Below are positions 1-64,000 of a stretch of DNA of 64,000 nt, piece after piece (position 1 is the first letter of the stretch; each line of letters begins with the position of its first letter). The stretch covers positions 62,001-126,000 of the forward strand of contig SVMM01000005.1 of the NCBI GenBank assembly GCA_015067435.1, in the 5' to 3' direction. Both the position numbers and the translations under genes were made by a program. The DNA is from Oscillospiraceae bacterium (GTDB lineage Bacteria; Bacillota; Clostridia; Oscillospirales; Oscillospiraceae). The notes beneath the pieces are model-generated. The model ran no database searches. It saw only the letters and a program-made list of their open reading frames with translations, and was not told the origin of the DNA.

Positions 1-431
1 TGGGCGGAGGAGACCGGCTTGCCGGCGTTCAGCCAAAGGTAGTATGCGAGCTGCTCGCGGTTGACCACGGTATCCGGGGCGAACCTGCCGCCCTCGCAGT
101 CCTCGGTCAGGCCCTTCTGCTCCGCCCAGGCGACGGCGGATGCGTACCAGCTGCCGGCGGCGACGTCGGAAAACGACGCGGGGGCGGGGAAGGCGCGCGC
201 GCCGTCCAGACGCCAGAGGATCGTGAACACCATCGCCTTGGTCAGGGGCTGACCGGGGGAGAACATGCCGCCGCCTGTGCCGTTCATCAGGCCCCGCTGC
301 GTGCAGAACGCCACGGGCGCGGCGAACCAGTCGCTGTCCGCGACGTCGGCGTACCCGGCGGATGCGCGGACGGGGACGGCGCACAACACCAGCAGCAGGG
401 AAAGAACAACGGATAAACGCTTTACAAACAT
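1..431 (-). CDS. SLH-domain surface protein, N-terminal part
   Basis: The reading frame is open to the left window edge, so only the first ~143 residues are seen. The start at 431 has an AAAGAAGG ribosome site. Residues 1-25 form a signal peptide (basic start, leucine-rich core, ending near RASA). Two S-layer homology (SLH) segments follow: one starts YADVADSDWF near residue 27 and one has FSDVAAGSWY about 55 residues later, each followed by the usual GL...G..F.P....TR/NRE pattern. SLH domains bind secondary cell-wall polymers, so the protein is secreted and held on the wall; the function of the missing part is unknown. Confidence 0.85.
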   Translation of the reverse strand, partial: MFVKRLSVVLSLLLVLCAVPVRASAGYADVADSDWFAAPVAFCTQRGLMNGTGGGMFSPGQPLTKAMVFTILWRLDGARAFPAPASFSDVAAGSWYASAVAWAEQKGLTEDCEGGRFAPDTVVNREQLAYYLWLNAGKPVSSA

Positions 432-537
432 TGCGGAACCTTCTTTCTGCCGTTTTGGGGCATGAAACCGGCTCACGGTTTCTGCCGATAGGCCGGATGC
501 TCGCTTACCGGATAAAATACCGCGCGGGGGACGCGGG

Positions 538-1773
538 TCACTTCTCCTCCTTGCGCTTGCGGAACAGGTACTCGTCCAGCTCCTTTTTGACGTCCTCGGG
601 GATCTCTCTGGACACGGGGCAGCAGGCGGACTGCGCCATGCGCCGGGTGAACTCGGCGATGAAGGCGATGTCCTTTTGCAGCTGCTCCATGCTCAGCACA
701 TCCGAAAGGTCGTAGCGGCAGTGGATGGGCGCGACGTCACGGCTTGCGATGCGCGCGAGCGACACGGCGGGCACCCCCTTGTCGGCAAAGGGCGTGGAGT
801 CGCTGGAATAGACGCCGGTGGAGGCGGAGACGGGAAAGCCCAGCTCCGCGCCCATGTAGCTTAAATAGTGGGCGAGCTTGTTCTCGGCGGAGACCTTGGC
901 GATGAACTTGCCCATGATCGTGCCGATCATGTCCAGATTGATGTTCAGCGCGATCTTCGGAAGCTCCGCCTCGTGGTCCCGGACATACGCCTTGGAGCCG
1001 AGCAGGCCGCGCTCCTCGCTGCCGCAGAAGACAAAGCGCAGGCCGTAGCGGCTCTTCCTGCCCCCCAGCGCCTCCATCACGCCCAGCAGGCCCGCGCAGC
1101 CGGACATGTTGTCGTACGCGCCGTGGGACAGGGCGGTGGTGTCGTAGTGCGCGGAGAGCGCGATCCACTCGTCGCTCTCGCCAGGGATCTCGGCGATCAC
1201 GTTGTGGGACTCGCCCTCAAATTCACGCTGGCGGATGACGATGCGCACGGTCCTGACCTTGTTTTTCACCAGCGCCACCGCGTCCGCGGAGTGGATCATG
1301 GCGCAGAGCACCTTGCGCTCCTCGCCCACCACATGGGCGCGCAGGTCGCGCTCGTCGATGTCGCGGTTGGGGTAGTGGAGGTTGCCGTACTGGAACAAAA
1401 TGGCCTTCGCGCCCGCCTTCATCAGATCCTGATACGCGAAGAAGCCGATGCCCTGCGTGTCCATCAGCACGATCTTGTCCTTGGCGCCGGCGATGGAAAC
1501 CGGGTCCTGCGCGGGCATGTAGTAAAGCTCGCCCTCCGCCTCGCCGCTGCCGCAGCAGAAGAAGCCGCGGCAGGGGATCTCCTTGCCGTCGGCGAAGACG
1601 TGCGCCTCCTCGATCTCGCCCATGGGGACGGCGAAGCTCTCCAGCCGGGCGGAGACGCCGAGCCGCTCGCAGCGCTCCCTGAGATATTCCGCGGCGCGCA
1701 GCTCCTCCGCCGTGCCGCTGCGGTGAACATAGTCGGTGTCCTTGAAAATCTGTCTGAGAGTTCTTGTATTCAT
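538..1773 (-). CDS. M28 family zinc peptidase with PA-like insert
   Basis: A 411-residue aminopeptidase-type protein. The start at 1773 is preceded by AAAAAGGAG nine bases upstream; an upstream in-frame extension has no ribosome site. The first ~190 residues look like the protease-associated lid seen in many M28 enzymes. The catalytic part holds SAHYDT, GAYDNMSGCAG, GSEERGLLGS, NINLDMIG and a late PIHCRYD, which supply the usual two-zinc ligands (H, D, E, D, H). No signal peptide is seen, so it probably acts in the cytoplasm on peptides. A histidine phosphatase on the same strand lies 163 bases upstream. The family is sure, the substrate is not. Confidence 0.88.
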   Translation of the reverse strand: MNTRTLRQIFKDTDYVHRSGTAEELRAAEYLRERCERLGVSARLESFAVPMGEIEEAHVFADGKEIPCRGFFCCGSGEAEGELYYMPAQDPVSIAGAKDKIVLMDTQGIGFFAYQDLMKAGAKAILFQYGNLHYPNRDIDERDLRAHVVGEERKVLCAMIHSADAVALVKNKVRTVRIVIRQREFEGESHNVIAEIPGESDEWIALSAHYDTTALSHGAYDNMSGCAGLLGVMEALGGRKSRYGLRFVFCGSEERGLLGSKAYVRDHEAELPKIALNINLDMIGTIMGKFIAKVSAENKLAHYLSYMGAELGFPVSASTGVYSSDSTPFADKGVPAVSLARIASRDVAPIHCRYDLSDVLSMEQLQKDIAFIAEFTRRMAQSACCPVSREIPEDVKKELDEYLFRKRKEEK

Positions 1774-1818
1774 TTCGTGATGCTCCTTTTTCGCGCTTGC
1801 CGTATAATCCCCCTGTAA

Positions 1819-1846
1819 ATTATAGTGGATCATTTCAAAAGTGCAA
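1819..1846 (-). promoter_or_regulatory. Sigma-A type promoter for the M28 peptidase
   Basis: TTGCAC, 16 bases, TATAAT on the minus strand, ending about 45 bases before the peptidase start. Confidence 0.5.
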
Positions 1847-1936
1847 GAGTCCCGTGCCGGCGGCATATAAATCTCTCCAGACTATACAGCCGCGGAATCT
1901 CTCTGCGCAGCCCCGCTGCGGCCGGGCGGCTGTCCC

Positions 1937-2491
1937 CTAAAAATCGTACCGCACGATGGCGCAGTTTTTCACGCCGAAGGCGGAGAACGCCTCGTTGTCC
2001 ATCTCACGGAAGTAGGACTCGACGATGCGCGCGATGCCGTTGTGCGCGACGAGGATGTACGTCCGGTCCGGCTGCGCCTTGAGGTCGTCGAGCAGATTGT
2101 AGATGCGCTGCGCGACGTGGAGCATGGACTCGCCCGTGCCGAAGCGGCTGGCGCAATCCTTCTTTGCCTCATGGAATTCACGCCCGTCGCGGGGCGTGGA
2201 CTCGTAGCGCCCGAAGTTCTGCTCGATGAGCCGCGGCTCGGGGCGCGCGGGGATGCCGGTGATCTCCGAGATGTGCCGCGCCGTGTCCGCCGCGCGCGAA
2301 AGAGGCGAATAGAGGATTTCGTCCGCCGTCAGGCCCTGCGCGACGAACTTTTCGCCGGTTTCGACCGCCTGCCGATGTCCCTTCTCCGTCAGCGCGATGT
2401 CCGTCGCGCCGCAGATCTTGTTCTCCACGTTCCACACGGTCTCGCCGTGGCGTATAAAGTAGAAATGTCCCATGCTGCGATCAACCTTCAT
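1937..2491 (-). CDS. Histidine phosphatase (phosphoglycerate-mutase-like)
   Basis: A 184-residue member of the histidine phosphatase superfamily. The nucleophile motif IRHGET is at residues 13-18 and the second catalytic histidine is in LVAHNG near residue 150; residues between include LSPLSRAADTA-like SPLSRAADTA. The start shown overlaps the stop of the upstream gene as ATGA, which suggests translational coupling; a second ATG at 2473 (MGHFYFIRHG) with a weak AAGG site is also possible. It is co-transcribed with the deoxyribosyltransferase-like gene. Substrate unknown (phosphosugar, cobalamin or nucleotide phosphate are typical for the family). Confidence 0.85.
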   Translation of the reverse strand: MKVDRSMGHFYFIRHGETVWNVENKICGATDIALTEKGHRQAVETGEKFVAQGLTADEILYSPLSRAADTARHISEITGIPARPEPRLIEQNFGRYESTPRDGREFHEAKKDCASRFGTGESMLHVAQRIYNLLDDLKAQPDRTYILVAHNGIARIVESYFREMDNEAFSAFGVKNCAIVRYDF

Positions 2492-2820
2492 TCTTCCAGA
2501 TACCGCACCGGCTTTCCGTGCGCCTTCGCGTACTCGATCTCCGAGCGCGTGCTGGAGCCGATATAGCCGCCGACGTTGATGACGAAGATCTCGTCCGCCA
2601 TGTCGATCTTGCGCTTGTGCATGTCGTCCAGCATCTCCTTGGTTTTGGTCAGCGTGTCCTCGGACATGCCCTCCCAGACCTCGTTGTCGCCGGAGTGACC
2701 GAACAGCCCGACGCTGATGACGATGTTGCCCGCCAGCGTCAGGCGCTTCTGCGCCTCCATGAAGGCGTCCTTGAAGCGGGTGCTCCCGCAGAGGGTGACG
2801 ACCTTGTAGTTTCCAACCAT
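2488..2820 (-). CDS. Nucleoside 2-deoxyribosyltransferase-like protein
   Basis: A 110-residue protein starting MVGNYKVVTLCGSTRF at a very good site (GGGAGG nine bases before 2820). The N-terminal GSTRFKDAF and the later IGSSTRSEIEYAKAHGK resemble the nucleoside-2-deoxyribosyltransferase/DUF4406 fold, where the serine-threonine loop binds phosphate and the last acidic helix carries the nucleophile. It may be a nucleotide-sugar or nucleotide-processing enzyme; the catalytic glutamate is inferred to be in SEIEYA. It leads a two-gene operon with the histidine phosphatase (4-base overlap). Confidence 0.7.
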   Translation of the reverse strand: MVGNYKVVTLCGSTRFKDAFMEAQKRLTLAGNIVISVGLFGHSGDNEVWEGMSEDTLTKTKEMLDDMHKRKIDMADEIFVINVGGYIGSSTRSEIEYAKAHGKPVRYLEE

Positions 2821-2847
2821 GGTTTCAATCCTCCCTGTCATGGCCCG

Positions 2848-2876
2848 ATTATAGCACAACGCCGCAGACTTGCCAA
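2848..2876 (-). promoter_or_regulatory. Promoter with the recurrent GCGGCG spacer
   Basis: TTGGCA, 17 bases (AGTCTGCGGCGTTGTGC), TATAAT on the minus strand, upstream of the gene starting at 2820. Nearly the same element lies at 12644 and a related one at 36301. Confidence 0.75.
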
Positions 2877-2963
2877 GTCCGAGGCACCGTTTGGCATGTG
2901 CCAGACGCCGAACTGTAGAATACATCAAAAAACGGCTGATACAGCCGGAAGGAGGCAAAGGCA

Positions 2964-3941
2964 ATGAAGGTCGGTATCATTGGCGCGGGCGGGATCGCCC
3001 GCAAGATGGCGCAAACCCTGTCACGCATGACGGAGGCGGAGGCCTATGCGATCGCCTCACGCTCCGCGGAGAAGGCGGAGGCGTTTGCGAGGGAATACGG
3101 CATGGCGCGCTCCTACGGCTCCTACGAGGCGCTGCTGGAGGACGATGCGGTGGACCTTGTTTACATCGCGCTGCCGCACTCGCACCACTGCGAATGGACG
3201 CTGGCCGCGCTGGACGCGGGCAGGCACGTGCTGTGCGAAAAGGCGTTCGCCGCCAACGCGGCGCAGACGCGGCGGATGCTCGCGCGCGCAAAGGAGAAGA
3301 AGCGTCTGCTTGCCGAGGCGATCTGGACGCGGTATATGCCCTCGCGCGCCCTGATCGACGAGGTCGTGGCCTCGGGGCGGCTGGGGAAGGTCGTGGCGCT
3401 CAGCGCCAATCTGGGCTATCGCATCGATGGGCACGAGCGCATTGTGCGCCCGGAGCTCGCGGGCGGCGCGCTACTGGATCTGACGGTATATCCGCTCAAC
3501 TTCGCCGCCATGGTGCTGGGCGGCGGGATCAGGCACATGGAGGCGTCCTGCGTGATGACCGATACCGGCGTGGACGGGGCGGACAACGTGCTGCTTGCCT
3601 ACGAGGGCGGACAGGCGGCGAGCCTGTTCACCACGATCTACGCGCTGACCGACCGCCGCGGCATGGTCTACGGCACGGAGGGCTTTTTGGAGGTCGAGAA
3701 CATCAACAACCCTCAGGCGCTGCGCATCTGGTCCGCCGACCGCGACAACCCGGAGCTGCTGGAAACGATCGGCGTGCCGGAGCAGATCAGCGGTTACGAG
3801 TACGAGGTGCTTGCCTGCCGCCGCGCCATTGAGACGGGTGCGCTCGAATGCCCGGAGATGCCCCATGCGGAAACGCTGCGCATCATGGAGCAGATGGACG
3901 CCATCCGCGCGGCGTTTGGGATCGTGTTTCCCTTTGAATAG
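2964..3941 (+). CDS. Gfo/Idh/MocA family NAD(P)-dependent oxidoreductase
   Basis: A 325-residue protein. It begins MKVGIIGAGGIARKMA, the Rossmann GxGGIA loop; YIALPHSHH (~residue 72) and HVLCEKAFA (~residue 93) are the family signature, with the EKP motif here written EKA but the catalytic lysine kept. The C-terminal half is the alpha/beta substrate domain (GGGALLDLTVYPL-like). AAGGAGG lies upstream of the ATG. It is cytoplasmic and probably oxidises a sugar or cyclitol; similarity in layout to trans-dihydrodiol dehydrogenase-type members is noted but not decisive. It is the only plus-strand gene in this part and is convergent with the rubredoxin fusion. Confidence 0.9.
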   Translation: MKVGIIGAGGIARKMAQTLSRMTEAEAYAIASRSAEKAEAFAREYGMARSYGSYEALLEDDAVDLVYIALPHSHHCEWTLAALDAGRHVLCEKAFAANAAQTRRMLARAKEKKRLLAEAIWTRYMPSRALIDEVVASGRLGKVVALSANLGYRIDGHERIVRPELAGGALLDLTVYPLNFAAMVLGGGIRHMEASCVMTDTGVDGADNVLLAYEGGQAASLFTTIYALTDRRGMVYGTEGFLEVENINNPQALRIWSADRDNPELLETIGVPEQISGYEYEVLACRRAIETGALECPEMPHAETLRIMEQMDAIRAAFGIVFPFE

Positions 3942-4083
3942 ACCGCGCGCTTACGCACCTCCGCAAACGCGGATAAGTTTACATAATATTAAAAGGCGTA
4001 CCGCAAAACGGTTCAATCCGCTCCGCGGCGCGCCTGTTTTCGGAAAGCCGGACAGGGACTGTTTGACCCTGTATCTGCGCTTT

Positions 4084-4890
4084 CTACAGCTTCTGGAAAT
4101 CGGATGCGGGATGCTTGCAGATGGGGCAGATGAAGTCGGGCGGCAATTCCTCGCCCTCGTAGATGTAACCGCAGATCGTGCAGACCCAGCCCTTCTTCTC
4201 CGCCTCCGGCAGGACCTGAGGCTTGGGCTTGATGTTGGCGAAGTAGTAGGCGTAGGTGACGCTGGGCGCGTTTCTGAGCACCTCGCCGCCCGTGACCTCC
4301 GCGATGAACATCGTGTGGCTGCCGAGGTCGATGCTCTGCACGACCTTGCCGGAAAGGTAGGCGTTGACCTCCTCGGTGAGATAGACGACGCCGTTCGCGG
4401 CACGCTTGAACGATACCTGTTCGAGCTTGTCCGCGTCCCGTCCGCTGCGGAAGCCGAAGTTCTGGTAGGTGGCGAATTTCGAGTCCTCCGTCAGAAACGA
4501 GAGGTTGAACGCGCCGGTCTTGAGGATCATGTCGTGGGTGTAGTTTGCCTTGTTGACGCAGATCGAGATGCGCAGCGGCTCGCTGGCCGCCTGGATCGCG
4601 GTGTTGATGATGCAGCCGTTGTCCTTGTCCCCGTCGCGTGCCGTCAGCACGAAGAGACCGTAGCTGAAGCTGCGCGTCACCTTGGGGTCAAACGCCGCCC
4701 GCGCGGGAGCAAGCAGCTCCGCGTCCGCCGCCGTTCCCATGGCGCTGAACTGCTCCTTCGGGCAGCCGCAGAGCGGGCAGACAAAATCCTCCGGCACATC
4801 CGCCCATTTCGTGCCGGGCTCGATACCCTGCTCGGGCAGACCCTTTTCCTCGTCGTACTCCCAGCCGCAGATGTCACAAACATAGATCAT
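4084..4890 (-). CDS. Flavin reductase flanked by two rubredoxin domains
   Basis: A 268-residue redox fusion. Rubredoxin 1 has CxxC pairs at C5/C8 and C38/C41; a flavin-reductase-like (FMN-binding split-barrel) domain fills about residues 60-220 ([26 protein letters not shown]); rubredoxin 2 at the C-terminus has CTICGY and CPICKH. Known high-molecular-weight rubredoxins carry a flavin-reductase plus one rubredoxin and pass electrons from NAD(P)H to flavodiiron oxygen or NO reductases, so an oxidative-stress role is likely; two rubredoxins are less usual. The start at 4890 is set by GGAGG nine bases upstream; a TTG six codons earlier would sit on the ribosome site. Confidence 0.9.
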
Positions 4891-4961
4891 CGCGCATACC
4901 CTCCTCAATCATATTTTGGCGGACTGTCCGTCTGTATCACAGCCGTATGCCGCCATGCCTT

Positions 4962-5273
4962 TCACTCAACGGGTTCGATGCTCACGTTCAGATCGGGATC
5001 AACGGTCACCGTATAGCGATGATCCAGATTGTCGCCGATGGGCGAGCGTTCCTCCACGGTCATATCCGCCTTGCCGGGCTTCAGACCGGTGAAGGTAAAG
5101 ATCACATCGTATCCGGCGCCTTCCAGCTCCGCATGGTTTTTCTTGGCATACTTATGTGCGCTCGTGCGCGATACGATATCCGAGTCCATGACTATCGTGT
5201 ACGCGGGCCCGCCGCCGTCGAAGGAATGAAAAACGAGCGTGGCGGCGCCGGGGTTCTTTTTGCCAAAGATCAT
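4962..5273 (-). CDS. Small protein, possibly chagasin/I42-like fold
   Basis: A 103-residue soluble protein whose ATG overlaps the stop of the kinase gene upstream (ATGA), so it is probably translated together with it. The C-terminal half (FTGLKPGKADMTVEER, then TVTVD) is like the last strands of chagasin-type I42 protease inhibitors, but the N-terminal inhibitor loop is not clear and there is no signal peptide. The assignment is tentative; the gene itself is well supported by coupling. Confidence 0.7.
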   Translation of the reverse strand: MIFGKKNPGAATLVFHSFDGGGPAYTIVMDSDIVSRTSAHKYAKKNHAELEGAGYDVIFTFTGLKPGKADMTVEERSPIGDNLDHRYTVTVDPDLNVSIEPVE

Positions 5274-5809
5274 ATCTCTCGCCCTCCCAAGTCACTGCAA
5301 ATCTTTTGCCGCAAGCCTTCCGTATCGCCGTCGATCAGCGTTACCGGCAGACTGTGCCGCATACAACCGTCCCGCACCATGCGGTTGTCCCGTTTCAGGC
5401 CCTCGGGCGTACAGTCGTCTTTCAGCCGCGTCTCGATGTCCGAAGCGTGGCGCACGATGTCGTCAAAATGTGCGTCGATGTAGGCGTCGGACATGGCAAG
5501 GCAGATGAAGCGTATCGCCGCGAGATATTGCCCGTCAAAATCCTCCTGCCAGCCAAATGGGATGTAACAGCCCTCAACGATCAGATTTTGCCGGTTCTCG
5601 ATCACGGTTTTTATCATCTCACGCACGATTGGCCACAGATACACCGTCAACGCCGCATCGTCCTCAACGGTCAGCGTCGTGTTGCCGCTGCGGATCAGCC
5701 CCATCTTCAAGTGGTCGATGGAGAGATATGGGTAATGATACTGCTCCAGCAGTTTCTGCGCGAGCAGGGTCTTGCCGGTGTGCGACGCGCCGGCAATCAG
5801 GATGACCAT
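5270..5809 (-). CDS. P-loop kinase-like protein (AAA/zeta-toxin-like)
   Basis: A 179-residue protein with a Walker A loop at its N-terminus (GASHTGKTLLAQKLL). The acidic segment YLSIDHLKMGL and IVEGCYIPF, plus a late RMVRDGCM region with several arginines, match small P-loop kinases and the zeta-toxin/chloramphenicol-phosphotransferase group. It should phosphorylate a small molecule with ATP; the substrate cannot be told. GGAGG lies nine bases before 5809; longer in-frame starts run into the rhodanese gene. The rhodanese gene ends 16 bases upstream, so the block 6152 to 4962 is probably one operon. Confidence 0.75.
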   Translation of the reverse strand: MVILIAGASHTGKTLLAQKLLEQYHYPYLSIDHLKMGLIRSGNTTLTVEDDAALTVYLWPIVREMIKTVIENRQNLIVEGCYIPFGWQEDFDGQYLAAIRFICLAMSDAYIDAHFDDIVRHASDIETRLKDDCTPEGLKRDNRMVRDGCMRHSLPVTLIDGDTEGLRQKICSDLGGREI

Positions 5810-5825
5810 GTCGGCTGCCCTCCGA

Positions 5826-6152
5826 TCATGTGTTCTTCTCGATCTCGCCGCGCCATGCGCGGATGCCGCCGATGTTGGTGAGGTTCGTGTAGCCCATCGC
5901 CTCCAACGCGCTGATCGCGCTGCTGCTGCGGCCGCCCGAAAGGCAGTAGACAAACAGCGGCGTGGACTTGTCCGGGACGCGCTCCGCCGCCTCCGCGATC
6001 ATGGGCAGCGGCAGATTGACGCTGCCGGGGACGTGCCCCGCGGCATATTCGTCGGGGTTGCGCACGTCCAGCAGCACCGCGCCCTGCGTCGCGCGGAAGT
6101 CCTCGACGCCCTCGTTGATGTCGGGTGATTTCAGAAAATTCAACAGTCCCAT
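5826..6152 (-). CDS. Single-domain rhodanese
   Basis: A 108-residue rhodanese domain. VLLDVRNPDEYAAGHVPGS (residues 27-44) is the N-terminal signature and the active loop is CLSGGRS with the catalytic cysteine at residue 70, the size expected for a sulfurtransferase rather than a Cdc25-like phosphatase. It moves sulfane sulfur from a persulfide to an acceptor in the cytoplasm. A GGGAG site precedes the ATG. It is followed closely by the small kinase gene. Confidence 0.9.
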   Translation of the reverse strand: MGLLNFLKSPDINEGVEDFRATQGAVLLDVRNPDEYAAGHVPGSVNLPLPMIAEAAERVPDKSTPLFVYCLSGGRSSSAISALEAMGYTNLTNIGGIRAWRGEIEKNT

Positions 6153-6174
6153 CCTTTGTGCTCCCCTCTTTTGT

Positions 6175-6813
6175 CTATCGTTCGGCCGCGCCGTACCGTT
6201 CCCGAATGTCGCCGAGAACGTCCTTCTTTCCGTTTTTCAGGATATCGTCGATCACGTCCCGCTTCGTCAGAAGCTTCCGGATCAGCTCAGCGTCCAGACT
6301 GCGCAGAAGATCAAGCGTGTCCACCTGCGAGCGGCGCCGGATCGTTTTCAGCAAGACCGTATCCCGCAGCTTCCTGCCTGCTTCCGATTTGGGATAGCCC
6401 TGCCCAAACGGCTCCGAAAACAGGGCTTGGATCGTCTGCTCCAGATTCTCGGCGCCGGCCCAGGTGTACGCTTCGCCGAGCGGAAGCGATATGGCGTTTC
6501 CGGCGTTGATCTGCGCGAACAGATAGGCGTCCTTCGGCGTCGGCGCGTATCCGCACAGGACGTTCGGCATACTGTTGCAGGCGAGCATCATGCCCTGTCC
6601 GGAGGAGCAGCCCGTGACGACAAAATCAACCGCTTCGCTGCCGAGCAGCAGACCGATCAAAACCGAAATCTCAACGTAACTGTAGCGCTCCGCTTCCGCA
6701 CCGGTGCAGCCGAAATTGACGATTTCCGAATCCGAAGCGTATTTTCTTGCCGAATTATACAGTATGTTGTTCTTTTCGGCCTGTGAGCTCGCCTGAATCA
6801 CCGCGATTCTCAT
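6175..6813 (-). CDS. RpiB/LacAB-family sugar-phosphate isomerase
   Basis: A 212-residue protein of the RpiB/LacA/LacB fold. The core has YVEISVLIGLLLGSEAVDFVVTGCSSGQG with the active cysteine at residue 69 (family CxTGxG), then NALP-like NVLCGYAP and AQINAGNAISLPLG. The last ~70 residues are a basic helical tail longer than in ribose-5-phosphate isomerase B (about 150 aa), as in the RpiB-like clade of Clostridia whose substrate is not settled. Its ATG overlaps the stop of the AlkZ-related gene upstream by four bases, so the two are coupled. Confidence 0.83.
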   Translation of the reverse strand: MRIAVIQASSQAEKNNILYNSARKYASDSEIVNFGCTGAEAERYSYVEISVLIGLLLGSEAVDFVVTGCSSGQGMMLACNSMPNVLCGYAPTPKDAYLFAQINAGNAISLPLGEAYTWAGAENLEQTIQALFSEPFGQGYPKSEAGRKLRDTVLLKTIRRRSQVDTLDLLRSLDAELIRKLLTKRDVIDDILKNGKKDVLGDIRERYGAAER

Positions 6814-7574
6814 GTGGGCACGCCCCCTCTCCGCCGCCCGACCATTCGCCGGACAGCCGTTTCGTCGGCGGAGGGCCAGTGCTTTTGGATCTGCTCCGCG
6901 ATGCGCCGCGCGGATTCCGCGGGCGCCTCGCCGTAGGCGGAGGTCACGGCGTCATAGCCCCAGACCGCCTCGGGCGGGAGCAAGATCGAAACCGGCATCC
7001 CGTACTCGCCGCCTCGCCTGTTCTGCCGGCGCTGAAAGTCGACCACGACAAGGTAGAGCTGCATCTGGAGATCGGTCATAATGCCGGGGAAGTTCTTCGC
7101 GCCGTCCTTGCCGAAGCCCGCGAGCTTTTTGAGCTCGGTGGAGAAGATCAGATCGCCCTTCCAGCCGCCGTCGCCGTCGGCAAACACATCCATGATGCGC
7201 TTGCTGCGCGCGTTCGCCAGCCCCTCGTCGTAGAGGGAATCGAAGTCGTAGCCGTCGCGGCGGGCGTTGGCGAAGTACGGCAGCCACGCGAGGCTGATAA
7301 ACCCCGCCTTCCGGTCGAAGAATTTTCCGTAGGCGACAGAGCGGCTGCGGGCGATGATCTCCCGCCACTCCCACGGGTCCTGCTCCGCATCTCCCGTCCA
7401 CCAGAAGCTGGGGGAAACGTGCTCCTCGACGGAGAAGCCCTTGATTTCACCCGCGAAGAGCGGAAGGAAGCCGACCTCGTTGATCCAGTCCGCCAGTTCG
7501 CGCCATGTGCGGATGCGGTACGGGTCGTCCCAGGAGAGCCCCCGCATGATCCATTCGCCGTTTTCCACGCTCAT
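6810..7574 (-). CDS. AlkZ-related protein
   Basis: A 254-residue soluble protein rich in tryptophan and aromatic residues (FWWTGDAEQDPWEWREII, KFFDRKAGFISLAWLPYFAN, RRDGYDF). This pattern matches the group labelled AlkZ-related, distant relatives of the winged-helix DNA glycosylase AlkZ that unhooks interstrand crosslinks; the catalytic QxQ pair of true AlkZ is not obvious, so a repair role is only an inference. The ATG overlaps the stop of the DUF523 gene (ATGA) with a GAGGG site, and its own end overlaps the isomerase start, giving a tight DUF523-AlkZ-RpiB operon. Confidence 0.75.
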   Translation of the reverse strand: MSVENGEWIMRGLSWDDPYRIRTWRELADWINEVGFLPLFAGEIKGFSVEEHVSPSFWWTGDAEQDPWEWREIIARSRSVAYGKFFDRKAGFISLAWLPYFANARRDGYDFDSLYDEGLANARSKRIMDVFADGDGGWKGDLIFSTELKKLAGFGKDGAKNFPGIMTDLQMQLYLVVVDFQRRQNRRGGEYGMPVSILLPPEAVWGYDAVTSAYGEAPAESARRIAEQIQKHWPSADETAVRRMVGRRRGGVPT

Positions 7575-8011
7575 AGCCCGCCCTCACCGCCGCTCCGGTA
7601 TTCTTCCTCTGTCATCACGGGGATACCCGCATCCAGCAGCATTTGCGCGAACACGCCGCTGCCCGGAACGAGCGTGCCGGTGAAGCTGCCGTCGTAAACG
7701 ACGTCCTTGCCGCAGGACGGACTGCGCGCCTTCAGCACCGCGCCCGTACAGCCGCGCTCGCGGCAGACCGCCATTGCACGCTCCGCGCCGGCGACGAACT
7801 GCGCCGTTACGTCCTCGCCCTGCCGGTTCCTGACGCGCCCGTCGGGCTGTATCTCGCTCGGCGCGCGCGGCGTCGGCAGCCCGCCCAGCACCTCGGGACA
7901 GACCGCGACCGCCTCGCCCGCCTCGACGAGCGCGCGAAGCTCCGGCACCAGGTTGTCCTTCCCGTCGTAGCGGCAGGGGAAGCCGGCAAGGCATTTGCTG
8001 ACAATGAGCAT
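7571..8011 (-). CDS. DUF523/TudS-like thiouracil desulfidase
   Basis: A 146-residue protein that begins with SKCLAGFPCRYDG and contains CPEVLGGLPTPR and KARSPSCG. The three conserved cysteines (KCL, CPE, PSC) are the ligands of the [4Fe-4S] cluster used by TudS to remove sulfur from 2- or 4-thiouracil; the short length fits stand-alone DUF523. It could recycle or detoxify thiolated nucleobases. The start at 8011 is the first in-frame ATG and has a GGGG site; it heads the operon with the AlkZ-related and RpiB-like genes. Confidence 0.85.
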   Translation of the reverse strand: MLIVSKCLAGFPCRYDGKDNLVPELRALVEAGEAVAVCPEVLGGLPTPRAPSEIQPDGRVRNRQGEDVTAQFVAGAERAMAVCRERGCTGAVLKARSPSCGKDVVYDGSFTGTLVPGSGVFAQMLLDAGIPVMTEEEYRSGGEGGL

Positions 8012-8042
8012 GGTTCTCACGCCCCTTCCATTCGGTTTCGTC

Positions 8043-8705
8043 CTATCCCTTGCCTGAGCGGAAAAAGCTGACGATCGGCAAAATGATATACAGCGGGATC
8101 GCCCACTGCGGGCAGAAGAAAGCAAGCACGATCAGCGCCGCGTTGATGACCAGCAGATAGCCGATCCGCGTGAGCATGATGACCAGAAAGAGCTTCAGAT
8201 GCCGCTCAAAACGCTTTCGGACCGCGGCGTAATAGAGAAACTGCTGCAAAAGCGTCGTGAAAAAATAGACGATGCCGAAGTTCACCGCGGAATAGCGGTT
8301 TGGCTCGTTCATGATCCATTTTGTCGTGGCGGGGATCAGCGCAAGCGCGGCGAGAAACAGGAAGTTTGCCACCACGACCATATGATCCGCCTCGCGCACG
8401 GATTGGAAGACAGCCTTGTTGTCATACCAGAAATCGGCAATGATGAAGAAGCTCACCAGAAACACCAGAATCGACCAGAGAAAGCCCCAGTAGGTCTTCT
8501 CGGACGACGGATACGGTATTTCCAGCATCATCACCGTGATGAAAATGGCGACCACGCCGTCGGTGAGCGCGGAGAGATGACCGATCATGCCGCTTTTCAG
8601 TTTTTCGGCGTTCTCCACCCGCTTTTCGAGCATGTGATCATACTTCGCAATGCTCTCGTCGTCCATGTGCCGGCGGATAAAACCGCTCTTGAGCTTCTCC
8701 TTCAC
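8043..8705 (-). CDS. TMEM175/DUF1211-family membrane protein
   Basis: A 220-residue integral membrane protein with about six hydrophobic segments. The segment ALTDGVVAIFITVMMLEI (~residues 46-63) is the DUF1211 signature FSDGVFAI, known from bacterial TMEM175 potassium channels. The N-terminal ~40 residues are charged. It starts with GTG: GGGGAGG lies eight bases upstream, inside the end of the DUF1653 gene, and no ATG fits. The two genes are three bases apart and surely co-transcribed. Confidence 0.85.
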   Translation of the reverse strand: MKEKLKSGFIRRHMDDESIAKYDHMLEKRVENAEKLKSGMIGHLSALTDGVVAIFITVMMLEIPYPSSEKTYWGFLWSILVFLVSFFIIADFWYDNKAVFQSVREADHMVVVANFLFLAALALIPATTKWIMNEPNRYSAVNFGIVYFFTTLLQQFLYYAAVRKRFERHLKLFLVIMLTRIGYLLVINAALIVLAFFCPQWAIPLYIILPIVSFFRSGKG

Positions 8706-8708
8706 AGA

Positions 8709-8927
8709 CTATTCCTCCCCGATGTAGGCGAACCGCCGGTATGTCTGCCCGCCGCGCTCCACCGTCTCGTTCCACATCGCGGCGGGGCGCACCCAGACGC
8801 CGCGCTCGCCGTAGAGCGCGCGGTAGACCACCATCGGCTCCAGTGTTTCGGAGTGTGTGGCGAGGTACAGCACCTCGTATTCGTTGCCCTTGAAATGCCG
8901 GTAGCGCCCCGGCCTGATCTCATCCAT
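8709..8927 (-). CDS. DUF1653-domain protein
   Basis: A 72-residue protein that is a single DUF1653 domain: RPGRYRHFKGNEYEVLYLA, then PMVVYRALYGERGVWVRP and a late ERGGQTYRRF. The family is a small beta-rich fold of unknown function, common in gut Firmicutes and Proteobacteria. The ATG at 8927 is preceded by GGAGG with eight bases between. It sits directly upstream of the TMEM175-like gene. Confidence 0.85.
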   Translation of the reverse strand: MDEIRPGRYRHFKGNEYEVLYLATHSETLEPMVVYRALYGERGVWVRPAAMWNETVERGGQTYRRFAYIGEE

Positions 8928-9038
8928 GCCGCCTGCCTCCTTTGCCCCTGTCGCGGTTTGCCGTTCTTCTCGCTTCCTCACAGGCTCCGGTTTGCCTTCA
9001 CCGTATATTGCATTTGCGGCCGTTCCGTATCAGAAACG

Positions 9039-9231
9039 TTATTCGTCTGTTTTATCCTTGTCGTCGTCCGACTGCTTTTTTGCGCGCGCGGACAGTCCAA
9101 GGAAAGCGCACGCAAGCACAAAGTCTCCGTATGCCATTGTTCTTGATACGGCGCCCGTCATAAGCATGGTTATTCCGATGGCAAGAAATACAATGCCGAG
9201 AACCAGATTATCCTTTGGTTTTGTTTTTCAT
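9039..9231 (-). pseudogene. Small membrane protein with an early frameshift
   Basis: A GGAGG site ten bases before the ATG at 9231 is followed by only seven codons before TAA. Skipping one base in the run of five A that follows the ATG restores an open frame of about 63 codons, with one hydrophobic helix (LVLGIVFLAIGITMLM), a short second hydrophobic stretch (FVLACAFLGL) and an acidic lysine-rich tail. The frame ends at 9039. It is either a recent pseudogene, a slippage-controlled gene, or a sequencing or assembly error in the homopolymer. The function is unknown. Confidence 0.5.
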
Positions 9232-9293
9232 GGTCGATGTTCCTCCTGTTGTTTATAGTTTGTTGGGAATCTTCTTATTCTCTATCTATTTTG

Positions 9294-10022
9294 TCACTCT
9301 GCCGAATTCAAAAGGCGCCGCACGGCGGGCAGAAACCGTGCCGGTACTTTTTCGATGCTTTTTATCAGGACGTCGAACGGCGGCTCTGTATAGGCTTCCA
9401 GAAGATGAAGGGCTTCCTCGATGATATCGGCTTCGTTTTCGGAAATCACCATCTCCTGAAGCAGCTCCTTGATCGGCTCTGAAAGCGCGGTCAGATCATT
9501 TTGATAATACGGGTCCAAATACCGGTCGAGGCAGAAAAGCAGCCGCCGCTTCGCGCCGCCGTCGTTTCCGCGCAGCACTGCCCGGATCGGCTCGATCCCA
9601 CCCTTTATGATCTCTTTCTCCTCATCGCCGTAGAGGTAATCCTGATCCAGCTTCCAAATCATTTCCGCGAATTGGTCGAACCAAGGATAGACGATCCTGA
9701 TATCCGGGCGATAATCCAGAGTACGGAGGACTTCCACGCTCTTTGCCCTTTTGACCGTCCGCATCAGAAACGCCGCGTCTTCCGATAACGTAGCTTTGTT
9801 CCACGGCATTTCATCGACGTCAAAAGAAGCGGTTCCCGGCGCGTTCAGATTTGCCTCTCTCTGCTCTTTCAAAAAGTCGATCAGTTCTTTTTGGCTCTCC
9901 GTCATTTCGTCTCCGGCGGCAGCCTTTTCCAACAGCTCCAGAAAGCAGTCCGTCCCCTGATTCGACATGGAAAGCCACTCTTTATTCGGTGATGTACTGT
10001 TTAACCTGATAATGTTGCTCAT
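9294..10022 (-). CDS. Hypothetical protein, alpha-helical
   Basis: A 242-residue acidic soluble protein with no signal peptide or membrane segment. AGGA lies eight bases before the ATG. The sequence is helical throughout and the end (LHLLEAYTEPPFDVLIKSIEKVPARFLPAVRRLL) looks like HEAT-like helical repeats. No catalytic motif is recognised. A GNAT gene lies 45 bases upstream on the same strand. Real gene, unknown function. Confidence 0.75.
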   Translation of the reverse strand: MSNIIRLNSTSPNKEWLSMSNQGTDCFLELLEKAAAGDEMTESQKELIDFLKEQREANLNAPGTASFDVDEMPWNKATLSEDAAFLMRTVKRAKSVEVLRTLDYRPDIRIVYPWFDQFAEMIWKLDQDYLYGDEEKEIIKGGIEPIRAVLRGNDGGAKRRLLFCLDRYLDPYYQNDLTALSEPIKELLQEMVISENEADIIEEALHLLEAYTEPPFDVLIKSIEKVPARFLPAVRRLLNSAE

Positions 10023-10067
10023 GCCCTGTTTCCTTGTAAAAAATGATCTGTCGGCACAAAGGCACTC

Positions 10068-10493
10068 TCACAGCGATTTTCTCATAAAATATTTATTCAG
10101 TCTGGGGTCGGGACTTTCGCGGATGAACTCCACCGTATATCCCAGCTTTTGATAGAACACCGGCGCCTGAAAGCCGAAGGTCGTGAGCGTTGCCACATCG
10201 TATCCTTTTCCTCTGTAGCAGTCCTCGACCGCGCCGACAAGGCGCCTGCCCAATCCGCTCCTTCTGCGGTTTTCGGCGACGATCAAATCTCCGATGTGAA
10301 CTTCGTTGTAATATGCCCTTCCCGTGACGGCGCCGACGATTTTTCCCTCGTCGTCCTCGGCGACAAAGCAGAATTCATCATAGTTGAGAACGACTTCGTT
10401 CTGCTCGCCGTACCGCGAAAACTCGCTGTGGATAAAATCACCGATGGCTTCATCCGCTTCATGAGCCCGCCTGATGATCGGATCGTTCATCAT
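10068..10493 (-). CDS. GNAT-family N-acetyltransferase
   Basis: A 141-residue protein with the GNAT fold: GKIVGAVTGRAYYNEVHIGDLIV (beta 3-4), then RRRSGLGRRLVGAVEDCYRG, the acetyl-CoA pyrophosphate loop (R/Q-x-x-G-x-G/A), and the late FYQKLGYTVE motif. It transfers an acetyl group from acetyl-CoA to an unknown amine. The start at 10493 follows GGAGG by eight bases; the GTG two codons earlier would be too close. Confidence 0.85.
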   Translation of the reverse strand: MMNDPIIRRAHEADEAIGDFIHSEFSRYGEQNEVVLNYDEFCFVAEDDEGKIVGAVTGRAYYNEVHIGDLIVAENRRRSGLGRRLVGAVEDCYRGKGYDVATLTTFGFQAPVFYQKLGYTVEFIRESPDPRLNKYFMRKSL

Positions 10494-10512
10494 TTTCACA
10501 CCCTCCGACGCA

Positions 10513-11346
10513 CTATCTTTCTTCGATCCATGAAAAGAACTTGTTCAGGGTCTCGTTTTCCTCTCTTGTTTCCAGAAACAGACCCGCCGTATACCAGGAA
10601 TGGGTGTTTTTCCGGTCCTCCACGCTGTAAAGCTCGCAGCGGATGCCGAGCGCCTCTGCCCTTGCCGCGAAATCCTCGGCGCACTCAAATTGGACCAGAC
10701 CGTCGTGCCTGCTCTGGATCAGCAGCATCGGTATCTGATTCCCTGACATCAGCGAAACAGGCTCGGCATTTCGCCTGTCATATGCTTTTGCGAACAGTTG
10801 ATTCAAGAGGAGTTTGAGGGTTTTGGACTGGTCCTCCCGGAAGCTGTACGGCCCGCCGAAGCCGATGAAGCCGACGACGGGAGAGATATCGACGCGGTAT
10901 TCCTCCTGCACTTCGCGGCAATAGCACAGGATCGACGTCAGGTGCGCGCCCGCGGAAGGGCCGGCAACGATGATGCGCGAAGCGTCGATGCCTCTTTTGC
11001 TCAGGTAATGGATCGCGGCGTTATAGCAGCTGCACACATCTTCGATCTGGACCGGGTACTTGTTTCCGGGCGACAGCCTGTACCCGCCCGAGATCATGCG
11101 ATAGCCCGCCGCGGCCACGCATTGCCCGACGTAGTCGAAGAATCTGGGGTTGCCCGCGTTCCATCCGCCGCCGTGCACCCAGTAGATGACCTTGTCCCTC
11201 ACGGGCGCCGCGGGTTCGTAATACAGGAAATACTGGTCCCTGTCAGGGCCGTAACGCACAAATTCCGGCGAAAATCGTTTCTTTGCGCCGAACATCTTCC
11301 GGTAAAGCCCGAAATAGCTGAGACTTTCCCGCCAATAATCGTTCAT
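10513..11346 (-). CDS. Alpha/beta hydrolase (HSL-type esterase)
   Basis: A 277-residue cytoplasmic esterase. It has the oxyanion motif WVHGGGW near residue 58, the nucleophile elbow AGPSAGAH near residue 130, LIQSRHDGLV carrying the acid, and a late NTHSW with the catalytic histidine, as in the hormone-sensitive-lipase group. The ATG at 11346 has GAGGG nine bases upstream; a TTG three codons earlier is less likely. The GNAT gene follows 19 bases downstream, so the two are probably one transcript. Confidence 0.88.
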   Translation of the reverse strand: MNDYWRESLSYFGLYRKMFGAKKRFSPEFVRYGPDRDQYFLYYEPAAPVRDKVIYWVHGGGWNAGNPRFFDYVGQCVAAAGYRMISGGYRLSPGNKYPVQIEDVCSCYNAAIHYLSKRGIDASRIIVAGPSAGAHLTSILCYCREVQEEYRVDISPVVGFIGFGGPYSFREDQSKTLKLLLNQLFAKAYDRRNAEPVSLMSGNQIPMLLIQSRHDGLVQFECAEDFAARAEALGIRCELYSVEDRKNTHSWYTAGLFLETREENETLNKFFSWIEER

Positions 11347-11435
11347 GTCAGTCAACCCTCTGTTTGCATTTCGCGGCCGGTTCCTTTTTGCGGGTGGATT
11401 TCGTTGAGCGCGGTATCGCTACGGCGCCTGCCCTT

Positions 11436-11660
11436 TCAGTAGATTTGCCGGATGTCCTTTGCGTCGATGCCGACGCGCCTGCAAAAGGCGTCCACATCGC
11501 TCTGGCTGCGCGCCAGCTCATATTCGCGGAACTTGCCGCTCTTGCGGTCGAGAAAGCCCACGACCATTTCGCCCGTGCAGATGCTTGCGCGCACCGCGGG
11601 CTCCTGCGCCGCCGGATCGTAGGGGATCGGCGGCGGTTCTTTCTTTCGGAACAGACTCAT
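11436..11660 (-). CDS. Small conserved hypothetical protein
   Basis: A 74-residue charged soluble protein with a basic N-terminus rich in prolines, then EPAVRASICTGEMVVGF and a C-terminal FCRRVGIDAKDI. Similar short proteins occur in gut Clostridia and are sometimes mislabelled as aspartate dehydrogenase; nothing in this sequence supports that activity. It lies 22 bases downstream of the YqfO-like gene and is likely its operon partner. Function unknown. Confidence 0.7.
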   Translation of the reverse strand: MSLFRKKEPPPIPYDPAAQEPAVRASICTGEMVVGFLDRKSGKFREYELARSQSDVDAFCRRVGIDAKDIRQIY

Positions 11661-11682
11661 GGCGCATCTCCGTTTCGCAGAA

Positions 11683-12015
11683 TTATGAAAAGCTCGTCCG
11701 CCACAGCGGGATCGCGTTGATGACCGGCTCCTCGTAGGGGTGGACGCGCTTGATCGCGGCGATGGTTTCGTCCACGCGCTCGGCGCGCACGGTGACCTCG
11801 ACCTTCAGCTCCGGCTCGCGGCTGATCTCGCCGATGCTGCCAAGGTACGGTGCCGTGCCCTCCAGCGGTCGCCAGGTACCCGTTACGGGGCTGTAGGACA
11901 GGCAGCAGTCGTAGTTCCCGATGTGCCCCGCGTCGACCTCCTGCAAGGCGCGCTGCAAGGGCTCAAGGTGCGTTTCGGGAATGAAGATCTCCAGTTTGCA
12001 GCAGGCAAAGTCCAT
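11683..12015 (-). CDS. YqfO/NIF3 middle-domain (CutA/PII-like) protein
   Basis: A 110-residue protein equal to the extra domain found inside Bacillus YqfO/NIF3 proteins: CKLEIFIPETHLEPLQRAL at the start, GHIGNYDCCLSYSPVTGTW in the middle and VHPYEEPVINAIPLW at the end. The fold is ferredoxin-like, related to CutA and PII; the stand-alone form has no settled role (metal or small-ligand sensing are ideas). GGAGG lies seven bases before the ATG and two bases separate it from the stop of the upstream reductase gene. Confidence 0.85.
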   Translation of the reverse strand: MDFACCKLEIFIPETHLEPLQRALQEVDAGHIGNYDCCLSYSPVTGTWRPLEGTAPYLGSIGEISREPELKVEVTVRAERVDETIAAIKRVHPYEEPVINAIPLWRTSFS

Positions 12016-12017
12016 GC

Positions 12018-12602
12018 TCACGCCTCCGATCCCGCGCCGGCAAAGTATCGGTCGATCCACGCCTCCGCGTCGCGCAGGATCGCCTCGACGTCCATGCCCT
12101 CCACATCCAGCAGTTCCGCGGAGAAGCATGCGATCTCCGGCACGCCGTAAAACATCTCGGCGAGGCTTTTCACATAGGCATAACCGTGATTGGGCGGGAG
12201 AATGGGTCCGCCCGCGGTCATCACATAGAAAAGCCGCTTTGCATGGCAATGGCTGACGGGACGCCCGTCCACGCCGTAGGAAAACGTGACGCCGTTTACA
12301 TTGATGTGCTCAAAATATGTTTTGAGCGACGCGGGAAAGCTCAAATCCCAGTACGGGGCTGCCGCCACGATCTGCTCCGCCGCGGCGAACTGCCGCGCAA
12401 GGCGGAGCGTCGGATCGTCCCACGCGCCGCGCGAGAGGATGCCGTCCCGTTCGCGCAGCGTTTCGGCGGTCAGGGGCAGCAGCCCTTCGCGCTGCAAGTC
12501 CAGCTCCATCACCTCACCGCCCAAGTGACCGAGCACCCGCCGTGCCAGCCGCAGCGTCCTCGACTCCGGGCGCACGCAGGCATTGATGAAGAGCGTGTTC
12601 AT
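12018..12602 (-). CDS. Flavodoxin-fold NAD(P)H oxidoreductase (azoreductase-like)
   Basis: A 194-residue protein starting MNTLFINACVRPESRTLRLA, the FMN-phosphate loop of AzoR/NQO-type reductases, followed by AAPYWDLSFPASLKTYFEHI and FYVMTAGGPIL, the two other FMN contact loops. It should use NAD(P)H and FMN to reduce quinones, azo or nitro compounds in the cytoplasm. The start is the first ATG after a GGGGG-rich stretch; it leads a three-gene operon with the YqfO-like and small hypothetical genes. Confidence 0.88.
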   Translation of the reverse strand: MNTLFINACVRPESRTLRLARRVLGHLGGEVMELDLQREGLLPLTAETLRERDGILSRGAWDDPTLRLARQFAAAEQIVAAAPYWDLSFPASLKTYFEHINVNGVTFSYGVDGRPVSHCHAKRLFYVMTAGGPILPPNHGYAYVKSLAEMFYGVPEIACFSAELLDVEGMDVEAILRDAEAWIDRYFAGAGSEA

Positions 12603-12643
12603 TTCCGTCGTCCCCCATGCTGAGATTTTTCCATGATGACGCA

Positions 12644-12672
12644 ATTATAACACGACGCCGCGGACTTGCCAA
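12644..12672 (-). promoter_or_regulatory. Promoter with the recurrent GCGGCG spacer
   Basis: TTGGCA, 17 bases (AGTCCGCGGCGTCGTGT), TATAAT on the minus strand, upstream of the azoreductase-like gene. The spacer differs from the copy at 2848 in only three places. The -35 end is also half of a palindrome CGCGGACTTG/CAAGTCCGCG. Confidence 0.75.
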
Positions 12673-12706
12673 GTCCGCGGTGCGTATGTGCCGGGCCGTA
12701 TTTTTG

Positions 12707-12735
12707 TTGCGCGCGGGGATTGCCTGCGCTATAAT
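12707..12735 (+). promoter_or_regulatory. Promoter of adenine deaminase
   Basis: TTGCGC, 17 bases, TATAAT on the plus strand, about 60 bases before the ade start. It is divergent from the promoter at 12644. Confidence 0.7.
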
Positions 12736-12795
12736 GATTAGGAATACCGGACGATTCGTTTAAAAAGCCGGATCAAAGAGTACGGGAGGGATACC

Positions 12796-14598
12796 ATGCT
12801 GAACAAGTTTTGCAAAAAGCCCCTTTACGAAGTCACCCGGACACTGGCAAGGGTCGCCATGGGCGAGGAGAAAGCGGAGCTGGTCATCCGCAACGCAAGA
12901 CTGGTCAACGTCTGCACCGCCGAGATTCAGGAGGGGATCGACGTCGCGATCGCCGAAGGCCGGATCGCGCTGGTCGGCGACGCGGCGCACTGCATCGGCG
13001 AGCACACGACCGTGATCGACGCCGCGGGGCAGTACATCGCGCCAGGCTTCATGGACGCGCACATCCATGTCGAGTCCTCCATGATCACGGTGGGCGAATA
13101 TGCCCGCGCGGTGGTTCCCCGCGGCACCACCGGCATCTTTATGGACCCCCATGAGATCTGCAACGTATGCGGGCCGGACGGCGTGAGGGCGATGATCGAG
13201 GACGCGAAGCGCTCCCCGCTCAAGGCGATGTCGAATGTTCCGTCCTGCGTTCCCGCGGTCGCGGGATTCGAGGATACCGGCTCCCACATCGGCCCGGAGG
13301 AGGTTCGGGAGATGATGACGTGGGACGGCGTCGTCGGTCTCGGCGAGATGATGAACTTTCCGGGCGTCCTGTCCGCCGACGCCGCCATCCACGGGGAGCT
13401 TGCGGAGACGCTGAAGGCCGATCAGGTCATCACCGGCCATTACTCCGTGCCGGACACCGAAGCGGGGTTGAACGCCTACATTGCCTCCGGCGTCCGCTGC
13501 TGCCATGAGTCGACCCGCGCCGTGGACGTGCTGGAGAAGATGCGGCACGGGATGTACGCCCTGATGCGTTACGGCAGCGCGTGGCACGATATGCCGGTCA
13601 TCATTCGCGCCATTCTGGACAATCATGTCGACGACCGCTTTGCCTGCCTCATTTCGGACGACACGCATCCCGACACGCTGATCGAGGACGGGCACATGGA
13701 CCACATCGTCCGATGCGCCGTCAAGGAGGGGCTTGATCCCGTCAAGGCGATCCAGTATGTCACGATCAACCCGGCGACCTGCTTCCGAATGGATCACGAG
13801 CTGGGCAGCATCACGCCGGGAAAGTGCGCCGACATTGTGTTCTTCGACGATTTGAACGACATCCGCGTGACGCGCACGATCATTGACGGCGCGGTCGTCG
13901 CCGAGGACGGGAAAATGACCGTGGAGATTGGGAAGTCCGCGTTTCCCGCGTCCTGCTACGACACGATGCACGTCGGGCAGCCCATCACGGCGGACAGCTT
14001 CCGGATCGCGGCGCCCGCCGGGAAGGACAGCGTGAAGGCGCGCGTGATCGAGATCATTCCGAACCGCGTCGGCAATTACGAGCGGCTGCTCGACCTGCGC
14101 GTGAAGGACGGCTTCGTCGAAGCCGATCCCGCGCGGGACATCATGAAGATGGCGGTGTTTGAGCGTCATCACGCGACGGGCACAACGGGACGCGGCTTCG
14201 TCAAGGGCTTCGGCTTCCAAAAGGGCGCGATGGCGCAGACCGTCGCCCACGACGCCCACAATCTGCTGGTTGCCGGTACGAACGACGAGGATATGGCGCT
14301 TGCCGCCAACACGCTGCTCCAATGCGGCGGCGGGCTGTGCGCCGCGGCGGACGGCAAGGTGCTCGCGCAGGTCCCGCTGCCGATCGCGGGGCTGATGAAC
14401 GATCTGCCCGTCGAGCAGATGGCGGCGCTCGTCGCCGCTCTGAGCGAGGCTTGGCGGGAGATGGGCTGCGCGATCAACTCGCCCTATATGACGATGGCGC
14501 TGATCCCGCTGGCCTGCCTGCCGGAGCTGCGGCTCACGAACCGCGGGCTTGTGGACTGCCGGACGTTCCGGTTTGTCGATCTGCTCGCGGACGCATAA
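12796..14598 (+). CDS. ade: Adenine deaminase
   Basis: A 600-residue enzyme of the amidohydrolase superfamily, the size of bacterial Ade. Adenine is deaminated to hypoxanthine in purine salvage. Motifs: YIAPGFMDAHIHVESSM (metal-binding HxH, ~residue 88), GTTGIFMDPHEICNV, VVGLGEMMNFPGV, ITGHYSVPD, CCHESTRA, ISDDTHPD with the late catalytic aspartate, and the C-terminal Ade-specific half with RHHATG and INSPYMTMALIPLACLPELRLT. GGGAGG precedes the ATG. It is transcribed from its own promoter and ends at a strong hairpin shared with the convergent phosphoketolase gene. Confidence 0.97.
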   Translation: MLNKFCKKPLYEVTRTLARVAMGEEKAELVIRNARLVNVCTAEIQEGIDVAIAEGRIALVGDAAHCIGEHTTVIDAAGQYIAPGFMDAHIHVESSMITVGEYARAVVPRGTTGIFMDPHEICNVCGPDGVRAMIEDAKRSPLKAMSNVPSCVPAVAGFEDTGSHIGPEEVREMMTWDGVVGLGEMMNFPGVLSADAAIHGELAETLKADQVITGHYSVPDTEAGLNAYIASGVRCCHESTRAVDVLEKMRHGMYALMRYGSAWHDMPVIIRAILDNHVDDRFACLISDDTHPDTLIEDGHMDHIVRCAVKEGLDPVKAIQYVTINPATCFRMDHELGSITPGKCADIVFFDDLNDIRVTRTIIDGAVVAEDGKMTVEIGKSAFPASCYDTMHVGQPITADSFRIAAPAGKDSVKARVIEIIPNRVGNYERLLDLRVKDGFVEADPARDIMKMAVFERHHATGTTGRGFVKGFGFQKGAMAQTVAHDAHNLLVAGTNDEDMALAANTLLQCGGGLCAAADGKVLAQVPLPIAGLMNDLPVEQMAALVAALSEAWREMGCAINSPYMTMALIPLACLPELRLTNRGLVDCRTFRFVDLLADA

Positions 14599-14644
14599 AA
14601 AACTCAGGGGGGGCGAGCCGCAAGGCTCGCCCTCCCTGAGTTTT
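14599..14644. terminator. Bidirectional terminator between ade and phosphoketolase
   Basis: AAAACTCAGGG and GGGCGAGCC pair with GGCTCGCCC and CCCTGAGTTTT around a GCAA loop, with A/T runs on both sides, so it can stop transcripts from both directions. Confidence 0.9.
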
Positions 14645-14656
14645 ATCGTGTTTTGT

Positions 14657-17014
14657 TCAGGACCATTTCCAGTTCGAGACCTCGGGCAGATCCACGCCGT
14701 ATTCGGCGATGTACTGCCGGTGCTCGACGAGCTTGTCCTGCATCTGCTGGATCAGATATGCGCCGCGGTTGCCGAGCTGCGGCAGGTTGTAGACCGCCGC
14801 CATCACGAGGTTGAAGCGGTCGAGCCGGTTGAGCACGCGCATGTCGAAGGGCGTCGTGATCGTGCCCTCCTCAATGTAGCCGCGCACGTGCAGATTTTTG
14901 TTGTGCCGCTTGTAGGTCAGCTCGTGGATGAGCGAGGGATAGCCGTGGAAGGCGAAGAGGATGGGCTTGTCCTTAGTGAACAGCATGTCATACCGCTGCT
15001 GGGACATGCCGTGTGGATGCTGCTCCTCGCTTTGCAGACGCATCAGGTCGACCACGTTCACCACGCGGATCCTGAGCTCCGGGAACGCCTCGCGCAGGAT
15101 CGTCACCGCCGCCAGCGTCTCCAGCGTCGGCGTGTCGCCGCAGCAGGCCATGACGATGTCGGGCTCCTCGCCGCGGTCGGTGGACGCCCACTGCCAGATG
15201 CCGATGCCCTGCGTGCAGTGCTTGACCGCCTGTTCCATGGTCAGCCACTGCGGGCGCGGGTGCTTGGACGCGACGATGACGTTCACATAGTCGCGCGAGC
15301 GGATGCAGTGGTCGAAGCAGCTGAGCAGGCAGTTGGCGTCCGGCGGAAGATAGAGGCGCACGACGTCCGCCTTCTTGTTGACCACATGATCCAAAAAGCC
15401 GGGGTCCTGATGCGTGAAGCCGTTGTGATCCTGCTGCCAGACGTTGGACGCGAGCACGTAGTTGAGCGACGCGATCTTCGCGCGCCAGGGAAGCTGGCTG
15501 CACACCTTGAGCCACTTGGCGTGCTGGGAGAACATCGAGTCCACGATACGGATGAACGCCTCGTAGCTGTTGAAGAAGCCGTGGCGCCCGGTGAGCAGAT
15601 AGCCCTCCAGCATACCCTGACAGACGTGCTCGGAGAGCATGGAGTCCATGACGCGGCCGCCGGGAGCGAGGTGATCGTCCTCGGGCAGGATCTCGCCGCA
15701 CCACGCGCGGTCGGTCTCCTCAAACACCGGCGTAAGGCGGTTGGAGGTGGTTTCATCCGGGCCGAAGGAGCGGAAATTGCGCTCCTTTTCGTTGAGCTTA
15801 TAGATGTCGCGCACGAACTTGCCCAGCGCAGCCATGTCCTGCGCTTCCACGCTGCCGGGAGTGGGCACGTCCACCGCGTAGGCGCGGAAGTCCGGCATAC
15901 GCAGATCCTTGAGCAGATGCCCGCCGTTGGCGTGCGGGTTCGCGCCCATGCGGCGGTTCCCGACGGGCGGGAAGTCCAGCAGCTCCTGCACGGGCACGCC
16001 GTTTTCATCGAACAGCTCCTCGGCGTGATAGCTCTTGAGCCAGTTTTCGATCTGACGGACGTGCACGTCGCTGTCGGGCTGGATGGGCACCTGATGCGCG
16101 CGCCAGTAGTCCTCGACCTTGTCGCCGTCGACGTAGTCCGGGCCGGTCCAGCCCTTGGGCGTGCGCAGCACGATCATCGGCCAGCGCGGGCGGGCCGTGT
16201 CGCCCTTCTCGCGCGCCGCCTTCTGGTACTTCAGGATCTCCGCGACGCACGCGTCGAGCGTATCCGCCATCTTGCGGTGCATCTCCATCGGGTCGCTGCC
16301 CTCGACGAAGTACGGCTTCCAGCCGCAGCCGACAAAGAAGCTCTCCAGCTCCTCGTGCGGGATGCGCGCCAGCACGGTCGGGTTCGCGATCTTGTAGCCG
16401 TTGAGGTGCAGGATCGGCAGGACCGCGCCGTCTGTGGCGGCGGAGAGGAACTTGTTGAGCTGCCAGCTGGTCGCCAGCGGGCCGGTCTCCGCCTCGCCGT
16501 CGCCGACCACGCAGGCGGCGATCAGGCCGGGGTTGTCGGTCACCGCGCCGAAGGCGTGGGCGAGCGAATAGCCCAGCTCGCCGCCCTCGTGGATGGAGCC
16601 GGGCGTTTCAGGCGCGACGTGGGACGGGATGCCGCCCGGGAAGGAGAAGCGCTTGAAGAGGCGCTGCATGCCCTCCTTGTCGCGCGTGATGTCGGGATAG
16701 ACCTCCTGATAGCTGCCGTCCAGCCAGTCCTGCGCGACCATGGCGTTGCCGCCGTGTCCGGGGCCGGAGAGGTAGATCATATCGAGGTCGTACTCCTTGA
16801 TGACGCGGTTCAAGTGCGTGTAGATGAAGTTCTGCCCCGGGCAGGTGCCCCAGTGGCCGACGATCTTCTTCTTGATGTCCTCCTTCGTCAGAGGCGTCTC
16901 CAGCAGGGGATCGTTGAGCAGATAGAGCTGGCATGCCGTGAGATAGTTGGCGGCACGCCAGTATTTGTCCATCGTCGCCAGCATCGCGTCGCCGGCACGG
17001 TGTTGATTGGGCAT
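14657..17014 (-). CDS. xfp: Xylulose-5-phosphate/fructose-6-phosphate phosphoketolase
   Basis: A 785-residue thiamine-diphosphate enzyme of normal family length. It splits xylulose 5-phosphate (and often fructose 6-phosphate) with phosphate into acetyl phosphate and a shorter sugar phosphate. Seen motifs: [18 protein letters not shown] near residue 50, [11 protein letters not shown] (phosphoketolase signature 1), [15 protein letters not shown] (signature 2) and [14 protein letters not shown], the ThDP-magnesium site; later ASKHPRPQW and [21 protein letters not shown] precedes the ATG. It stands alone on the minus strand; no acetate kinase or transketolase gene is next to it in the window. Confidence 0.97.
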
Positions 17015-17142
17015 GGAAAGTCCCTCCCTCTTGTGTGATGCATAGCATTATACTCCTTTTTTCACAAAAATACAGAGGGAAATTGCACGATGATAGGATT
17101 CTGATTAGCGGGCGGCGGAATCTCGGCTGCAAAAAGACGGTG

Positions 17143-17171
17143 TTGCGCGCCGACATTGCGGCGGCTATAAT
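17143..17171 (+). promoter_or_regulatory. Promoter of the MFS transporter gene
   Basis: TTGCGC, 17 bases, TATAAT on the plus strand, 46 bases before the ATG at 17217. Confidence 0.65.
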
Positions 17172-17216
17172 GAGGAAAAATCCCGGACGACGATCCGCAT
17201 CGGATGGTGAAGGCAT

Positions 17217-18416
17217 ATGAAGCTCCCGAAACAATATTGGATGGTCTGGCTTGCGATCTGCGGCATGATCGGCGCAACGCTCGGCGTCAAAAACATCACC
17301 GGACTGTTTTTTGCCCCCGTGGCGAACACCTTCGGCGTGGGACGCGGCGCGGCCAGCATGATGCTGACGATCTGCAACCTTCTGCTGGCAACGGGCGACT
17401 TCGTCTCGCCCCGCCTGTTCGGTCGCGGCGGATTCAAGCGCCTGTCCTTTGCCTGCGTCGCGTGCGTCGTCGCCTCCTCCCTGCTCATGAGCCTCGCGCC
17501 GAACCTCTGGGTCCTGTATCTGCTCCACGGCGTCCGCGGGCTCGCTGCCGGCATTCTGGGCATCGTTCTGGGGACGGTCGTCGTCAACAACTGGTTCGTC
17601 CGCTACAACAGCCTCGTCACCGGCGTGGCTCTGGCGGCGGGCGGCGTGGCGAGCGCGATCCTGTCCCCCGTGATCTCCGCGGTCATCGAGGCCGCCGGCT
17701 GGCGCGCGGGCTTCCGCGCCGAGGCGCTTGCCGCGCTGGTGCTGTACGCGCCGCTGCTCCTGCTGCCGATCTCCTATCGTCCGGAGGACATGGGCCTCGC
17801 GCCCCTCGGCGCGAAGGCGGGCAAAGCGCAGTCCGCTTCGCCGGCGGACGCGTCGGGGCAGGAGCGCGGACACGCGCTTCTCGCGGCGCTTGTGATCTTT
17901 ACGGTGTTTGCCAACATCGTTTCAACGTTCCCGAACCATCTCCCCGGCGTCGCGGATTCCTATGCGCTGGGCGCCGCGGTCGGCGCGGCGATGCTCTCGG
18001 CGTCCATGGCGGCGAACGCCGTCGGCAAGGTGCTGATGGGCGCGCTCGCGGAGCGCTTCGGCGTGAAGCGCCCGGCAATCGCCTATTCCGCCGCCGTCGC
18101 CGGGGGACTGGCGCTGCTGCTCACCGTTCACACCGTTCCCGCCGCCCTTGCCGGCGGCGCGGTGATGGGGCTTGCGTTCTCGCTGACGACCGTCGCTCCC
18201 GCGCTGGTCACCAAGGACATTTTCGGCCCCGAGCGCTACCGCGTGATCTTCCCCGCCTCCACGCTGATCGGCACGATCGCCAACGCGTCCGCCGCGTCGC
18301 TCATCGGCTTCCTCTACGACGCCGCGGGGAGCTACAGTCCGGCGATGCTGATCCTGATCGGCCTGCTGTGCGGCATCATTTTCCTGCTGCTCGCGCTCTA
18401 CAGGGGCAGGGAGTGA
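17217..18416 (+). CDS. MFS transporter
   Basis: A 399-residue integral membrane protein with about twelve hydrophobic helices and a charged central loop near residues 195-225 (KAGKAQSASPADASGQERG). The loop between helices 2 and 3 (FGRGGFKR) and its later repeat (LAERFGVKRP) are the usual major-facilitator marks. The pattern (GLFFAPVANTFGVGRGAAS) is like the oxalate/formate-antiporter (OFA) branch. The substrate is unknown. The ATG is preceded by a GAAGG-like site. The iron-sulfur membrane protein gene begins about 100 bases downstream with its own promoter. Confidence 0.88.
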   Translation: MKLPKQYWMVWLAICGMIGATLGVKNITGLFFAPVANTFGVGRGAASMMLTICNLLLATGDFVSPRLFGRGGFKRLSFACVACVVASSLLMSLAPNLWVLYLLHGVRGLAAGILGIVLGTVVVNNWFVRYNSLVTGVALAAGGVASAILSPVISAVIEAAGWRAGFRAEALAALVLYAPLLLLPISYRPEDMGLAPLGAKAGKAQSASPADASGQERGHALLAALVIFTVFANIVSTFPNHLPGVADSYALGAAVGAAMLSASMAANAVGKVLMGALAERFGVKRPAIAYSAAVAGGLALLLTVHTVPAALAGGAVMGLAFSLTTVAPALVTKDIFGPERYRVIFPASTLIGTIANASAASLIGFLYDAAGSYSPAMLILIGLLCGIIFLLLALYRGRE

Positions 18417-18428
18417 CCGGAAAAGGGC

Positions 18429-18458
18429 TTGACAAATGCACCCTCAAAGGGCTAATAT
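18429..18458 (+). promoter_or_regulatory. Promoter of the 4Fe-4S/PadR operon
   Basis: TTGACA, 18 bases, TAATAT on the plus strand; the -10 overlaps the palindrome at 18455. Confidence 0.65.
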
Positions 18459-18486
18459 ATCAACACGATATATCTGATTGATATAT
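18455..18486. promoter_or_regulatory. Palindromic operator, probable PadR site
   Basis: ATATATCAA at 18455-18463 and TTGATATAT at 18478-18486 form a dyad with a third ATATATC in the centre. It overlaps the -10 region of the operon that ends with a PadR-family gene, so autorepression is likely (inference). Confidence 0.55.
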
Positions 18487-18513
18487 TGACGAGCCAAAAG
18501 GGGGGACGATACC

Positions 18514-19245
18514 ATGAGGCAAAAGATTCGAAGAACGGTCATTCTGGTTTCGTTTTTGCTGTTTCCGATCACCATTTGGTATTTCTCGCCGTACCTGATC
18601 ATACAGGCGGCGTCGGAGCACATCCTGAACGGCAGCTTCTTTGTCTTTGTGACGATGCTTGTCGCCTCGATGTTTCTGGGGCGGGTCTGGTGCGGCTGGC
18701 TCTGTCCGGCGGGCGGATTGCAGGAGTGCCTGATCCGCTGCAACGGAAGTCCCGCAAAGCAGGGACGGCGCGACCGCATCAAGTACGGCATCTGGATCGT
18801 CTGGATCGCCGCCGTGGTCGTCACGTTTGTTCTGGGAAAGAACGACGTCACGGTCGATTTTTTCTACATGACGGATCACGGCATTTCCGTGGCGTCGATC
18901 TACAACTACGTCGTCTATTACGGCGTGATCCTGCTGCTGGTGCTTCCCGCGCTGATCCACGGCAGGCGCGGCGCCTGCCACTATATCTGCTGGATGGCGC
19001 CGTTCATGGTGGTCGGCGGCAGCATCGGCAGGCTTCTGCATTTGCCGCAGTTCCACATTGAGGCGCGCCGGCAGGACTGCATTTCCTGCGGCAGGTGCGG
19101 CAAGGTCTGCCCGATGGGGCTGGATGTGCGCGCCATGGTTCAGAGCGGAACGAACGCAGTCTGCACGGAGTGCATCCAATGCGGCGAGTGCGTGGATGAA
19201 TGTCCCAAAAAAGTGTTGAGCTATCATATGCGGTGGAGTCGGTGA
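18514..19245 (+). CDS. NapH/MauN-like 4Fe-4S membrane ferredoxin
   Basis: A 243-residue membrane protein with about four helices and two cluster regions. After helix 2 comes MFLGRVWCGWLCPAGG, the CxxxCP motif of NapH/NosR-type proteins; the C-terminus holds two ferredoxin sets, CISCGRCGKVCPMG and CTECIQCGECVDECP, each able to bind a [4Fe-4S] cluster. It probably passes electrons between the quinone or ferredoxin pool and an unknown redox partner at the membrane. GGGGGG precedes the ATG. The PadR gene starts two bases after its stop. Confidence 0.88.
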   Translation: MRQKIRRTVILVSFLLFPITIWYFSPYLIIQAASEHILNGSFFVFVTMLVASMFLGRVWCGWLCPAGGLQECLIRCNGSPAKQGRRDRIKYGIWIVWIAAVVVTFVLGKNDVTVDFFYMTDHGISVASIYNYVVYYGVILLLVLPALIHGRRGACHYICWMAPFMVVGGSIGRLLHLPQFHIEARRQDCISCGRCGKVCPMGLDVRAMVQSGTNAVCTECIQCGECVDECPKKVLSYHMRWSR

Positions 19246-19247
19246 CA

Positions 19248-19793
19248 ATGGCAAAGGACAGAAAAATCGATTTGGTCATACTCGGACTTCTCTTCCACGA
19301 GGATCTGACGGGCTATGAGATCAAGAAGAAGATCGACGGCTCGATCCGCTTCTTCTGGAAGGGCAGCTTCGGCAGCATCTATCCCTCGCTGAGCGAGCTG
19401 CTGCGTCAGGGACAGGTGGAGAAGGCAGGGGAAGCCCCCGCAAGCGGGCGCGGGCAGATCAGATACCGCATCACCGCAAGCGGGCGCGAGACGCTGAAAG
19501 CATGGCTGGAGGACAGCCGCGCGAGCAACGAGCTCCGTTATGAGACGATGGTCAAGCTCTTTTTCGGCGGCGCGGCAGACCGGAAGACCGCTCTGAAAAC
19601 GGTCGGTGCGTTTGAGGCGCAGGTTCGGGAGGATCTGGCGACGCTGCAGCTCTACCGCAGGAATCTGGAAAACGTGCTGCAGCAGGAGGATCATCTCTAC
19701 TACTATCTGACGGTCGTCTTCGGCATCGAGGTCTACGAGGCATACCTTTCATGGTGCGAGAAAGCGGCCGCGCTTTTAGCGCAGCCGCGGTAA
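19248..19793 (+). CDS. PadR-family transcriptional regulator
   Basis: A 181-residue regulator. The N-terminal winged helix (DLVILGLLFHEDLTGYEIKKKI, then SFGSIYPSLSELLRQGQVE and RGQIRYRITASGRETLKAW) is the PadR signature, followed by a C-terminal dimerisation coiled coil (FEAQVREDLATLQLYRRNLENVL), as in the longer subfamily 2. The ATG at 19248 is two bases after the stop of the iron-sulfur membrane gene, so it is translationally coupled. It probably represses this operon through the palindrome at 18455 in response to an unknown ligand. Confidence 0.92.
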   Translation: MAKDRKIDLVILGLLFHEDLTGYEIKKKIDGSIRFFWKGSFGSIYPSLSELLRQGQVEKAGEAPASGRGQIRYRITASGRETLKAWLEDSRASNELRYETMVKLFFGGAADRKTALKTVGAFEAQVREDLATLQLYRRNLENVLQQEDHLYYYLTVVFGIEVYEAYLSWCEKAAALLAQPR

Positions 19794-19880
19794 GCCGCCG
19801 CGTGCAGATCCGCAAGACCGCGTCCGAGGGGCGGGAGGAAGGTTGCCGCAAACCGAAAACATGAGGGAAGTGCGGAAAAA

Positions 19881-19991
19881 ATGATAAAGAGAGCGGCAAC
19901 AGAAGACGCCCGCGTGCTTGTCGCGGAAGAATATCGCAAGCGCGGATATGCGGCGGAATCACCAAATCGCGTACCGCGTCAAATGATATGA
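19881..19991 (+). pseudogene. Short reading frame, possible GNAT remnant
   Basis: A 36-codon frame starting MIKRAATEDA, like the first strand and helix of many acetyltransferases, then jumping to VAEEYRKRGYAAE, like the acetyl-CoA loop region of the same family. The middle of a normal GNAT domain is missing. A terminator follows at once. It may be an internally deleted remnant or chance. The rest of the gap between 19793 and 20152 shows nothing else. Confidence 0.3.
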
Positions 19992-20026
19992 AAAACGACT
20001 GATTTCGAGAGAAATCAGTCGTTTTC
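19992..20026. terminator. Bidirectional hairpin terminator
   Basis: AAAACGACTGATTTC pairs with GAAATCAGTCGTTTTC around GAGA; A and T runs flank both sides. Confidence 0.85.
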
Positions 20027-20151
20027 TTGGCGGAGACGGAATAATTCGAGCTCTCGGCGCGCAGCTTTGCAATTGAAGTTAACATAACAACCGACATCAA
20101 GATTTGCGCGTTCTTCAAGCGGTTCGCTGCGGTATGATGCTATGCGGGAAT

Positions 20152-20478
20152 CTACAGCTCTGCGGCAAACAGGTTTTCGAAGTCCTGCATCATGTGGTAA
20201 ATGCCGTCGACATATGCCGTTTCGCCGTCCACACGGTAGAGCATCGCGTAATCATGCTTCTCAAACTTGATGGCATGGTAGCCAAGCTCATGAAGCGTCG
20301 GATGGTCGCAGAGCTTTAAGCTGCCCGCGACTTTCGCAAGCGTTTTCCGCGTCTCTTTCGCGTCGTTCAGGATGCTCTTTGCGGCAATCGGGTTGAGCAG
20401 CGTGTAATGCACATAGGAGATATAGTCGTCCAACTGCACGAGCGCCTTGGGCGAAACGATGACCTTATACGAAACCAT
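20152..20478 (-). CDS. RelE/ParE-type toxin
   Basis: A 108-residue protein of the RelE/ParE superfamily: MVSYKVIVSPKALVQLDDYISYV at the start, central RKTLAKVAGSLKLCDHP and the late YAMLYRVDGETAYVDGIYH with the family-type basic and tyrosine residues. Such toxins cleave mRNA at the ribosome (RelE) or poison gyrase (ParE); which of these applies is not clear. The ATG lies 14 bases inside the end of the upstream antitoxin gene with a GGAAG site, the usual antitoxin-first order. Confidence 0.87.
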   Translation of the reverse strand: MVSYKVIVSPKALVQLDDYISYVHYTLLNPIAAKSILNDAKETRKTLAKVAGSLKLCDHPTLHELGYHAIKFEKHDYAMLYRVDGETAYVDGIYHMMQDFENLFAAEL

Positions 20479-20707
20479 GTTTTCTTCCAAGCTGGTCCAG
20501 CGCATCCTCCATGTCAAGCCCCTCGCCGCACGCGATCTGCTTGCGGGACTCCTCCAAATCGCCGAGGATCTGATCCGACGTCAGCTCACGGTACGGATTG
20601 GCGGGACGCTCCGAGGTAAACAGCTTTTTGGTGAATTCCAGCACCTTCAGCCGCGCCTCCTCCGGCATGGCCTCCAGCATGGACATCGTCGCTTCCATGG
20701 AACTCAT
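20465..20707 (-). CDS. Antitoxin of the RelE/ParE pair
   Basis: An 80-residue acidic protein upstream of and overlapping the toxin. MSSMEATMSMLEAMPEEARLKV resembles a short helical DNA-binding/dimerisation end (Phd/RelB/ParD-like), and the C-terminal LTSDQILGDLEESRKQIACGE is like toxin-binding tails. The ATG at 20707 is eight bases after GGGGAG. A TATACT box lies at 20747-20752 on the minus strand. It should neutralise the toxin and repress the operon. Confidence 0.83.
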   Translation of the reverse strand: MSSMEATMSMLEAMPEEARLKVLEFTKKLFTSERPANPYRELTSDQILGDLEESRKQIACGEGLDMEDALDQLGRKHGFV

Positions 20708-20858
20708 CGCATCATCTCCCCTTTCCGTGTTGTATTCTTTGAACATAGTATAGCACATCAGCGGGTGAAATAAAAGTGTTTCTTATGCTTGCATCTTACC
20801 TGTTGCGCTGTGGCCGGATCGGTGCACGGCGCATACAATGCAGCGGAGGAATGTCAAA

Positions 20859-21020
20859 ATGAATTCGCTCGAACTGACGACGACCATCACTGCGCTGGCA
20901 AACGCAATTGCCTGCAAGCTGAACGTGGATCAACTGAACCTGCTGGGAGTGATCCTGACGCAGCTTGGCGACACGCTCGCCACAATTGCGACGCAGCGTT
21001 CCTTTTGCGAAGGCGGCTGA
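20859..21020 (+). CDS. DUF6774-family small protein
   Basis: A 53-residue protein. The body TTTITALANAIACKLN, then LNLLGVILTQLGDTLATIA, has the leucine-rich helix pattern and the LGDTLATI signature of DUF6774, found in gut Clostridia with no known role. GGAGGA lies eight bases before the ATG, and a strong hairpin follows 60 bases after the stop, so it is a complete single-gene unit. Confidence 0.75.
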   Translation: MNSLELTTTITALANAIACKLNVDQLNLLGVILTQLGDTLATIATQRSFCEGG

Positions 21021-21074
21021 CGATCTCCCGTTCGGCGGCGCGCCGGACATGCAAACCGTACATCGGTAAAATCA

Positions 21075-21117
21075 AAAGCTGAACAACCGGCGGACTCGAA
21101 CCGGTTGTTCAGCTTTT
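21075..21117. terminator. Bidirectional terminator
   Basis: AAAAGCTGAACAACCGG pairs with CCGGTTGTTCAGCTTTT. It closes the DUF6774 gene and can also stop the convergent GGDEF gene. Confidence 0.88.
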
Positions 21118-21155
21118 CAGCTTTTTGCTTCGTCCGGCGCAAAAGAGCGTTTGCG

Positions 21156-23303
21156 TCAGTGACGGCGGCGGTCGCCTTTGCCCGCGTAATAGCGCTCCTT
21201 CTCCCGATACATGCGCGCGTCGGCCTCCGATCTGACCTGAGCGGGCTCCGCGGTTCCGTCCGCGCAGAATACCGCGCCGATCGATGCGGTGCGCCCCTTT
21301 TGCGCAATGAGGGCTTTCACACGCTCCACGTCGGCGTCAAACGACGCTTCATCCGCCTCGAAACCGTAGGCGGCAAATTCATCGCCGCCGATGCGGTAGA
21401 CGTGCGCGGTGCCGAACACCTCGATCAGGCTTTGCGCCACATCGATAATCATTTCGTCTCCCGCCTTGTGCCCGAGCTGATCGTTGACAGCCTTGAGCCC
21501 GTTGATGTCGCACATGACAAACCCGTAGGACGCCTGCCTGTCCAGCCCGTTCTCCTCAAACTCGGTAAACGCGCGGCGGTTGCGCGCGCCGGTGAGCGAA
21601 TCAAAGTAGCTGTAGCGCGTCAGACGCTTCTGCTCCTCGCGCTGCAGGATGAGCTGTTCGAAGAAGTAGGAGATCAGGCGTATGATCTCCGAGATCTCCG
21701 TCAGGCTTTCCCGCGGCGCGTCGCCCACGCTGAAAAAGCCGTTCAGCTCACCGTTTGCCTCCAGCGGGCCGACGACCACGGAACTGATCTTGTTCTCGCG
21801 GAGGACCTGACGGAAGGCCGGATTCGCGGCATGATAGCTCTCGATGTTTTCGACGATCAGGCGGTTGCTGCGCTTAAACTCCTTGTAGAGCCCGTCGATC
21901 AGGCCCTCGTACGGCAGTGCGAGCGACTCGGCCTTCATCGGCTCCGTGCCCTCCGCAAACCACTCGTACGTGCCGCGATAGGTGCCGTCGTCCTGTTTCT
22001 CAAAGATGTTGGCGCGTTTGGCGTGCAGCTCCGTGCCGAGGTATCGGAGCAGCACCCGGATATTCACCTCCGGATCGTTGGCGGACACGGCGTATTGCAG
22101 CGCGCGGTTGATGAATTGGTTGCGTTCGATGGTCGCGTGTTCTCCGGACCACCAGCGAAGGAACTGCAGGAGCATCAGCAGGACAAAAAACGTCATTCCG
22201 AAGCGCGAAAGAATGCCGTGTGTGCTGACTCTGACCGACACCGTATAGTACCGCAAAATATCCGCTACGGCGCATGCCATAAATACGCCGGTGCCCAGAT
22301 AGATGGCGGAAAGATTCGTGCGCAGGCCGTTCTTTTTGCAATAACGCGCGTTGTCCGCAAAAATGGTCACCGACAGCAGGAACGTACACGCATAGGCGGG
22401 ATAGGTGATATAGGTCAGGCTTATCATGTCCAGCCCGAGCCCATAGCGCAGTCCGAGCAGCAGCGCGACGGAAAGCATCGTCATTCCCAGGGCGATATAC
22501 CGGTAAATCGGGCGCTTTTGCCGGGTGAGCGAGTTGCTGAAGCAGGTGAGCGGATAGTTCACCAGCGGAAGCAGCATTTTGTCCAGCACCCGAGAGGTAT
22601 AGATATGCCCCGTCAGCAGCAGCGGAATATAGGTATCGTTCAGGCACCATGCCCCGATCAGCAGCGCGGCGGCGCCCAGCGCGCAAATATCATACGGCAT
22701 TGCCTTTTTGTCCGGCAGCCAGAAATAAACGACCACCAGCAGCAGGCCGAAAAAGATAATCAGCACGGATAAGATGCAGGGAACGAAATCGTTCCCGAGA
22801 AGCATCCGGATATAATCCGCGCTCGGGCACAGGCGGATCTGCCAGATGCGCCCGCCCTTCAGGGTGTCCAGCACGCTGTCCAGCCGGATGCGCACGATCT
22901 GACCCGCGTCCGTCGACGAAAGGCCGACCATGTGGAATGCGATTCCGTAGCCTCTTCCGGTCAGGTTTTCCCGTCCCTCAAAGCGGTAGACCTCCCGGTC
23001 AGCGACCCAGACCGTCACGTTGGCGTTCTGCGTCTCGAAGCACAGCTCGTCCTCCTCCGCGATCGTTTCCGGAAGAGGCCGCTCCACCGTCACGGAACCG
23101 CCGAAATTGCCCGCGCTGATCCCTTCGAGCGCAAGGCTTTCCGCCGTGCCCGTCTGCCAGTTTTGTGAAAAATCGCGGATGCTGTCCCGATATGCCAGTG
23201 TGCGCAGGTCCGCACGCAGCACGATGTAAAGAAGGATTGCGGCTAAAAGCGCGATATAAATGGCGGAGCAAAACCATGCAGCGGCCGCTTTTTGCTTCTT
23301 CAT
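21156..23303 (-). CDS. 7TM sensor diguanylate cyclase (GGDEF)
   Basis: A 715-residue membrane signalling protein. An N-terminal signal-anchor helix is followed by an extracytoplasmic beta-rich sensor (~residues 35-180, 7TMR-DISM-like), seven or eight helices (~185-385), a GAF-like domain (~400-545) and a C-terminal GGDEF domain with FDSLTGARNRRAF and IGGDEF near residues 638-642. The active loop is intact, so it should make c-di-GMP from GTP; the RxxD inhibitory site before the loop is not seen (FGTAHVY instead). GGGAGGG precedes the ATG. It is the producer in a c-di-GMP gene block. Confidence 0.93.
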   Translation of the reverse strand: MKKQKAAAAWFCSAIYIALLAAILLYIVLRADLRTLAYRDSIRDFSQNWQTGTAESLALEGISAGNFGGSVTVERPLPETIAEEDELCFETQNANVTVWVADREVYRFEGRENLTGRGYGIAFHMVGLSSTDAGQIVRIRLDSVLDTLKGGRIWQIRLCPSADYIRMLLGNDFVPCILSVLIIFFGLLLVVVYFWLPDKKAMPYDICALGAAALLIGAWCLNDTYIPLLLTGHIYTSRVLDKMLLPLVNYPLTCFSNSLTRQKRPIYRYIALGMTMLSVALLLGLRYGLGLDMISLTYITYPAYACTFLLSVTIFADNARYCKKNGLRTNLSAIYLGTGVFMACAVADILRYYTVSVRVSTHGILSRFGMTFFVLLMLLQFLRWWSGEHATIERNQFINRALQYAVSANDPEVNIRVLLRYLGTELHAKRANIFEKQDDGTYRGTYEWFAEGTEPMKAESLALPYEGLIDGLYKEFKRSNRLIVENIESYHAANPAFRQVLRENKISSVVVGPLEANGELNGFFSVGDAPRESLTEISEIIRLISYFFEQLILQREEQKRLTRYSYFDSLTGARNRRAFTEFEENGLDRQASYGFVMCDINGLKAVNDQLGHKAGDEMIIDVAQSLIEVFGTAHVYRIGGDEFAAYGFEADEASFDADVERVKALIAQKGRTASIGAVFCADGTAEPAQVRSEADARMYREKERYYAGKGDRRRH

Positions 23304-23363
23304 GGCGTTCCCTCCCGCTATTCAGCCTGATCGTGCAACATAATTTGACAAAACTATACCATA

Positions 23364-23452
23364 AGGATATCGCAAAAAGCAAGGTCTTATCGCTGAGATT
23401 CACGGGAATCGAGCAAGTTGACATAATCCAATAAGGCCGTTTGCGATATCCT
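23364..23452. repeat. Inverted repeat between the GGDEF and YhaM-like genes
   Basis: AGGATATCGCAAA at 23364-23376 and its exact inverse TTTGCGATATCCT at 23440-23452, 63 bases apart. The right arm covers the stop codon of the YhaM-like gene, the left arm lies in the promoter region of the GGDEF gene. Confidence 0.6.
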
Positions 23453-24401
23453 ATTCGTGACGATAGACCCGCTTGCCGTCCAGTGCGTAGATGCGGCCGC
23501 TGAATTCGCCGACCGGCGTGGTCTCGAAGCTCCCTTTGTAGATCTCCATGCGGCTGTCGATCAGGTCGATATAGGACAGGAGCTCCGCCTCGGCGCACAT
23601 CGGGCGGACGGCGGCGCCCCATTCGGGCTCGCCGTGGTGCGACAGGATCATGTGCTGCAGCAGAACGGATTTCTCTTCGGGGATCGCAAGCTCGGCGGCG
23701 GCTGCCGCGACCTCCTGCGCGCCCATCACGAGATGGCCGAGGAGCTGCCCCTTGACGGAGTACTCCGTGACCAGACCGAGCTGTGAGAACGTAAACTCCT
23801 CGCGTTTCTCAAAGTCGTGGAGCAGCGTGCCCGTCAGCATCAGGCTCCGGTTGACGACGTCCCCGTACAGCCCGGAGAGGAAATCGGCGGTCTTGAGCAT
23901 ATGGAATGTATGCATCAAAAGCCCGTGGATAAAGGCGTGGTGCACGCTCTTGGCGGCGGGGATGGAGCGGAAGGATTCGAGGTTGCGGTCCAGCAGCGTT
24001 TCCGCGAGTCGCCGGTAATCCGCGTCCGCAACGGACGCGATCAGGCTCCGGATCTCCCGCAGCGCGGCGTCCGCGTCGATCGGGGCGGTCGGCACAAGCG
24101 CGGCTGTGTCGTATTGGTCGTCAGCGGCGGCAAGCCGAAGCTTATCCACGGTGATCTGGAGAGCGCCCTTGTATTCCGTGACCTCGCCGCGAACCTTCAC
24201 GACCTTGCCGGCGTCTGCGCCGGAAATCGGGCCCGCGTAGTCCCAGACCATGGCAGGAAGGTTTCCGGTGCAGTCCGACAGCCCCGCGCTCAGGAAAGGC
24301 TTGCCGGTCGCCGTTGTTTTGGGAAATGCCTCGTATAAAACGTAGAAGCCCTCAAATTTCTGACCGAGGGCCATGTCGCCGATCTTCACATTGTAATCCA
24401 T
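23451..24401 (-). CDS. YhaM-like 3'-5' exoribonuclease (OB fold + HD)
   Basis: A 316-residue protein with the YhaM layout: an N-terminal OB-fold nucleic-acid-binding domain (GQKFEGFYVLYEAF ... FLSAGLSDCTGNLPAMVW, ~residues 13-95) and a C-terminal HD phosphohydrolase domain with SVHHAFIHGLLMHTFHML, TGTLLHDFEKREEF and MILSHHGEPEWGAA supplying the metal ligands. YhaM trims RNA 3' ends (and DNA in some species). A GTGAGG site lies five bases before the ATG at 24401. It lies between two c-di-GMP genes but has no evident link with them. Confidence 0.9.
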   Translation of the reverse strand: MDYNVKIGDMALGQKFEGFYVLYEAFPKTTATGKPFLSAGLSDCTGNLPAMVWDYAGPISGADAGKVVKVRGEVTEYKGALQITVDKLRLAAADDQYDTAALVPTAPIDADAALREIRSLIASVADADYRRLAETLLDRNLESFRSIPAAKSVHHAFIHGLLMHTFHMLKTADFLSGLYGDVVNRSLMLTGTLLHDFEKREEFTFSQLGLVTEYSVKGQLLGHLVMGAQEVAAAAAELAIPEEKSVLLQHMILSHHGEPEWGAAVRPMCAEAELLSYIDLIDSRMEIYKGSFETTPVGEFSGRIYALDGKRVYRHE

Positions 24402-24711
24402 AAAAACCTCACGTTCCCGGATGATTCTCCGCGCGATAACGAAATGCCAGGCTATTGTAGCACAAACGAACGAAAATGCAAGCCGGCCGGATCGTGCGGC
24501 GGATGCCGTGGGTGATACGTCCGCCGTTTGGCTCAAACCGGCGATCGGATGCGTTTCCAACGCGCAGAACCGCACGACAGAGAAAGAAACCGCTCTTGAC
24601 GGACGCGGTTCGATATGAGAAAATGAAATTGGACTCTTAGCCGTCGGGATGGCCCGCGGAATTCCTCGCCGGATTGCCGCGCCGGAGCAATATGACGAGG
24701 AGGGGTGGCCA
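24401..24711. promoter_or_regulatory. Intergenic region with promoter of the YhaM-like gene
   Basis: About 310 bases without a gene. On the minus strand TTGCAT, 16 bases, TACAAT lies at about 24455-24482, serving the YhaM-like gene. On the plus strand an imperfect hairpin AACCGC...GCGGTT near 24585-24610 precedes the small gene at 24711. Nothing else is seen. Confidence 0.5.
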
Positions 24712-24890
24712 TGGCACCGAAGAAAAATATCGTCAACAGCATGAAATTCGTGGAGATCCGCGAGAGCTACTTCAATTCCAAGGGGGAAACGCAGTCGAGG
24801 ATCGTCAACGCCCGCCCGGAGCCGGGCTCGGGCTACGATATCCTGACGGACGACGTGCTCGGAAGCGGTAATCTTGAGCTGCTCCAGTAA
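24711..24890 (+). CDS. Small hypothetical protein (possible transposase remnant)
   Basis: A 59-residue frame with an excellent GAGGAGG site seven bases before the ATG. The start (NIVNSMKFVEIRESYFNSKG) is loosely like the first strands of IS1634-type transposases, where a 'VESYR...G..RQR' pattern occurs, but nothing beyond is similar. After the TAA the same frame stays open for 41 more codons and runs into the EAL gene start at 25014. It may be the 5' stub of a decayed gene or a true small protein of the downstream operon. Confidence 0.5.
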   Translation: MAPKKNIVNSMKFVEIRESYFNSKGETQSRIVNARPEPGSGYDILTDDVLGSGNLELLQ

Positions 24891-25013
24891 TTCCGGACGG
24901 AGAAAGCGGACGAGCTGAACAAACCGGAGCACGCGCTCGCGAAGCAGTACATCGAGGAGCGCATCCGCGCGCCGGTTGAGCCGTTCTCTCCGCGCACCAG
25001 ACAGGAGATCAAT

Positions 25014-26903
25014 ATGTGGAACTACAATTTTGCGATCCCCGGCTTTATGGTCGTCGCCGTCCTCTTCCTGTACTTTATTAAGACGCCGAGGCTGAACATC
25101 CGGCTGAACCGGTCGTTCCTTGAGCTGCTTGCGCTGGAGGTTCTGACGGTCGCCGTCGACTACACGGCAACCCGCGCCGACGAGCATTACGAGGCGTTTG
25201 CCCCGTCTTGGCTTTTCTTCCTGAACGCGGCGTACTTCGCGCTGTATCTGGCGAGGGCGTTCTGGTATTTCCGCATCAGTTGGGACGTGCTGCATCTGAA
25301 AAAGGAAAACACGCCGAACGTGCTGCTGTACTGGGGCGTCTTTGCGCTCTCGGAGCTGATCGTGATCTCCAGCTTTTTCACGGGCGCCGTCTTCCGCATC
25401 GGCGAAACAGGGTATCAGCGCGGGCCGCTCTATGCCGTGATCTATCTCTGCTGGATCTATTACCTTGTGGTCTCCGTCGCGCTGCTGCGCATCTATTCCG
25501 ACCGGCTGAACCGGTATGAGCTGGTCGGCGGAATGGCCTACAACGCCATCCTGCTCGTGGGCAATGTCGTGCGCTATCTGATGCCGAAATACCTGATTAT
25601 GAACACGTTCTGCCTGCTTGCCATTCTGGTGATCTACCTCACGTTCGCGGTGCCGGAGCGCCATTTGGCAAACCGGAGGATCGCCTTCAACATGCGTGCG
25701 TTCCGCGAGGCGCTGGACGATACGGTCGGCGAAAAGCCCTACCGGGTGCTTGCCTTTGCGCTGCAGGATTATATCGACACCCGCGAGATCTACGGCGGGA
25801 CGCAGATGGATCACGGCGTGGATATGGTGGCGCGCTTTCTCACGCAGGCGTTTCCCGAGTGCCAGGTCTTTTATCTGCGCAGCGGCTACTTTGCCCTTCT
25901 GGGCGCGGAGACGATGCCGTGGGAAAAGATGCGCGACATGATAAACGAGCGGTTCCAGTCCCCTTGGTCGGCAAGCGACGCGGAGCTGTATCTGGCGGCG
26001 GCGTTCGTGACGGTCAGCTCGCGCGGGAAACTGGATACCCCCGACAAGGTGACGAACAACCTCGTCAGCGGCCTTGCGCGCGCCGCACAGGCGGTGGACG
26101 GCCTGATCGATCTGGACGGCGAGCTGGAGCTGGACCGCCAGACGGAGGTCAAGCGTTCGCTGGAGTTCGCGCTGGAGCAGGGGCGCGTGGATGTGTTTTT
26201 GCAGCCTCTGGTCGACAGCAAGACCTATCGGATCACCGGGGCGGAGGTGCTCGCACGCATTCGGGACGCGGAGGGCAACATCATTCCGCCAAGCCTGTTC
26301 ATACCCATTGCGGAGAAAAACGGAAAGATCAACCTGATGGGGGAGCGGGTGTTCGAGCTGACCTGCCGCTTCATCCACGACAACGATATGGAGGCGCTGG
26401 GGCTGTCCTGGCTGAACGTCAACCTCTCGCCCATCCAATGTATGCGCTCCGATCTCAGCTCCCGCTTCCTTGACATTCTCAACGAATACGGGGTCTCGCC
26501 CCAATCCATCCGTCTGGAGATCACGGAACAGGCCGTGGTGGACATCCCGCTGCTGGAGCGGCAGATCGAGACGCTGCGGGACAACGGCTTCCGTTTCTCC
26601 CTGGACGACTACGGAAGCGGCTATTCCAACCTCAACCGCGTCAAGCACTATCCGTTCGTGAACATCAAGCTGGACATGGAGGTGGTCTGGGACTACTTCC
26701 GCGACCGCGACCACCTGCTGCCCAACATCGTGCACGCCTTTAAGGAGATGGGTTACACCGTCACCGCGGAAGGAATCGAAAGCGGGGAGATGGCCGAGGT
26801 CATGGCGTCCATCGGCTGCGATTACCTGCAGGGCTTCTATTTTTCCAAGCCGCTGAGCACCGACGCGTTTATCCGGAAATACGCGAAAGGGAGTGTGCCG
26901 TGA
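25014..26903 (+). CDS. Membrane-bound EAL-domain c-di-GMP phosphodiesterase
   Basis: A 629-residue protein. Residues 1-220 hold about seven membrane helices (MASE-like), residues ~225-370 a degenerate GGDEF-like fold without a GGDEF motif, and ~375-629 an EAL domain. The catalytic signature reads GAEVLARI (EVL for EAL, glutamate kept); NVNLSPIQC, LEITEQAV, FSLDDYGSGYSNL, IKLDMEVV, TAEGIES and LQGFYFSKP supply the remaining metal and substrate residues, so hydrolysis of c-di-GMP to pGpG is likely. GGAG lies six bases before the ATG. Its stop overlaps the GTG of a radical SAM gene, which starts a coupled three-gene operon. Confidence 0.92.
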   Translation: MWNYNFAIPGFMVVAVLFLYFIKTPRLNIRLNRSFLELLALEVLTVAVDYTATRADEHYEAFAPSWLFFLNAAYFALYLARAFWYFRISWDVLHLKKENTPNVLLYWGVFALSELIVISSFFTGAVFRIGETGYQRGPLYAVIYLCWIYYLVVSVALLRIYSDRLNRYELVGGMAYNAILLVGNVVRYLMPKYLIMNTFCLLAILVIYLTFAVPERHLANRRIAFNMRAFREALDDTVGEKPYRVLAFALQDYIDTREIYGGTQMDHGVDMVARFLTQAFPECQVFYLRSGYFALLGAETMPWEKMRDMINERFQSPWSASDAELYLAAAFVTVSSRGKLDTPDKVTNNLVSGLARAAQAVDGLIDLDGELELDRQTEVKRSLEFALEQGRVDVFLQPLVDSKTYRITGAEVLARIRDAEGNIIPPSLFIPIAEKNGKINLMGERVFELTCRFIHDNDMEALGLSWLNVNLSPIQCMRSDLSSRFLDILNEYGVSPQSIRLEITEQAVVDIPLLERQIETLRDNGFRFSLDDYGSGYSNLNRVKHYPFVNIKLDMEVVWDYFRDRDHLLPNIVHAFKEMGYTVTAEGIESGEMAEVMASIGCDYLQGFYFSKPLSTDAFIRKYAKGSVP

Positions 26904-27802
26904 AGCCGTCCTCGTTTCTGTATTTTGCCGCCTTCGGCATGAAAACGATCCTGCTCCGGCGGCAGGAACCCATACTCGGCACGGTCATCGTAACAGACCG
27001 CTGCAACCTGCACTGCAAGCATTGCTCGGTGAACAACCTGACGGCGGTGATGCATCCTTGGACCCAGCTTTGCGGGGAAATGCGGACGCTCTACGGCATG
27101 GGCGTGCGCATCCTGTTTTTCTGCGGGGGCGAGACCTTCCTCTGGCGGGACGGGGACAAAACGCTGCGGGATCTGGTGGTCGAGGCGAAGCGGATGGGGT
27201 TCCTGATCGTCAATGTGGTCACCAACGGCACCTTTCCCATCGATCTGCCGGAGGCCGACCTTATCCTGCTGAGCCTCGACGGAGACCGCGAGCGGCATAA
27301 CGCGATCCGCGGCGACACCTACGACGCGATCCTCGACAATGTGGGCGGCGCCACCGCGGACAACATCTGCTTCTACATGGCGATCAACCGGATCAACAAA
27401 GACGCGGTGCGGCATGTCTGCCGCCTTGCGCGCGATACGCGGAACGTCCGCGCCGTCTCCTTCAACTTCCACACCCCGTACCCCGATACGGCGGAGCTTG
27501 CCCTCTCGCGGGAGGAAAAGACGGCGTGCTGCCGCGCGATCACGGAGATGATGGACGAGGGCGCGCCGGTGTTCAACCTGAAAAGTGCGTTCCCCTATCT
27601 GATCGACAACCGCTTCCCGACGCCGTGCCGCCAGTGCCTTGTGATCGAAAACGGCAGGATCAGCGTCTGCGGACGCTGTATCGACGTGCCGGGATTGTGC
27701 GAAAAGTGCGGCTACTTCTTCGTCGCGGAGTATACGCTGCTGTTCCGCGGAAACCTGAAAATCATTGCCGAAATGCTGAAAACCTATCTGAAATACATCT
27801 GA
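26900..27802 (+). CDS. Radical SAM protein with SPASM-like cysteine tail
   Basis: A 300-residue enzyme. VTDRCNLHCKHC gives the cluster cysteines C35, C39 and C42; FFCGGETFL and the later VTNGTFP and LLSLDGDRERHNAIRG are the usual strands of the SAM barrel. The C-terminus has more cysteines (CRQCLV, VCGRC, CEKCGYF) that can bind an auxiliary cluster, as in peptide- and sugar-modifying SPASM/twitch enzymes. It starts with GTG (GGAG six bases upstream) overlapping the EAL stop. The substrate is unknown; no precursor peptide is seen next to it. Confidence 0.9.
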   Translation: MKPSSFLYFAAFGMKTILLRRQEPILGTVIVTDRCNLHCKHCSVNNLTAVMHPWTQLCGEMRTLYGMGVRILFFCGGETFLWRDGDKTLRDLVVEAKRMGFLIVNVVTNGTFPIDLPEADLILLSLDGDRERHNAIRGDTYDAILDNVGGATADNICFYMAINRINKDAVRHVCRLARDTRNVRAVSFNFHTPYPDTAELALSREEKTACCRAITEMMDEGAPVFNLKSAFPYLIDNRFPTPCRQCLVIENGRISVCGRCIDVPGLCEKCGYFFVAEYTLLFRGNLKIIAEMLKTYLKYI

Positions 27803-27803
27803 T

Positions 27804-29057
27804 ATGAGCCTTTTGACCGATCTGACCAGAATGTGGCTGACGCGCAGCGTCCGGCCCTTCATATTCACAAACGAGTCCGACGAGATCCTGCCCTACGACA
27901 GGTGCGAAAACCTCGGGCTTTACGTGCACATTCCGTTCTGCAAAAGCCTCTGCTCGTTCTGCCCGTACTGCAAGACCGTCTACGACGCCGCGCTCTGCGA
28001 GCGATATATCGACGCGCTGCTGCGGGAGATCGAGCTGGTGGGCGCGCAGCAAGCGGGGCGCAAGCGCGTGACGAGCCTCTACTTCGGCGGCGGCACGCCG
28101 GCGCTTGCGGCGGGGCGGATCGGCGATATTGTCGCGGCGCTGGAGCGGCACTTTGAGATCACGGAGGGCGTCGGGCTGGAGCTTCACCCGGACAACGTGA
28201 CGGTTCCGGTTCTGGAGAAATTGCGCGCGGCGGGCGTCACAAAGCTCTCCATCGGCGTGCAGTCGTTTCAGGAGCGCTATCAGCGCGTGCTGGGGCGGAG
28301 CGCGCCCGATCCCGCCGTACTGCGTGCGGCGCTCGCGGCGGTTCCCTTTGAAACGGTGTCGATGGATTTCATCTTTGCCCTGCCGGGGCAGACCTTTGCG
28401 GATGTGCGCGCGGACATCGAAACCGCGTTTCAGAGCGGCGCGAATCACATCGCAATCTATCCCTTTATCGATTTCACCTTCAGCAAAAGCGGGATACCCG
28501 CCATGCTGAAGCGCGAAAAACGGGCGCTGCTGGACGCGATCACGACGTATTGCGCCGGGCGCGGCTATGCGCGGCAGTCCATCTGGACCTTCGCCAAAGA
28601 GCCGGAGGCAAGCTACTCCTCCATGACACGCGACAATTTTCTCGGCTTCGGCTGCTCGGCGACCACGCTGCTCCGAGATCAGTTCAAGATCAACACCTTT
28701 TCGGTGAAGGAATACTGCCGCCGTGTCGACGCCGGAAGACTGCCGGCCTCGCTGACGCTCCGCTTCACGCGAAGACAACGCATGGTCTACTATCTGTTCT
28801 GGACGGCATACTCCATGCGCGTGGACAGCAGGGGCTTCGAGCGGTTCTTCGGAGAAAAGCTGCAAAGCACCTACGGGGCGGAGCTGTCGCTGGCAAAGGC
28901 GCTCGGCTGGATCACGGAGCGCGACGGCGTCTATGAGCTGACGCCGCAGGGGGCATACCGGTTCCATTACTACGAAAACTTTTACACGCTCGCCTATATT
29001 GACAAAATGTGGGGCATCATGCGCCGCGAGGCATTCCCGGAAAGCCTGCGGCTGTGA
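27804..29057 (+). CDS. HemN/HemW-like radical SAM protein
   Basis: A 417-residue protein of the coproporphyrinogen-III-oxidase-like group. LGLYVHIPFCKSLCSFCPYC gives cluster cysteines C46, C50, C53 plus C56; TSLYFGGGTPA, KLSIGVQSF and DFIFALPGQTFADVRADI follow in the family order. Unlike HemW, the middle and C-terminal parts diverge (IAIYPFIDFTFSKSG, NTFSVKEYCRRVDAG), so it may not be a heme chaperone; related proteins include methyltransferase-type HemN homologues. It starts one base after the stop of the other radical SAM gene. A terminator follows 75 bases downstream. Confidence 0.88.
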   Translation: MSLLTDLTRMWLTRSVRPFIFTNESDEILPYDRCENLGLYVHIPFCKSLCSFCPYCKTVYDAALCERYIDALLREIELVGAQQAGRKRVTSLYFGGGTPALAAGRIGDIVAALERHFEITEGVGLELHPDNVTVPVLEKLRAAGVTKLSIGVQSFQERYQRVLGRSAPDPAVLRAALAAVPFETVSMDFIFALPGQTFADVRADIETAFQSGANHIAIYPFIDFTFSKSGIPAMLKREKRALLDAITTYCAGRGYARQSIWTFAKEPEASYSSMTRDNFLGFGCSATTLLRDQFKINTFSVKEYCRRVDAGRLPASLTLRFTRRQRMVYYLFWTAYSMRVDSRGFERFFGEKLQSTYGAELSLAKALGWITERDGVYELTPQGAYRFHYYENFYTLAYIDKMWGIMRREAFPESLRL

Positions 29058-29131
29058 GGCGGCGCCGCGCTGTCCGCGCGCCTGAATGATACATTGCTTC
29101 CGCAAACGTTTTTTCGACATGCGCGCATAAG

Positions 29132-29161
29132 AAAGCCGCCTCAACGCGAGGCGGCTTTTTA
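29132..29161 (+). terminator. Terminator of the EAL/radical SAM operon
   Basis: AAAGCCGCCTC, loop AACGC, GAGGCGGCTTTTT. Confidence 0.9.
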
Positions 29162-29211
29162 TATGCGAAATCCAAGTTTTCGGCGATCTGCCCGTCGTCC
29201 TGATCCGGGTG

Positions 29212-29718
29212 TTATTTTGCTTTCAGCACATATCCCTGCAGCTTGAGCTCTTTCCCCGAATCAGTTACGGTTTCCTCAAGCTCCTGCCTGATGATCTCAT
29301 AGCTGTCTTCAAACTTCCACAAAAGCCGCGTGCTTCCCATGTTGCGGATATCCGCCTCGTAGAAAAACGCGGTCTTGTGATAATCGGAACGAGCGACGTT
29401 GAGTATTTCGTTTAAAGCGGCATACGCATATCCCTTTCTCTGCTCGGACTGGATGATCCAAACGCCCAACTCGGGACAATCACCGGAAAGACCGTGCATT
29501 TCAACGCTGCCGAGGAAGGCTCCCTTGTCGGAAACGACGGAGTAGAGCAGAGTTTCGCCTCTTTGCATCTCATCCAAAAACTCCTGAAGCATAGCCTTGG
29601 CGTCATCCATGCGATCAAAGGGGTCGGGCCACTGGTATTTCGTTATCTCGGCGTTAAAACCATGATAGTATTCGCCCAGATATTTCATGTCGAACGGGAC
29701 AATACGGATTTCGTTCAT
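29212..29718 (-). CDS. GNAT-family acetyltransferase (RimJ/RimL type)
   Basis: A 168-residue GNAT protein. VVSDKGAFLGSVEMHGL, then CPELGVWIIQSEQRKGYAYAALNEIL carries the acetyl-CoA loop (Q-R-K-G-Y-A), as in ribosomal-protein and antibiotic acetylases of the RimJ type; the end (RNMGSTRLLWKF) is the last helix-strand region. The acceptor is unknown. A GGGG-rich site precedes the ATG and a TATACT box with a GCGGCA-containing spacer lies upstream near 29770. Confidence 0.85.
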   Translation of the reverse strand: MNEIRIVPFDMKYLGEYYHGFNAEITKYQWPDPFDRMDDAKAMLQEFLDEMQRGETLLYSVVSDKGAFLGSVEMHGLSGDCPELGVWIIQSEQRKGYAYAALNEILNVARSDYHKTAFFYEADIRNMGSTRLLWKFEDSYEIIRQELEETVTDSGKELKLQGYVLKAK

Positions 29719-29819
29719 GGAAGTGTTTCCCCTCTGCGCACGATGATTTGCTGAGCTGCTTTGGTGAGTATAACACGCTGTGCCGCGGAAGCTTGCCTGG
29801 CTTGCCCTTTCGGTATGCG

Positions 29820-32027
29820 TTAATCGGCGCGGCCTTCAAACAACAGACCGAGGTCCTGCGCCGTCATGGGCTTGTAGAAATGGAAGCCCTGCATTTCGAC
29901 GCATCCGCAGCTTTGGAGAAACTGCGCCTGCGCGCCGTTTTCCACGCCCTCTACGATCAGGTGCATGCCCAGCTCATGCACCATCTGAATGATGCGGTTG
30001 ATAATGATGCGGCCCTTTTCCGTGTCCCCGTCTGCGGTGAGGAAGTTGAGATCCAGCTTGATGCGGTCGACCGGCACCGACTTGAGCATGTGCAGGGAGG
30101 AATAGCCGCTGCCGAAGTCGTCCATTTCCACCTCGATCCCGAGCGATTGCAGCTTGACCGTGGCGTCGATCAGCAGCTTGGGATCGCGGGTGTAGGCGGA
30201 CTCCGTGATCTCCACGTGAAGCTGATCGGCTGTCAATTCATAACGCCGGAGCAGATCCTGGAAGTGCCAGGTGATGTTCCGCCCCTCCTGAATGTCGGAG
30301 CGCGACAGGTTGACCGAGACCGTCCTGTGCATCCCCATCTGATTCCAGCGGTGCAGGTCCTGACAGACCTTGTCCCAGACAAAACGGTCGATCTCAAAGA
30401 TGAGGCCGCAATCCTCCAGCGTGGAGATAAAGTCGGCGGGGCGGAGCCAGCCCAGCTTGGCGTGCTTCCAGCGGCACAGCGCCTCGGTGCCGATGATCTG
30501 CCCGGTCTCGGCGTTCATCTGAGGCTGGTACCAGACCTGGATCTCCCCCGACTGGATCGCCACGGGCAGGTGGCTGACAATATCGGCGTTCCGCCTTCCG
30601 CGATCCCACTCATCCTGATTGTAAAACTCGAAGCCGTCCTTGCGGACCTCATGCACGCGCCTTTCCGCCACGCGCGCAAAATCCAGCATGTGATCCACGT
30701 CGATCTGGTGATAGTCCTGCGGGGTCAGAATATAGACGCCGGCGCAAAGCTGGATCCGCGTGTCCCCGCCGTGGTCGATAAAGTGGTTGCGCACGGGATC
30801 GAAGAGCTCAATGTCGTCCCGCAGCATCTGCTCATCCTCGTCTATCCTGCGGAGAATGGCAAAGCGGTCCCCTTCAATGCGCCCGACGGTTTCCACATCG
30901 GAGAGGGCTTTTGAAACCTTTTCGGCAAAACAGCACAGCAACTCGTCTCCCGATTTCATTCCGAGCCTGTCGTTGACAAACTTGAAATTCGTGAAATTGC
31001 TGCAAACGAGCATATAGGGAATGCCCGGGTGCTCGCTCAGCAGCTCGGCGGCGCGCTTTCGGAAACCGTTCAGGCTCAGGACGTCGGTCAGCGGATCGTG
31101 GTCGATCATCCGCCGCATTTTTTCCTCGTTCTTTTTCCGGATCGCTCGCACCTTGATTATGACATGAATCGCCACAGCTGCAAGGAGAAGCGCGCTCAAA
31201 AGCAGGACGATCCCGTTCTCGTAGAGGTAATCGGAGAAGGTCCGGCGGTACAGCTGCCGTGTGGTGTAGTCGAGAATGATCGCCTGTCTGAGCGGATCGC
31301 TCAACGTGGCGATGCCTTCGTTCAGGCGGCCGATGCGCTCCCGGCCTTCGGGCGTGTCCGGCGCCCCCACGCGGAAGTCCATGGAGAACATGGCCGCGGG
31401 CTGAACGACAAGATCCTTATAGGACGGCTTTTGCAGCACATAGCTCCAGATATAGGAGTTTTGGAGCAGCGCGTCCACCCGTCCGGAGCGAAGCGCCCTC
31501 ACGCATTCGGGCATCGTCTCATACAGGACGACCTCAATGCCGGGGTAGAGCGCCCCGACCGTTTCGGAGACGCCCCTCTGCGAGTGGAGCATGCCGACGT
31601 GCAGCTCGTTCAGGGGCGGCAGGTTCCTGCCGCCCTTTGTAACCAGCGTAAAGGGCGTTTGGAACAGGTTGTCCGAGACGATTGTCGGCTGCCCGGACGC
31701 GCTGGCAACGGCGCTGCCAAAGGGCATGACAAGATCGTATGCGCCGCTGTCAAGCGCCTCCTTCAGCGTGTCCTCCTCGATCGCCCTGAATGTGACGGCA
31801 TAACCGGACTGCTCCGCGGCGGCACGCATCAGATCCGCGCCGATGCCGATGATCTCGCCCCTTCTCGCGTCCATATAGAAGATGGGGCAGCGATCCGTCG
31901 GCACGCCCACGGTGATCGGCTCGCCAACGCCGGCGGCGGACGCTGACGGCATGACGGAAGAAAGCAGCACGGCGATCAAAAGCGCCAGAACTGCGCGGAC
32001 CGGTTTGCGGCATTGCGGTTTCTTCAC
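29820..32027 (-). CDS. Solute-binding-sensor protein with degenerate GGDEF and EAL domains
   Basis: A 735-residue signalling protein that starts with GTG at 32027 (AGGAAGG eight bases upstream). Signal peptide ~1-30; periplasmic-type SBP3 amino-acid-binding domain ~32-255 (ITVGVPTDRCPIFYMD, DLVMPFGSA, VDALLQNSYIWSYVL); one membrane helix ~270-290; GGDEF-like domain ~305-465 whose loop reads RIEGDRFAI, so cyclase activity is unlikely; EAL domain ~480-735 with GTEALCRW, VNLSRSD, VEITESAY, DDFGSGYSSL, RIKLDLNFL, VEGVEN and MQGFHFYKP, all intact. It should degrade c-di-GMP in response to an external ligand, with the GGDEF part possibly a GTP sensor. Confidence 0.92.
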   Translation of the reverse strand: MKKPQCRKPVRAVLALLIAVLLSSVMPSASAAGVGEPITVGVPTDRCPIFYMDARRGEIIGIGADLMRAAAEQSGYAVTFRAIEEDTLKEALDSGAYDLVMPFGSAVASASGQPTIVSDNLFQTPFTLVTKGGRNLPPLNELHVGMLHSQRGVSETVGALYPGIEVVLYETMPECVRALRSGRVDALLQNSYIWSYVLQKPSYKDLVVQPAAMFSMDFRVGAPDTPEGRERIGRLNEGIATLSDPLRQAIILDYTTRQLYRRTFSDYLYENGIVLLLSALLLAAVAIHVIIKVRAIRKKNEEKMRRMIDHDPLTDVLSLNGFRKRAAELLSEHPGIPYMLVCSNFTNFKFVNDRLGMKSGDELLCCFAEKVSKALSDVETVGRIEGDRFAILRRIDEDEQMLRDDIELFDPVRNHFIDHGGDTRIQLCAGVYILTPQDYHQIDVDHMLDFARVAERRVHEVRKDGFEFYNQDEWDRGRRNADIVSHLPVAIQSGEIQVWYQPQMNAETGQIIGTEALCRWKHAKLGWLRPADFISTLEDCGLIFEIDRFVWDKVCQDLHRWNQMGMHRTVSVNLSRSDIQEGRNITWHFQDLLRRYELTADQLHVEITESAYTRDPKLLIDATVKLQSLGIEVEMDDFGSGYSSLHMLKSVPVDRIKLDLNFLTADGDTEKGRIIINRIIQMVHELGMHLIVEGVENGAQAQFLQSCGCVEMQGFHFYKPMTAQDLGLLFEGRAD

Positions 32028-32237
32028 GGGAAACACCTTCCTCTCTGTTGGGGAAAGCCGGAACTCTCACAATACTGTTGCGCCAATATCAGCTTAACAC
32101 AATCTGATTGCCATTACAATAGTTATCTGACGGCGCCGAACGCGGCAGCGGAAAATTTGTATGCGGCGCCTTGCGCCGCAGGCGATGAACAAATCGTGAA
32201 TTCTTTGTTAATAATTGTTAAAGAATGGCAAGTTCGC

Positions 32238-32266
32238 TTGCAATCGTTTGTGCGGTTTGCTACAAT
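32238..32266 (+). promoter_or_regulatory. Promoter of the small gene at 32305
   Basis: TTGCAA, 17 bases, TACAAT on the plus strand. Confidence 0.65.
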
Positions 32267-32304
32267 AAAGCTGTCCTGAGAACTGGAAGAAGGAGTTGGT
32301 TCTT

Positions 32305-32535
32305 TTGGAGCAGCCGATAATCGCCATAGCGTATCTTTCTGCGACCGGACGAGGCGTATCCCCCGTGGAGCCGTTTATCAATGAGAACGTTGACAGCATC
32401 ACGGACGCCATGGAACAGAAGAAGGCGATGGAGATGCAGGGACTGCGGGGCGTCATGGTGTTTTCCTATGACGCCGGCAACAAACCGGACTACTTTACAT
32501 GGGGCTTTGTCAGAGACCATATGGTAAGATCGTAG
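32305..32535 (+). CDS. Small hypothetical protein
   Basis: A 76-residue protein starting with TTG at 32305, chosen because AGAAGGAG lies nine bases upstream and the earlier TTG sits on the site. It opens MEQPIIAIAYLSATGRG and has a mixed helical middle rich in methionine and glutamate; no domain is recognised. A promoter lies at 32238 and a strong terminator follows 20 bases after the stop, so it is a complete single-gene unit. Confidence 0.6.
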   Translation: MEQPIIAIAYLSATGRGVSPVEPFINENVDSITDAMEQKKAMEMQGLRGVMVFSYDAGNKPDYFTWGFVRDHMVRS

Positions 32536-32556
32536 TTCCACAGATGACGAAACAGG

Positions 32557-32600
32557 CGCAGGGAGCGGCAGCCGTCACGGCTGCCGCTCCCTGCGTTTGA
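32557..32600. terminator. Hairpin terminator
   Basis: CGCAGGGAGCGGCAGCC, loop GTCA, inverse arm to CCCTGCG, then TTTGAT. It lies between the small gene and the convergent epimerase remnant. Confidence 0.85.
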
Positions 32601-32632
32601 TGATAGTGATGCCAAAGCCCCTGCGCCGGCGC

Positions 32633-33247
32633 TCATTCGAAGGTCGTAAAGCGGTACACGGTCGTCTGGCGATAGGTTTCGTCCGGCCGCAGGATGGTGC
32701 TGGGGAAATGCCGGTGGTGGACCGAGTCGGGGAAGTGCCGCGCCTCCATGCAGAAGCCGCCGTTTCGGGGATAGCGGACGCCGTTTTTCCCGTGCGGCAC
32801 GGGATCCAGCTGGATGAAATTCGCGCAGTAGAACTGGATCGCCGGCTCGTCCGTAACGGCGGTGTACGCGATCTCCAGCGCGTTGTCGTCGCGCAGGCGA
32901 TAGCGCACCTCCAGACTGAGGTTGCCGGGGAAGCCCTCCTCCTGATCCGGGCTGAGATACCGCAGGAGCAGGGCGTCGCCGTCTGTCGCCGAGCGGAAGA
33001 TCTGGCGGGGGAACACCCCGTGCAGGTGATTGGTCTCCTCGCAGTTCATCGGAAGCCAGTATTCCCTGCCGTCGAGGAAAAAGCAGCCGGCACGCATCCG
33101 GTTGGCGTACCGGCCGACGACCGCGCCGTAGCAGCAGTTCCCGCTTTCGTAAGACAGGATGTCGTCGTATCCGAGGACGACGTCGGTCGGCGTTCCGCGG
33201 CGCGCGCCGGCGGCGGTCGGGCTGCGAGGCGGCGCTTTGCGCGGCAT
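32633..33247 (-). pseudogene. Aldose 1-epimerase with N-terminal loss and internal deletion
   Basis: A 204-codon frame made of galactose-mutarotase pieces. TDVVLGYDDILSY, VVGRYANRM, MNCEETNHLHGVF and LRYLSPDQEEGFPGNL are the first half; then, after ALEIAYTAVTDEP, the sequence jumps to FYCANF ... GKNGVRYPRNGGFCMEARHFPD and ILRPDETYRQTTVYRF, the last third. About 100 residues in between, which include the second catalytic histidine (TNHxYFN motif), and the first strands before TDVVLGYDD are absent. Full-length enzymes have about 340 residues. The frame is open across the deletion. The start has no ribosome site and lies six bases after a TATGAT box. Confidence 0.72.
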
Positions 33248-33327
33248 TATGGTATCATAGCAAAAAAGAAGCGGAATATCAATCGGAATTTCTGAAGCAC
33301 ATCCGGCGCGTGATTCGCAGAAAAAAC

Positions 33328-33356
33328 TTGCCATTTCCCGCTTTTGCGCGTATAAA
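33328..33356 (+). promoter_or_regulatory. Promoter of the first stalk-domain surface protein
   Basis: TTGCCA, 17 bases, TATAAA on the plus strand; a matching region lies at 48859. Confidence 0.6.
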
Positions 33357-33382
33357 TAGGATAGGATATTGTGAGAACTTAT

Positions 33383-33423
33383 TAGGAACGGGCGCCCGTT
33401 CCTACGTTTTGCCGCGCAAAACG
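33383..33423 (+). promoter_or_regulatory. Two-hairpin 5' leader, copy 1
   Basis: Two hairpins side by side in the untranslated leader: TAGGAACGG/CCGTTCCTA (33383-33404) and CGTTTTGC-CGC-GCAAAACG (33405-33423). Both stems recur at 48916-48955, where only the loops differ. No U tract follows, so these are not simple terminators. Confidence 0.65.
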
Positions 33424-33455
33424 GAATGACCGCTCAATTTGGGGAGGAAACACAG

Positions 33456-35783
33456 ATGAAACATGGAAGAAAAACGCTCTCGGTACTGCTGACCCTCGCG
33501 ATGCTGCTCACGCTCGCGTCCGCCCTCGGCGGCACGGCGCGGGCGGACGCGCCGACAACGGAGTGGAGCGCCGTGGAGTACCGCGACATAAGCTGGGGCA
33601 GCGACTACGATTCCGCCAGCACATTTACCGTCAACGACGAGGAGGATTTTGCGCAGTTTGCCTATCTCGTCAATGCAGGTACGGATCATAAAACCTTTGA
33701 GGGCAAGACGGTCAAGCTCGCGGCGGACCTTGACCTCAGCGCCCACAAGTGGACGCCCATCGGCAACGACTCCGACCTCACGTTCAAGGGCGTCTTCAAC
33801 GGCGGCGGCCACACCGTCAGCGGGATGTATATAAATTGCTCCCCCGAACATACATTCTATGCCGGCCTGTTCGGCTTCCTTAATAACGGCACGGTGCAAA
33901 ACCTGAATGTCAGCGGCAGTGTTTCGGTGAAGGTAGCGGAGGAGCAAAACGCCTATGTCGGCGGCGTCGTGGGTGAAAACTCAGGCGCCTCCCAAGCACG
34001 GAGCACAGTGGAAAACTGCTATTACAACGGCTCTATCACGGTGGAGGGTTCTCCGAACACCACTATCTATGCCGGCGGCATTGTGGGCTGGAACTACAGT
34101 TACAGTATTGTGACCAGCTGCTGTCACAGCGGCTCTATCACGGCGAAGAGCCCATCCACGACCTATGTTGGCGGCATTGTGGGCTATAACAAAAGTAATA
34201 GTACAGTGACCAACTGCTGTCACAACGGCTCTGTCTCGGTGAAGGACTCTAACAGCAATGCCTACGCCGGCGGCGTCGTGGCCTGTAATGAGAGTAGTAC
34301 AGTGAGTAACTGCTACGGTTGCGGCAATATTAAGGCGGCGGCAGAAAGTGGAAACGCCTGCGCCATCGCCGGCGGCGTCGTGGGCACTAACAACAAGGAG
34401 AGCGAAGGTAGTAGTAGTAGTACAGTGACCAACTGCTATCACAACGGCGACGTTACAGCCAATACGGAAGGGACGGAAGGCGGCAATACCGCCGCCGGCG
34501 GCGTCGTGGCCTTTAACGCTAATAGTGTAGTGACAAACTGCTATCACAGCGGCGGCGCCGTTAAAGCTTCAACGACTGGGACGTCACCCAATTTCGCCGC
34601 CGGCGGCGTCGTAGGCATAAAACTCGCCGGCAGCACATGCAACCAATGCTATTTTCTCAGTGGTACGGCGGGCAACGACATCGGTCTCAACGGGGTTGGG
34701 AATGACTCAACGGACGTTGGCGCGGCGCCGCTGACGGCGGCGCAGTTCAACGCGCGGGACAGCTTCACGGGCTGGGACTTCAGCACCGTCTGGATCATGG
34801 GCGCGGACGCGCCGCTTCTGCGCGCGCTCGCCGTGTCCGTCGCCTTCGACGCGAACGGCGGCACGGGCACGATGGCGGCGCAGTATGTGCCGAAGGGCGC
34901 GGCGACGCCGCTGATCGCCAACGCGTTCACGCGCGAGGACTATCACTTCGCGGGCTGGAGCACGACGGCGGGCGGCGCGGTCAAATACGCGGACAAGGCG
35001 TCGGTGACGCTGGCGGCGGACACGACGCTCTACGCGGTGTGGCAGGTGAGCGCCGCGCAGGAACCGAGCGAGCCGTTTTCGCAGGAGTTTACCTCCCCGC
35101 TGACCTTTGACGGCGGCAAGGTCGTCGTTTCGCCCACCAAGGCGGGCATCCGCGACACGGTGACGCTGACGGTCATCCCCGACGCGGGCAACGAGCTCAA
35201 GGATCTGACGGTCACGCACAAGGGCGTCGGCGCGGTGAAGACCGTCGACCACGGCAGCGGCGTCTTCACGTTTACGATGCCCGGCGGCAACGTCGCGTTC
35301 GACGCGGTGTTCGGCACGCCGGAGGCGGAGACGCCTCCGCAGACCCCGCAGCCCGCCCCGCAGACCCCGCCCGTGAAGCCGAACGCCGTCCTCTCCCCGC
35401 AGAAGATCACGGTCAACGGCGTCGAGGTCACGGTCGAGGCGTACAACATCGGCGGCACGAACTTCTTTAAGCTCCGCGACCTCGCGGCGCTCTTGAAGGG
35501 CACGCCGGCGCAGTTCAACGTCGACTATGACGCGAATCGCAACGCGGTCGTCATGACGAAGGGCGCGGCGTACGACGGCGCGGTCGCCGCGGAGTTTGCG
35601 GACAATTCCGCGAGCGCGGTCGCAAGCCCGCAGACGGTCGAGCTGGACGGGCAGGCGGTCGGTCTCACCGCGTACAACATCGGCGGCAGCAACTTCTTCG
35701 GCCTGCGCGAGCTGGCGGCGTACCTCGGCTACACGGTCGACTACGACGCGGCGGCGAACACCGCGATCATCGTGAGCCGGTAA
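33456..35783 (+). CDS. Secreted GLUG-repeat surface protein with stalk domains
   Basis: A 775-residue exported protein. Signal peptide 1-32 (KTLSVLLTLAMLLTLASAL ... RADA). Residues ~70-420 carry GLUG-type repeats of the form AGGIVG.N...S.VTNCYHNGS..., a beta-helix pattern found in adhesins. Residues ~465-530 are an InlB/Flg_new B-repeat (FDANGGTGTM ... FAGWSTTAGGA ... LYAVW). Residues ~540-620 form a beta domain; a proline-rich linker (PQTPQPAPQTPP) leads to the C-terminal stalk pair related to the copper-amine-oxidase N-terminal domain (ITVNGVEVTVEAYNIGG, then KLRDLAALLKGT). GGGGAGG lies seven bases before the ATG. No sortase signal or SLH is present, so the stalk domain probably mediates attachment. 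Confidence 0.92.
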   Translation: MKHGRKTLSVLLTLAMLLTLASALGGTARADAPTTEWSAVEYRDISWGSDYDSASTFTVNDEEDFAQFAYLVNAGTDHKTFEGKTVKLAADLDLSAHKWTPIGNDSDLTFKGVFNGGGHTVSGMYINCSPEHTFYAGLFGFLNNGTVQNLNVSGSVSVKVAEEQNAYVGGVVGENSGASQARSTVENCYYNGSITVEGSPNTTIYAGGIVGWNYSYSIVTSCCHSGSITAKSPSTTYVGGIVGYNKSNSTVTNCCHNGSVSVKDSNSNAYAGGVVACNESSTVSNCYGCGNIKAAAESGNACAIAGGVVGTNNKESEGSSSSTVTNCYHNGDVTANTEGTEGGNTAAGGVVAFNANSVVTNCYHSGGAVKASTTGTSPNFAAGGVVGIKLAGSTCNQCYFLSGTAGNDIGLNGVGNDSTDVGAAPLTAAQFNARDSFTGWDFSTVWIMGADAPLLRALAVSVAFDANGGTGTMAAQYVPKGAATPLIANAFTREDYHFAGWSTTAGGAVKYADKASVTLAADTTLYAVWQVSAAQEPSEPFSQEFTSPLTFDGGKVVVSPTKAGIRDTVTLTVIPDAGNELKDLTVTHKGVGAVKTVDHGSGVFTFTMPGGNVAFDAVFGTPEAETPPQTPQPAPQTPPVKPNAVLSPQKITVNGVEVTVEAYNIGGTNFFKLRDLAALLKGTPAQFNVDYDANRNAVVMTKGAAYDGAVAAEFADNSASAVASPQTVELDGQAVGLTAYNIGGSNFFGLRELAAYLGYTVDYDAAANTAIIVSR

Positions 35784-35808
35784 GGGCACGTTCACACAAA
35801 GCAACAAT

Positions 35809-35850
35809 ACGGCGGTCGGGACATCGGATGCCCCGACCGCCGTGCTTTTG
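35809..35850 (+). terminator. Terminator of the first stalk-domain gene
   Basis: ACGGCGGTCGGG pairs with CCCGACCGCCGT, followed by GCTTTTG. Confidence 0.85.
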
Positions 35851-35898
35851 CCCCGCCGGCATTTTATTCAGAAAGCGGGCGGGTCCCATCGGATTTCT

Positions 35899-36225
35899 TC
35901 ATTTCGAACCCGACTTCCGCTTCTCCTGCTTCTCGACCGCTGCCTTCATCGCCTCGTCTGCTTCTTCATCCCAGACCGTTCTCTCCGGCCCGAGCGTGCC
36001 GTACATCGTATTCTCAAACGAATACGTTATCTTAGCGGTTTTTATCAGCCTTTCGTTGTCCGTGTCGTCGCCGAATGTACCCAGCCGACTGTAGATTTCC
36101 TGCGTGATCTCGTAGTTGTACTGCTCGCGCCCCTCGCGGCTGGTGTACATGATCTCGGCGAAGTACCGTCCCGTTTCGGGGTCATGGTACGCCGTCCAGT
36201 TGTTGCCCTTTTTCTTTGTTTTCAT
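35899..36225 (-). CDS. Hypothetical protein
   Basis: A 108-residue soluble, charged protein. It opens KTKKKGNNWTAYHDPETGRYFAEIMYTS and ends in a basic tail (KAAVEKQEKRKSGSK). No signal peptide or known motif. It has a GGGGGGG-rich site before the ATG and a clear promoter at 36301, so it is a real single gene of unknown function. Confidence 0.75.
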   Translation of the reverse strand: MKTKKKGNNWTAYHDPETGRYFAEIMYTSREGREQYNYEITQEIYSRLGTFGDDTDNERLIKTAKITYSFENTMYGTLGPERTVWDEEADEAMKAAVEKQEKRKSGSK

Positions 36226-36300
36226 GCCTCAACCCCCCCGTAACAGCGGTGCTCCGCGCAGCTTCTGCGGCCGCTGCCGTATTATATCCCGAGCGTATGT

Positions 36301-36329
36301 ATTATACACTGCGCCGCGGGCTTTGCCAA
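36301..36329 (-). promoter_or_regulatory. Promoter with the recurrent GCGGCG spacer
   Basis: TTGGCA, 17 bases (AAGCCCGCGGCGCAGTG), TATAAT on the minus strand; related to the elements at 2848 and 12644. Confidence 0.72.
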
Positions 36330-36474
36330 GCATCGCTGCGGCCGCATGGTAAATTGCCTTGAAACCGGCTGTGGAGATATGTTAAAGTATGTCTGCAACA
36401 ATCGGACATAAGACGCAAATGGATTCGTTCGCATTTGCCGAGCGGCTGCATCATATGAGGGGGGGAGGAAACGA

Positions 36475-37104
36475 ATGGAACGTCCGCTGATCCGCCGGGT
36501 CGTCGTCATGACCGTCGGGATCGTCATCATGGCAGCCGGGATCGTGCTGTTTAAGCTGTCTTTCATGGGGAACGACCCGTCCACCGCCATGGTCATTGCG
36601 ATCGGTGATCGGGTAGGCGTGGACTTCGCTCTGATCCTCCTCGGTATGAATCTTCTCTGGTTCCTCGTCGAATGGCGATGGAACAGGAAGCTGATCGGCA
36701 TCGGCACCTTCGTCAACTGGTTTTTGGTCGGCCCTTTGGCGTCCGCGTATGAAAAGATCGTCCGCGGACTGTGGGCTGTGCCCGAATCGCTTTTGCCGAG
36801 ACTGCTGATGATGGCTGTCGGCGTTTTGGTGCTCAGCCTGTCCTGCGCCATGTATCAGACGTCCGACGTAGGCATTGCTCCCTATGACGCGCTTTCGATC
36901 ACATTGTCCGAAAAAACCGGAAAGAGATATTTCTGGTGCAGAATTCTGACGGATTCCGTATGCACCGTGATTGCCTTTGCGCTTGGCGGAATTATCGGCG
37001 CGGGCACGCTCGTCTGCACGGTGGGGCTGGGGCCGTTCATTCAGTTCTTTTCAAAGCACGTTGCAATTCCGCTTGTGCAGGGAAGCGGGAAACCCGCCTC
37101 TTAG
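36475..37104 (+). CDS. YczE/YitT-like membrane protein
   Basis: A 209-residue integral membrane protein with five or six helices. IVLFKLSFMGNDPSTAMVIAI and AMYQTSDVGIAPYDALSITL are the two internal repeats typical of the YczE/YyaS family (each with a G/D-x-P-x-x-A/S turn). The function of the family is unclear; YczE is linked to membrane-bound synthase activity in Bacillus. GGGGGGAGG precedes the ATG. Its last bases overlap the last bases of the convergent PrsW-like gene. Confidence 0.85.
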   Translation: MERPLIRRVVVMTVGIVIMAAGIVLFKLSFMGNDPSTAMVIAIGDRVGVDFALILLGMNLLWFLVEWRWNRKLIGIGTFVNWFLVGPLASAYEKIVRGLWAVPESLLPRLLMMAVGVLVLSLSCAMYQTSDVGIAPYDALSITLSEKTGKRYFWCRILTDSVCTVIAFALGGIIGAGTLVCTVGLGPFIQFFSKHVAIPLVQGSGKPAS

Positions 37105-37832
37105 GCCACAGGGGGCTGCACCGGCGGCGCCTCCGCCGGCATCTCAAACGGCGCATCCTCCCGCGCAAGCCTCCGCACCAGCCGGAAGGCGACGACGTAC
37201 AGCGCGAGGCTGTACAGCAGGACCAGCGCCAGAAACACGTCGCTGATCTCACACAGGTCGATGCACAGGTCGTAGCTCGCGTGCAGCACCACGGGGACCC
37301 AGAACGCAAGCGTCAGCTCGCGCCGTACAAGGCCCTGGTCGTCCGAGGAAAACGCGGTCCTCGCCCGCGCATAGAAGCAGCCCATGAACACGCCGTAGCA
37401 GGCGTGACCTGGTACGGACAGCACCGCGCGCAAAATCGCGTCGCCCATGTCTCCGTCGAGCACGTAGATGACGTTTTCGACCGTGGCGAAGCCCAGCGAA
37501 GCCGTGACCGCGTAGATCACGGCGTCATAGGTGGTGCGGAAGGCGCGGCTCCGCCACGTCGGCTTCTTGAGGGCGATATACTTTCCGCCCTCCTCCGCAG
37601 CGGCGGTGAGCAGCAGGTTGTCGATGATGAGATACAAAAAGCTGCCCGGCAAAAGCACGTCCTCCACCAAAACCTCGCCGATCAGGCCGACCGCTATGGC
37701 GCCGATCATCGTGAGCACGCCGAAGAGAAAGATGCGCAGCAGCATCTGTTTCGGCGGCTTTTCGCCCTTTTTCAGCATCCAGACCCAGAGAAGGATCGCA
37801 ACACCCGGCAGGATCGCCAGCAGCAGCAACAT
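37101..37832 (-). CDS. PrsW-family membrane metalloprotease
   Basis: A 243-residue membrane protein with about seven helices and the PrsW motifs: AAAEEGGKYIA (EExxK), FATVENVIYV (FxxxE), PGHACYGVFMG (HxxxG-type) and VVLHASYD with the late histidine. PrsW cleaves anti-sigma factors such as RsiW in Bacillus, and an ECF sigma/anti-sigma pair lies 8 kb away (45460-47056), but no direct link is shown. AAGGAGG lies eight bases before the ATG at 37832. A proline-rich tail ends the protein. Confidence 0.87.
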   Translation of the reverse strand: MLLLLAILPGVAILLWVWMLKKGEKPPKQMLLRIFLFGVLTMIGAIAVGLIGEVLVEDVLLPGSFLYLIIDNLLLTAAAEEGGKYIALKKPTWRSRAFRTTYDAVIYAVTASLGFATVENVIYVLDGDMGDAILRAVLSVPGHACYGVFMGCFYARARTAFSSDDQGLVRRELTLAFWVPVVLHASYDLCIDLCEISDVFLALVLLYSLALYVVAFRLVRRLAREDAPFEMPAEAPPVQPPVA

Positions 37833-37989
37833 ACAACGTGCCTCCTTCGCGCGCCGTGCGTTTGACGTGACGGCGCGTTTTTCGTCTCCTGTCAGGAAAT
37901 TGTATTCTTTTCCCCGCGCTTTGTAAAGAAAAATGCGCAATCGGCGGCGGAGCGGTGAGCCCTGTCGGGTTCATCGCCCCAATACCGAA

Positions 37990-38018
37990 TTGACACCGAC
38001 AGGTTTCAACGGTAAAAT
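37990..38018 (+). promoter_or_regulatory. Promoter of the DUF3089-SLH-transpeptidase gene
   Basis: TTGACA, 17 bases, TAAAAT on the plus strand, 110 bases before the ATG at 38128. Confidence 0.75.
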
Positions 38019-38127
38019 TAAGATGGCTTTTATCTCGCGCCGTACCCGTGACGGGATGTGATGCATGGCCAACATCGGATCAAGAAAGCGGTGTGCCGCG
38101 AAGCATGAAGAATCGGAGGGAGTAACG

Positions 38128-40215
38128 ATGAAGCAGATGAAGAAAATGATGTGCCTGTTTCTGACGGTCATTTTGCTGCTGCCGTCCGCCGTCTATGCGG
38201 CAAACGACGCGCAGGCCGCGCTGAACTACGATGACGCGGCAAACTGGGCGTATTTTGAACTCGGAGAGGACAAGGGCGTCGACGTCTTTCTGATCTGCCC
38301 GACCGTGGACACCAGAAGCGAGAGGAACTCCCTTGACCTGAACGACAAGCTCAAGGCGAATTTCATCTACGCGCTCGATCTGGAAAAGGGCATCTACGAG
38401 GACGCGGGACGCCTGTTTTCCCCGTATTACCGCCAGATGTCCATGAACGCCTACAAGCTCTCCGCGGAGGAGCGCGCGCAGGCGCAGGAGCTCGCGTACC
38501 GTGACGTCTCCGCGTCCTTCCGCTGGTATCTGGATCACGAGAACGGCGGGCGCGGCATCATTCTCGCCGGCTTTTCACAGGGCGCGCAGATGTGTCTGGA
38601 GCTTTTGAAGGAATACTACGGCGGCGACGGCGCGGAGGCGGTTTCCCTGCGGGAAGGACTGGTCGCGGTCTACGCCATCGGCTGGTCGGTCACGGAGGAC
38701 ATGGTTCAGGCGTATCCGCAGATCGTTCCGGCGAAGGGCGAAACGGATACGGGCGTCGTGGTCAGCTTCGACTGCGAGGACGGCACGCTCTCGGACACGC
38801 TGGTGATCCCCACCGGAACAAAAGCGCTGTCCATCAACCCGCTGAACTGGAAAACGGACGGGACTGCGGCGGATAAATCGAAAAACCTTGGCGCCGTCAT
38901 GTCCACGGACGCGGAGCCGATTCCCGCCCTCTGCGGCGCGTATCTCGGCGCGCGCGGCGAGCTGATCGTCACGGACGTCACCGCGGCGGAATATCCCGCC
39001 GTGATCGACATCTTTCCGGACGGGTCGTATCACATCTATGACTATCTGTTCTTCTTCACGAATCTGAAGGGAAACGTGGCGGCGCGCACCGCCGTATGGA
39101 AAGAGACTTCGCACGCCACCCGTGAATATGCAATTGCCGCGTTTGTGACCGCCACGGGCGTCAGGGGCTCCGGCGGTACGGCGGCGCTCTCCGCCTTTAC
39201 CGACGCGAACGAGATCGGCACGGCGCATGTCTCCGCGCTGGCGGCCGCTGTGGAAAAGGGTATTCTGAAAGGCTATGAAGACCGCACCTTGCGCCCGCGC
39301 GCCGATATCAGCCGCGTGGAAGCCCTTGTGATGCTTTCCCGCTGTCTGCCGGAGCTGGAGAAAACCTCGCCCACTATCGCGTTTACCGACGTTCCGGCGT
39401 GGGCAAAGGCCGATATTGACCGGCTTTCCGCCGCCGGACTTGTGTTGGGCTACGGCAACGGAATCCTCGGCGCGTCGGATCGGCTGACCGTCGGACAGGT
39501 CGCGACGCTGACGGAGCGGATCGCACAGAAGACCGGCGCGGCTGAAAGCGGCCTGCACGCCGCGATCCAGCATGAAACGCCGTCACCCGACTGGGTAACG
39601 GCGCTTCCGCAGGCGCAGGATCAGAGCGTAAAGCAGCTCTTTGTCGTCGCGGGGCTCGGCATGGACAAGACGACGGCGACCGTCACCCTGCACGAGCGGG
39701 ACGCGGACGGGCAGTGGAAGCAGGTTTTGTCCACCCCCGGTTTCGTCGGGAAAAACGGCCTGTGCCTCGACCGGGACCACGCGGAGGGCTGCGCGCAGAC
39801 GCCCGTCGGGGTCTATCATTTCAACAGGGCGTTCGGCATCGCGGACGATCCGGGCTGCGCGATCCCCTATGTCAAGGTGACGGACGATATCTGGTGGTCG
39901 GGCGACCAGCGGGAGGGGATGCGCTACAATGAGATGGTCAGCCTCAAGGACTATCCCGACCTCGACAAAGAGAACAGCGAGCACATCGTCCACTATGAGT
40001 ATGAATATCAATACTGCCTCAACATCAGCTTTAACGAGGACGGCACGCCCGGACGCGGCTCCGCGATCTTCCTGCACTGCCTCGGCACAAAGAAACCCTA
40101 TACCGGCGGCTGCGTGGCAGTTCCGGAGTATAGTATGAAGCAGATCATGCAGACTGTTCGGCCGGACTGCGTCGTTGTCATCGACACGCTGGAGAATCTG
40201 GGCGGCAGCCTGTAA
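38128..40215 (+). CDS. DUF3089 hydrolase - SLH - L,D-transpeptidase fusion
   Basis: A 695-residue secreted protein with three parts. Signal peptide 1-24. Residues ~30-330 are a DUF3089 (lipase-like alpha/beta hydrolase) domain with ANWAYFELGEDKGVDVFLICPT and the nucleophile elbow AGFSQGAQM near residue 150. Residues ~350-490 hold SLH segments (FTDANEIGTAHVSALAAAVEKG, FTDVPAWAKADIDRL). Residues ~510-695 are an L,D-transpeptidase (YkuD-like) domain: TPVGVYHFNRAFG, GSAIFLHCLG and TGGCVAVPEYSM with the catalytic cysteine near residue 661. It can bind the wall and either crosslink peptidoglycan or act on an ester; the three-way fusion is uncommon. GGAGGG precedes the ATG. Confidence 0.9.
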   Translation: MKQMKKMMCLFLTVILLLPSAVYAANDAQAALNYDDAANWAYFELGEDKGVDVFLICPTVDTRSERNSLDLNDKLKANFIYALDLEKGIYEDAGRLFSPYYRQMSMNAYKLSAEERAQAQELAYRDVSASFRWYLDHENGGRGIILAGFSQGAQMCLELLKEYYGGDGAEAVSLREGLVAVYAIGWSVTEDMVQAYPQIVPAKGETDTGVVVSFDCEDGTLSDTLVIPTGTKALSINPLNWKTDGTAADKSKNLGAVMSTDAEPIPALCGAYLGARGELIVTDVTAAEYPAVIDIFPDGSYHIYDYLFFFTNLKGNVAARTAVWKETSHATREYAIAAFVTATGVRGSGGTAALSAFTDANEIGTAHVSALAAAVEKGILKGYEDRTLRPRADISRVEALVMLSRCLPELEKTSPTIAFTDVPAWAKADIDRLSAAGLVLGYGNGILGASDRLTVGQVATLTERIAQKTGAAESGLHAAIQHETPSPDWVTALPQAQDQSVKQLFVVAGLGMDKTTATVTLHERDADGQWKQVLSTPGFVGKNGLCLDRDHAEGCAQTPVGVYHFNRAFGIADDPGCAIPYVKVTDDIWWSGDQREGMRYNEMVSLKDYPDLDKENSEHIVHYEYEYQYCLNISFNEDGTPGRGSAIFLHCLGTKKPYTGGCVAVPEYSMKQIMQTVRPDCVVVIDTLENLGGSL

Positions 40216-40321
40216 GGCTTCCGCCGGAGAGGCTGCCGAACCGCGCGCGGAAGCGGATCGTGCCCAAATGTATGATCGAACCGACAGTGATCTGAGCGAG
40301 GATGCATGTGCTATAGCGTTT

Positions 40322-40354
40322 GACGAGCCGGAAGGAGCAACCTTCCGGCTCGCC
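40322..40354 (-). terminator. Hairpin downstream of the tRNA pair
   Basis: GACGAGCCGGAAGG and CCTTCCGGCTCG pair around a short loop. No clear U tract is seen on either strand, so its use as a terminator for the tRNAs is likely but not certain. Confidence 0.5.
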
Positions 40355-40359
40355 TTGTC

Positions 40360-40446
40360 TGGTGGGCGGGGTGGGTGCCGAGCCCACTACCCCCGCGAAG
40401 GGAGCGGATTTACAGTCCGCCGCGTTTGCCGATTCGCTACCTGCCC
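40360..40446 (-). tRNA. tRNA-Tyr (GTA)
   Basis: An 87-base tRNA with encoded CCA. Anticodon arm GCGGA-CTGTAAA-TCCGC (anticodon GTA), D stem GCG/CGC, a type II variable arm CCC...GGG as expected for Tyr, and T stem GTGGG/CCCAC. Two oddities: the acceptor stem has an A-C mismatch at pair 5-68, and the T loop reads CTCGGCA rather than the usual TTCRANN, so T54 and A58 are missing. It is three bases after the tRNA-Glu. Confidence 0.78.
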
Positions 40447-40449
40447 GTA

Positions 40450-40526
40450 TGGTAATGCCACCGGGGATCGAATCCGGAATCTCCGGCTTGAAAGGCCGGC
40501 GTCTTAGCCAATTCGACCATGGCATC
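40450..40526 (-). tRNA. tRNA-Glu (TTC)
   Basis: A 77-base tRNA with encoded CCA. Acceptor GATGCCA/TGGCATT, anticodon arm CCGGC-CTTTCAA-GCCGG (anticodon TTC), T loop TTCGATC with an A-C mismatch closing the T stem. It is transcribed together with the tRNA-Tyr. Confidence 0.78.
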
Positions 40527-40565
40527 ATGCTCCACCCGTCGCCGGGCGGAGTGTTGTTCAGGCGA

Positions 40566-40646
40566 CTATATGGAACCACAACCGCGCACTTCTCCGCCAT
40601 CAAGGATAAACACATCATCCGTATCCTTTAACTTGAACCGCTCCAT
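40566..40646 (-). CDS. Possible 26-residue leader or remnant peptide
   Basis: A 26-codon frame with a perfect GGAGGAG four bases before its ATG, reading MERFKLKDTDDVFILDGG and ending just upstream of the tRNA-Glu. It is too short for a domain call; it may be the 5' stub of a lost gene. The 315 bases between it and 40961 show only the promoter at 40886. Confidence 0.3.
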   Translation of the reverse strand: MERFKLKDTDDVFILDGGEVRGCGSI

Positions 40647-40885
40647 ATTGCTCCTCCTATTCAGCGCCCAACCGTGTATTTTTGAAAGCTCATAGATATC
40701 TGGCTTAATCACAGTATCTACCCATTTGTGTCCCATTGAACGGACTTAGCAGCGAGAATGAGCTCTTTGCTGCCTATTTTATGGTTATCAACTCTGCTCA
40801 CTTGCGGATTGCTTGTGGGACTTGCTCATTCCTGCTGCCTCCCAAGCTCTCACGTTTCTTTTCTGTTACAAATTTCCCATATCCC

Positions 40886-40914
40886 TTGACTACGCAGCCC
40901 GCAGGCGCTATGGT
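40886..40914 (+). promoter_or_regulatory. Promoter of the XRE regulator
   Basis: TTGACT, 17 bases, TATGGT on the plus strand. Confidence 0.65.
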
Positions 40915-40960
40915 GTAGGAGCCTGCTTGGAGCAGAGCCTACGCAGGGGGAGGGATACCC

Positions 40961-41557
40961 ATGAGCACGCGATTCCCCGTGATCGATCCGGTCGCAACGG
41001 GGGAGAACATCGTCCGGCTGCGCAATGAGCGCGGCCTGTCCGTTCGGGATTTGCAGGAGTACTTCGGCTTTGAGGAGCCCCGCGCCATTTACAAGTGGCA
41101 GCGCGGGCAGACGCTCCCGTCGGTCGACAACCTGTTCGCGCTCGGCGCGATCCTTCAGGTCCCCATGGACGAAATCATTGTTTCGACTGAACCACAATTG
41201 CATATACTTGCAACTGAGCGGCAGGCTGAGGCCTGCCGCTCATCGCTTTTCATCGACTGCTTCAGATACGACAGGAGGACGAGAACACATCCGCTGCTGC
41301 TCGTTTCGATCGTATTGTACCTGCATTTTGCCTCCCTGTCATGGAACTGCCGGTTCCAATCATGGTTTTCCCTCCGGATTTTCCGCACATCCTCATTCCT
41401 TAAGCGCCAGCTCATGGATTGCCATGGTAAGCTCGTTGAGCTCGTCGTCGTCTGGGGCCTTTGGAAGCTCGGTGTTCTTCGCGTCCTCGTCGCACTTTGC
41501 CTTCTTTACCTCCAGCAAGTCGTAGAACTCCTGACGGACAAGGCCGTTCTCTGTTAA
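40961..41557 (+). CDS. XRE-family helix-turn-helix regulator with unnatural tail
   Basis: The first ~80 residues are a clear XRE helix-turn-helix: GENIVRLRNERGLSVRDLQEYF and EEPRAIYKWQRGQTLPSVDNL, then LGAILQVPMDEIIV. GGGGGAGGG precedes the ATG. Such proteins normally end near residue 85. Here the frame runs on for 115 residues through a hairpin terminator at 41216 and 165 bases of the convergent nucleotidyltransferase gene, with a low-complexity composition. A one-base shift would end it at a TGA just before the terminator. The functional gene is probably 40961 to about 41217. Confidence 0.7.
   Translation: MSTRFPVIDPVATGENIVRLRNERGLSVRDLQEYFGFEEPRAIYKWQRGQTLPSVDNLFALGAILQVPMDEIIVSTEPQLHILATERQAEACRSSLFIDCFRYDRRTRTHPLLLVSIVLYLHFASLSWNCRFQSWFSLRIFRTSSFLKRQLMDCHGKLVELVVVWGLWKLGVLRVLVALCLLYLQQVVELLTDKAVLC
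41216..41250 (+). terminator. Terminator inside the XRE reading frame
   Basis: GAGCGGCAGGC, loop TGAG, GCCTGCCGCTC, then ATCGCTTTT. Confidence 0.8.
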
Positions 41558-42406
41558 GTATTTTCCATTGCGGATATCCATGAGAAGGGCATGTTCCTGC
41601 TCTCGGTAAGTCACGATCTCCTGCTTGGCGAGAATATCGTCCAGCATCAGATACAGGCGCATCAGATGCATCATGTGCTTGGCAAGATGGGGAAGATCCT
41701 TCTTCTTGTTCCGATTGTTCAGCTTGGCAAAGCCGCGCGTCAGCGTTTGCAGTTCGTTATATATCCCGGAAAAATCACGAAGAGGATAGTGTGTGAGCGT
41801 GATATCCGCAAAGATCTCAAGGTCTCTGCCCGTCTTCTTGGACTCGTCGGTGTAGAGCCGGATGCTGCCCTCCGGAAGCTCCGCGTAGGTGCCGTTCATG
41901 TGGTCGATGGCGCGCTCGCACGCGTGGAGGAGGTGTTCCTCCTGCTCGCCCTGCGAGAGCCGGTCATGCGCGACCGCGTTCTGGAGCCGGTTGAACTGCT
42001 GATACGCATACCCGCCGAACGAGTCGACAGCCCGTTGAGACAGAAACAGTTTTCTGTTCTCCAGCAGGAGCTTCCCCGCAGGCGACACGCGCGTGTACGT
42101 CTCCGGCCGGCAGCCGAGCATTTCGATCGTGTTCGGGTTGCAGGAGGCGAGGAGCCGGATCAGCGCGCCGGACGAATATACCGTCGTGTCCGTCGCCTCA
42201 TCCACAAAGTGGTCGAAGCCGGTCAGGCCGAGAAGATCCGACTTTGCCGCCAGCGCGCAGCCGCGAATGTCGATATCAGATTTCGGCGTGTTCGTACCGT
42301 ATGCGATGGACCCGCCGAACGTGAGAAACATGATCGGGTGCGATTGAAAGACGTCATCCCCGAAGAAGCTGTACTCCGGGCGCGTGAGGACTTCATTGAT
42401 GTTCAT
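41393..42406 (-). CDS. RlaP-like (COG3541) nucleotidyltransferase
   Basis: A 337-residue protein of the DNA-polymerase-beta-like nucleotidyltransferase group. LTFGGSIAYGTNTPKSDIDIRG (~residues 28-49) is the GG/GS...DxD active loop; the C-terminal helical part (ALLMDIRNGKYLTENGLV, EFYDLLE) matches the YcgL/RlaP family. RlaP-type enzymes are predicted RNA ligase-associated or phage-linked nucleotidyltransferases; the target here is unknown. AGGAG lies nine bases before the ATG. The tRNA-Ser follows upstream on the same strand. Confidence 0.85.
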   Translation of the reverse strand: MNINEVLTRPEYSFFGDDVFQSHPIMFLTFGGSIAYGTNTPKSDIDIRGCALAAKSDLLGLTGFDHFVDEATDTTVYSSGALIRLLASCNPNTIEMLGCRPETYTRVSPAGKLLLENRKLFLSQRAVDSFGGYAYQQFNRLQNAVAHDRLSQGEQEEHLLHACERAIDHMNGTYAELPEGSIRLYTDESKKTGRDLEIFADITLTHYPLRDFSGIYNELQTLTRGFAKLNNRNKKKDLPHLAKHMMHLMRLYLMLDDILAKQEIVTYREQEHALLMDIRNGKYLTENGLVRQEFYDLLEVKKAKCDEDAKNTELPKAPDDDELNELTMAIHELALKE

Positions 42407-42445
42407 GTTCTGTCACTCCTTCCTTTTTTCGAGGCGTTTGTTTTA

Positions 42446-42532
42446 TGGCGTGGGGAGAGGGACTCGAACCCTCAAACGCCGCGGGCGTCACCTGCTTAGC
42501 GGACAGGCCGGATACCATTACCGCATCCCCAC
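42446..42532 (-). tRNA. tRNA-Ser (GCT)
   Basis: An 87-base type II tRNA. Acceptor GTGGGGA/TCCCCAC, anticodon loop CCGCTAA (anticodon GCT), long variable arm and a normal T arm GAGGGTTCGAGTCCCTC, ending GCCA with the CCA encoded. Confidence 0.93.
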
Positions 42533-42618
42533 ATATGATTACATATAGTATAATTCCCTAAGTCCATCGATGTTCTCTTTCGATGCACTCCCAAGCAGCT
42601 ATATTTCATTTTGCATAC

Positions 42619-42660
42619 AAAAAGACCCAGCCATCAAGCCTTGCGCTTTCGTGGCTGGAT
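42619..42660 (-). terminator. Terminator of the 50-residue peptide unit
   Basis: CCAGCCA and TGGCTGG pair across a 18-base loop, followed on the minus strand by GTCTTTTTG. Confidence 0.7.
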
Positions 42661-42691
42661 CTAAACAGTCCCTATGAACTTTTGCCTGCGA

Positions 42692-42844
42692 CTAAGCAGG
42701 CAAAGCCCCGAAAACATCGGCTTTGCACACTGATTCAATTTCGACCGGACCTGTAATGGGCGCACTGAAGTGACGGCTCTGCTGGTAATCAGAGCGCGGC
42801 ATATCGCACGTATTGGTATTCAACCAAAACTTTCTCAGTAACAT
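42692..42844 (-). CDS. Candidate 50-residue peptide
   Basis: A small frame (50 codons) with an AAGGAAG site nine bases before its ATG, a consensus promoter at 42901 and a terminator at 42619, so promoter, ribosome site, frame and terminator are all in order. It opens MLLRKFWLNTNTCDMPRS and ends CKADVFGALPA; its 3' end carries an inverted repeat TTTTGCCTG/CAGGCAAAG. No domain is known. It could be a small protein, a leader peptide or part of a regulatory RNA. A second 36-codon frame in the same stretch begins only two bases after the -10 box and is unlikely to be translated. Confidence 0.5.
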   Translation of the reverse strand: MLLRKFWLNTNTCDMPRSDYQQSRHFSAPITGPVEIESVCKADVFGALPA

Positions 42845-42900
42845 CGTCGGTGTCTTCCTTTCTGGAGCGAAATGAATTTGTCGCTCCGTATTTCGCCATG

Positions 42901-42929
42901 ATAATAACAGACTGTATTTGCTTTGTCAA
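42901..42929 (-). promoter_or_regulatory. Consensus promoter of the 50-residue peptide unit
   Basis: TTGACA, 17 bases, TATTAT on the minus strand; one of the closest matches to the sigma-A consensus in the window. Confidence 0.8.
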
Positions 42930-43091
42930 CCCTTTTTTCATTTTTCTCTTCCATGCATCTTCGGCAGTGCCGTGCTGCGGTGTTTTTCGGCTGTGCAGGG
43001 CGAGAGAAAACGGTACGGATAAAAATCTGTCGCAAAATACGCGGAATGCACGAACAGCGCGCCATTACAAAGCGGCGGGTGCCGCCTTTTC

Positions 43092-43120
43092 TTGCAATCC
43101 GCTGTGGGGGATGCTATACT
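43092..43120 (+). promoter_or_regulatory. Promoter of the cysteine hydrolase gene
   Basis: TTGCAA, 17 bases, TATACT on the plus strand. Confidence 0.7.
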
Positions 43121-43201
43121 TTTGCCAAAAAAGGAGGGATCGCGCAGCGGATGGAGCGCGATACCGGGCATCCCTATCCCGACATATCGAGGAGGTATAC
43201 T

Positions 43202-43720
43202 ATGGCAGGCAAAAAGGCGTTGGTCGTTATCGATATGCAGAACGATTATCTGTGGGAAAAGAGAAAAGCAATGTTCTCATACAATACAAGCGAGCTTGTA
43301 GACGCTGTCAACAATGCGGTTTCTTCCTATCAGGGAAATGGATACGATATCATCTATATTGCTCAGATGTTCCCGAATATTATCACGAACAAATGGTTTA
43401 TCGGCTTTTCAATCAAAGGAACAGAAGGGGCGAAATTGTACAGCAAACTGAATGTTGCATCAGATTTGTATTTTGAGAAGAACCTGCCTGATGCATATTC
43501 GGCAAAAGCATTTCGGGAACACATGGAAAAGCAGGGTTATACGGAGATCGTCCTGTGCGGTCTGGACGAATGCGGCTGTGTCGGAGCTACCGCAAAGGGA
43601 GCTGTGAAAACGGGCGCTCGGGTATTTATGCTCAAAAACTGTATCGGCAGACGATTCCCGGATGATAAGGTACAGAAGATGCGGGACAGTCTTGCATCGT
43701 TGGGTGTACAGTACATCTGA
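43202..43720 (+). CDS. Isochorismatase-family cysteine hydrolase
   Basis: A 172-residue hydrolase of the isochorismatase/nicotinamidase fold. ALVVIDMQNDYL carries the catalytic aspartate (~residue 11), a central EKN carries the lysine, and VLCGLDECGCVGATAKGA holds the nucleophilic cysteine with the family cis-peptide motif. Such enzymes split amide or N-carbamoyl bonds; the substrate is open. GGAGG lies six bases before the ATG. Base composition is more AT-rich than the neighbours, a possible sign of transfer. Confidence 0.88.
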   Translation: MAGKKALVVIDMQNDYLWEKRKAMFSYNTSELVDAVNNAVSSYQGNGYDIIYIAQMFPNIITNKWFIGFSIKGTEGAKLYSKLNVASDLYFEKNLPDAYSAKAFREHMEKQGYTEIVLCGLDECGCVGATAKGAVKTGARVFMLKNCIGRRFPDDKVQKMRDSLASLGVQYI

Positions 43721-43896
43721 TTGAGGTTGACATAAAATGCGTAATACCGGCCATGATGCCGGCGGTGTTTGAAACGGCTGCGATCACGCTGTGGCTGAAA
43801 AAGGCGTGAAAACTGCCCGGAAGAGGCTTGGTGAGAAACTCTGGCTTGCTGGCTGGTGGCGCGTGAAATCAGTATTTGTGGGAGGCGAGCGAACGC

Positions 43897-44451
43897 ATGG
43901 AGCTGGATGAAAAGTGGATATACGCACATCTTCCCGAAGAATGCGCAGACGAACCGATCGATGTGTTCTCAGGCTATTATCTGGATGGCTTGACGGTAAT
44001 GTCAGAGGGTGAACGCGGGGGACCGGATACCGTCGCATATCGCGCAAAAAGCGAAGAAGACCTGCGATACTGGCAGCTGGAATGTATCTGTCATTTTGTG
44101 GGGAAGGCCGATCCTCCCAAAAAATGGCGATACTGCCGCGATCACGCCGAGAACGGAGCCTGGCTTTACGTCGAACACAGACATTACGATTACAATGCAA
44201 TCGAGGATCCGCGGCTTTTGGGATTTGAGCGTTACCTGCGCAATTTGAAATACGGATTCCCTCCGGAGCGCTGGGAGGAAAAGGTGAAAGAGTATGTTCA
44301 CCTGATGAACGTCTGGTATTCCGAACCGCACTGGGATTATGACAGGGATCGTCTTTGCTTTGTCGAAATCAGCGACTCAAAGGAGCATGACGATCACAAC
44401 AACAGGATCGAAGAGCCGAGACCGGGTTCGATCATCAGGATCGTGGATTGA
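43897..44451 (+). CDS. Imm63-like putative immunity protein
   Basis: A 184-residue acidic soluble protein. The C-terminal EERWEEKVKEYVHLMN-like segment (ERWEEKVKEYVHLMNVWY) followed by PHWDYDRDRLCFVEI resembles immunity proteins of the Imm63 group of polymorphic toxin systems, judged by eye only. No toxin gene is found beside it. The ATG at 43897 follows GGGAGG. It is AT-richer than the core genes. The 170 bases before it show no clear gene. Confidence 0.6.
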   Translation: MELDEKWIYAHLPEECADEPIDVFSGYYLDGLTVMSEGERGGPDTVAYRAKSEEDLRYWQLECICHFVGKADPPKKWRYCRDHAENGAWLYVEHRHYDYNAIEDPRLLGFERYLRNLKYGFPPERWEEKVKEYVHLMNVWYSEPHWDYDRDRLCFVEISDSKEHDDHNNRIEEPRPGSIIRIVD

Positions 44452-44452
44452 G

Positions 44453-44488
44453 AAAAAACGAGCGGAAGACCATTCTTCCGCTCGATTT
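44453..44488. terminator. Bidirectional terminator
   Basis: AAAAAACGAGCGGAAG, loop ACCATT, CTTCCGCTCG, then ATTTCC; lies between the Imm63-like gene and the convergent paralogue A. Confidence 0.8.
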
Positions 44489-44550
44489 CCTTGCTGCCGG
44501 CGCTGAAAGCAACATGGATATACCCTGTCCGATTCGGCGCCTTTGCGTCG

Positions 44551-45213
44551 TCATGGCTTTTCTTTCTTTCGGCTGTTCGCCGCATCCAGAAAGCGGCGCA
44601 GCATTTCATTTGCCGTCAACTGTTCGCGCAGGCGCTCGGGAAAATTGTTCGCAAACTGCTCCAAAGAGCAGCCGACGTAAAAATCCCTCGGCAGTTCCCG
44701 CGCATATTCACCGCCGCCGTAACTGCCGGCGGAACTTCCCGGCGTAAAACAGTTGTAGTGAATGTCCGCACTGCCGTTCTCATGAAAACGGAGTGTGATA
44801 ATGTCGTGTTCGTGGGCAATTTCGATATCATCCTCGGCAAGCGGTATGTCGCAGTGAAGGAATTTCAGCCCTTTCTCCTGCGCAAACCTCTCGGCGAACG
44901 TGTTGTACTCCCCGCGGATCAGCACTTTGTTTTTGCACAGCTTTTGGTCGAGTTCCGGCGAAGCGGCGACCGATTCCACCGTCCTGCTGAGAATCAGGCA
45001 GCCGATATTGGAAAAGAAATCAAGATATCCTTCCCCGAGCCCTGTGATGCCTTCTGTAACGCTCAGCGTGCCATATTCCTTTTGCCAGTTTTTCGCCTCA
45101 GTCGGCCAGACCTCGGTGTCCTCCCTGAGGAGAAGACCTTCGCCCTCGACTTCGAGCAGTCCGCTGTAATGGTTTATATACGTTATGCTTTTATCGCGTT
45201 TTGAAAAATACAT
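44551..45213 (-). CDS. Hypothetical protein, paralogue A
   Basis: A 220-residue acidic soluble protein without signal peptide. It is a clear paralogue of the gene at 48072: both have a motif NKVLIRGEYNTFAERFA / NNVILRGVYDTAAERLA, then LKFLHCD / LRFLHLD, DIITLRFHENGSADIH / DIITLRFREDGSAYIH, a glycine patch ending GGGE, and a DFY...C..E(E/Q)(L/F)A helix. The first motif is like the closing repeat of BspA-type leucine-rich proteins. Function unknown; the neighbourhood (Imm63-like gene) suggests an immunity-type role, which is inference only. Confidence 0.75.
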   Translation of the reverse strand: MYFSKRDKSITYINHYSGLLEVEGEGLLLREDTEVWPTEAKNWQKEYGTLSVTEGITGLGEGYLDFFSNIGCLILSRTVESVAASPELDQKLCKNKVLIRGEYNTFAERFAQEKGLKFLHCDIPLAEDDIEIAHEHDIITLRFHENGSADIHYNCFTPGSSAGSYGGGEYARELPRDFYVGCSLEQFANNFPERLREQLTANEMLRRFLDAANSRKKEKP

Positions 45214-45294
45214 AGCTGTTTACCCATCCAAATTAAGAATGACACTGGTAGGATACCTCAATCAGCGGAAAGAATCAAGTTATCAAAGCAGAAG

Positions 45295-45322
45295 TTGATA
45301 TCGCGACGAATCGGGCTATAAT
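45295..45322 (+). promoter_or_regulatory. Promoter of the sigma/anti-sigma operon
   Basis: TTGATA, 16 bases, TATAAT on the plus strand. Confidence 0.65.
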
Positions 45323-45459
45323 GGTATTCAGCGTTGACGGCAGAGATTGGAAAAACAATATTTTACATTTTTCGTCACAATTACAGCCTGTCAGGCATTT
45401 ATGTGGTGAAAGGGTTTTCGCGAAGACTTTTCAAAAACAAAAACGGATAGGCGAGAGGA

Positions 45460-45963
45460 ATGAATGTGCAAAACGATGAACTGAGATGGGTCATAGACCA
45501 GTACAGCAGCCTGTTGTACCGGATCTGTTTCCCGATTCTGAAAAATGAACAGGATACGAAGGATGTGCTGCAGGAGACCTTTCTGACGTATTATACGAAG
45601 AGCCCCGTGTTTTCGGGCGAGAATCACAGAAAAGCCTGGCTCATCCGCATATCACAGAACAAGTGCAGAGAGTTTTTGAGATTCCACAAAAGGCACGCCT
45701 GTCTGCCGCTGGACGAGATGGAGGAAAAGCTGCTCATCGCCGACGGATTCGGAAGGAATGAACGGGATCTGCTCGCTCTGGTCTGGGAATTGGACTACAA
45801 ACTGAAATCCGTTGTGATCCTGTATTACATCGAGGGATACTCGACGGAAGAGGTGGCGGGCTTGTTGAAAATCTCGACGGCGGCGGTGCGAAAGCGCCTG
45901 CAGAGAGCCAGAGAAACACTGAAAAAAGAGTACGAAGGAGAATTGGTATATGAATCGAAATGA
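45460..45963 (+). CDS. ECF-type RNA polymerase sigma factor
   Basis: A 167-residue sigma-70-family factor with region 2 (SLLYRICFPILKNEQDTKDVLQETFL, the core-binding and -10 helices) and region 4 (ELDYKLKSVVILYYIEGYSTEEVAGLLKISTAAVRKRLQRARETL, the -35 helix-turn-helix). It directs transcription of an unknown regulon. The ATG shown is very near the GAGAGGA site; the in-frame GTG two codons later (45466) has better spacing. Its end overlaps the next gene by 14 bases. Confidence 0.93.
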   Translation: MNVQNDELRWVIDQYSSLLYRICFPILKNEQDTKDVLQETFLTYYTKSPVFSGENHRKAWLIRISQNKCREFLRFHKRHACLPLDEMEEKLLIADGFGRNERDLLALVWELDYKLKSVVILYYIEGYSTEEVAGLLKISTAAVRKRLQRARETLKKEYEGELVYESK

Positions 45964-47056
45964 GTATCAGGGCCTTCTGGATAATATCGAGATCTCGGAG
46001 GGCATGAAGCGCGACCTGTACGAGAACTGCGTTCGGAAAAAGCGCGCGGCGGACTTTACGTTCCGCCATTCCCAAATGCTTTCCGCCTTCATTGCCGTAT
46101 TTACGGTCTGCGTGCTCAGCGTCGGGGCGGCAGCGGCGGTGATGACGGTCAGGGAGCGGCTCGAGAGCATGTCGGAGAAGGAATACAACGACTATGCGAT
46201 GGAGGTCGAGAATGACGATTTCGCAGCCGTGGACGAGGGCTTTTCCAGGGAACTGACGGACGGGGAGATCGTCCGCATCATCAAGCTGGAGCGGGAGTAC
46301 TACGATAACAGCGTGTTCCCGGAACAGTCCGTGCCGCATCTTCAGACCCGTTCCGAGCGCAAGGAAGGCCAGCTCGCTTATGTGGCCGAGGATAATCTGC
46401 TGTATTTCCCCGAAGAGGAAATGGATGACGAGCAGCTTCTGGAGTTTATCGACCACGACGCGAAGAAGTGGTATATGAACCGCCAGGCGCTGATCGCGGA
46501 AGGCGAGGACCCGGACGGCTATGCGTATCTGACTTATGAATCCACTCCGCTTGCGGAGGGCAGGGGAGAGGCCCGCGCCAGAGAGGCGGCGGAGAACTGC
46601 CTGAAAGAACTCTACGGAATCGATATCGCTGCCGACGGCAGATGGATCGTTTTGGTGGAATTCTTTGAAGGAAACGCGGAGAGCGGAACGGAGGATCTCT
46701 ACCAGTTGGATTTCTTTATGAAGGGAACCGGCTACGCGACATCGTATCGGCTCCGCCTCCGTGCCGACGACTTCAGCCCGATCATGATCTGTCTCAACGG
46801 CCTTGAGCCGGAGCTTTGCGCCCGCAGCTACAGCGCGGAGGCGGCAGAAGCGATGCAGGTGGAGCTCAGGGAGGAAGCGATCCGTTACGCCGAAGAGTTT
46901 ACCGGTCTGACGGAGCCGGACGAGATCTGCTTCGAGGAGGAAGAGGACCCGGCGCAGTGCGCCTTCCAGTCTGTTGAGCTGATGTACGGGGAGCGCTCCG
47001 TATACCTGCGCTTCCGTCTGGAGGATCAGCAGCTGACGGTGTTCTCGGCACAATAA
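45950..47056 (+). CDS. Membrane anti-sigma factor candidate
   Basis: A 368-residue protein overlapping the sigma factor gene by 14 bases, the usual position for a cognate anti-sigma factor. Residues 1-35 are a short cytoplasmic helical part (EISEGMKRDLYENCVRKKR), residues ~43-66 one membrane helix (LSAFIAVFTVCVLSVGAAAAV), and the remaining 300 residues a highly acidic extracytoplasmic domain. No standard zinc-binding ZAS motif is seen. AAGGAG precedes the ATG. It should hold the sigma factor at the membrane until a surface signal frees it; a PrsW-like protease is encoded 8 kb away. Confidence 0.82.
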   Translation: MNRNEYQGLLDNIEISEGMKRDLYENCVRKKRAADFTFRHSQMLSAFIAVFTVCVLSVGAAAAVMTVRERLESMSEKEYNDYAMEVENDDFAAVDEGFSRELTDGEIVRIIKLEREYYDNSVFPEQSVPHLQTRSERKEGQLAYVAEDNLLYFPEEEMDDEQLLEFIDHDAKKWYMNRQALIAEGEDPDGYAYLTYESTPLAEGRGEARAREAAENCLKELYGIDIAADGRWIVLVEFFEGNAESGTEDLYQLDFFMKGTGYATSYRLRLRADDFSPIMICLNGLEPELCARSYSAEAAEAMQVELREEAIRYAEEFTGLTEPDEICFEEEEDPAQCAFQSVELMYGERSVYLRFRLEDQQLTVFSAQ

Positions 47057-47102
47057 AGATCCAATGCCATAGCAGCGGATCACGAAGGATATACCCTGTA
47101 AA

Positions 47103-47137
47103 CGGCGGCTGCCCTGTGCGATCCACAGGGCAGCCGC
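47103..47137. terminator. Hairpin terminator
   Basis: GCGGCTGCCCTGT pairs with ACAGGGCAGCCGC; lies between the convergent anti-sigma and radical SAM genes. Confidence 0.75.
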
Positions 47138-47203
47138 ATCGGCATCTGATTCCTGGCTCATACCATCCTCACAAGCTCCGGCAGCGGGTTGTCGCGTGAT
47201 CCC

Positions 47204-48067
47204 TCAAAACAGCGAAATCTGCGCATCGTCCTCCGGCAGCTCGCGCAGCCAGGCAAAGCATTGCTCCGGGTCGTGCAGGATGCCGTGCGACTCGCAGAGC
47301 GCGTGGAACCGTGCCATGAGACGGGCGCTGTTTTCGCTGGTCACCTCGTATGCGTTCCCGTAGACTTCCCGATAGCGCTCGCTCAGACCGGGGAAGTGCC
47401 TGTCCAGCGCGCGGTAGTAGTATTCGCGGCTGCCGTCGCGCAGCGTCATGCCGACGCCGAAGCAGATGATGCCGCGCACGCCCGCATCCAGACACCAGTC
47501 CATCAGCTGCTCAAAGTTCTCGTCCGTGTCCGTCAAAAACGGCAGAAACGGCGTCAGCCAGACCACCGTTGGAATCTCTCGCCGCTGGAACTCCTTCAAA
47601 ACCTCGTATCGGCGGCTGCTCGGGCAGACGTTTGGCTCCAAAACGCGGCTCAGCGCGTCGTCCGCCACGGTGAGCGTCATTTGCAGCACGCTTTTCGCCT
47701 TGCGGTGGATGCTCTCAAACAGGTCGATGTCCCGCAGCACGCGGTCGGATTTCGTGATGACCGTCGCGCCGAAGCCGCAGCGGTCGATCAGCTCCAGACA
47801 GCGCCGCGTCAGGCAAAGGGTTTCCTCGCAGGGCTGGTAGGGATCGCTCATGGAGCCGGTGCCGATCATGATCCGCCTGCGCTTTTTTCGCAGAACGGCC
47901 TCCAGCAGCTCCGGCGCGTTGCGCTTCACCTCGATGTCCTCGAACGGGTGCGTGAACTGATAGCAGAGGCTTCGGCTGTCGCAGTAGACGCAGCCGTGCG
48001 CGCAGCCGCGATAGAGGTTCATCGAGCCGTGATTGTTCAGCAGCGATTTTGCGTTTACTTCGTGCAT
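47204..48067 (-). CDS. SPL-family radical SAM protein
   Basis: A 287-residue radical SAM protein. NLYRGCAHGCVYCDSR gives the cluster cysteines C22, C26 and C29; RRIMIGTGSMSDPYQPCE and TVITKSDRVLRDIDLF follow in the order of the spore-photoproduct-lyase-like (Rv2578c/COG1533) group. It probably acts on nucleic acid, but the last cysteine used by true SPL cannot be placed with confidence. The ATG at 48067 lies four bases after the end of paralogue B, without a good ribosome site, so it may be translated by coupling. Confidence 0.85.
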   Translation of the reverse strand: MHEVNAKSLLNNHGSMNLYRGCAHGCVYCDSRSLCYQFTHPFEDIEVKRNAPELLEAVLRKKRRRIMIGTGSMSDPYQPCEETLCLTRRCLELIDRCGFGATVITKSDRVLRDIDLFESIHRKAKSVLQMTLTVADDALSRVLEPNVCPSSRRYEVLKEFQRREIPTVVWLTPFLPFLTDTDENFEQLMDWCLDAGVRGIICFGVGMTLRDGSREYYYRALDRHFPGLSERYREVYGNAYEVTSENSARLMARFHALCESHGILHDPEQCFAWLRELPEDDAQISLF

Positions 48068-48071
48068 GTCG

Positions 48072-48725
48072 TCAAGGCTCGTCCGGCTTCGTGAAGTTGA
48101 GCAAAAAGCCGCCCTTGCTCTTTGCCTTTTCCATAAACGCGGCAAGAACGCCGTCCGCGATGATAGACCTCGTGCGCCAGCACATATCCGCCAGCTCCTC
48201 GCATGTCATGGAACGGTAAAAATCATTGGGGATATCAAAGCTGACCTCTCCGCCGCCGGTTTGGCCCGGCGCGCTCCCCTGACACTGGCAATCCTGATGG
48301 ATATAGGCGCTGCCGTCCTCCCGGAAGCGCAGGGTGATGATATCGGCGCCATGCTCGAAATAATCGCCGACAGATGTCAGCCTCACGTCCAGATGGAGAA
48401 AGCGTAGACGATATTCCCGCGCCAGACGTTCCGCCGCCGTGTCGTAAACGCCGCGCAGAATGACGTTGTTCTTTCGGAACAGCGCGGCCGTCTTTTCGGT
48501 CATGTGAAGGTCGCAATCGGGATTGTTGATCCAGACCGAGCTGATGGTCGGCAGCAGCTCAAAGAAATCGGGCTCGACCTCCCTGACCTCCTCGCCCAGC
48601 CCCAGCGCCACGCCCTGCGGATCGGTCCTTTCCTCATCATTCCAGCGGGTCATGTCCTCTTTCCGCAGAATCTCTCCGCCGAACGCGTCAAAACCGCGTT
48701 TCCTGTATCCAAGGCTTACAACCAT
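48072..48725 (-). CDS. Hypothetical protein, paralogue B
   Basis: A 217-residue acidic soluble protein, paralogue of the gene at 44551 (shared motifs given there). GGGAGGAG lies eight bases before the ATG at 48725, and a consensus promoter at 48783 reads straight into it. It is followed by the SPL-family gene four bases later. The two paralogues flank the sigma/anti-sigma operon on both sides. Function unknown. Confidence 0.75.
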   Translation of the reverse strand: MVVSLGYRKRGFDAFGGEILRKEDMTRWNDEERTDPQGVALGLGEEVREVEPDFFELLPTISSVWINNPDCDLHMTEKTAALFRKNNVILRGVYDTAAERLAREYRLRFLHLDVRLTSVGDYFEHGADIITLRFREDGSAYIHQDCQCQGSAPGQTGGGEVSFDIPNDFYRSMTCEELADMCWRTRSIIADGVLAAFMEKAKSKGGFLLNFTKPDEP

Positions 48726-48782
48726 CGCTGCCGCTCCTCCCATCACTCTTTTTTTGCCGCCGGATGCCGACGGTTCATGTTG

Positions 48783-48811
48783 ATTATACCAGATTTCCTT
48801 CGGCGAATCAA
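48783..48811 (-). promoter_or_regulatory. Promoter of paralogue B
   Basis: TTGATT, 17 bases, TATAAT on the minus strand. Confidence 0.75.
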
Positions 48812-48915
48812 CGGAGAAACCCGCCTGTCTGGTTGACCGCCCTTCTCGCAGAAAACCCTTGCCATTTTGCCGCTTTTGCGTGCATAAATAAAATAGGATA
48901 TTGTGAGACCTCATC

Positions 48916-48955
48916 AGGAACGGACGCCCGTTCCTGCGTTTTGCCCCGCAAAACG
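48916..48955 (+). promoter_or_regulatory. Two-hairpin 5' leader, copy 2
   Basis: AGGAACGG/CCGTTCCT (48916-48935) and CGTTTTGC-CCC-GCAAAACG (48937-48955), matching the pair at 33383-33423 with loop changes only. A TTGCCA -35 box lies at 48859, as in copy 1. Confidence 0.65.
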
Positions 48956-48987
48956 TAATGACGGTCTGACTTTGGGAGGAAACACAC

Positions 48988-51024
48988 ATGAAGCACGGAA
49001 AAAAGCTCACATCGGTACTGCTGGCGCTTGCGATGCTGCTGACGCTCGCGCCCGCGCTCGGCGGGACGGCGAGGGCGGCGAACACGGACGCGTGGGACGG
49101 CACGATCGCAACCGCTTTTGCGGGCGGCAGCGGCACAGCGGCGGACCCGTATCAGATCGCCACGGGCGCGTAGCTCGCGTACCTCGCCTCCTATGTGAAC
49201 GGCACCGGGCTCCCCGGCTCCGCGAGCGACTGTACCGATTTGCACTTCAAGCTGACCGCCGACATCGACCTCGGCGGCATCGACGGCAGCGGGAACGGCG
49301 TCGACAGCCGCAAGTGGACGCCCATCGGTGTCACTGTACTGTTCAAAGGCACCTTCGACGGCGACGGCCACACGATCAGCGGGCTGTATGTCTTCGGCGG
49401 TTATTTTTGGGCCGGGCTGTTCGGCGGGATCGGAGATGGCGGCACGGTGAAGAACGTGCGCGTCGAAGGCAGAGTCGAGGTAGATCATGGTAGTGATGGT
49501 GGTTATGCTGACTGCTACGCCGGGGGCATTGCCGGCGTCAACAATGGCGGCACCGTGCAGGGCTGCGTTTTCATCGGCAATGTAATCTGCACGGATGAAC
49601 CGCGCACGGATGAAGATCCGCTGACGGGCATTGTGGGCGGCATCGTGGGTTCGATAGGTTCCGACAGTGACAGCGTCAGTGGCAGCGTGGAAAACTGTTA
49701 TCACATCGGGTCCGTGAAGTCTGGGAAATTGGCCGGCGGCATTGCGGGAGAGAGCCTCGGTACAGTGGAACATTGTTATCACAGCGGCACGGTGACTGCG
49801 AATTCTCATCACGGCGGCGTTGTGGGTCAAACTAACAATTCTGTGATAAACTGCTATTATCTCAACTGCACAGGTGATGGCATTGGCTCCATAACTGGAG
49901 AACATGCAACTGATTCTTACGCGGCTTCGCTGACGGCGGACAACTTCAAGAACTCCGGCTGGGACTTCACCAACACATGGGTCATGGGCGCGAACGGACC
50001 GGAGCTTCAGGTGTTCTTTACGCCCGTCACCATCAAGGCGAAGGACGCGAGCAAGAGCTACGACGGCTCGGCGCTGACCGAGAACGGCTTCACCGTGAGC
50101 GGGCAGCCGTCCGGGGACACGCATACCTTCGTAGTGACGATGACCGCGGACAGCACCATCACAGACGTCGGCACGCAGCCGAACGTCATCGCCACGGTGG
50201 ACGGCGTCGCCGTCACCACGGGGACGCAGACCGTCGTCGACGACTATCTGGTCACCACCGCGGACGGCACGCTGACGGTCACAAAGGCGACGCAGCCCGC
50301 GCCGGAGCGCGAGCCGAGCGAGCCGTTCTCGCAGGAGTTCCCGTCCGCGCTGACCTTTGACGGCGGCAAGCTCGTCATTTCCCCCGAAAACGCGGGCATC
50401 CGCGACACGGTGACGCTCAAGGCAATCCCCGACGCGGGCAACGAGCTCAAGAGCCTGACGGTCACGCAAAAGGGCGTCGGCGCGGTGAAGACCGTTGACA
50501 AGGGCGGCGGCGTCTATACGTTCGCCATGCCCGGCGGCAACGTCGCGATCGGCGCGGCGTTCGGCGCGCCGGAGGCGCAGCCCGCCCCGCAGCCCGCCCC
50601 GCAGACCCCGCCCGCGAAGCCGAACGCCGTTCTCTCGCCGCAGAAGATCACGGTCAACGGCGTCGAGGTGACGGTCGAGGCGTACAACATCGGCGGCACG
50701 AACTACTTCAAGCTCCGCGACCTTGCGGCTCTCCTGAAGGGCACGCCGGCGCAGTTTGACGTCGGCTACGACGCGAGCCGCAACGCGGTCGTCATGACGC
50801 GTGGCGCGGCGTATGACGGCGCGGCCGCGACGGAATTTGCGGACAACTCCGCGAGCGCGGTCGCAAGCCCGCAGACGGTCGAGCTGGACGGACAGGCGGT
50901 CGATCTCACCGCGTACAACATCGGCGGCAGCAACTTCTTCGGCCTGCGCGAGCTGGCGGCGTATCTCGGCTACAGCGTGGACTACGACGAGGCGGCGAAC
51001 ACCGCGATCATCGAGAGCCGGTAA
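48988..51024 (+). pseudogene. Second stalk-domain surface protein, interrupted by an amber codon
   Basis: One frame of 679 codons broken only by TAG at 49171-49173. Codons 1-30 are a signal peptide (MKHGKKLTSVLLALAMLLTL...) almost equal to that of the gene at 33456. The TAG stands where this family has a glutamine or glutamate (YQIATGA*LAYLASYVN). After it come GLUG-like repeats (AGGIAGVNNGGTV..., YHSGTVTANSHHGGVVG), a beta domain, a PAPQPAPQTPP linker and the C-terminal stalk pair (ITVNGVEVTVEAYNIGG, KLRDLAALLKGT). A GTG at 49195 would allow restart but has no ribosome site and would lack the signal peptide. A CAG-to-TAG change is the simplest cause. Confidence 0.85.
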
Positions 51025-51068
51025 GCGCGGCGACGTCCATCCGCTGATGGAAAAAACCATATGAAAAA

Positions 51069-51113
51069 TTGCCGGCAATGCTGCCCACAGCATTGCCGGC
51101 GGTTTTCAGTACG
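51069..51113 (+). terminator. Terminator of the second stalk-domain gene
   Basis: GCCGGCAATGCTG, loop CCCA, CAGCATTGCCGGC, then GGTTTTC. Confidence 0.85.
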
Positions 51114-51186
51114 CCGATTGGGACGCAAAGCCTGCTATCCTGTTCACAACGGTCACCGGTATACGAGATAGAAGGAGGCTTTCGTT

Positions 51187-51354
51187 ATGAACGCATTTGC
51201 CATGTTCTTTGCCATCCTCGGCGTGAGCTATGTGAGCTGGCTCATTATGAAGCTCATCATCTGGATCGACGACGCGGACGAACCCGGCTGTGAAAAAACG
51301 CATGGTGAAGAGGCGCGGTATGCAGAACCGGAGGAGCGGCGCAGCGCCGCATGA
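51187..51354 (+). CDS. Small membrane protein
   Basis: A 55-residue protein with AAGGAGG eight bases before the ATG. Residues 2-26 form one membrane helix (FAMFFAILGVSYVSWLIMKL), followed by an acidic tail with EEARYAEPEERR. A terminator follows directly. Many Clostridia encode such short single-helix proteins; no function can be given. Confidence 0.7.
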   Translation: MNAFAMFFAILGVSYVSWLIMKLIIWIDDADEPGCEKTHGEEARYAEPEERRSAA

Positions 51355-51360
51355 TCCCAA

Positions 51361-51402
51361 AACGAAAAGAGGCACCCCCGCGGTGCCTCTTTTCGTAAAA
51401 AG
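51361..51402. terminator. Bidirectional terminator
   Basis: CGAAAAGAGGCAC and GTGCCTCTTTTCG pair around CCCCGCG, then TAAAAAGG. Confidence 0.85.
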
Positions 51403-51524
51403 GAAATGAGAGGAAATGAAAAAATGTCTTGTTCTGCCCTTGCTTGCAAAGCAAGAATAGCGTTTATGTGTTAAGAATCATGCCGTGAATTTGTTAAAAA
51501 AGCTTGAAAAAAGTCTTTCCTGTT

Positions 51525-52520
51525 TTATTCCTGTTGATACAGCTCATAGACCTTCCGCGCGTGCTCCCGCATCTGTGCCGCAACGTGCTCCGGAGCGACG
51601 ACCTTCGCCTCGTCCGCGAAGCCGGAAACCCACGCGAAGAACTGCGGCGAGACCACGACCTGCGCGGAAACGGTGAAGTGCTCGTCGCCGTCCGGGACGA
51701 TCATGACGTCCTGACCGAGCCGGTCCAGCACCGCGCCGACCAGATGATTGGCAAAGCGGAGCCGGACGGTCTGTTCCTCGCCCGAGAACATCCCGAACAC
51801 CTTGCGGGCGTACACGGCCATGTCGAGTTCCTTGTAGGCCTCCATGCCGTCTCTCGGCTCCTCGGTGGCCGAGATGTTCGTCATCTTGTCGACGCGGTAG
51901 TGCTTGATGATCCCCGCGTCCGAATCGAAGGCGACCAGATAATAGTTCTCGTCGTCCCAGGTGAGCGCAAAGGGGCTTACTTTGTAGTAGTCTCCGTCCT
52001 TGCGATATTTGCGCTCCTTCGTTACGGTGTATTCGAAGTATTTGAACCGGATCTTCCGGTTTCGGGAGATGCCCGTATGGATCGCGTCCACATTATAGTA
52101 GATGGACTCGTTCATCGTCTTGACCCGGTTCGCCACATACACCTGGCGTTGGAGCAGCTGCGCCTCGTACGCGCTGGCGAGCTTCTCGATTTTTCGGATG
52201 AGCGACGTGGTCTTCTGATGCGTGATGAACTTCGACGACTGAACGCTGTCGACCAGCAGCTTCAGCTCCGGCAGCTCAAAGTTTCGGGACGCCACATAGT
52301 AACCGCCGCTGCGCTTGGAATCGATCAGCTCAATGTCCATGCCGAACAGGCGCAGCGCCTCGATGTCGTCATAGATGCTCTTGCGCTCCGCGGGAAAACC
52401 CTGCCCTTCGAGGTACTCGATGATCTTGCCCGTGGACGCGGGGTGGTCGGCGTCGGTGTTGTGCAGCAGAAAATCCATAACATACAGCAGTTTCAGCTTC
52501 TGATTGGATGTACGAGCCAT
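51525..52520 (-). CDS. WYL-domain transcriptional regulator
   Basis: A 331-residue regulator of the YobV/DeoR-WYL type. An N-terminal winged helix (NQKLKLLYVMDFLLHNT, then FPAERKSIYDDIEAL) is followed by a WYL domain (~residues 145-230: FKYFEYTVTKERKYRKDGDYYKVSPFALTWDDENYYLVAF) and a C-terminal WCX-type domain. WYL proteins sense nucleic-acid or nucleotide ligands and often repress defence or stress genes. AAGGA lies ten bases before the ATG. A palindrome at 52595 overlaps its own start of transcription, which suggests autoregulation. Confidence 0.92.
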   Translation of the reverse strand: MARTSNQKLKLLYVMDFLLHNTDADHPASTGKIIEYLEGQGFPAERKSIYDDIEALRLFGMDIELIDSKRSGGYYVASRNFELPELKLLVDSVQSSKFITHQKTTSLIRKIEKLASAYEAQLLQRQVYVANRVKTMNESIYYNVDAIHTGISRNRKIRFKYFEYTVTKERKYRKDGDYYKVSPFALTWDDENYYLVAFDSDAGIIKHYRVDKMTNISATEEPRDGMEAYKELDMAVYARKVFGMFSGEEQTVRLRFANHLVGAVLDRLGQDVMIVPDGDEHFTVSAQVVVSPQFFAWVSGFADEAKVVAPEHVAAQMREHARKVYELYQQE

Positions 52521-52594
52521 AAAATACCATTCCTTTCCGTCGGCACAGGCCGCCGGAGAGCTTTCCGCCCCCCGCGGCATGACAGGATCATACG

Positions 52595-52616
52595 CGCTTA
52601 CCTGTCCCAATAAGCG
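52595..52616. promoter_or_regulatory. Palindrome at the WYL gene start site
   Basis: CGCTTA and TAAGCG separated by ten bases, placed immediately after the -10 box of the WYL promoter; possible operator. Confidence 0.5.
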
Positions 52617-52617
52617 T

Positions 52618-52646
52618 ACTATATCACAAAAGGGGGGAGGCATCAA
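52618..52646 (-). promoter_or_regulatory. Promoter of the WYL regulator
   Basis: TTGATG, 17 bases, TATAGT on the minus strand. Confidence 0.6.
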
Positions 52647-52805
52647 CAAAAAACACGCTTGCCGCCGGGGTGGACACGCCATCGGGAATCGACTATAATG
52701 ACATCGGCGCGGAGCTCGGCACCGGGGAGCCGCTTCGCGCCTGCGAATGCTGTCGGGCGTACCACGCCTGCGCGCACACCGCCAAATCAGAATATGGAGT
52801 CTGCC

Positions 52806-53657
52806 ATGAGAGAATCAATTCTAAAAAACACCGCGAAAGCCTGCGGCGTGATATTCTGCGCTCTGATCGCTGTCCACGCATTTGAGGCGATTGTCCTGCG
52901 AACGGATGAAACTGTTTTCGGCGAGAACTTCATCAACAAGCTGTTCGGCATTTTCGTTCTCTGGCTCATCCTGCGGATACTGCAATGGAAATGGAACGAC
53001 ATCGGCTTTTCGGGGATCGGGTTCGCGCGAAACATTGCCCGCGGATTTCTGCTTGCCGCCGCTGCGTTCTCGGCTGCCTACGCCGCCGAATTCCTTGTTT
53101 TGAAGATACAGGGGCATACGGCCCGGCTTGACGTCTTTACGACGGGCTTTTCCCTGACAGGCGCGGCGACGGTACATCGCGGCGCCGGATTTATCCTGAT
53201 GTGCGTTTTCTTCAATGTGATCAATGTCATCATGGAGGAGGGCACGTTCCGCGGACTGTTTTACGGATTGCTGAAAACGGATCATTCCGTGCGGGCTGCC
53301 GTCCTGATCCAGGCGCTGCTGTTTGGCGTCTGGCACGTTGTGACGCCCCTGCATAACCTGATCGACGGCGATCTTGACGCCGCCGGCTTTGCCGGCTTGA
53401 GCATCGGGTACATCATCCTTGCCGGAATCATGGGCGTGAAGTGGGCGCTGATGTACCGGATGACAGGGAGTCTTTATGCGGGCATGGCGGATCACTTCTT
53501 CAACAACTGCATTGCCACAAATCTCCTGCATCTGACCACGGAAAGCGGCACGGATGAGCTGATGATCGTTCGGGTGCTGATCGCGCAGTTGCTCTCGTTC
53601 TTTGTTGTCCTGACGGCGCGAAAAATCCACGCTCGGAAAAGCTCTGGGCCTGTGTGA
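52806..53657 (+). CDS. CPBP-family intramembrane metalloprotease
   Basis: A 283-residue membrane protein with about eight helices. The three Abi/CPBP motifs are present: MEEGTFRGLFYG (EExxxR), LFGVWHV (FxxxH) and MADHFFNN (HxxxN). These proteases are related to Rce1 and are often linked with bacteriocin self-immunity or prenyl-protein processing. The ATG at 52806 has GGAG six bases upstream. It is divergent from the WYL regulator, which may control it (inference). Confidence 0.9.
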   Translation: MRESILKNTAKACGVIFCALIAVHAFEAIVLRTDETVFGENFINKLFGIFVLWLILRILQWKWNDIGFSGIGFARNIARGFLLAAAAFSAAYAAEFLVLKIQGHTARLDVFTTGFSLTGAATVHRGAGFILMCVFFNVINVIMEEGTFRGLFYGLLKTDHSVRAAVLIQALLFGVWHVVTPLHNLIDGDLDAAGFAGLSIGYIILAGIMGVKWALMYRMTGSLYAGMADHFFNNCIATNLLHLTTESGTDELMIVRVLIAQLLSFFVVLTARKIHARKSSGPV

Positions 53658-53836
53658 GTTCCGATCTGCTGGGGGAGTGCAGCCGTGCGGCGGCGGGGAA
53701 TCAAAAGCGGACGCCGTCTTGTGACATGAATCCGGCGGCCTGCAGAGCGGATCGGCATTTGTCGCCTCAAAAGCGACCTTTTGCCCCGGCGACCTCCGTA
53801 TAATGTGGTTACAAACCAACGAAGGAGGTCACTACC

Positions 53837-54478
53837 ATGAAGAACAATATCACCGAACTCGTTTGCATCCTTGACCGCAGCGGCTCTATGAGCGGGCTGG
53901 AGAGCGATACCATCGGCGGCTTCAACGCCCTGATCGAAAAGCAGAAGAAAGAGGACGGCGCCTGCCTCGTCTCCACCGTGCTGTTCAACACGGAGTGCGA
54001 CGTGCTCCACGACCGCGTGCCCATCGACGAGATCAAGCCCATGAAGGCGGAGGACTATGTGCCCGGCGGCTGCACGGCGCTGCTGGACGCCATCGGCGGA
54101 GCCATCCACCACATCGGGAACATCCACAAGTACGCCCGCCCCGAGGACGTGCCGGAGCACACGATCTTCGTTATCACCACCGACGGGCTGGAGAACTCCA
54201 GCAGGCGCTACGGCAGCGCCAAGGTCAAGCGCATGATCGAGCACGAGAAGGAGAAGTACGGCTGGGAGTTCATCTTCCTCGCGGCAAACATCGACGCGGT
54301 CGAGACGGCGGAGCACATCGGCATCTCCCGCAACCGCGCGGCGAACTATAAGGCCGACGACGTGGGCACCCAGAAGATGTACAGCGTCATGGCAAGGGCG
54401 GTCAGCGCCGTCCGCTGCGACGAGGAGCTTGCGGACGACTGGGCCGCGGATCTGGAGCGGGACGCGAAACGCAGATAA
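53837..54478 (+). CDS. VWA-domain protein
   Basis: A 213-residue cytoplasmic protein that is essentially a von Willebrand A domain. The metal-ion site is complete: ILDRSGSMSG (D13, S15, S17), a central threonine in PGGCTALLDAI and FVITTDGLENSS. GGAGG precedes the ATG. The ADP-ribosylglycohydrolase gene starts 23 bases downstream, so they are one operon. VWA proteins of this kind often act with chaperone-like ATPases, none of which is next to it. Confidence 0.88.
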   Translation: MKNNITELVCILDRSGSMSGLESDTIGGFNALIEKQKKEDGACLVSTVLFNTECDVLHDRVPIDEIKPMKAEDYVPGGCTALLDAIGGAIHHIGNIHKYARPEDVPEHTIFVITTDGLENSSRRYGSAKVKRMIEHEKEKYGWEFIFLAANIDAVETAEHIGISRNRAANYKADDVGTQKMYSVMARAVSAVRCDEELADDWAADLERDAKRR

Positions 54479-54501
54479 CCTGATTCGGGAGGGTGATAAG
54501 C

Positions 54502-55305
54502 ATGTTTGGAGCGATATTGGGCGATATCATCGGCAGCCCCTATGAGTTCAACGCCAACAACTACAAGGCGAAGGACTTCCCGCTGTTTTCGGAGAGGTCG
54601 AGCTTCACCGATGACAGCGTGATGACGCTTGCCGTGGCCGAGGCGTTCATGCGGGCGGGCCTGGACGCGGACGACGAGACCATCACCAGGAGCCTGCTTC
54701 GCGTGATGCCGGAGATCGGAAAGCGCTATCCGGACTGCGGCTACGGCGGGAGATTTATGGGCTGGGTCATGGGCGGCAGCCCCGAGCCCTACAACAGCTT
54801 CGGCAACGGCAGCGCCATGCGCGTGTCCCCGGTCGCGTGGTTCTATAATGATATGGACGCCGTGCGCCATGCCGCCCGCCTGAGCGCCGGCGTATCCCAC
54901 AACCACCCCGAGGGGTACAAAGGCGCGGAAGCGGTGGCTTCGGCCATCTTCCTCGCCCGGACGGGGCACGGCAAGGACGAGATCAGGCGGTACATTGCCG
55001 ACGAGTTTGGCTACGATCTCAGCCGCGCCTGCGACGAGATCCGCCCGGACTACCACATGGACGAGACCTGTCAGGGCAGCGTGCCCGAGGCGATCACGGC
55101 GTTCCTCGAAGGCACGGACTTTGAGGATGTTATCCGGACGGCGGTATCGCTTGGCGGAGACTCGGATACCATCGCGTGCATCGCGGGCGCCGTTGCGGAG
55201 GGCTTCTACGGCGTACCGGAGGAGCTGAAGGCGGAGTGTCGCAGGCGGCTCGCGCCGGATCTGCTGGAGATTCTGGAGCGGTTCGCGGCAATGATTGGCA
55301 AGTAA
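54502..55305 (+). CDS. ADP-ribosylglycohydrolase family protein
   Basis: A 267-residue protein of the DraG/ARH fold. FGAILGDIIGSPYEF starts the domain; SFTDDSVMTLAVAEA gives the first di-metal ligands, NSFGNGSAMRVSP the ribose contacts, and VSLGGDSDTIACIAGA the last metal pair. It should remove ADP-ribose from a protein or other target, or open a related glycosidic bond. The ATG at 54502 has GGGAGG nine bases upstream. Operon with the VWA gene. Confidence 0.92.
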   Translation: MFGAILGDIIGSPYEFNANNYKAKDFPLFSERSSFTDDSVMTLAVAEAFMRAGLDADDETITRSLLRVMPEIGKRYPDCGYGGRFMGWVMGGSPEPYNSFGNGSAMRVSPVAWFYNDMDAVRHAARLSAGVSHNHPEGYKGAEAVASAIFLARTGHGKDEIRRYIADEFGYDLSRACDEIRPDYHMDETCQGSVPEAITAFLEGTDFEDVIRTAVSLGGDSDTIACIAGAVAEGFYGVPEELKAECRRRLAPDLLEILERFAAMIGK

Positions 55306-55320
55306 GCAAGGATGTATAGA

Positions 55321-55355
55321 GCAAGTCGGCCTCCGTTGTGAGACCGACTTGCTTG
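55321..55355. terminator. Hairpin terminator
   Basis: AGCAAGTCGG and CCGACTTGCT, followed by TGTT; closes the VWA/ARH operon. Confidence 0.75.
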
Positions 55356-55375
55356 TTCAAGATTGAGATTCAGTT

Positions 55376-55510
55376 TCAGCACATATGTCCGACGCAGTCC
55401 CGCAGAAGGAAGATCAGCAGCAGATGTGCGGGATAAAAGATGTAGAACAGCCACTTGAGCCCTTTGCCGCGTTTGCCGTTGTAAATCAGTATCGGAAGAA
55501 GGAGTGGCCT
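55376..55510 (-). pseudogene. TraX-family 3' fragment
   Basis: The last ~44 codons of a TraX-like acyltransferase-fold membrane protein on the minus strand: PILIYNGKRGKGLKWLFYIF followed by YPAHLLLIFLL, the well-conserved end of this family, and a normal TGA at 55376. The upstream part (normally about 200 codons) is gone; its place is taken by the end of the deformylase gene, with the join near 55510. TraX proteins are named after a pilin acetylase of conjugative plasmids but are common on Clostridial chromosomes. Confidence 0.72.
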
Positions 55511-55512
55511 TC

Positions 55513-55923
55513 TCAAATCAATATCCCGCTGCAGTGGTCAATTTCATGCTGGATGATCTGCGCCGTCCAGCCGGTAAAGGTTTTGAGCCGCTCCTGCATC
55601 GCTTCGTTCTGATACCTCACCTTGATGGAGCGGTATCGTTTTGCCTTGCGCGTACCCGTCAGCGACAGGCAGCCCTCCTCTGCTTCGTAGGGCTGCGAAG
55701 ACTTGACAATCTCAGGGTTGAACATCGTCATGTACTCGCCGTCGTTGTCGAAGACGATAATGCTTTTGGCAACGCCGATCATATTTGCCGCCATGCCGAC
55801 ACAGCCCTCGCGGTGCGCTTTCAGGGTATCCAGCAGATCCCGCGCAATGTCCAGATCAGCCGCCGTGGCGCGCTCGGACTTCTGCGAGAGGAAGATCGGG
55901 TCTTTCTTGATGGGGCGTTCCAT
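55513..55923 (-). CDS. def: Peptide deformylase, short form
   Basis: A 136-residue protein of the short deformylase type found as a second copy in gut Clostridia. Motif 2 EEGCLSL (Fe/Zn ligand C85) and motif 3 QHEIDH (H126, E127, H130) are intact. Motif 1, normally GxGxAAxQ, reads GCVGMAANMIG, so the conserved glutamine is asparagine, as in type 3-like proteins; deformylation of nascent N-formyl peptides is likely but not certain. AAGGAG lies nine bases before 55923. Confidence 0.87.
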   Translation of the reverse strand: MERPIKKDPIFLSQKSERATAADLDIARDLLDTLKAHREGCVGMAANMIGVAKSIIVFDNDGEYMTMFNPEIVKSSQPYEAEEGCLSLTGTRKAKRYRSIKVRYQNEAMQERLKTFTGWTAQIIQHEIDHCSGILI

Positions 55924-56011
55924 GCCTTGCGTCTCCTTATCCCAAGATTGTGTGATTGTCAATTTCGACATATTCCATATTATCACCGTGGTCAATTCCG
56001 AGTTGTCTTTC

Positions 56012-56326
56012 TCATCTGGCTTTCGCGGGCTTCTTTTCCGGAAGTTCAGCATACATACCATCCAGAAGTTCCAGAACAAGCGCCGTATCTTCAAAACTGT
56101 CAAATACATGCATCAGGGTCTTTGAGCCTTCATACGGATAACGCAGTTCGGACGCTGCAAGCAGCCTGTCCGACGTCGGCGTCCTCTTTAAAAACAGTTC
56201 ATTATCGCAAATGTCACCGATCAGCTTGCCATTGAGATATACAAGGTATCCTCCCATCATGGATTTTATGACAATATCACCGGCTGCGGAAAAAGCCTCA
56301 CGAACATATTCGTTGAATTCATTCAC
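56012..56326 (-). CDS. TfoX N-terminal-domain protein
   Basis: A 104-residue TfoX/Sxy N-terminal domain: FNEYVREAFSAAG, IKSMMGGYLVYLNGKLIGDI and LKRTPTSDRLL, then YPYEGSKTLMH, ending ELPEKKPAK, all in family order. In Proteobacteria TfoX controls competence genes; stand-alone domains in Firmicutes have no settled role. It starts with GTG because GGAGG lies eight bases upstream. The same frame is open for another 50 codons upstream with a glycine-rich membrane-like stretch (IGLIGAAAPACIISSVV), which could be the rest of another small gene. Confidence 0.8.
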   Translation of the reverse strand: MNEFNEYVREAFSAAGDIVIKSMMGGYLVYLNGKLIGDICDNELFLKRTPTSDRLLAASELRYPYEGSKTLMHVFDSFEDTALVLELLDGMYAELPEKKPAKAR

Positions 56327-56520
56327 TATGATTACCTCCACAAATCCCGAGTTACCGATCACATTGCCGATAGAGCTCAGTCCGAGTCCCATTGCCAGGT
56401 ACGGCGTTGCCTTGCCCGTCACCACGGAGCTGATGATGCATGCCGGCGCCGCCGCGCCGATCAGTCCGATGATCACATAAATTGCCGCATTCTTCGTTCT
56501 TTCGTTCCTTGCCGCCTCTT

Positions 56521-56865
56521 TTACACGCCCTTCCCGGCGATGAACATGATGATTGCCAGAACCGTGCCCACAGCACAGACAAGGATCTCAAAGATACCCA
56601 GTGTGAAGGTTTTTCTGGCCCCTGTCGTGCCTTCCTTCCTTGCCTTTGCAGCAAACGCCGTTCCGACAACAGATATCACCAGACACAGAAATGGCGATAT
56701 AAATGCACTGATAATTCCCGCAAATGCAAAGACCGAGTAAAGCGTGCCTTTGTTTGTGGAATCTCTCAGTACGGCTGCAAGTACCACACAGATCGCTGTG
56801 ACAGCCAGAACAATGATCGGAATCCGCGTCAGAGTCTTTGCTTTCGAATAGCTGCTGCTCTTCAT
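56521..56865 (-). CDS. Small multi-helix membrane protein
   Basis: A 114-residue membrane protein with three hydrophobic segments (IPIIVLAVTAICVVLAAVL, FAFAGIISAFISPFLCLVI, IFEILVCAVGTVLAIIMFI). GGAGGG lies seven bases before the ATG. The layout is like DUF6142-type proteins of gut Clostridia, but the match is weak. Function unknown. Confidence 0.7.
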   Translation of the reverse strand: MKSSSYSKAKTLTRIPIIVLAVTAICVVLAAVLRDSTNKGTLYSVFAFAGIISAFISPFLCLVISVVGTAFAAKARKEGTTGARKTFTLGIFEILVCAVGTVLAIIMFIAGKGV

Positions 56866-56934
56866 GTATTCTCCCTCCACCATTAATCCAAATGTTGACG
56901 GCTTCCGAAGCAGCTTTTTCATCCGATTTGTCGA

Positions 56935-57603
56935 CTAAATCCCTGCAAAAGATTTGATTTCCCGCTCCAGGAGGCGGAATACGTTTGCAACCAGAAAGCC
57001 GTCAGCAATCGCGTGATTCATGCGAACGGTCACAGGCATGACAAGTCTGCCGTTTTCCTCCCGGTACTTTCCCCAGTTGACGATAGGCGGGAAATACAGA
57101 TAGCCGTCCGGCAGTTCGATATTCAGTGAATCATAGGAAAGCCAGGAGATGTATGAAGCGTCAAACCAGTTGGGATACTTATCGCCGTCAAATTCATACT
57201 CATGATTGTCCTTCGCGTTTTCCAAATCGCGCAGGGCGTTTTCGTAAAATGTTTTATAATCCTCACAATATATGGAATGTACCGTCGTACAGGTTTCCGT
57301 GTCCTCGTGAAAGACGTAATGGCATGGATGAATAACGTCATAACAAATTAGCTCATCCGTGTTATACAGATAATCCATTTTATAATCGTCGCGCGAATTG
57401 AGCACCTTTGACAGGATATATAAGAAGTTAATGTAAAACTTGGTTTCCGTCTTCTGAGAATATTCGGCAAGATCCGTTACATCAATTCGCGCCGTCATGG
57501 AAGTCGAACATTTGCAGTCCTCCGAAAAGTGACGGAACACGCCTTTACGATAATATGTCTCTCTGTCAATTACCTTATAGTTCATTTGCGACATCTCAAG
57601 CAT
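56935..57603 (-). CDS. Chloramphenicol-acetyltransferase-family protein
   Basis: A 222-residue protein of the CAT fold: YRKGVFRHFSEDCKCSTSM at the start, FYINFLYILSKVLN, and the catalytic segment VRMNHAIADGFLVANVF with the histidine and aspartate of the HHxxxDG motif (first histidine is asparagine). Related CAT-like proteins in Clostridia do not always give chloramphenicol resistance, so the substrate is open. AAGGAGG precedes the ATG. The AT content is higher than in core genes, which fits transfer. Confidence 0.88.
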   Translation of the reverse strand: MLEMSQMNYKVIDRETYYRKGVFRHFSEDCKCSTSMTARIDVTDLAEYSQKTETKFYINFLYILSKVLNSRDDYKMDYLYNTDELICYDVIHPCHYVFHEDTETCTTVHSIYCEDYKTFYENALRDLENAKDNHEYEFDGDKYPNWFDASYISWLSYDSLNIELPDGYLYFPPIVNWGKYREENGRLVMPVTVRMNHAIADGFLVANVFRLLEREIKSFAGI

Positions 57604-57625
57604 AGTTCCTCCTTATCACACTCTT

Positions 57626-58180
57626 TCAAGTCCGTTCAGATATCTGCCTGTAGCACAGGATGGAAACAACCACATCCGCGCAGAAGAAAAACGACAGGAT
57701 CATGTAGCAGATCATTTGCTTTTGCCCGATCAGCCCGTTTCTGTACAGCGATACATACACCGGTATGGAAAACAACCCGGTAATCATGATAGAGGCTGTG
57801 TCCATGATGAGAAAAAAGACGGAAAAACCGGCGGTAAAAATGGATATCAGGAAAAGGATCGAAACAATAAGGATCAAAATGTAGCCGGGAATCTGTACAA
57901 GCCGCATGATCAGCTGCGTTTTCATCAGGGCAACGCTTTCCGGGATGGACATCGGTGAGCGATTCAGCGATGAAATAACAGAAAGGAAGCCGGCTCCAAA
58001 AAGGATCAGAGTCGGAACGATGAAAAGCAAAATGGCAGTGAACAGATAGTTTGCCGTCAACCACTCATCCATCGCAGACGGCAACACAATGCCCGTCCAA
58101 CTCAAGAGCATGGGAAGCATTACCACCAGAAACTCGGGATACAGGTACAATCCGGCGATAATGATCCAGAATTTCTTCAT
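57626..58180 (-). CDS. Multi-helix membrane protein of unknown function
   Basis: A 184-residue membrane protein with five hydrophobic segments and few charged residues. GGAGG lies eight bases before the ATG at 58180. No family is recognised. It is between the phosphatase and CAT-like genes on the same strand with small gaps, so the group may be one transcript. Confidence 0.7.
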   Translation of the reverse strand: MKKFWIIIAGLYLYPEFLVVMLPMLLSWTGIVLPSAMDEWLTANYLFTAILLFIVPTLILFGAGFLSVISSLNRSPMSIPESVALMKTQLIMRLVQIPGYILILIVSILFLISIFTAGFSVFFLIMDTASIMITGLFSIPVYVSLYRNGLIGQKQMICYMILSFFFCADVVVSILCYRQISERT

Positions 58181-58217
58181 GCGTATGACCTCCATAGACA
58201 GCGAACGATTTGATTGA

Positions 58218-58676
58218 TCATGCCTTTTGCTGCAACCATTTCAGCAGGCCCCGGCATCCTTCCTCCACATCGCGCCATGTGGCCTCAAAGTCCCGCGTGT
58301 ACCACGGGTCCGCAACGTCGCCCGGACGGTCGGTATAGTCCATCAGCAGGTGGATCTTGCCTTCGGGATCACCCAAACAGATGCGCCGCATATCGGCAAG
58401 GTTCTCCTGATCCATTCCGATGATCAGGTCGAACTGCTTGTAATCGGGATAGCGCATCTGGCGTGCGGTCTTGCCTTCGCAGCTGATGCCGTGCTCGGCA
58501 AGCTTCTTTCTTGCCGGAGTGTAGACCGGATTCCCGATTTCCTCAGTGGTTGTCGCTGCTGACGAAACATGTATTTCCTTTGAAAGTCCGGCTTTCCTCA
58601 CCATATCCTTCATCACATATTCAGCCATCGGGCTTCTGCAGATATTGCCGTGGCAGACAAACAAGATCTTTACCAT
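58218..58676 (-). CDS. Low-molecular-weight protein-tyrosine phosphatase
   Basis: A 152-residue enzyme with the P-loop CHGNICRS at the N-terminus (catalytic C8, R14) and the general-acid motif DPWYT near residue 122, both exactly as in the LMW-PTP family. It removes phosphate from tyrosine-phosphorylated proteins, often those of polysaccharide export, though no such genes are nearby. AAGGAG precedes the ATG. Confidence 0.93.
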   Translation of the reverse strand: MVKILFVCHGNICRSPMAEYVMKDMVRKAGLSKEIHVSSAATTTEEIGNPVYTPARKKLAEHGISCEGKTARQMRYPDYKQFDLIIGMDQENLADMRRICLGDPEGKIHLLMDYTDRPGDVADPWYTRDFEATWRDVEEGCRGLLKWLQQKA

Positions 58677-58777
58677 CCCTGAAAGCTCCTTATAATGCCC
58701 TGTTTATCGGCGTTTCCAAGATATTTTCTTAGCCGTTTTGAGTCAACGCCCTTTTGCGCGACGAGATCGTTTCCGAC

Positions 58778-61228
58778 TTATGAAAGCCTTGTTATCCAGT
58801 TCGACGCGGTTCTGAAAAACAGTTTTTTGGTGCCGACACCTGCAAAGTCGACTGTCATCAGGGTGTCCGCTCCCATAGGATTCAGATCAACGACCACGCC
58901 GTCACCAAAGATCCGGTGATTGATGCGATCGCCGACACGCAGCGTACTCGACGGACCGTCTGCAGGCGCGTGAGAGGCAACGAACGCCGAACGCGGCTGT
59001 GCGGAAACGGACGCGGCGATCCCGGCTAACGCGTGCATCTCCGCATCCGTCAGGGGCATGGCGTCCAGCCCCTGCTTGAGCCACATCCCGCTCTGGCGGA
59101 TGACCGATTCCGGGCTGTCGCTGCCAAGCCACGCGTCGCTCGCCTTGAAGTCCGATGTATGGTGGAGGGAGGAGATGATCGCCTCCTCCAGCCGCAGCCG
59201 CTGTTCCCTGTCATTGACCGGAAAAACGGCAAAGGTCATATTTTCACGAAGATAGCTTGTTACCGCCCGCTCGACCTCGGCCTCCTTCGCCCTGTTTTGC
59301 ATGCCGACGTACGGCGGCTTGGAGGTGTCCAGCGTCCATGTGCTCAAATACGGGTCGTTTTCCCTGTTCAGCATGGCCTTTCCAATATTCTTGCGAAAAA
59401 TGCTACCATTGTGGTTTTCCCGGACAAAATGGTCATACAGGCGCTGCTTTAAGCGGTTTGGAGACGTATGCGTACCGACTCTCACGATTCGCGGCAGGCC
59501 ATGGTAGGTTTCGCTGCGTTCAAACACCAGATAGATTCCGTCTTGAAACGGGATATCGTCAATGTCCTGCCAATGGTAGCGCGGCAGGGCGCAGAAGAGC
59601 TGATGAAGCTGCACGCCCCGCTCCGCCTGAGTTGCTTTTTCTGCGGGGACGGCATGCCCGGGCGCCGGAGACGGCCCGATCTGCCGGGAATTCCTGTCGC
59701 TTCCGTAGACCAGATCATTCAGATACGCGATCCGCTTGCCCATCGGAAGGCTGCCCAACGGGAGAGTGGCATTTGGCAACATCGGAAGCAGAAATTCGTA
59801 ATAGCTCCTTCCGGCGAGGATCATAAATGTATCCTCATTGACGCTGCAATTTGCCTTCAGCTGGTCATACACCCGATAGGTCCACTGAATCCTCTCCTCC
59901 CGCGACATGGTTTTCAGCGTCAGATCATACGGCTCCACAATGGCGTCCTCTGCCAGCAGTCCGTACTTTGCCGAAAGAATATAAATCTTGTCCGCGTGCT
60001 GTCTGGCATACTGATAGGAGAGCGAAAAAAGCGTGCTCGGTGAATAAAGCTCCCTCGCCATGCAGCGACAGGGCATTTTTTCCTTTGTGCAGGAAATCAG
60101 GGCAACCTTCATCGGAGCGCCGCTTTTTGCCGGAGCTTTGACAGGCTGCACGGAGGGGGAGGGCTTGCGGAACAGCTTCGCAAAGCGCGAAAAGAGATTG
60201 CGCTTTTTCTCTGCATCAGCCGGAAAAACCGGCGCTTCATCTTCACATTCGTCGTCGGCTTCGTCGGGCACGGCGCTCCGTGCGGCGATCGAGATCCCCA
60301 CGTCCACGGGATCGAGCTTCCCGTTGTGATTCCAGTCAAGCATCGTCGTTTCACCCGAATTCATTTGCTGCTTTTTTCGGAAGGTTGCCGTTTCTTGCAG
60401 AATATCTGTTCTTTTCACCTGATATCCGGTTCCCATCCAGCCCTTTGCCTGTGAATTGGTCAGATTGTTGGCCCACCACGCGGCGTATTTGCGTGCGCTG
60501 GGCGGCAGACTGAAGCCGAGGATCTTCTCGATCTCGGGAAAAGAGAGCACCAGCTCCTGCCTGCCGGATTGCAGCAGGTACGTTCCCAGGGGAGCATATT
60601 TGCTCCTGGAAGAAGGCCTTTCCACAGCCGCTCCCGGCGCGGCGGCGATCCCGGATCGCGGGCGGCTTCGCTGCGATCGCTGCGATGAATAATCGATCAC
60701 ATAGGTCCGTATGAACGGCCGGATATCGGTGCCGTTTTTCAGACAGCGCAGCAGGATTTCCCCGCAGGCACGGCTGTCACTGCCGGCGTGGTGATGGTCC
60801 AGACCGAGATGCAGATACTCGCAGAGCGTGTTCAGCTTATGGTTCGGCAGTTCCGGAAAAGCGCGGCGGCTCATCTGACAGGTGCATGCATACTTGACGC
60901 GGGGATACCAGCTGATGCCATAATAACGCAGGCATTTTGCCAGTACCGACATATCGAAGGGCGCGTTGTGCGCCACCAGCAAGCCGCCTTCCATCATCGG
61001 CGCCATATTATCCCACAATTCCGGAAATGTGGGCTGATCTGCCACCATTTCCGGCGTAATGCCGGTCAGGCTGATGTTGAATCGGTCAAAGTGCGTTTCT
61101 GGATTGACCAGAGAATAGAATTCGTCGACGATTTCTCCGTCTTCCACGATGGCGACGCCGATCGCGCTCATCCGGTCATTGGCGCTGTTCGGCGTTTCCA
61201 CATCAAATGCGATATATCTGTCTTCCAT
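58778..61228 (-). CDS. Multi-domain exonuclease - DUF7662 - DUF6884 - GIY-YIG-like fusion
   Basis: An 816-residue cytoplasmic protein. Residues 1-180: DnaQ-type 3'-5' exonuclease with all catalytic residues (FDVET with D9 and E11, HNAPFD with D92, HAGSD with H147 and D151). Residues ~211-285: DUF7662-like (PLGTYLLQSG, PPSARKYAAWWANN). Residues ~295-316: one EF-hand/dockerin-like loop (LDWNHNGKLDPVDVG). Residues ~373-510: DUF6884 (ALISCTKEKMPC, YILSAKYGLLAEDAI). Residues ~540-690: GIY-YIG-like nuclease region (DGIYLVFER, IVRVGTHTS, RLKQRLYDHF). Residues ~763-816: a small beta domain like the UvrD/PcrA tail (VGDRINHRIFGDGVVVDL). AGGAGG lies seven bases before the ATG. The make-up points to DNA processing, possibly defence. 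Confidence 0.85.
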   Translation of the reverse strand: MEDRYIAFDVETPNSANDRMSAIGVAIVEDGEIVDEFYSLVNPETHFDRFNISLTGITPEMVADQPTFPELWDNMAPMMEGGLLVAHNAPFDMSVLAKCLRYYGISWYPRVKYACTCQMSRRAFPELPNHKLNTLCEYLHLGLDHHHAGSDSRACGEILLRCLKNGTDIRPFIRTYVIDYSSQRSQRSRPRSGIAAAPGAAVERPSSRSKYAPLGTYLLQSGRQELVLSFPEIEKILGFSLPPSARKYAAWWANNLTNSQAKGWMGTGYQVKRTDILQETATFRKKQQMNSGETTMLDWNHNGKLDPVDVGISIAARSAVPDEADDECEDEAPVFPADAEKKRNLFSRFAKLFRKPSPSVQPVKAPAKSGAPMKVALISCTKEKMPCRCMARELYSPSTLFSLSYQYARQHADKIYILSAKYGLLAEDAIVEPYDLTLKTMSREERIQWTYRVYDQLKANCSVNEDTFMILAGRSYYEFLLPMLPNATLPLGSLPMGKRIAYLNDLVYGSDRNSRQIGPSPAPGHAVPAEKATQAERGVQLHQLFCALPRYHWQDIDDIPFQDGIYLVFERSETYHGLPRIVRVGTHTSPNRLKQRLYDHFVRENHNGSIFRKNIGKAMLNRENDPYLSTWTLDTSKPPYVGMQNRAKEAEVERAVTSYLRENMTFAVFPVNDREQRLRLEEAIISSLHHTSDFKASDAWLGSDSPESVIRQSGMWLKQGLDAMPLTDAEMHALAGIAASVSAQPRSAFVASHAPADGPSSTLRVGDRINHRIFGDGVVVDLNPMGADTLMTVDFAGVGTKKLFFRTASNWITRLS

Positions 61229-61333
61229 CTTTTTGCCTCCTGCACACGACGGGGAGCGTTCTGCCGGCACACGCACAAGCAGCGCCATAAGGTTGGACGA
61301 AGAGCAGCGGATACGGCGACGACACTCGACAAC

Positions 61334-61362
61334 ATTGTACCCGCTCTTTTTCCATATATCAA
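61334..61362 (-). promoter_or_regulatory. Promoter of the nuclease fusion gene
   Basis: TTGATA, 17 bases, TACAAT on the minus strand, about 105 bases before the ATG at 61228. The rest of the 375-base gap to 61605 holds only the terminator at 61543. Confidence 0.65.
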
Positions 61363-61542
61363 GCCCACTGGTCGAGTTTCGACAACATAAAAGCGCCCAT
61401 GTCCGGCGCCTTTACCATTTTTTGCATAAGAAAGCGCTTCGCAATGAGACGCTGCATGCGGGAGCGGGCGGGTGGCGCGATGCCGCCTGACCCCGTGCGG
61501 CGTCTGCAAACAACCTTCTGATACAGGCGCTGTGGAACAGAA

Positions 61543-61585
61543 GAAGGCCGACCCCTCCGCTTCAAACAGCGGAGGGGTCGGCTCT
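61543..61585 (-). terminator. Terminator of the third stalk-domain gene
   Basis: GCCGACCCCTCCGCT and AGCGGAGGGGTCGGC pair around TTCAAAC; on the minus strand CTTCTTCTGTT follows. Confidence 0.8.
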
Positions 61586-61604
61586 TTCATACCATGCTCT
61601 GTAT

Positions 61605-64000
61605 TTACTTGCTCTCGATGATCGCGGTGTTCGCCGCCTCGTCGTAGTCGACGCTGTAGCCGAGGAACGCGCTCAGCTCGCGCAGGCCGAAGAAGTTGTT
61701 GCCGCCGATGTTGTACGCCGTGAACGACACGTCCTTGCCGTCCAATTCGACCGTCTGCGGGCTGGGCACCGTGGTCGCGGACTTGTCCGTGAACTGTGCG
61801 GCGGTTGCGCCGTCGTACGCCGCGCCCCGCGTCATCAAAACCGCATTTCGGCTGGCGTCGTAGTCCACGCTGCACTGCGCCGGCGTGCCCTTCAAGAGCG
61901 CCGCGAGGTCGCGCAGCTTGAAGTAGTTCGTGCCGTCGATGTTGTACGCCTCAACCGACGCCTCGACGCCGTTGACCGTGATCTTCTGCGGGGAGAGGAC
62001 GACCTGCTTCGGCACGGGGATCTGATCCTCGTACACGAGCACATAGTCCGAGCAGTGCGGCAGCTCGACGGAGAGCGTGTCGTCCGCGAACGCCGACGGC
62101 ATCCGCTCCTTCGCGCCGTTGTCGGCGACGAACCAGACCTTGTAGAACCGCCCGTCGGTGCCGGGCGCGGGCGTGAAGGGCATGGAGACGACCAGATGCC
62201 CGCCGTCAAGACTCGACACCGCCGCGCCGTTCACCAGCATCGACAATGCAAAGCTGCCCATGACCTGCTGGCCCTCGAAAGCCGCCTGCTGCGTCGGGGA
62301 AAGCTGCTCGTAGCCCGTGAGGGCAAAGTCCATCGTAAAGACGCCGTTTTTCGCACCCGCCGCGATGGCCGCGAGCGCGCCCGCGTCGAACGTGACCCCG
62401 CCGACGGCGGTTTCGATGGTCACGGTCCTGTCCGCGCCCGCCGGACGCTGCGCGAGCGCCTCCGCGAGCTTCACAAACGTGTCCGCGGGGATGCTGACGC
62501 TCGTCACGTCCTTGCCGAGGCTGCTCAGGTCGATCACCACGGGCTGATCGGACGCCGCGACGTCCTTGATCTGATTGTTCGTCAGCGGGCTGACCGTGAC
62601 CTTGCCGCCGTCGACCGTCACGCTGATCGTGAGCGTATTGTCGCCGCCGGAGACGTTGGTCGTCGGCGCAGCGGGCGTCGTCGGCGTGTCGTCGCGATCG
62701 GGACGCTCGGGCCGCGTATGTCCGCCGTCACCGGACGCGTCCTTGACCGCGTCGGGGACCGGGATATTCACGTCACTTTCCGGCGTGCCCGATACGACGA
62801 CGGTCGTTTTGTTCTTCCACTTCACGGTGACGCCCGCAAGGTCGAAGTTGTTTTCCTCAAAATGATATCCGCGCTCCGCCGTATAGGTCACGGCTGTCAT
62901 CGCGCTGCCCTTGTCCACGGTCTGCTTCACGGCGCCGCCGCTGGCAGTCGCGTTCCTGCCGCCGATGAGCGCGACGCTGTAAGTCACGGGCGTCGGCTCG
63001 GCCTCGACCGTCACCTTCGCCGCGCACAAGTACGCCGTCGCCCCCCCGTACACGCTGTCTTCCGCCTCAAAAAAGAAGTAGTGGTCCCCCGCCGCAAGGC
63101 CCGACGGGACGGCATAGTTGTCAGCTGTTGCGCCGTCAATACTCGTGGCGGTCAAGATGGTGTCGGTCGTGTTGGAACACCACTGCCTGGACGCGCTGAA
63201 ACTCGACCTTCCCTGCAACCCGACAACGAGCGTCGGGCCCGTCGTGTAGCCGTGGGGCAGTGTGAACTTGGTTGTCGACGGGCCCACGATTTTCAGCACA
63301 GGGATCAGCGTCTTGCCGCCGAGGGCGGACGCATCGGAGATCGCGCCCGCCGGGTAGAGGTCTGTTCCTTCTGCTTTGTATAAGCATCCGTCCGCGACGG
63401 TCACGCTGCCGCCGTACGCCGCGCCGTCGCCGTTGCCGGAGCCGCCGGTGACCGTAATGCCGCCGGCGAGGGCGGCGCCATCGACGAAGGCCGTGCCGCA
63501 GCCGAGCGCAACGCTGCCGTTGACGCCCGCGCCGCCGTCGCCGCCCGCGCCGGGGCTGTCGCCGTCGCCGCCGTTGCCGCCTGCGCCGCCGGTGACCGTG
63601 ACCGTGACCGTGTCGCCGCTGACTTCGAGGCTGCCGGAGCCGCCCGCGCCGCCCTTACCGCCCGCGCCGCCCTTGACCGTGACGGTGCCGCCGGTGACTT
63701 TGAGGCTGCCGCTGACGCCCGCGCCGCCCGCGCCGCCCGTGCCGCCGGGCCCGCCGTCCGCATGACCGGGCGGCACCGCGAAGCCGTTGCCGCCAACGCC
63801 GCCGTTGCCGCCGGTGACTTCGACCGTGCCGCCGGCGACGACGAGGCTGCCGCTGACGCCCGCGCCGCCCGCGCCGCCATCGCCGCCCGTGTCGCCGTTG
63901 GCGCCGTTGCCGCCGGTGACGATCAGCGTGCCCTCGCCCTCGACGATCAGGGTATGATCCAGGGTTTCGATGCCGCCGGTGACGGTCAGCTTCGCGCCTG
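61605..64000 (-). CDS. Third stalk-domain surface protein, glycine-rich, C-terminal part
   Basis: The frame is open to the right window edge, so the N-terminus is missing; about 798 residues are seen. The first ~230 visible residues are a glycine-rich repeat region. Then come a beta domain (VLKIVGPSTTKFTLPHGYTT), another with AERGYHFEENNFDLAGV, a proline/threonine linker, a region like MucBP/DUF4073-type beta domains (ADTFVKLAEALAQRPAG), and finally the same C-terminal stalk pair as the genes at 33456 and 48988 (KITVNGVEASVEAYNIDG, KLRDLAALLKGT). Secreted surface protein by family. Confidence 0.87.
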   Translation of the reverse strand, partial: GAKLTVTGGIETLDHTLIVEGEGTLIVTGGNGANGDTGGDGGAGGAGVSGSLVVAGGTVEVTGGNGGVGGNGFAVPPGHADGGPGGTGGAGGAGVSGSLKVTGGTVTVKGGAGGKGGAGGSGSLEVSGDTVTVTVTGGAGGNGGDGDSPGAGGDGGAGVNGSVALGCGTAFVDGAALAGGITVTGGSGNGDGAAYGGSVTVADGCLYKAEGTDLYPAGAISDASALGGKTLIPVLKIVGPSTTKFTLPHGYTTGPTLVVGLQGRSSFSASRQWCSNTTDTILTATSIDGATADNYAVPSGLAAGDHYFFFEAEDSVYGGATAYLCAAKVTVEAEPTPVTYSVALIGGRNATASGGAVKQTVDKGSAMTAVTYTAERGYHFEENNFDLAGVTVKWKNKTTVVVSGTPESDVNIPVPDAVKDASGDGGHTRPERPDRDDTPTTPAAPTTNVSGGDNTLTISVTVDGGKVTVSPLTNNQIKDVAASDQPVVIDLSSLGKDVTSVSIPADTFVKLAEALAQRPAGADRTVTIETAVGGVTFDAGALAAIAAGAKNGVFTMDFALTGYEQLSPTQQAAFEGQQVMGSFALSMLVNGAAVSSLDGGHLVVSMPFTPAPGTDGRFYKVWFVADNGAKERMPSAFADDTLSVELPHCSDYVLVYEDQIPVPKQVVLSPQKITVNGVEASVEAYNIDGTNYFKLRDLAALLKGTPAQCSVDYDASRNAVLMTRGAAYDGATAAQFTDKSATTVPSPQTVELDGKDVSFTAYNIGGNNFFGLRELSAFLGYSVDYDEAANTAIIESK
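63400..63999 (-). repeat. Glycine-rich coding repeat region
   Basis: Tandem units of the type GGAGVSGSLxVxGGTVTVxGG.GG, each about 25-30 residues, with runs of GGx; GC content is very high. The repeat copies are not identical at the DNA level, so this is an old protein repeat, not a CRISPR or a minisatellite. Confidence 0.75.

Follow-up and report, generated by a model that had tools for sequence, protein, structure and literature searches.

The gene at positions 58778..61228 (minus strand) of the window, by which we mean the whole 64,000-nucleotide stretch of Oscillospiraceae DNA that was analysed, joins in one chain a DnaQ-type exonuclease, DUF7662 and DUF6884 (still Pfam families of unknown function), a GIY-YIG-like region and a helicase-type tail, and thereby raises the question of what such a protein is for. 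A preliminary description had proposed a DNA-processing or anti-phage effector with two nuclease centres and a domain order that was not known from any described system. We find that the protein is a variant of a catalogued defence candidate, PDC-M57, with the same core and new ends. Our leading reading, to which we assign a probability of roughly 40%, is that it is a single-chain DNA-targeting nuclease built on the PDC-M57 core, whose likeliest purpose would be to restrict DNA that enters the cell, whether modified or foreign in some other way.

One frame encodes six segments

The gene is a complete minus-strand ORF that runs in a single frame from an ATG at 61228 to a TAA at 58778 and encodes 816 amino acids; coordinates, strand and length agree exactly with the preliminary description. 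An alternative ATG 20 codons upstream in the same frame would give 836 amino acids, and an AGGAGG directly precedes the start of the 816-residue version. Downstream of a strong terminator-like hairpin (61582-61547) lies a sigma-70-like promoter candidate at 61334..61362 on the minus strand, a consensus match (TTGATA-17-TACAAT at 61362-61334) that makes a promoter of its own plausible for this gene. Based on Pfam and PADLOC, the order of segments is a DEDDh exonuclease, DUF7662, an EF-hand-like loop, DUF6884, a GIY-YIG-like domain and a PcrA/UvrD-type Tudor tail, so that every region originally named is present; the Pfam calls for RNase_T, DUF7662, DUF6884 and PcrA_UvrD_tudor each exceed their own curated cut-off. 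No Pfam helicase domain was matched anywhere in the protein. A structure model of the full chain was poor (pLDDT 54), and a fold search with it returned nothing.

The centre of the protein is the PDC-M57 core

The window protein matches both parts of PADLOC PDC-M57, M57A (E 1.3e-42) and M57B (E 1.4e-63), adjacent and in order, but differs from PDC-M57 in that the core is additionally fused with DnaQ, DUF7662, the EF-hand-like loop and the Tudor tail. In PADLOC, ‘PDC’ stands for phage defence candidate, according to the available text of PMC11514479. The M57A part coincides with DUF6884, which occupies residues 375-504 (59717..60106, minus strand; Pfam E 8.9e-40; PADLOC match over 374-505). Its two motifs, CxxxK (C380-K384) and LSAxxG (418-423), are intact; these are given as DUF6884 motifs in PMC11701544. 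In the parts available, that paper also places DUF6884 in the kinship of YaaA, notes a cleft with positive charge, models the Bacillus subtilis member YfjM as flipping a base and states that YfjM had been identified as an interactor of abasic and RNA-base lesions. In the literature searched, this was the only paper on YfjM with abasic sites and the only one on PF21818; DUF6884 is named in two papers. The window domain belongs to the same superfamily as YfjM and E. coli YaaA; its matches to YaaA fall below cut-off (Pfam E 0.0063; PDB 5caj E 0.36), but those proteins are described in the same excerpts without such fused nucleases.

Another relative comes from the Dpd islands, in which dpdC carries DUF6884 (available text of PMC11888242) and in which DpdC, described in the accessible part of PMC12839542 under DUF328, converts dPreQ0 to dADG. 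The likeness lies in a DUF6884/YaaA-type domain, but the PADLOC DpdC match on the window domain is weak (E 0.00034); a literature search on DpdL/DpdN yielded nothing related. DUF6884 relatives occur on plasmids and phages. The best phage match, in phiFN37 (39.9% over 143 residues), is flanked by a queuine-transferase-like gene and a queosine-precursor transporter, and a Variovorax copy comes after dpdB. Because of the base-flipping model for YfjM, the chemistry of dpdC/DpdC and the queuosine-gene context in phiFN37, our best guess is that DUF6884 may sense bases, perhaps 7-deazaguanines or damaged bases, by analogy with these relatives.

DUF6884 pairs with three types of GIY-YIG domain, PDC-M57B, PF20815 (GIY_YIG_2) and PF01541, which speaks for DUF6884 as the part that does the targeting. 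In the PF01541 case, on a haloarchaeal plasmid, the DUF6884 gene overlaps its neighbour, whose annotation is GIY-YIG nuclease family (Pfam E 4.5e-05). Immediately downstream of these two genes follow a DUF1837 gene and a DEAD/DEAH helicase, which we take to be Hachiman-like.

The M57B part is probably a divergent GIY-YIG-like nuclease

Residues 538-736 (59021..59617, minus strand) match PDC-M57B, and we consider it very probable from sequence comparison that they form a divergent GIY-YIG-like nuclease domain. Pfam makes no GIY-YIG call on the window domain, on 17 rows of the alignment of its relatives or on four more divergent M57B proteins, and a PDB sequence search with this region gave nothing significant. 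The link instead runs through a Rhodococcus plasmid protein of 440 amino acids (WP_258913978.1), which has DUF7662 (4-74, E 3.1e-27), DUF6884 (108-241, E 2.3e-46) and GIY_YIG_2 (295-437, E 3.9e-13) in a single chain. The M57B profile matched its GIY_YIG_2 segment by hhalign with a score of about 37.5 (37.4-37.5; probability 72, E 3.5e-05), above all 166 controls: the best of 66 pieces cut from 21 long ORFs of the window reached 20.2, and the best of 100 shuffles 19.0. The same profile gave a probability of 0.5 (E 0.12) against a small canonical GIY-YIG set, and no match to two GIY-YIG proteins encoded in the same genome or to two pieces of the haloarchaeal one. The preliminary description had staked its reading on profile hits for two regions; DUF6884 has them, and the GIY-YIG-like block lacks a Pfam call but gains homology through the Rhodococcus segment.

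The residues of the domain agree with this assignment in part. In all nine M57B rows compared, GIY keeps its G and Y, YIG keeps its G, and H600 and E681 are unchanged; the Tyr of YIG is replaced throughout by Arg (R583 in the window), and one row (L056) has Cys at the position of R596. The window domain retains GIY, Arg, His and Glu, for which we assume the active-site roles known from GIY-YIG nucleases; its positions of note are Y566, R583, G585, R596, H600 and E681. An AlphaFold2 model of the domain (6 sequences, pLDDT 76) has the hairpin-helix order expected of GIY-YIG. A Foldseek search of the PDB and a viral library with this model brought up nothing at an E of 0.001 or below; R.Eco29kI, a GIY-YIG enzyme, appeared below unrelated chains (E 4.1 and 5.5, TM about 0.3), and one GIY-YIG_SF protein of the viral library had a non-significant E of 2.6.

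The Rhodococcus protein has the order DUF7662-DUF6884-GIY-YIG in common with the window protein, but it is 24.9% identical over residues 375-688, has a PF20815-type nuclease and carries no Pfam DnaQ or Tudor. Since this order exists and the core is catalogued, the novelty claimed for the whole domain order shrinks to the added DnaQ and Tudor ends. In the literature searched, no paper names PDC-M57, PDC-S48, DUF7662 or PF20815, nothing was found on YaaA with GIY-YIG in defence or on an anti-phage fusion of GIY-YIG and a DnaQ exonuclease, and no described repair protein had the same order.

The added ends are a DnaQ-type exonuclease and a PcrA-like tail

The first 187 residues (60668..61228, minus strand) form a DnaQ-type DEDDh 3'-5' exonuclease domain (Pfam RNase_T 6-158, E 1.6e-22). 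The active site was described as complete, and indeed D9, E11, D92, H146 and D151 are all there; we presume that they have the active-site roles of the DEDDh family. Together with the GIY-YIG-like domain this makes the two nuclease centres that had been proposed likely. PADLOC assigns the region to PDC-S48 (E 4e-29) and DEDDh (E 7.5e-29), and the best models are of the DNA polymerase III epsilon, DinG and PolC types. The likeness to PDC-S48 and to standalone DnaQ-type exonucleases is in this N-terminal domain, but is limited to it.

Residues 1-176 are 71-75% identical to standalone proteins in five genomes of the same genus and 58-63% in two more. Copies of the exonuclease are ORFs of 179-201 amino acids at 21 of 27 loci, and at 26 of the 27 the sequence stops at most 21 residues past the aligned domain, the remaining one having a BRCT tail. 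Within its own genome, the region matches itself and one 1339-residue frame, which we take for PolC-like, judged by its length; it is thus the sole DnaQ-type copy found beside that frame, in a search that could miss more distant kin. Scattered shared neighbours were seen at three of 16 DnaQ loci (an LMW-PTP gene in G083 and a deformylase gene in G107 and G020), and because they are only scattered, in-place replacement of a resident DnaQ is unsupported. Descent of the window exonuclease within the genus is likewise unsupported, since in a tree of the DnaQ domain the five same-genus copies form a supported clade and the window copy falls outside it. Viral contigs scanned with DnaQ gave zero relatives.

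At the other end, residues 765-805 (58814..58936, minus strand) match PcrA_UvrD_tudor (E 4.3e-08), and the tail is 53% identical to the C-terminal tail of an 843-residue frame of the same genome that matches PcrA (PDB 1pjr, E 2.2e-179). The Tudor domain of PcrA binds RNA polymerase, and mutating H681, W684, K712 or L714 severely cut that binding, as reported in the available text of PMC5397179, from whose construct limits we derived the PcrA numbering. In our alignment three of these four residues are identical (H681 to H771, K712 to K801 and L714 to L803), and W684 corresponds to F774; the same W to F change is found in the own PcrA and in an aligned DNA helicase II sequence. From this likeness we infer that the tail may dock the protein on RNA polymerase, but it differs from PcrA/UvrD in that no helicase was matched in the window protein.

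The core is sporadic and the long fusion is seen once

Scans at four taxonomic levels gave M57B matches (E 0.001 or better) in 4 of 400 genomes for the family, in 5 of 345 for the order, in 6 of 391 for the class and in 19 of 398 for the phylum; the sets overlap, and the window's genome is counted in each. Altogether, 29 distinct genomes have an M57B match; some of these matches are weak or partial, one begins at base 1 of its contig, and the check for DUF6884 covered part of them. The core was not found in the 17 other members of the genus searched, several of them incomplete; the remaining matches in genus members were the Tudor end in PcrA-looking frames and one DUF7662 region.

DUF6884 and M57B share a single ORF of 357-481 amino acids at 15 of 18 M57B loci (L066-L083). 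Twelve of these 15 have one and the same C-terminal domain, unmatched to a name; among the other fused loci, G114 has a C-terminal DUF7662, L070 has none and G736 has another domain, presumably HARE-HTH-like (Pfam: no match). Core relatives also occur on four viral contigs, one as a fused protein of 470 amino acids (55% identity) and three as a 33% relative that is split into two ORFs in L104, the one inspected of the three.

The six-segment fusion itself was found in none of the 28 other M57B-bearing genomes, because the longest open frame over an M57B match outside the window is 504 amino acids, and no record among 72,556 plasmids or 50,697 phages covered 80% of the protein in one place. Therefore, no conservation backs a joint working of the six parts.

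Relatives of the core often adjoin defence genes

Core relatives often adjoin restriction, BREX and other defence genes, in line with the earlier statement that DUF6884 is found in defence-type loci. At 19 M57B loci, 165 PADLOC families matched at 1e-10 among 150 neighbouring proteins (150 of the 152 ORFs within 4.5 kb), compared to 22 families among 116 neighbours (116 of 117) at 16 standalone-DnaQ control loci, where each ORF is the longest frame and not a called gene, several of the families counted may match one protein, and the taxa are unmatched, with M57B loci from the whole phylum and control loci from one order. The 25 of the 165 families that are listed include BrxHI (5.5e-302), type III R-M, Zac and cyclase; the control neighbours too hold defence matches, such as mREase_IV (1.8e-230) and PDC-S34 (1.3e-118). 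Among large neighbours picked by hand, one per locus at 10 loci, six matched PADLOC at 1e-15 (type IV-like, type III, PDC-S11, type IIG/I and two NERD-helicases) and four gave no match at that threshold. Around the window gene itself, only one of 10 scanned neighbours, a WYL protein, had a PADLOC match at 1e-5. On the location in defence islands, which the preliminary description had put up for checking, the relatives show defence genes nearby, and the window copy has the WYL match.

A model for the protein and its alternatives

That the protein is catalytic, senses bases and binds RNA polymerase, in what sequence and to what end, is our inference, and the model is accordingly conditional throughout. 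DUF6884, which is related to YaaA and to the DNA-modifying protein DpdC, would bind DNA and flip or recognise an unusual base, the GIY-YIG-like domain would cut at or near that base, and the fused DnaQ-type exonuclease would degrade the DNA from the new 3' end. DUF7662 might help in the choice of DNA, and the PcrA-type Tudor tail might bring the protein to RNA polymerase and thus to DNA under transcription. If so, the natural fusion to an exonuclease and an RNA-polymerase-type tail hints at the job of the core, which would be to make a DNA end and to act where DNA is transcribed, and the fusion is a one-gene construct for testing the PDC-M57 core. It is doubtful, though conceivable, that the protein is a transcription-docked immune nuclease in which the core has acquired a DnaQ-type exonuclease along with the tail by which a PcrA-like helicase binds RNA polymerase, and which within one chain inspects DNA during transcription, makes a cut where a base is modified and degrades the DNA from there.

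The same parts could instead make up a housekeeping nuclease for transcription-coupled repair, in which DUF6884 would detect base damage, the GIY-YIG-like domain would incise the DNA, the exonuclease would trim it and the Tudor tail would couple the protein to stalled RNA polymerase. Both the lesion interactions of YfjM (excerpts of PMC11701544) and the binding of RNA polymerase by the PcrA Tudor domain (excerpts of PMC5397179) fit this reading, and we allow it some weight because the window copy lacks defence surroundings, apart from the WYL protein, among its 10 scanned neighbours and has a housekeeping-type exonuclease, the only DnaQ-type copy found in its genome beside the PolC-like frame, as well as a housekeeping-type tail. 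A repair function would, however, have to accommodate the low counts of M57B at every taxonomic level and the lack of the core in the 17 genus members, several of them incomplete, along with viral contigs that carry core relatives, plasmids and phages that carry DUF6884 relatives, and defence genes near relatives of the core. We regard repair as rather unlikely; the sporadic spread, the presence on viral contigs and the neighbourhoods of the relatives make defence the more likely of the two.

Three other readings are less probable still. DUF6884 might act chemically on 7-deazaguanine, as DpdC does, with the nucleases attacking DNA that lacks the mark; the DpdC match and the 7-deazaguanine contexts of DUF6884 relatives point that way, but the match is weak, and we consider a base-modifying or demodifying enzyme very unlikely. 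RNase_T-type folds include RNA-active members, so action on RNA or tRNA was considered as well, but it seems improbable given that the best exonuclease models are of DNA polymerase III epsilon, DinG and PolC types and that the literature on DUF6884 and Tudor domains points to DNA and transcription (available parts of PMC11701544 and PMC5397179). The occurrence of the fusion in one genome only would fit a chance or non-functional fusion or of an assembly artefact, but the gene keeps 816 codons in one frame with catalytic motifs present and a GC3 of 0.59-0.74 in every segment, and it sits on a contig of 194,424 bases, which leaves little probability for this explanation. We retain the single-chain DNA-targeting nuclease on the PDC-M57 core as the preferred reading.

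DUF7662 and the EF-hand-like loop

DUF7662 occupies residues 212-285 (60374..60595, minus strand; Pfam E 1.3e-13), and viral contigs scanned with it gave zero relatives. Between DUF7662 and DUF6884, residues 298-309 (60302..60337, minus strand) match the motif of an EF-hand/dockerin-like loop (DWNHNGKLDPVD). In a scan of all collected loci, this motif occurred only in copies of the window gene and at one locus of an Oscillospiraceae MAG (L032; L069 has the same sequence), where DUF6884 and M57B are separate genes and are followed by a small ORF with the loop. This ORF of 80 amino acids, just after the core (L032:9076-9318), shares 44% identity with the window protein in a stretch of 49 residues (E 4.5e-08 against a small database).

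Genes adjoining the DUF6884 and GIY-YIG-like domains in relatives

Where the DUF6884 and GIY-YIG-like (M57B) parts of the core are encoded by two separate genes, in an Oscillospiraceae MAG (locus L032), the M57B gene is immediately followed by an 80-aa ORF (L032:9076-9318) that contains an EF-hand-like loop and is hydrophobic in a stretch at its C-terminus. This ORF, a match to the window protein's linker, may be a third component. Upstream of the core at the same locus is a 333-aa ORF, whose N-terminus, compared by eye, is similar to that of a 239-aa DUF7662-like protein from G012, a genome of the same genus as the window genome (L142:3867-4586).

The Rhodococcus plasmid pGZ02 encodes a 440-aa DUF7662-DUF6884-GIY_YIG_2 protein (L108:5683-7005), and two further Rhodococcus plasmids carry relatives that are 95% and 68% identical; there are insertion sequences in the vicinity. 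On a Natrialbaceae plasmid (L107:6001-10865), the DUF6884 and GIY-YIG genes stand immediately upstream of DUF1837 and DEAD/DEAH helicase genes, which resemble Hachiman. In Fusobacterium phage phiFN37 (L109:3191-5018), the DUF6884 gene has a queuine-transferase-like gene on one side and a gene for a queosine-precursor transporter on the other, perhaps a DNA modification cassette.

Other genes in the window

At 51525-55305, genes for a WYL-domain protein, a protein with weak similarity to VWA and an ADP-ribosylglycohydrolase lie near one another. A gene for a CatA-like O-acetyltransferase of family 3 (56935-57603; NCBIfam E 8.6e-121) has a GC content of 0.44, compared to 0.59 for the window.
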